Made by a program: the position numbers and the translations under genes. Positions 1-64,000 of a stretch of DNA of 64,000 bases are shown piece by piece; position 1 is the first letter of the stretch, and each line of letters starts with the position of its first letter. Below the pieces are notes generated by a model. It saw nothing but the letters and a program-made list of their open reading frames with translations. It was not told where the DNA came from and made no database searches. This stretch comes from Druceiella hillmani (lineage: Eukaryota > Arthropoda > Insecta > Lepidoptera > Hepialidae), in assembly GCA_039881145.1 (NCBI GenBank), contig JAYKKI010000004.1, positions 51,197,001-51,261,000 on the forward strand. Reading direction: 5' to 3'.

Positions 1-2094
1 AGCTTATGTAATTACTTAAATTTTAGGTTACTTAGCATCATAATGCCATTGTATTCCTACGAGAATAAAACAACTAATGGAAATATACTTATTTCCAAAA
101 ATATATTGCAATTAGATCGCACTAGAACATTTTTATTTAATAACCACAAAGTACAATTTGATATATTTTTGTGTAGTTTTCAGTCCAGAATACTACTGTC
201 ATAATAGCATTAGATGATCATATAAATATTAGTAAATAGCACATAATTAATGGGAGTTATATCCATTTACTCATGAACAGTTAAAGTGATAACAGGAAAA
301 TGCAGAAAAACAAAATAACAGCTATCATAAAATACCACTGATTAAAAAATATCTAGCAAGGAGATGCACGCAGACTTGGCAGACCCTGCTCCTTCAAATT
401 ACGCAGTTACACACTGGCGAACGTAAGTGGAGCAGACCTTCAAATGAAAATGAGCATTTAAAAAAAGCACCATTGCATGTCCCTTAAGGAAGACAACATC
501 ACAAAAGATGAATAGTGTGCATGCAGCTCTTTTTAAATTCTAAGTGACGTCTAGTTCTCTCGGCTAAAGGAAATTTTGATGACAATAGTGAAGTGATGAC
601 TGCTATTGCATCTTTTTGAAACGATCAAAGAAAAGACTTTTACACAAGGTATTTGAGCTTTAAAAAAAAAGGTGGTTTATGTAGAAAATAAAATTTTATT
701 TTTAACAATATATGTTATATTGTTTTACCTAAAAATTATCATTACTTTTGGATCACTCCTCATACGTATTGTACTTATACAGTTTATTTTACCAACTGGG
801 CCACATCAGATAATATCAATGTTATAAAACATATTTAATATAATTTATCAATTTACTAGCTGTCACCGATGACTTCGCTCAGGTTGTCAATATGAACATT
901 AAAGTTTTTTAACATATTCGAGTATTCTTTCCGTAGGTTATAAGTTATATTTGCATTTCCAAAAATACCCTTGATAGGGATGAAAGTAATTAAGATGTTA
1001 GCTTAAATTTTGCTTGAATTACTGTCGCAATCTTGATAGTTTCTATTTCTCTTCTCAAGTCCCAGGAGCTTCTTACTGTGGAAGAGTTATTAAATGAATT
1101 AGAAATCCTTTGGCAATTATTCGATAGTCAAAAGACACTGTAGATTTTAATCTAAACCCTAATCATCATCCTTTTGAAAATACTATTGAAATCAGTTCAG
1201 TAAATTTTGGATACTAAAAGAGACAAATGGAAAAATTAAAAGTCTTTTTGGCTTCTACTTTATCTCATATATCCCGAATAGATTTATGTGATTAAACCGA
1301 CGTTCTGAACAAACTCTTCTTCAGGCTTATTATATAAATGTACCTTTATCCATAGCTACTTTATAGAAATATGCATAAATTAAACTTTCAATGGATTGGT
1401 TACTACAAAAGATCAATTTCCCAGTTGAGTAAATTTAAATATGGGGAATTTCTCAGTTGAGTAAATGTGAAACATGATTTCAGTTTGGAAATTGAAAAGA
1501 AGCAGTAAAGAAAAGTTTGGAAATTGAAAAGAAGCAGTAAAAAAGCAAAGCTTTATGCAAAACGTCAATAGTAGACAAATTGATTGATATATCATCAAAG
1601 TCAAACTATCTAGAATTGATTATATGCATCGACTTTCCCTCATGCATAAGAAATATATAGATAACAAAAACTTACTTTATTCTTTCTTTTCAGGATTCTT
1701 TATTAATTTCAATATCCTTATTACAAAATTTTGTAGAATTAAAAATGTATAATGTATGTAGGATAAGTATGTTTTATGAGTTTAGAGATTGCGAAAATGA
1801 TTACAATAATAAAATGAAACTTTTAATTTTTTTTCATAAAAGAAACATTGATCAGTATTTAGTTTCTTTCATGATAATTTTAGTCATTTTATTACTTCTG
1901 TCTATTCATAAATATCAAATCTGACATAAAAAGCTCTAAAGTTTTATGATTATTTTCCATTAGTCAATACAAATAAAATATTTTTAAATATGGCAACACC
2001 AGCTACAAATTAATTCTCAATATAATGAGAAATTATTACAGTTGCAACATCTCACCTTTTTATTATCTACAATATAAGCATGTATAAAAATTTT
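1..2094. other. Region downstream of hexosaminidase, no gene seen
   Basis: AT-rich sequence without a supported gene. At about 857-900 there is a TAGCTG...GACTTCGCTC stretch resembling the end of a dispersed insect repeat. At 1473-1540 a ~30-bp segment (AGTTTGGAAATTGAAAAGAA and following) is duplicated in tandem. Confidence 0.5.
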
Positions 2095-2100
2095 TTTATT
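2095..2100 (-). terminator. Candidate poly(A) signal of the hexosaminidase mRNA
   Basis: AATAAA on the minus strand about 220 nt past the stop codon. The intervening 3' UTR holds a 30-bp direct duplication (2249-2306, copies joined by a few bases). Other T-rich AATAAA-like sites occur nearby, so the cleavage site is not fixed by sequence alone. Confidence 0.4.
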
Positions 2101-2318
2101 TTTGTATACATATTACGAAATACTCGTGAACATCACAATTTCCAAATATGGAGAGTCACATATATCTGACTAGAGAGGTGTAGGCAAGGTAATAGGATAC
2201 ATTAAGTTGCAAAACTAGTTGATCACCCCACTTAAATACCAGACAATGATACAAACAAACAGATAAATGGTATAATTGATACAAACAAACAAATAAATGG
2301 TATAAGATCTATATGTGT

Positions 2319-46959
<44,641 letters not shown>

Positions 46960-46995
46960 TTTGGCGCGAATGATCCGGTGTCTATGGCCAGTGAC

Positions 46996-47036
46996 GAACT
47001 GCGGCGCGACGCTGTCGTCCGCTACTCGTTTTTATA
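46996..47036 (-). promoter_or_regulatory. Putative core promoter of the hexosaminidase gene
   Basis: On the minus strand a TATAAAAA box (first T at 47036) lies 77 bp above the ATG. An initiator-like GCAGTTCG has its A at 47000, and a DPE-like GGATC follows at about +25. The region 46960-47110 is unusually rich in G+C and CpG for this window. The TATA-to-initiator distance is slightly longer than usual, so the exact start site is uncertain. Confidence 0.45.
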
Positions 47037-47039
47037 TTA

Positions 47040-48779
47040 GCAAACCGACGTGTGAACATAGCGAGTCGGCGTGACCCGACCGCCTGTAAAGCCGCCATCC
47101 GGCCGCATTAACCGTCAGTTTAATGGATAATTGTTTGATTACGGCGGCGAGATTCACAAATCGGAAATAAACTACATATCTACAAAAAAGAACGTTTAAC
47201 GTCATGCGTGAAATGTCAACAAACACAACGAACGAACGATTTGGCAGTTCAATCTACAACTGCAGCGCTGTTTTGTTTTGAAAAGATGCGCCGTTGGAGT
47301 GTCGTGTTTATATTTTGATTAGGAAGGTATGTTATTGTAAAATGAAGTTAGTTACTCGCTTTCTCGTGTGAGTCATGAGGCTGTTTCTTCAAACAGTTGA
47401 TCAGAATTGGTTATTAAATTTTCCAATATTTACTAATAGCAATTCTATTTTATATTCATGTATATGGTTAATTTTGTTATTAAGTTTGAAATTATTTATA
47501 AATTTTACATCACATGAAAACGTGAAATCTTAATACTGAAGGTTTGCCTGAAAATTACAGGCCTGGTTTTTATCTCCTAAACGAGGCATTGAGAAGAATT
47601 TGCGAGTAAATGGCTAATGATATTAGACCTATTCAAAACTACCTGAAATGCCATAGACCTCCACGCCGTTCAATTGTTTGTCAAAGGTTATTTGTGTCAG
47701 GCGTCTTTGGAAAAATACTAAATTAAAAAATTAAACAATGTTTCGACTTTGAGTGCAACTTTCGCATGTTTTTAGTGAAACAAAATGTTTAGTAAAAGAA
47801 GCGAGAACGTAGAAGACAAAGAATGGGTTTGAAAGAAAGGTGCCGATTATGTTTTTTGACATCAAGTCTGGGGGAATAGATTTGGGAAGACGCAACAGTG
47901 AACCAACATTATTACAAGCACGTTTTGAGAAAACTGAAAAATAGAGTCTGAAAAAAACGCCTACGTTCTGGAAGAATGGTTTCATCATCCTCCCTACTGA
48001 CAGAAGATGAAGACCTGACAGAAAATGATCAAAGGACACTTTGACCAGTGAGAAACCAGAATTCTGAGTGGGTTTAGGAGAGGAATACATTCCAAAAAGA
48101 AAATAACCAAATTTGTAATAAATTAAATATAGTTTTGTTACTGAATCACTTTCGTTTTTTTTTCTACAAATTTCATAGTGGTACGTCCAGCCACTCTGTT
48201 CACACAAATCATACATCTTCTTTCTTCCTCAAGGAATAAGATAGTTTCTGTAACTCGTATGGGTTTTCTAGTGGAAATATTTCTTTGCAATAATTCTTTC
48301 AGAACTCAGAATAAAAATTTGAGAAGTATTATTTTCACTCAAAAAGTGTTGGTTATTCAGAAAAACTTTTGATAAGTCAAATTTCTTAAATGATTTTGGA
48401 CTCTTCTAGAAAAGTTATTAAGAGTTACTCACAGTTATTATCTCTTGAAAATCTCTTTTCTGGGAAATATTTCCACCAGAGTTAACAGAAATTTTTATTT
48501 TTACAAAATTCAAGCGTCGTAAGTGACTATTTCAATATTATAAAATCTCGAAATTTGAACATAAGGTACGCTTAAGCGTTGATATTTATAACATCGACAA
48601 TTCCTACAGTACCTTTATAATAAAACTTATAACTTTTTCCACTTTTTTCTTTGCGCGAGAAAAATTGTGCTACAGTACACTTTTTAAAATCTTCAAATTC
48701 TCTGTCTCCTCTGGGATGTAAACATCTAACAGTAATGTTACTCTAATTAATAATACATATATTTATAAATGCATTGTTA
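47040..48779. other. Upstream region of the hexosaminidase gene
   Basis: The first 250 bp are GC- and CpG-richer and may hold promoter elements. Further up, open frames such as 48216-47731 show no recognisable domains. Confidence 0.4.
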
Positions 48780-48793
48780 AATTAATAAGATTT

Positions 48794-49011
48794 CACAATT
48801 AAATGAAACTACGTGATGTAGTATTATTTCTACTTTCTAGACCTTGCTATCTTTGCTAATATCCCACCTGAAGATGTTGTAATACAACGAAACCTAGGTC
48901 GTGGTAAAGAATTTAAAGAAAGTAGAAATAATACTACAGCACGTAGTTTTATTTAATTGTGAATAATGAATTTCATACTATATTATTACAAAATTAACGC
49001 CAAATATATTC
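48794..49011 (+). mobile_element. Hammerhead-bearing hairpin retroposon, copy 3 (best preserved ends)
   Basis: 218 bp flanked by a perfect 14-bp direct repeat AATTAATAAGATTT (48780-48793, 49012-49025). It begins CACAATTAAATGAAACTACG and ends AACGCCAAATATATTC, the same ends as copies 1 and 2, which lie in the opposite orientation. The upstream arm has an internal deletion; the downstream arm carries a hammerhead motif with all core bases. No coding capacity. Confidence 0.85.
48864..48904 (+). ncRNA. Hammerhead ribozyme, near-canonical type I (copy 3)
   Basis: Stem I CCAC (48864-48867) pairs perfectly with GTGG (48901-48904). Core box CTGAAGA (48868-48874); one extra T; stem II GTTGT-AAT-ACAAC; GAAA (48889-48892); stem III A-CC-TA-GG-T; predicted cleavage after C48900 in GTC. 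Stem III with a 2-nt loop is too small to be stable alone, but ACCTAGGT is an 8-nt palindrome, so two transcripts could pair there as in dimeric hammerheads of Penelope-like elements. Type and activity are inferred from consensus only. Confidence 0.75.
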
Positions 49012-49025
49012 AATTAATAAGATTT

Positions 49026-51122
49026 AATAAAAATATAATATATATCGCATTCTATTTGAGAATTATTAATCTACCATTTACGATTTTCGCTTGTAAAAGA
49101 AACGGATGTTATTGTTATTTAATTAAGCAGTACTATAATATTTAATTGAATAGTAGTAGAATTGAGTAAAAATTATTTCTACTACAGATTTTGACCACGC
49201 TTCTAAGGTTTAAAACTGCTCAGTTTCATTAAAATCAATACATAGTGCTTTTTGCGTGACTAACCTACTGATACAACCTCGTTACTTTATAATATGAAAA
49301 GTATAAAATTGGGAAATAATTAAGTAAACGTCAAGAAAAATGTTTTAAATTTTTTCTTTTTATAATCTGATGAACTTTAATTACTCTTTTCCTGAAACAC
49401 GCGCAAAAACAGTTTTCCATTTACGAAAATTTGATTATCTTTAACTGTTTGAGTATACCAGCTAATTATTTGATTTAATACAAAAAATGTTATAGGTCTC
49501 TAATTTTTAAAGTGCTACAAGAAAATATTAAATTAGTTTAAGCTAGATCTTCGAACTCGTAAGTGATTTGAAAGTTTACTTATTTGCACGCTTTATTTAC
49601 ATTTAAAAATTATAAAAATACAATTTGAGTACTGATAAGTACCTAAAACAAATGAGTTCTTATTGTCTTTTAAATAAATTCTTATAGTATCTTACGATAC
49701 AAAGGGCTAAGGGATACGTCCCTACCAATTATTAGGTTGAATATCTAGTAAATTATCGTTTTATACAGAATAATCAAATATCATATTTTATTTTTAATGT
49801 TTCATCCCACAATGTCGATTTTGCTATTTCATTTGTACGAGTAATTGGCGTATGCTTAAATCTGCCGAACAAGAATCAATAATCTTTAATAATGTAAAAG
49901 TACATCAAAATAAAAAAAAACATCGTGTGTGTGTGCAATCAACAGGCGGTAGAAGTGAAACTTCAAAAAAGTAACCTACGAGAGAATGAGATAAATATAG
50001 AGTATCAGGAGTAGGATAATTGTAAGGTTTATTTTTATTTAATATTTTTACCACGTTTAAACATTTTTATTTTTACATTTTATTTAACATATATTACATT
50101 ACATATTAGACAGTCTCCATGTTTTCGCTTTGAACAAATGACACGAGAGGCTCATGGTAACTAAAATAGGAAACAAATGTTTTAGTTTCGATTTGATCTA
50201 CATATCTTTGAAATGCAGAGTCAATTACTGTTTTAACAATTATTAGACAGCAATATAGTTACACACCGACGCTTGTTATCTCGCTTTAGCTCGGCAATAT
50301 ACAGGCGCACACATATGTACAATGCTTAGTAGACGAGGCAATACTACGAAGCGTGGCACAAAGAGGAGACCTAAAATTCAATACACAACGATTCTAAAGT
50401 AGCTTCACTTGTTTCTTTGTTGTGACGCATTTTCGTTTCATCGAATTTCAAATCACGATTCTAAAGAAGTTTCACTTCAAAAAAATTACTATAATGTACC
50501 AAAAATTCTTCTTTTTTTTAATTTCAGAATCTCGGAAACCATATACACGTCAAGACGATAATTGCAGAGGCACACCCGTGCAATTATCGTCAGGGTTAAA
50601 ACTACGAGTATGCACATCGTCAGGGTTAAATCCATGTATATGTCATACAATATGTGGTTACGTGTTGTCATACAGCAGCAATTGAGAAGAGCAATAACAG
50701 GCAAATAAACGCCAGAAAAAACATGAGATTAGGCGTGGCTAGAGCAGTGGGGAGAAGAACACGTGGCTTGTATCTTTGTTGCTGGAGTGGGAAATTTTTC
50801 ATCGTAGAATACAGTGTGTTCCAAAAATGTATATAGGACCATAATCCCCCATTTGCTAAGTGTGTATCGTACGAAATTTATATAAATACATTTCGAAAAA
50901 GATTTTTCGAACAAAATGTACATATTTAGTAAATTATTTTTACGCATTTTTTTAAAACAAAAAACGATTTCTATAAAAATAACTAAAAATACTAAGGGAA
51001 AAATAAATGAAAATAAAAGTACCAAGAACTGCCCAAGAAAATTTAATATTGATGCCCAAATTCGAATGAACACTTACGTTTAATCCAAAATAGATAATGT
51101 AATTTTTATTTCAAACGCACAA

Positions 51123-51169
<47 letters not shown>

Positions 51170-51410
51170 CGCTGAGGGATAAATTCCAGAAAAAAAAACT
51201 TAAATGCGAATGCATCTGAAGTAGTACAGTCTATTATTTTGGAATTAACTGTACATATACGGCTTTGTTGCATTATAACAAAGATATCTCGCAAGTGTTT
51301 ACAATGTTTTCGTGGACATTGAACGAGCCCGCTGCGATACAATACCCTCGTCCGAAGGCCGGCAGGCGACTGATGGGGAGCTGAGAACGCTCTCCGTTAG
51401 GAACGTTCCG
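49026..51410. other. Intergenic, nothing but small repeats
   Basis: A hairpin at 50554-50591 (GACGATAATTGC and complement) and a TA microsatellite at 51127-51168. No gene or larger element recognised. Confidence 0.4.
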
Positions 51411-51412
51411 AT

Positions 51413-53070
51413 CAGGATTGGCAATGCCAATTTTTGAAATTCCCCAAAATCTAAGTCAAATTCCCCAAATTTGAGGGGGGGAATTTGCTGATTCCCTCTT
51501 CTCCGCAAAATTACTTAAGAAGTGAAAAAAGTTTCAATTATTTAAATAATATTTATTTTATATCTTTCAATCAGACACTTTTTTCCATATTTATTAGTCG
51601 ATTTAGTCGATTGCAGTTTTCTGTCCTTAAATTTTTAAGGACACTAAATTTTCGTGCGACCGATGCCTTCGAAAATGGCAGCATCAGCAATAAGGACATC
51701 ACAATTTTTATGTTTGGGAACAAGTATCGTCCCGCACCATTTTTAAGGCGAAACACTTTACTCCAGTAACATTCAGCATCAATGTTATCTCCATAAAGTT
51801 CAAACCCACGTTGAGCAAAATCTAGCATAGCATGAGCTCGCCACTCGTCACCTAATTTTTGTACTGCCACAAATTTATTAAGCACTGGAAATCAGTTCAG
51901 CACAGGCACCAGTGACTTGGTATTAAACTGTTGTCTTCCGATGGATCCACAGCGGATATAATAGAAAATAAAAGATTCCTAAAATCAAATCGCTTGGTAA
52001 TGTCTGACGTTAATTCAATATAAACTTCTTGGCATGTTTTATAAAAAATCTGCAACAGCTTCACGAGGTACATTTTCATCTTTTTTCAAATTTTCCATAC
52101 TTTTTCCAGCCTTTACTCCAATATATATTTCGTTTAAATTAAGAAGATGTGTAGCATTTCTGAAATAAGCGTTTAAAATATTAGCACAGGACCTGACATA
52201 GCTAATTTTCATGAAGTTAGCGGACATCGTTTTCAAAAGGTTTTCTACTTCCGGTTTTAATTTGTGAAGAAGGGATTTCTGATTGAAATAAGATATTAAA
52301 ATTCAGGAACAATGAAAGTACGTAAGACATAAATTCTAAATATACCACAGTGGATTGGTTGGTCATTGTCATCAGCATTTCTTCGGTAGTCTTCGACGGA
52401 TCAGAGAAGACGGCTTCTGTCAAATATGCTTTTAATAAACTATACTGCTCTAACACACGATCTACACAGGCTTTCACCGAGAGCCATCGAGTTTCAGCTG
52501 GTGCGAGAATTTTATGTATCTTCACCTGAAAGAACTCTTGAAACTCTTTAAATTTCAGTTGCTATGTGAACTGCTACTAAAGTGAGCTCCAACTTTATTG
52601 GAAAGGGGAGTCCTCTAATTACAGAAAACGAGTGCCTTAGCGAGAAGAAGGTCAAGCTCAAGCTCATACGATATGATAGCGAAAGTACTGCTATCTAACA
52701 TAACTGCCCAAAGGAACATTTATATGGCGGGAAGTATTTATGTTGCTGTCAAATTAGGGACGTGCCGAGTCGGCGAATTCTTCCAAGAACTACATTAGTT
52801 TTTATTTAATTTGATTGTCTGTGCAGACCGTCACAGACAATCAATTTAAAAAAAAACTTGAAGACTTACTTGTAACTTAACTTGAAGAAAAAAAAGACTA
52901 ATCTTAGAAAATTCGCCGACCCAACGTGACATACACAATGTTTCAATTATTTGACGGTGAGACGTCAAAATCCCCACATTTTCCCCGCATAATGCCAATC
53001 CCCAATAATTCCCCAAACAACTTGAGATTCCCCACATTGTAAAGAATTCCCCACAAATTGGCAACGCTAG
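51413..53070 (-). mobile_element. hAT-superfamily element, degenerate
   Basis: Left end CAGGATTGGCAATGCCAATT (51413) and, reading inward from the right, CTAGCGTTGCCAATTTGTGG (53070) are similar hAT-like termini; both are followed by AATTCCCCA-type motifs. Between them is a minus-strand transposase remnant. A clear 8-bp target duplication was not found, so the outer limits are approximate. Confidence 0.6.
51590..52560 (-). pseudogene. hAT transposase-like pseudogene
   Basis: On the minus strand: IHKILAPAETRWLSVKACVD, RVLEQYSLLKAYLTEAVFSD, FLNFNILFQSEIP, then with frame changes LLKTMSANFMKISYVRSCAN, TCQEVYIELTSDITKRFDFR and near the end FSVLKNLRTENCNRLNRL. The TRWLS motif and the FNxxFQSE block are typical of hAT proteins related to ZNF862/KIAA1586; the last block resembles the hAT dimerisation region. 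Stops and frameshifts make it non-functional. Confidence 0.7.
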
Positions 53071-55840
53071 TTTTATGGTGGCGCTAGTATTTAGTTAAAC
53101 GCAAAAATATGGAAAACACATTTTTTAAATGTATCAATAACTAATCCATATTTTCAAAAACGACTATTACAGGCGCTGTATGCTATTAAAATCTTTATTT
53201 TAGTGTAGATTCGAATGACATAGGTATAAAAATGGCGTCAAAACTACAAAATATACTTTGGAAACAGAGTTTATTTCAACAATAAACTCTATCAAGAAAA
53301 AAATTACCTGTTACGTTTCTGGTATTGGATACTATTTGGCATATACTCTACTTTTAATCAGTTTCGCTTTTTCTATTGCGATCTTCTCCACCCTCAATCG
53401 CAATCCTCGTGATTACAAATCTACCGTTACTACCATGCTATACCGCATGCAACCATAGCCGATAACACCAGCGCAGAACTAGTAGACGAATAGATAGAGC
53501 TTCTTTTCGCAGATTTTCTGTTTCAATATAATCTCATGCTACGCAGATACGTCATTGACTTTCTAAAAATGATCCTCATACGATAATTACCTTATCTTTA
53601 TTACAAGTATGTTGTGATGTAAGTGGTTTCCTTGCACCCTCTATCTCTTTTTTATAGTTCGAATAAGAATTACCTAGAGTCATTTTGTTTTGATTCACCC
53701 GAGAATACGATGTCTCTAAAATATGATGTCCTTATTTTGGACAATGTTTTACCTGAACACCAAAATAAAAGCATCGCGACCGACGTTCACAATCGTCATT
53801 CTCTTTTCTTCATAGATAACAATTTTATTCAGGATTTATTCATTTTTGGGTCAATTCAACAAAACGTTCAGCTCATTAAGTACAGTTGAATTTCTATAGA
53901 CCGACATTTTCAGTCCGCTACGTCTAATAGTCCGACATTCAACGAACCTTTGTGAAATCGGCATATGACTACTTTTCGATAAAGCCGATATAAATATATA
54001 AGTAGAAGATAAATTTAATGCGATATAATAATTATTGTACGGTGTCGTACTTTATTTGCACGTTATCGTTTAATCAGGTTCATTTTTTTTATAAATTCAG
54101 GTTCTTCGTTGGTGTATTCCATTCTTTTTTCATCGAACATCCAATAATCTTACAAAATTCTAAAATTTGTAAAACTTGGTTCCATATGTGTCAGGTCGAC
54201 TGATTTCAGCTTCTTTGTTTTGACGATTTTAAGCACACTTCAGCTTCTTTGTCTCGCACATTTGACCTAAATAGCTCAAATTCCTATTGATGCTTATGTC
54301 AAACACCGCTGCCAGCTGAACTACAATTTGAAAACGATCCGCTTGCACAACCATCTTCAGACCTTAGTCTCCGGATACACAGGCACTTCTCGTGTTTACG
54401 ATCGAAATTTTCGAAAAAATTGAACCAATAAGACAGCTTACGTCGTTCTTTGATAATAAGTCCGTGCAAGTGCACGTCATCTACACTATGTTATTTCCAG
54501 GAAAAATATTCGGACTAAAAATAATGAGACATTTCATAACAACAAATGCGAATCAATTCAAAAAGTTAAAAAGAAAGAGATATGACGACAGATTTAAAAA
54601 ACGGAATACCATAAATGGAAGAAAAATATGTTTACTTATTCGAATTTGGAATTCAACGCCAAATCAAAGACATTTGTTATAAAGAAGCCAGTGCGAAAAT
54701 CGGAGACTTCATAGGTAAAATAATATCAATAACATGACTTAAAAATAAACTAAACTACCAAATCAATCCATCAAAGCATCGCATGGACAAACAACAATAC
54801 AACCTAAAATTATAACCCGGCCACACTCTAATTTCAAAGTTAAAAAGAAATTTAGAAAAGGTCGATATAACTGACAAGCTCATCCGATATAAATCATATT
54901 AGGCCATTGATCTAAATATTAAGATACGGCCAAAGGAACATAAACTAAAACGAAAATGACAACACCAATTTATGTGCGCCATCTATTGCAATTAAACGAA
55001 ACTACTTCGTCAGTCACATGGCCGATTGCTTACGACTGTAGATATAATGTTGTCGTGGCGTTATCATATTTTATTATTTATTAACTAAATTAAAAAATAT
55101 GGTTTTCAAATTGCACTCATGTATATTGATATGACAATAGCTTGGAATTTATGTAGAGTAATGAAAAAATTATTTTTATATAACAGAAGGCAATTATAAT
55201 ATGGAGATACAACGGCATTATGCTGCATAGATATGTCAGGAATTTTTCGAAATTAAGGTGGCTTAATTATATCCATTTCATGCTGTGCCAATCAGTTTTA
55301 ATTTATTCCCTCTATCGGGTGGTTGCTTACTTATAGTTGTCGGCGTATTATGCAAACACCGATATATACTTTATCAGCGATGAAAAGGTTAAGATTTAAA
55401 AAAGTAAAACTTATCTTAAGGAATTTTTGATGTTATAATACTTTCCGTCTACATATAGGTACTATCGACATGTTTTCGACAATCATTTACCCTGTTCTGG
55501 TATTTTATATTATTTTAGTTTAAAATATTTGTTTATTACTTTAGTGCAAAATTGGTAATGTGCAAGATATATAGAAAGACACCAACTCATTCACGATCAC
55601 ATTTAAATTGATACTGACCTATAAGAAAACGCGAATTTCCACAAGTCAGTCACAATAGAATTCATATACCGAATATTATTAAATTATCTTCAATTACGTT
55701 ATCCTTTCCTGTGTTATTTACCTTTTAAAAAATCCTTTTCTTATTCCTTTTCCCTGCTTTAAAAATTAACCACACATTTGACGCAATAAATTTAAATTGG
55801 TTTTAAAGAGCGATAAGACAATGTCAAGTTGTTCGTAAAT
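53071..55840. other. Intergenic with unidentified coding-like debris
   Basis: Open pieces at 53623-53889 and 54392-54682, with continuing low-stop translation to about 54960 (for example SKLKRNLEKVDITDKLIRYK), look like decayed coding sequence, probably a transposon, but I recognise no family. Confidence 0.3.
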
Positions 55841-55849
55841 ATTTCAAAT

Positions 55850-56145
55850 TAGCTGTGTCTGCGACTTTGTTCGCGTGAAATTCGGAATAAGAAAGGTTAT
55901 TAAAATTTCTTTTTCTCTCTTATATGTTCTCTTGAATATAAACTATTACCACACTAGATTTCATCAAAATCCGTCCAGTAAGTAGATTCTGCGTGTTGAT
56001 GTAAAAAATAACAGATAGACAAAAATTCTAAAAAAATGTTTTTCTGGCTTTTATGATCATTCTATACACTTAATCAATCACCTTTTTTAAAATATTTTCC
56101 ATGTACAGAATTTATTCTCTTAAAATATTATTATATGTATAGATA
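55850..56145. repeat. Dispersed repeat family Y, copy 1
   Basis: TAGCTGTGTCTGCGACTTTG and TTCGCGTGAAATTCGGAATA, then TTTCATCAAAATCCGT, ACAGATAGACA and TTTTCTGGCTTTTATGATCA. The same order occurs at 58165-58445. It resembles the end of an insect Helitron or LINE, but the type is not settled. Confidence 0.7.
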
Positions 56146-56230
56146 ATTATTATTAGGAAGGAACTATCTAGACGATTTGTCTATTCTTTTTTCTAACGAA
56201 AAGCAGTAGTTTCAAAAATTAGTTATATTG

Positions 56231-58160
56231 TGTGTGTGTGTGTGTGCATGCGTGTGTGTGTATGTGTTTGTGTCCTTTATGTATAGGCTTTGTCAAAATG
56301 TTATGTTATATTATATGCGTTATCTATATTTAATGACTCAAACCTAACAACATTTTATACTTACATTTCCAGTTTTAAGTTTATTGGCTTAGAAATGTTT
56401 GAGTTATTGAAGTGACAAACAGACAGACAGACCTAGTTTTTCCAACACCGTACTCGTCAGTATATTTTCAAAAAGTAAAGCAAAAAAATTAAAATAATGT
56501 GTGAAAATGGGTCTTTACAAGGTCACAACGTTGGAATTCATATAGTTACCAAAAATACAATTTTTTTCAATAAATAACTAAAATACGTATAAGAAACAAT
56601 TATTAACCAAAGGTAACATCCATTAATCTTTTTTAAAATTCTCGAACTGTAATTTAAATATATTTTTACTACATAATCTGGCATTTTTCGATTGTTTTCA
56701 GGATAAACATACTTACGAGAATCGAAATGTCAACTAAAACGAAATGCTGTTAATACCGTCATTTAGCACTGTTTCTAGTGGGACATTTTTCGGTTGCTAT
56801 GGGCCTGTCCTTACGAAGTGATATAAGTCTATGTATTAGGCATATTTTAGCAATAACCAAAAGACTGGTAACGAAATAGAAAATCAAAAGCCTTATTAAA
56901 ATAACAGTGACATGCCGACATGAAACTTCTGGCGAGACTCTTTATTAACGCCTACCCTTACGTAAATTGTCTTTAAATATGTAAAGACAATTTACGTATG
57001 TAAATAAAAAACCTACCAAGCACAACTAAAAGACGACCTACAAGGGCCACAAGTAAATTTCGGCACTTATAAACATTTTAGTGTACTAAACTATTTACAA
57101 ATATTTATTTTTCTCGGCGTAAATACATTGCAACGAATTATATACTAAGATACCTTTCACAGCAAAAGCACGGTGTGCGATTTTACCCAGATAGTTTGGG
57201 AAATAAGGAGCCGGTATGCTATACTTAGTATGCTATATTTTTATATATTTTTTAGAATATCTTCTCAAATATCCCATTTAAAATTGTTAAAAAATATTTT
57301 GTGAAAAAAATATTTTTTATTTCTCAAAATAGACCTTTTAAAATGATACGTATATATCAATATGTTACATAAAATGAGAAAAAAAATGTCATAGACCATT
57401 ATTAACCTCCTCTTTAGTAGTTATACGAATATCTTTTTTACAAATATTTTAATAATAAATATTACTAAACCAACTTTCGAGTTTCTACTTCGCGTGATTT
57501 CTAAAATAATCGGTTTTAAAAATAAAAAAAAATATAAATATATATTCTACTGTTTCTTTCGTAGTAACATGGGGAATATTTAAAATATTATGACATCTAG
57601 TATCATCGTTACAGTTTTCCTACAACCTTTCTAAAAACCCATAGTTTTATAACAAAAAACCCATATTTATATCATTATATATAAAAACCCAAATTTCCAT
57701 AAATTTAGATTGAGTAGTTTCAAAAATAAAGGGAGGGGGGACATATTTTTTCATATTTTCCAGTATATACCTGAGATATACGCCCTAAAATTATGAAAAA
57801 ATATTTACGAGACCCTTATAACTTACCCTTTCAAATGACACGCCGCACTATATACAGAATTTAGAAAAAATTGTTGAGTACTTAATTTGCCACCAAAAAA
57901 TTCGAGTACTTAATTTGGCATCCCTAAAATTTCTAAATAAATATTTTTGAGTTTTAGCTTTTGAAATATGTTTTATAACTGTGCCAAGTTTCAAGTTTCT
58001 ATATCAAGCGATACCTAATAAAACGGATATGACGAACATATGGACAAACACGTGAATAATCTTATAAGGATTCTGTTTTCTCCTTTAAAGTTACGGAATC
58101 TTAAAAAGAATATGCAGAATTATTACTAATAAGTATTGTTGCTACATCAAAATATATATT
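56231..58160. other. Intergenic, microsatellite and one hairpin
   Basis: GT-rich microsatellite at about 56231-56272. A perfect 17-bp-arm hairpin at 56959-56998 (TACGTAAATTGTCTTTA and complement, 6-nt loop). Nothing else recognised. Confidence 0.5.
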
Positions 58161-58164
58161 AACT

Positions 58165-58445
58165 AACTGAACCCCACGGATTCACTCGCGTGAAATTCGG
58201 TAAAAGAAAGTTATTTGAATTTTGTTGTTATTTGAATTGCGTTGCTCACGTAAACTATTACCCTACCAAATTTCATCAAAATTCGCTAAGTAGATTTCGG
58301 TGATTGGCGAACAAATTAACATACAAATAGACAGAAAAATTCTAAAAATGGGTTTTCTGGCTTCTATTATCATTCTTTATGCTAAATCAATCACTCTTCT
58401 TAAAATATTTTCCATGCACAGAATTCATCTTGTTACAATTTTATT
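58165..58445. repeat. Dispersed repeat family Y, copy 2
   Basis: TTCACTCGCGTGAAATTCGG, AATTTCATCAAAATTCG, GGGTTTTCTGGCTTCTATTA and GCTAAATCAATCACTCTTCT match copy 1 and partly the intron 6 fragment near 12530-12610. Confidence 0.7.
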
Positions 58446-58679
58446 AATAGTATAAATTGGGCTTTATTAACAAAACAAAAATAAGGCATATGCAATTATT
58501 TTGACTTCTTTCTTATTTCTAAGAATCCTTTAAAAATATACTTTTATCTTCAGTCGAATCGGTCGAAACAGATAGGTGAAAGCTAGGCAACCGAATATGC
58601 TAAAAGCCAAAACCGACAACACTGTCATAATCTCTAATCCAAGCACTAAACTGTGGAACCACGACTATATGTACAGAAT

Positions 58680-59985
58680 AGGGTATTTGACTATATTTTT
58701 TATTACTAAAATGTAATAACATTAAAAACGTTTAAAATGAATATATAGTACCTATCACTTTTAATTACAAAGTTATAACGACTTAAAAACTGACAAACTA
58801 CGATTCGCCCGAAAACGCCCCGTACAAAATACAAGTGACTTATGACGTCACTGGCCAGTTATTTAGCATTCATTATAAGGGAGTTTATTAAATATTTTTA
58901 GTATCTCGTTAAATATTGCGTTTAAGTTATATATATTGCACATTATAATTTTCTCATTTGTTTGTGTGGAAACTAAGTATATAATAACTTTTTCAATTTA
59001 ATGAACAAAAAAATTTACATTTTTTTTATATTTAGAAGTTTCGATTAATTGTTTGTTATATGCATTATATTTTTCATCACAAGATTTTTTTTTAAATCTT
59101 CTCCACCGTTTTAAAACATTTTTACAAAAACTATCGACATCAGTCAAATACTCTATTGACTACACGAGGCTGAACAAGAGTGTAGTGTAGAAATAAACTG
59201 CTTGCAGTCTTACAGTCCTCTCTTCAACATTGTAACAAAATTACGGAGGAAGCTAATGAATAACATAATAAATACTTATTTATTTACACACACACACACA
59301 CACACACACGCACGCACACACACACACACATTTATCTTTACATTACAGATAACCTGTTCGTAACGATAAGAAATTAATAGTTTAACAAAAAAACTTAAAC
59401 TTAAAAACTAAACTTTTAGATTAAGCGTGAATACAAAATACATGATAAATACAAAAGATAAGGACGACACATTTCGACAAATTTACTTTCACTCATCATA
59501 AATAAATTACACTCTGGTTCGACCGCGATCAGGTGGTTGACCAGTTAAACACCGCGGGGAACTGGAGAGTTCCGATATAATTCGGTTCTAGAGGGTGGTA
59601 TAACAAACAAATGATGATTGCATGAATGCAGGAAATTGTCAGGTACGTAGAATGAAAGTTTACTCAATAATACAGGGCATGCAATTATTCCTTTTAACAG
59701 CTGGAAGATAAATATCATTAGTGCCAATATCTCTTCTGAGTTGCAAGAAGTGGAAACTTAGCATACCTAAAAGAAAATCGGTAGGAAATAGAAAGGGGTA
59801 GTAACCATGCTATCTCATATACAGATATCGAGGAAACGTCTTTTGCACGCGTTCAGTCATAAAGCTGTACTTGGCTTCGTGTGAGCTCCAAATAATGGAG
59901 CCAGATTCTAATCGGCTCTGCCCATTGAAATGTACAGCAGACGAATTGATCATATAGGTTGAAAATCATTTGAATTGTTTAACAC
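58680..59985 (-). mobile_element. Jockey-like LINE 3' end, 5'-truncated, minus copy
   Basis: The coding tail on the minus strand gives ALMIFIFQLLKGIIACPVLL and SKLSFYVPDNFLHSC (59727-59545), the C-terminal part of a Jockey-type RT protein. A CA/GT microsatellite (59285-59330) and a long 3' UTR follow, ending at GGGTATTTGACTATATTTTT (58681). It is the inverted partner of 62115-63100. It keeps more C-terminal coding sequence than the plus copy. Confidence 0.7.
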
Positions 59986-61680
59986 GAATCCAATTTTCCG
60001 AAATGATTTTTAAAATTGTATTATATTAGAGATATTATTGAATATAATAGATAAGCTTTTTGAGTAAAAATTAAGCATAAATTCTGTTTTAAATGATAAA
60101 TATTTTATAAAGACATACTTGTTGGCCGCATACACACATTTCCATTTTCATTTCTTTCTGTTATATTTAACCTGAGCTTCAGTTTAGATACTCAAATGTA
60201 TAATATGCAAATATAACATATGTACCTATAAATGGAAAAGAAAAACAAAATGATTATAAAAAGATCTTATTACTCGTTCGTGCATAACAATGAAATGATT
60301 TTGTTTTATCTAGCCAGGAGTTTGTTTTATCTAGTTAATATAAATTGATCTATGGAGCAAATCCGCTCATTGTCCATTGTAATTTATAAGTATTATTATA
60401 ATATAGACTTACAAAATATAATACATTTTCATCATGTTGTATCAAATGAAGTTTTCATTCCAAGCCTTTTCTCGTATGATTAAAATGCAATTAAACTTAG
60501 AATATATAGATGTTTATATTAAAATCACTAAAAATCATATTTGAATTACCTTAATACGGTCATTTATAAGATTAATTTCAAATATAAACTATCTGAAATT
60601 ATAGATTTTATTGCAACACAAGGATCCTATTATACTAACATTTGTGTGTAACTGTCAAAATGTATATTTGAAATATTACAAACATATTTTTCCATTGAGT
60701 ATGACTACATATGAGTAACTATGCTTAAAAAATAAATAAGACAATAGTGTGTTGGAAATATTTACCAGCTTTTATAAGTTTGTCTTCTTGATACGTAGAT
60801 TATTATATTATCTCTGGTCAATTGGGTATTTGACTAATATTTTTTTATTTCATTAATCATAATTTCAAAGTACAAGCTGACGAAGAGTGAAAAATCATAA
60901 AAATTTACCGAGTTATAAAAGTTTAAATTTAATCTTTAGAGAAGGACGGCAATACTGTGTCGTGAGGTCATTTTTAATATTGCACATTATATTCTATGAG
61001 AGGAAAAGAGATAGGGATATACCCAACTCTATCCGTATCTTCAAATTTAGAAGTCTCAAACTGGCTTATTTTTCAATCAATTTTTGAATTTTTTTCAAGA
61101 CTGGTTTTTAATTAACTTATATTCCACAATATTGTACAAAAAATATCAAAATTTAGAATGAGTCAACTACCGTAATGCAAAACTGACATTACACAAAGTC
61201 GTAATGAAACAATTTGGACATTTTGTCACTAATAGTGAACGTCCAAAGTAGTGAGCGTCTACGCAACTAATACCGCAATGTGAATAATAAATCAAACTTC
61301 AATTAAAACTGTATATAATGTATCAAACTATAATCGATTTATTTATACAATTAACTTAATAGCGCTAAGTGTTGATAATTGAAAGTTCTCTATAAACAGA
61401 AATAAAATATAAGGCATATATCTAAAAGAAATAACATTGAATAGCTGTTATTTGATTACAATCATTGGTGAGCCCAAATTTTCCGTGTCAAAAAATTCTG
61501 CATATTTACACCTATAATATATATCATAATTTTGTTTATTGCTGCGTTCAGACGGATATGTTTTGTGTTAATTTGTTTTATGAAAGTAGCTATTAAAACT
61601 ATCGAATACGGGTACAGAATCAAAGATTCCTTAAATTGATCATATAAATCAGTCAATAATATTCTCACTTTAAATATAAC
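59986..61680. other. Spacer between the two inverted LINE copies
   Basis: AT-rich. At 60825 GGGTATTTGACTAATATTTT resembles the LINE 3' end, so another short fragment may be present. No gene recognised. Confidence 0.4.
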
Positions 61681-61689
61681 TTTACATCT

Positions 61690-63110
61690 GAGACTTACTT
61701 AACACGATCAGGAGTGAGCCAGGGTTCGAATCTCGGACCTCTACTTTCACTATTCTAGTAAACGATATTGGTTGCGCGGTGAAATCTGCGCGTTGTTTGT
61801 TACTCGCGGACGACGTGAAACTTTTTACTGTCGTCAAGAATGCAGCACTGTTGCATGGCGAGCTGTTGCAGCATGACAACAGCGCCGTCGTTGAGTCGAG
61901 TGCACCAAGCGGCTTATGTTTAAAGCAAATGTTCAATAGTGAGTTACAGCGGAGCACACGCTCCTACTAAATACGAATACATGGTCAGCGGCCCACTGCA
62001 TCGTCTGTGTTGGGGAGTTGGATTTGATTCGCGATTGACGTTTCGTGGGCACATGGCGGATGTAGCAAAAAATCATTTTATAAGCTTGGATTCGTGTTAA
62101 ATAATTAAAAAAATATTGAATCTTTATCACCAATCTGTTGTATACTTCATTGGTGCAGAGCCGATTAGAATCCGGCTCCATTATTTGGAGCCCACACGAA
62201 GCCAAGTTCAGCTTGATGATTGAACGTGTGCAAAAGACGTTCCTCCGATATCTGTATATGAGATAGCATGGTTACTTCCCCTTTCTATTTCCTACCGACT
62301 TCTTCTTGGGTATGCTAGGTTTCCATTCATTGCTACTCAGAAGAGATATTGCACTAATGCAATTTATCTTCCAGCTATTAAAGGAAAAAAATTGTGCCCT
62401 GTATTATTGAGTAAACTTTCATTCTTTGTAAATTTATCAACATGTGTCATAGTTATCTTTTATGGTTCTTGTGTATTTTGAATTAATATTTAATCTAAAA
62501 GTTTAAGTTTGTCGTTACAAATAAGTTACCTCTAATGAACCAATAAGTGTGTGTGTGTGTGTGTGTAAATAAATTAATAAGTAAATATAACATTTTAAAG
62601 TAATTTCACATTTAATACTGCTGAAAAGTGCAATAGGATAATTGACTGATGGCAATTTTTTGGTAAAAATGTTTTAATACTGTAGAGTAGGTTTAAAAAA
62701 ACCTTATGATGAGAAAAGTAATGCATATAATTTTTTAAACTTCTGAATAGGAAAAAGTGTAAATTTTTTGTTCATTAAATTGAAAAAGTTATTATGAATT
62801 TAGTTTCCGCACAAAAAAATGAGAAAATTATGAAAGCAATATATAACTTAAACGCAATATTTAACGAAATACTAAAAATATTTAATAAACTCTTATAATT
62901 AATGCTAAATAACTGGCCAGTGACGTCATAAGCCAGTTGTATTTTGTATGGGGCGCTTTCGCGCGAATCGTAGTTCGTCAGTTTTTAAGTCTTTATAACT
63001 TTGTAATGAAAAGTTCTAGGTACAATATATTTATTTTAACTGTTTTTAATTTTATTACTTGTTCTATTTTAGTAATCAAAAATATAGTCAAATACCCCAT
63101 CCTATTGGAA
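61690..63110 (+). mobile_element. Jockey-like LINE fragment (RT C-terminal half and 3' UTR), plus copy
   Basis: The translation, with frameshifts, reads RSGVSQGSNLGPL, LLLADDVKLFTVVKN, SGAHAPTKYEYMVS, FDSRLTFRGHMADVAKN, SIIWSPHEAKFSLMIERVQK and RRDIALMQFIFQLLK. ADD and the SGVSQGSNLGPLLF motif identify the reverse transcriptase. The tail is SKLSF followed by a deletion, a GT microsatellite (62546-62568) and a 3' UTR with TGACGTCA (62921-62928). It ends near 63100 at ATAGTCAAATACCCC. Confidence 0.75.
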
Positions 63111-63114
63111 GTTT

Positions 63115-64000
63115 ACCTTTATTATTTTTACAATCTTGGCGGAATAATATATGTACCAACCAACTTCTAGAAGATACTTAGAATGAATTGTGATGTTCAT
63201 CAATATAATGTATTAATACAATGGAAAATTGCCAAAAGCCACGACCGTCAAAAAAGCCACAATTGTCAAATTTAGTTCCCGGGACGTTCGTGGCGGCGTT
63301 TCAAATAAGCACAAAAAATAGCTGTCATTTTATATTATAGTCAGTCCAGGGTATTAGTATAATAAAGGACAAGAGAAAAGTATACATCAGGTGATTTGTT
63401 ATCAATTGTAACATTTATGTGTATATCATTAACTTGATTGTTGAAGTTCTGTAGAGATAACTGTTACGATTTAGAGGTCGATCGACAAAACGCGCCATGC
63501 ACTGTCGTATTGTCAGATATTGCCCTATTATTTTAGATCCAAAAATGGTCAATCTTCTTAAACATTTCATGTTAAGTGCGTTCTTAAACCTTAATTATGA
63601 CATTCTCAAAACTTGTAAAAAGCCTCCCTCTATATTGTGGCGAGGTTTCTAGATATTCGAGGTAGAAGATCATAAAAATAGTTTTCACTAATCTCGCTTT
63701 CTATGACTTGGCTCGAGATAAAAATTATGAACCTTTAAATTTCCTAAATTCTACACATAAAATATAATTTTATATAAAAATGGTTTTTTATATATATTTT
63801 TTTAGAACCAACCGTTTTCATCGTAGAGCGCAATGTATCTATCCACGCACAAGGTAACACACATTAAGGCAAGGTTTATATTTCACGACAAGACTAAATA
63901 AAAATTTACTTTATCATAAGTATATAGATGAAAAGTAGAGTACCTATAAACGGATGTCAGAATTCCCTAAAATGAGCCCTCTTCCACCATAAAAACAACC
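63115..64000. other. Window end, nothing recognised
   Basis: AT-rich sequence without supported genes or repeats. Confidence 0.4.

Follow-up and report, generated by a model that had tools for sequence, protein, structure and literature searches.

The integration of Penelope-like elements (PLEs) is little understood. Penelope of D. virilis, Pen2a_Av and other elements of Adineta vaga are described as having an inverted adjacent pLTR and a 31-bp tail at one pLTR; their pLTRs are 181-218 bp long, the ORF begins near the pLTR end, and 8-10-bp duplications, solo pLTRs and captured sequence are reported (PMC3846280). Self-priming has been offered as the origin of these inverted pLTRs (PMC3846280). 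PAc (Poseidon of Anolis carolinensis), reported in 2024, was the first full-length PLE protein to show activity in vitro; it cuts and extends both target strands from two RNA start sites which bound the tail (PMC11167929). Small coding-free animal non-LTR retrozymes carry type I hammerheads, and PLE-type enzymes are thought to be needed for them (PMC7229834, PMC7761336). In heliconiine butterflies, short non-autonomous Penelope copies are prominent; arms, tails and ribozymes are absent from the descriptions examined (PMC6685494).

The family described here resembles all of these in part. As in the Penelope and Pen2a_Av group, whose pLTRs are of comparable size, there is an inverted adjacent pLTR and a tail at one pLTR; here the unit is 111 nt and the ORF starts four bases after it. 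In contrast to the elements described in PMC3846280, a short form lacking the ORF is abundant, so that the one-tail rule and the separate truncation of the arms can be counted. The small, coding-free copies with type I hammerheads and a presumed need for PLE-type enzymes recall the retrozymes, and the prominence of short copies recalls the heliconiine elements. AT-rich targets and two adjacent reverse transcription start sites are reported for PAc (PMC11167929), as would be the case in this family; by eye, the target sites here are AT-rich, in a window which is itself 68.5% A+T.

The window is the whole stretch of Druceiella hillmani DNA that was analysed (64,000 nt). It contains three repeat intervals with common ends: copy 1 (5443-5712) and copy 2 (13948-14167) on the minus strand, and copy 3 (48794-49011) on the plus strand. 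Exact direct repeats of 13, 11 and 14 bp adjoin both ends of copies 1, 2 and 3, respectively. A reading of the window made earlier from the sequence alone (the sequence-only reading) had reported the three copies, their common ends and these repeats, and it was right on these three points; every repeat abuts its copy. For comparison, 11-mers abutting random ends 200-300 nt apart were found in 5 of 2,000,000 draws made outside tandem arrays and the copies. The copies have no coding content. Each is a fold-back, a structure overlooked in that reading. It combines a unit of 111 nt, here called U (copies 2 and 3 have exactly this length), with an inverse piece of U that meets it head-to-head, and one end carries a tail of 38-50 nt. 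U runs from CTTTGCTAAT to TTTAATTGTG, with the hammerhead motif in between, and the tail comes next. The inverse piece in front of U is 104 nt in copy 1, 30 nt in copy 2 and 45 nt in copy 3.

Copy 1 is self-complementary at 88% over 239 nt. Its left target site duplication (5430-5442, AAGTTTTAATATT; six element-side bases also fit the RNA template) is followed on the minus strand by the tail (5443-5480) and the full U of the tail arm (5481-5591), then by the no-tail arm on the plus strand (5609-5712, U without its last 7 nt) and the right duplication (5713-5725). There are two hammerhead motifs in opposite senses, the second of which had escaped notice. The motif in element sense (5538-5578, minus) has G12 changed to A and gives no Rfam match; the second (5622-5662, plus) has an intact core and the cleavage triplet GTT. 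In copy 2, the duplication CCAAACAATTT (13937-13947) precedes a 45-nt tail (13948-13992, minus, including an extra AATATTC) and the full U of the tail arm (13993-14103, minus), whose hammerhead motif (14050-14090, minus) has lost the closing pair of stem II. Next comes a stretch of 34 nt, also previously missed, in which the start of U is partly repeated in direct orientation (14104-14137, minus), then the no-tail arm (14138-14167, plus, the last 30 nt of U) and the right duplication (14168-14178). Copy 3 lies the other way round: the duplication AATTAATAAGATTT (48780-48793), the no-tail arm (48794-48838, minus, the last 45 nt of U in inverse orientation), the full 111-nt U of the tail arm (48851-48961, plus), the tail (48962-49011, plus), which holds the first codons of the PLE ORF and a private 13-nt insertion, and the right duplication (49012-49025). 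Its hammerhead motif (48864-48904, plus) has an intact core with one unpaired U before stem II, and cleavage is predicted after C48900. The arm ends also show a weak match to 33612-33671 of the window.

The family is large. A search of the 2.59-Gb genome with copy 3 gave 1105 first-look candidates; all 40 that were scored match, copy 3 among them, which agrees with the earlier expectation of a coding-free derivative with many copies in this genome. The U of copy 2 gave 1404 candidates (40/40 scored match, copy 2 among them), and the endonuclease peptide of one GIY-YIG locus gave 6151 (150/150 scored match). This abundance allows the arrangement of arms and tails to be counted, not judged from single cases. 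For each short-copy search 39 further places were fetched, 78 in all; with the three window copies the copy-3 set comprises 42, and the U-only set (query: U of copy 2) comprises 39. Two pairs of places were left out before counting: L014 and L039, which are near-identical duplicates, and L031 and L108, which hold two short elements each, side by side. By eye, L108 consists of two touching insertions with one tail each. The counts cover 63 two-armed short copies, 33 from the copy-3 set and 30 from the U-only set; one-armed matches (6 and 8, respectively) stand outside them, and six of the eight in the U-only set are preceded by PLE 3' UTR. The 16 long loci are not a random sample: two are GIY-YIG matches, eight were picked for long frames and six for paired endonuclease matches.

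U is present in 15 of these 16 loci, and in 14 the match takes in most of the tail as well, at 93-96% identity across 151-155 nt. The PLE ORF starts four bases after U, and the tail corresponds to its first ~13 codons. Two PLE ORFs have RVT_1 above the cut-off and GIY-YIG just under it (19.3 and 21 against 22.6); in L053, GIY-YIG is above the cut-off (34.3), and the GIY-YIG search of the genome gave two matches. Relatives listed carry PF00078, PF26215, PF28514 and, in some cases, PF01541; those named among the matches listed are from insects such as Parnassius, Euphydryas, Diabrotica and Tribolium, at ~35-50% identity. Among the 150 scored endonuclease matches there are, by our own reading, 25 pairs no more than 6 kb apart, and all are minus-then-plus, that is, head-to-head. 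On domains, pLTR, tail and variable duplication, the parent is classed as a Penelope-like element with reverse transcriptase (RT) and GIY-YIG; it has the pLTR in common with the short copies, and the inverted pLTR at the opposite end.

Because the same U and tail flank RT/GIY-YIG elements in the genome, the window copies are read as short pLTR insertions of the resident PLE and not as SINEs. The Penelope relation put forward in the sequence-only reading thus holds up, together with the PLE-type minimal hammerhead, and the full PLE with the same unit and tail that was then sought is present in the same genome. The AATATTC of copy 2 had been likened to a SINE tail; it continues the parent ORF sequence. 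The notion of a tiny non-autonomous family has also lost its purpose, as a separate family is not needed: the short copies look like products of the PLE transcript, with no need for a master of their own. Among short copies, U occurs with the variant states of the PLE (T at site 70, as in nearly all PLE copies) and with others; a separate master or non-autonomous lineage is a less likely source. In L062 and L063, nearly full-length PLE copies stand head-to-head over 6.3-6.6 kb in one 12-bp duplication. Their arms differ by 0.3% and 0.6% over ~1.1 kb, which suggests recent PLE activity.

Nearly every two-armed insertion bears exactly one tail, which is a new observation. All twelve clean two-armed long insertions (L056, L058-L068), among them six of the eight long-frame loci, have one tail, none at the other end, and a 9-15 bp duplication around both arms. 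Four long loci were left out of this count: L057, a single-armed tandem in which no duplication was found; L054, which is old and ambiguous and in which none was found either; L069, which runs off the fetched stretch; and L055, which has no U. In the U-only set, for which the query is free of the tail, 28 of 30 short copies have one tail, two have none (L085 and L099) and none has two. In the copy-3 set, to which the three window copies belong, all 33 two-armed copies have one tail; here the query contains the tail. In L019 and L033 the left end was set by hand to no tail; their duplications abut CACAATT. The tail occurs on either arm among short copies.

The ends of the insertions fall in two clusters. 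A duplication of at least 9 bp (range 9-18 bp) is found in 44 of the 63 two-armed short copies; random flank pairs gave such a duplication by chance in 71 of 1445. Within these 44 the tail end could be placed in 41 and the other end in 39. Tail ends lie at +33 to +44 from the ATG in 39 of 41 cases (28 at +34 to +37), and no-tail ends at -6 to -3 in 34 of 39. Microhomology between template and target has a mean of 2.61 nt at the tail end and 1.44 nt at the other end, compared with 0.54 nt for random flanks. From the end clusters and this microhomology we infer two RT start sites ~40 nt apart. PAc differs in detail: its ORF starts at hammerhead stem II and RT starts ~111-118 bp into the ORF (PMC11167929), whereas the ends here are at about -4 and +36 of the ORF.

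The two arms of an insertion appear to share a source. In ten long loci with both arms longer than 900 nt, arms of the same locus agree in 83 of 93 cells over 10 informative sites, compared with 55% between loci, and 0 of 2000 permutations reach the observed value. Divergence is 0.3-1.3% between arms of one locus and averages 1.75% between loci; of the 20 long arms, 14 are closest to their partner arm and six to another sequence. Agreement between the arms of short copies is above shuffles at sites 12 (18/18), 50 (16/17), 62 (17/20), 70 (29/29) and 110 (29/30). It is not above shuffles at the other five of the ten sites (89, 100, 112, 114 and 115); sites 112-115 are beyond the end of U and are partly target sequence. 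Site 89 was considered as a strand-specific copying error, as T on the left with G on the right occurs in 12 of 33 copies and the reverse in none. This candidate was rejected: copy 3, the query, shows the same arrangement and T stands at this site in each of the 32 PLE copies of U, so the pattern is taken as query selection. Similarly, G at position 38 in the U-only set is probably query selection, as copy 2 has it too.

The copies are probably short insertions of the resident PLE made by two-strand priming on RNA of one source. The PLE transcript would carry the pLTR unit U and then the ORF, and the PLE protein would cut the target with a stagger of ~9-18 bp. Each of the cut strands would serve as a primer for reverse transcription, both on PLE RNA of one source: one would start just upstream of the ATG (giving no tail), the other ~40 nt further on, inside the ORF (giving the tail). 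Each cDNA would be cut short on its own or copied up to the beginning of U, where it runs off, and the distal ends would be joined head-to-head. Starts in the 5' pLTR would give the 200-300-bp fold-backs, and starts in the 3' pLTR the long insertions in which parts of the ORF are found. If a dimeric enzyme held one RNA, this might give one of each site. L1 twin priming is similar in that two target strands each prime on the RNA and the cDNAs meet head-to-head in one duplication. In that process the second primer lands upstream on the RNA, whereas both arms here start at two fixed neighbouring sites. The counts argue for two-strand priming at two such sites. Among the openly available papers listed in searches on this topic, none proposes such a mechanism in its title or the opening of its abstract.

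It is a separate matter whether a symmetric machine follows an asymmetric rule, in which both strands prime on one-source RNA, one always at the inner and one at the outer site, to leave exactly one tail; the balance tips slightly towards it. If true, a single mechanism would explain both features of Penelope elements, the inverted pLTRs as well as the tail described as 'optional', and a dimeric RT holding two target ends on one RNA is predicted. Several points count against the two-strand model. L085 and L099 have no tail at either end, and one-armed matches exist in both sets. The short copies for which no duplication of 9 bp or more was found, the ambiguous L054, the single-armed L057, the six long arms nearest to a sequence other than their partner, and the non-random choice of long loci weigh against it too. 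Gene conversion between arms could also make them alike. The start sites of PAc in vitro are alike on both strands (PMC11167929), so nothing known forces one of each.

One rival reading is a SINE-like non-autonomous family, in which a fixed palindromic RNA would be moved as one unit by PLE enzymes. The short copies are indeed numerous and free of coding content, as such a family would be, but the unit is not fixed. There are 58 distinct centres in the 63 two-armed short copies, and four of the 58 are seen more than once. Inner ends vary: in the U-only set, 14 of 31 left arms extend into the first two bases of U, and the others stop anywhere from 5 to 106. The tail is on either arm, and the PLE's own variants are found among the short copies. 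Left arms ending at U position 67 recur in the copy-3 set (L015, L016, L022, L024, L035, L038 and window copy 3), in some cases with AGCAAAGAT next, as if the hammerhead hairpin had been skipped in copying. A 5-nt GCTAT flank before U, once considered to mark where a separate short lineage begins but since rejected in that role, is present in 21 of 42 members of the copy-3 set and in 0 of 39 of the U-only set. The position-67 class is likewise absent from the U-only set, and both features probably reflect the query. A fixed SINE-like unit is thus considered unlikely.

Self-priming, favoured for rotifer Penelope elements (PMC3846280), would make the inverted arm when one strand is copied and its end folds back, or when an antisense template primes itself. 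It suits the head-to-head orientation, the near-palindromic centres and the variants shared by the arms. However, an arm made by folding back can contain no sequence beyond that of the first arm. In L060, L066 and L067 the no-tail arm is clearly the longer one, with ORF sequence that is absent from the tail arm (the arms of L062 and L063 are nearly equal), and short copies such as L021, L022, L070 and L076 combine a truncated tail arm with a full no-tail arm. The points at which the two arms stop are unrelated; in L060 the tail arm is 1.0 kb and the no-tail arm 2.9 kb, and L066 is the same way round. Self-priming is contradicted for those copies unless large deletions after insertion hit the tail arm alone, and it is rated as improbable for the family. 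The longer no-tail arms and the shortened tail arms of short copies are the reason why, under two-strand priming, the arms are read as separate cDNAs begun at the target ends.

The hammerhead motif sits in the 5' half of U and reads CCAC CTGAAGA T GTTGT AAT ACAAC GAAA CCTAGG TC GTGG. One unpaired nucleotide separates the CUGANGA core from stem II; insertions of one or two nt before stem II are known from hammerhead alignments (PMC10085705). There are four full motifs in the window, one of them in each arm of copy 1, and two of the four are intact. The earlier claim that each copy has all parts of a hammerhead is borne out by copy 3 and by the second of the two motifs in copy 1, which have the minimal type I core with stem III weak or lacking, but fails for copy 2 (stem II pair lost) and for the element-sense motif of copy 1 (G12 to A). 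A descriptor with one unpaired nt allowed before stem II matched two of the four motifs (5626, plus, copy 1; 48868, plus, copy 3) and none in 60 simulated windows. The exact pattern gave 0 matches in viral and genome contigs; a loose pattern gave 4 matches in viral contigs, compared with ~4 estimated by chance.

A covariance check had been recommended in the sequence-only reading. On 66-nt pieces, RF00163 (Hammerhead_1) is the sole Rfam match for copy 3 (16.6 bits, E 0.063) and copy 2 (14.3 bits, E 0.37), in the right place, below the gathering cut-off of 34 bits; neither motif of copy 1 gives an Rfam hammerhead match. Rfam finds nothing in the whole window at gathering score, and no hammerhead up to E 10 in 401 bases around copy 3. 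An energy model does not favour the hammerhead fold in the monomer (MFE -14.6 vs -3.0 kcal/mol) and in the dimer (best duplex -37.6 vs -21.4 for the modelled hammerhead dimer). Stem and loop III of copy 3 form an 8-nt palindrome, ACCTAGGT. PLE-associated hammerhead variants are said, in work by Lunse et al. from 2017, to cleave as dimers. Palindromic loops III which are able to pair in a dimer have been described (PMC3088659).

There are 30 full PLE copies of U, whose choice did not depend on likeness to copy 3, and the motif is undamaged in 24 of them. Over ~87 arms, drawn from PLE copies and from short copies in the copy-3 set, some of them selected by likeness to the intact copy 3, mean conservation is 98.5% for the hammerhead region (U 14-58) and 96.5% for U 59-111. 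In these arms the predicted cut follows C in 77 cases, T in 8 and A in 2, and G in none. The hammerhead of the family can be considered a candidate ribozyme, defined here as a sequence motif. In the minimal hammerhead of PAc, G8 precedes the AUG and cleavage lies ~26 nt after it (PMC11167929); the distance here is 26-27 nt. In contrast to PAc, the AUG here has a stop two codons on, and the ORF starts 92 nt further down.

A further reading takes the short copies as animal retrozymes, in which a small circular RNA cut by the hammerhead would be copied by PLE enzymes. The copies resemble the described retrozymes in their size and low GC, in having a type I hammerhead and duplications of more than 4 bp, and in a suspected dependence on PLEs (PMC7229834, PMC7761336). 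Those elements are described as tandem head-to-tail units with circular RNA, whereas no head-to-tail tandems were noticed among the short copies here except for the 34-nt piece in copy 2. Full arms pass the cleavage site to the start of U, and U and the tail are those of PLEs. By inspection, none of the short-copy arms ends exactly at the cleavage site; L021 and L106 end within one or two bases of it. A retrozyme origin is therefore considered very improbable. Hammerhead cleavage is not needed for insertion by PAc (PMC11167929).

A DNA-transposon origin, as a MITE or as a fold-back element bounded by terminal inverted repeats, would also account for inverted arms and target duplications, but can be dismissed for practical purposes, as the duplications vary from 9 to 18 bp, the arms are unequal, the 38-50-nt tail at one end lies outside the inverted repeat, and the parent codes for RT.

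Copies 1 and 2 lie near exons of a GH20 beta-hexosaminidase gene on the minus strand (~5230-5418, 13697-13896, 18273-18515, 16162-16371, 11788-12111 and 2322-2504); PF00728 is found in four of these stretches and the others were assigned by eye. Among the matches listed, the encoded hexosaminidase reaches at most 53-54% identity to its counterparts in many arthropods. Read in gene sense, copy 1 is followed after 24 nt by a predicted 3' splice site and copy 2 after 51 nt, so that two of the three insertions are close to splice sites. Other mobile sequences in the window include transposase remnants, one with a Transposase_1 domain, and a PIF1-like helicase remnant, which is perhaps that of a Helitron (39465-39935, plus; 20756-21304, plus; 30904-31206, minus). 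A tandem array of 23-bp units lies close beside copy 2 (14258-14573), and very long dinucleotide-type microsatellites are found at 6085-6790 and 32270-33035.
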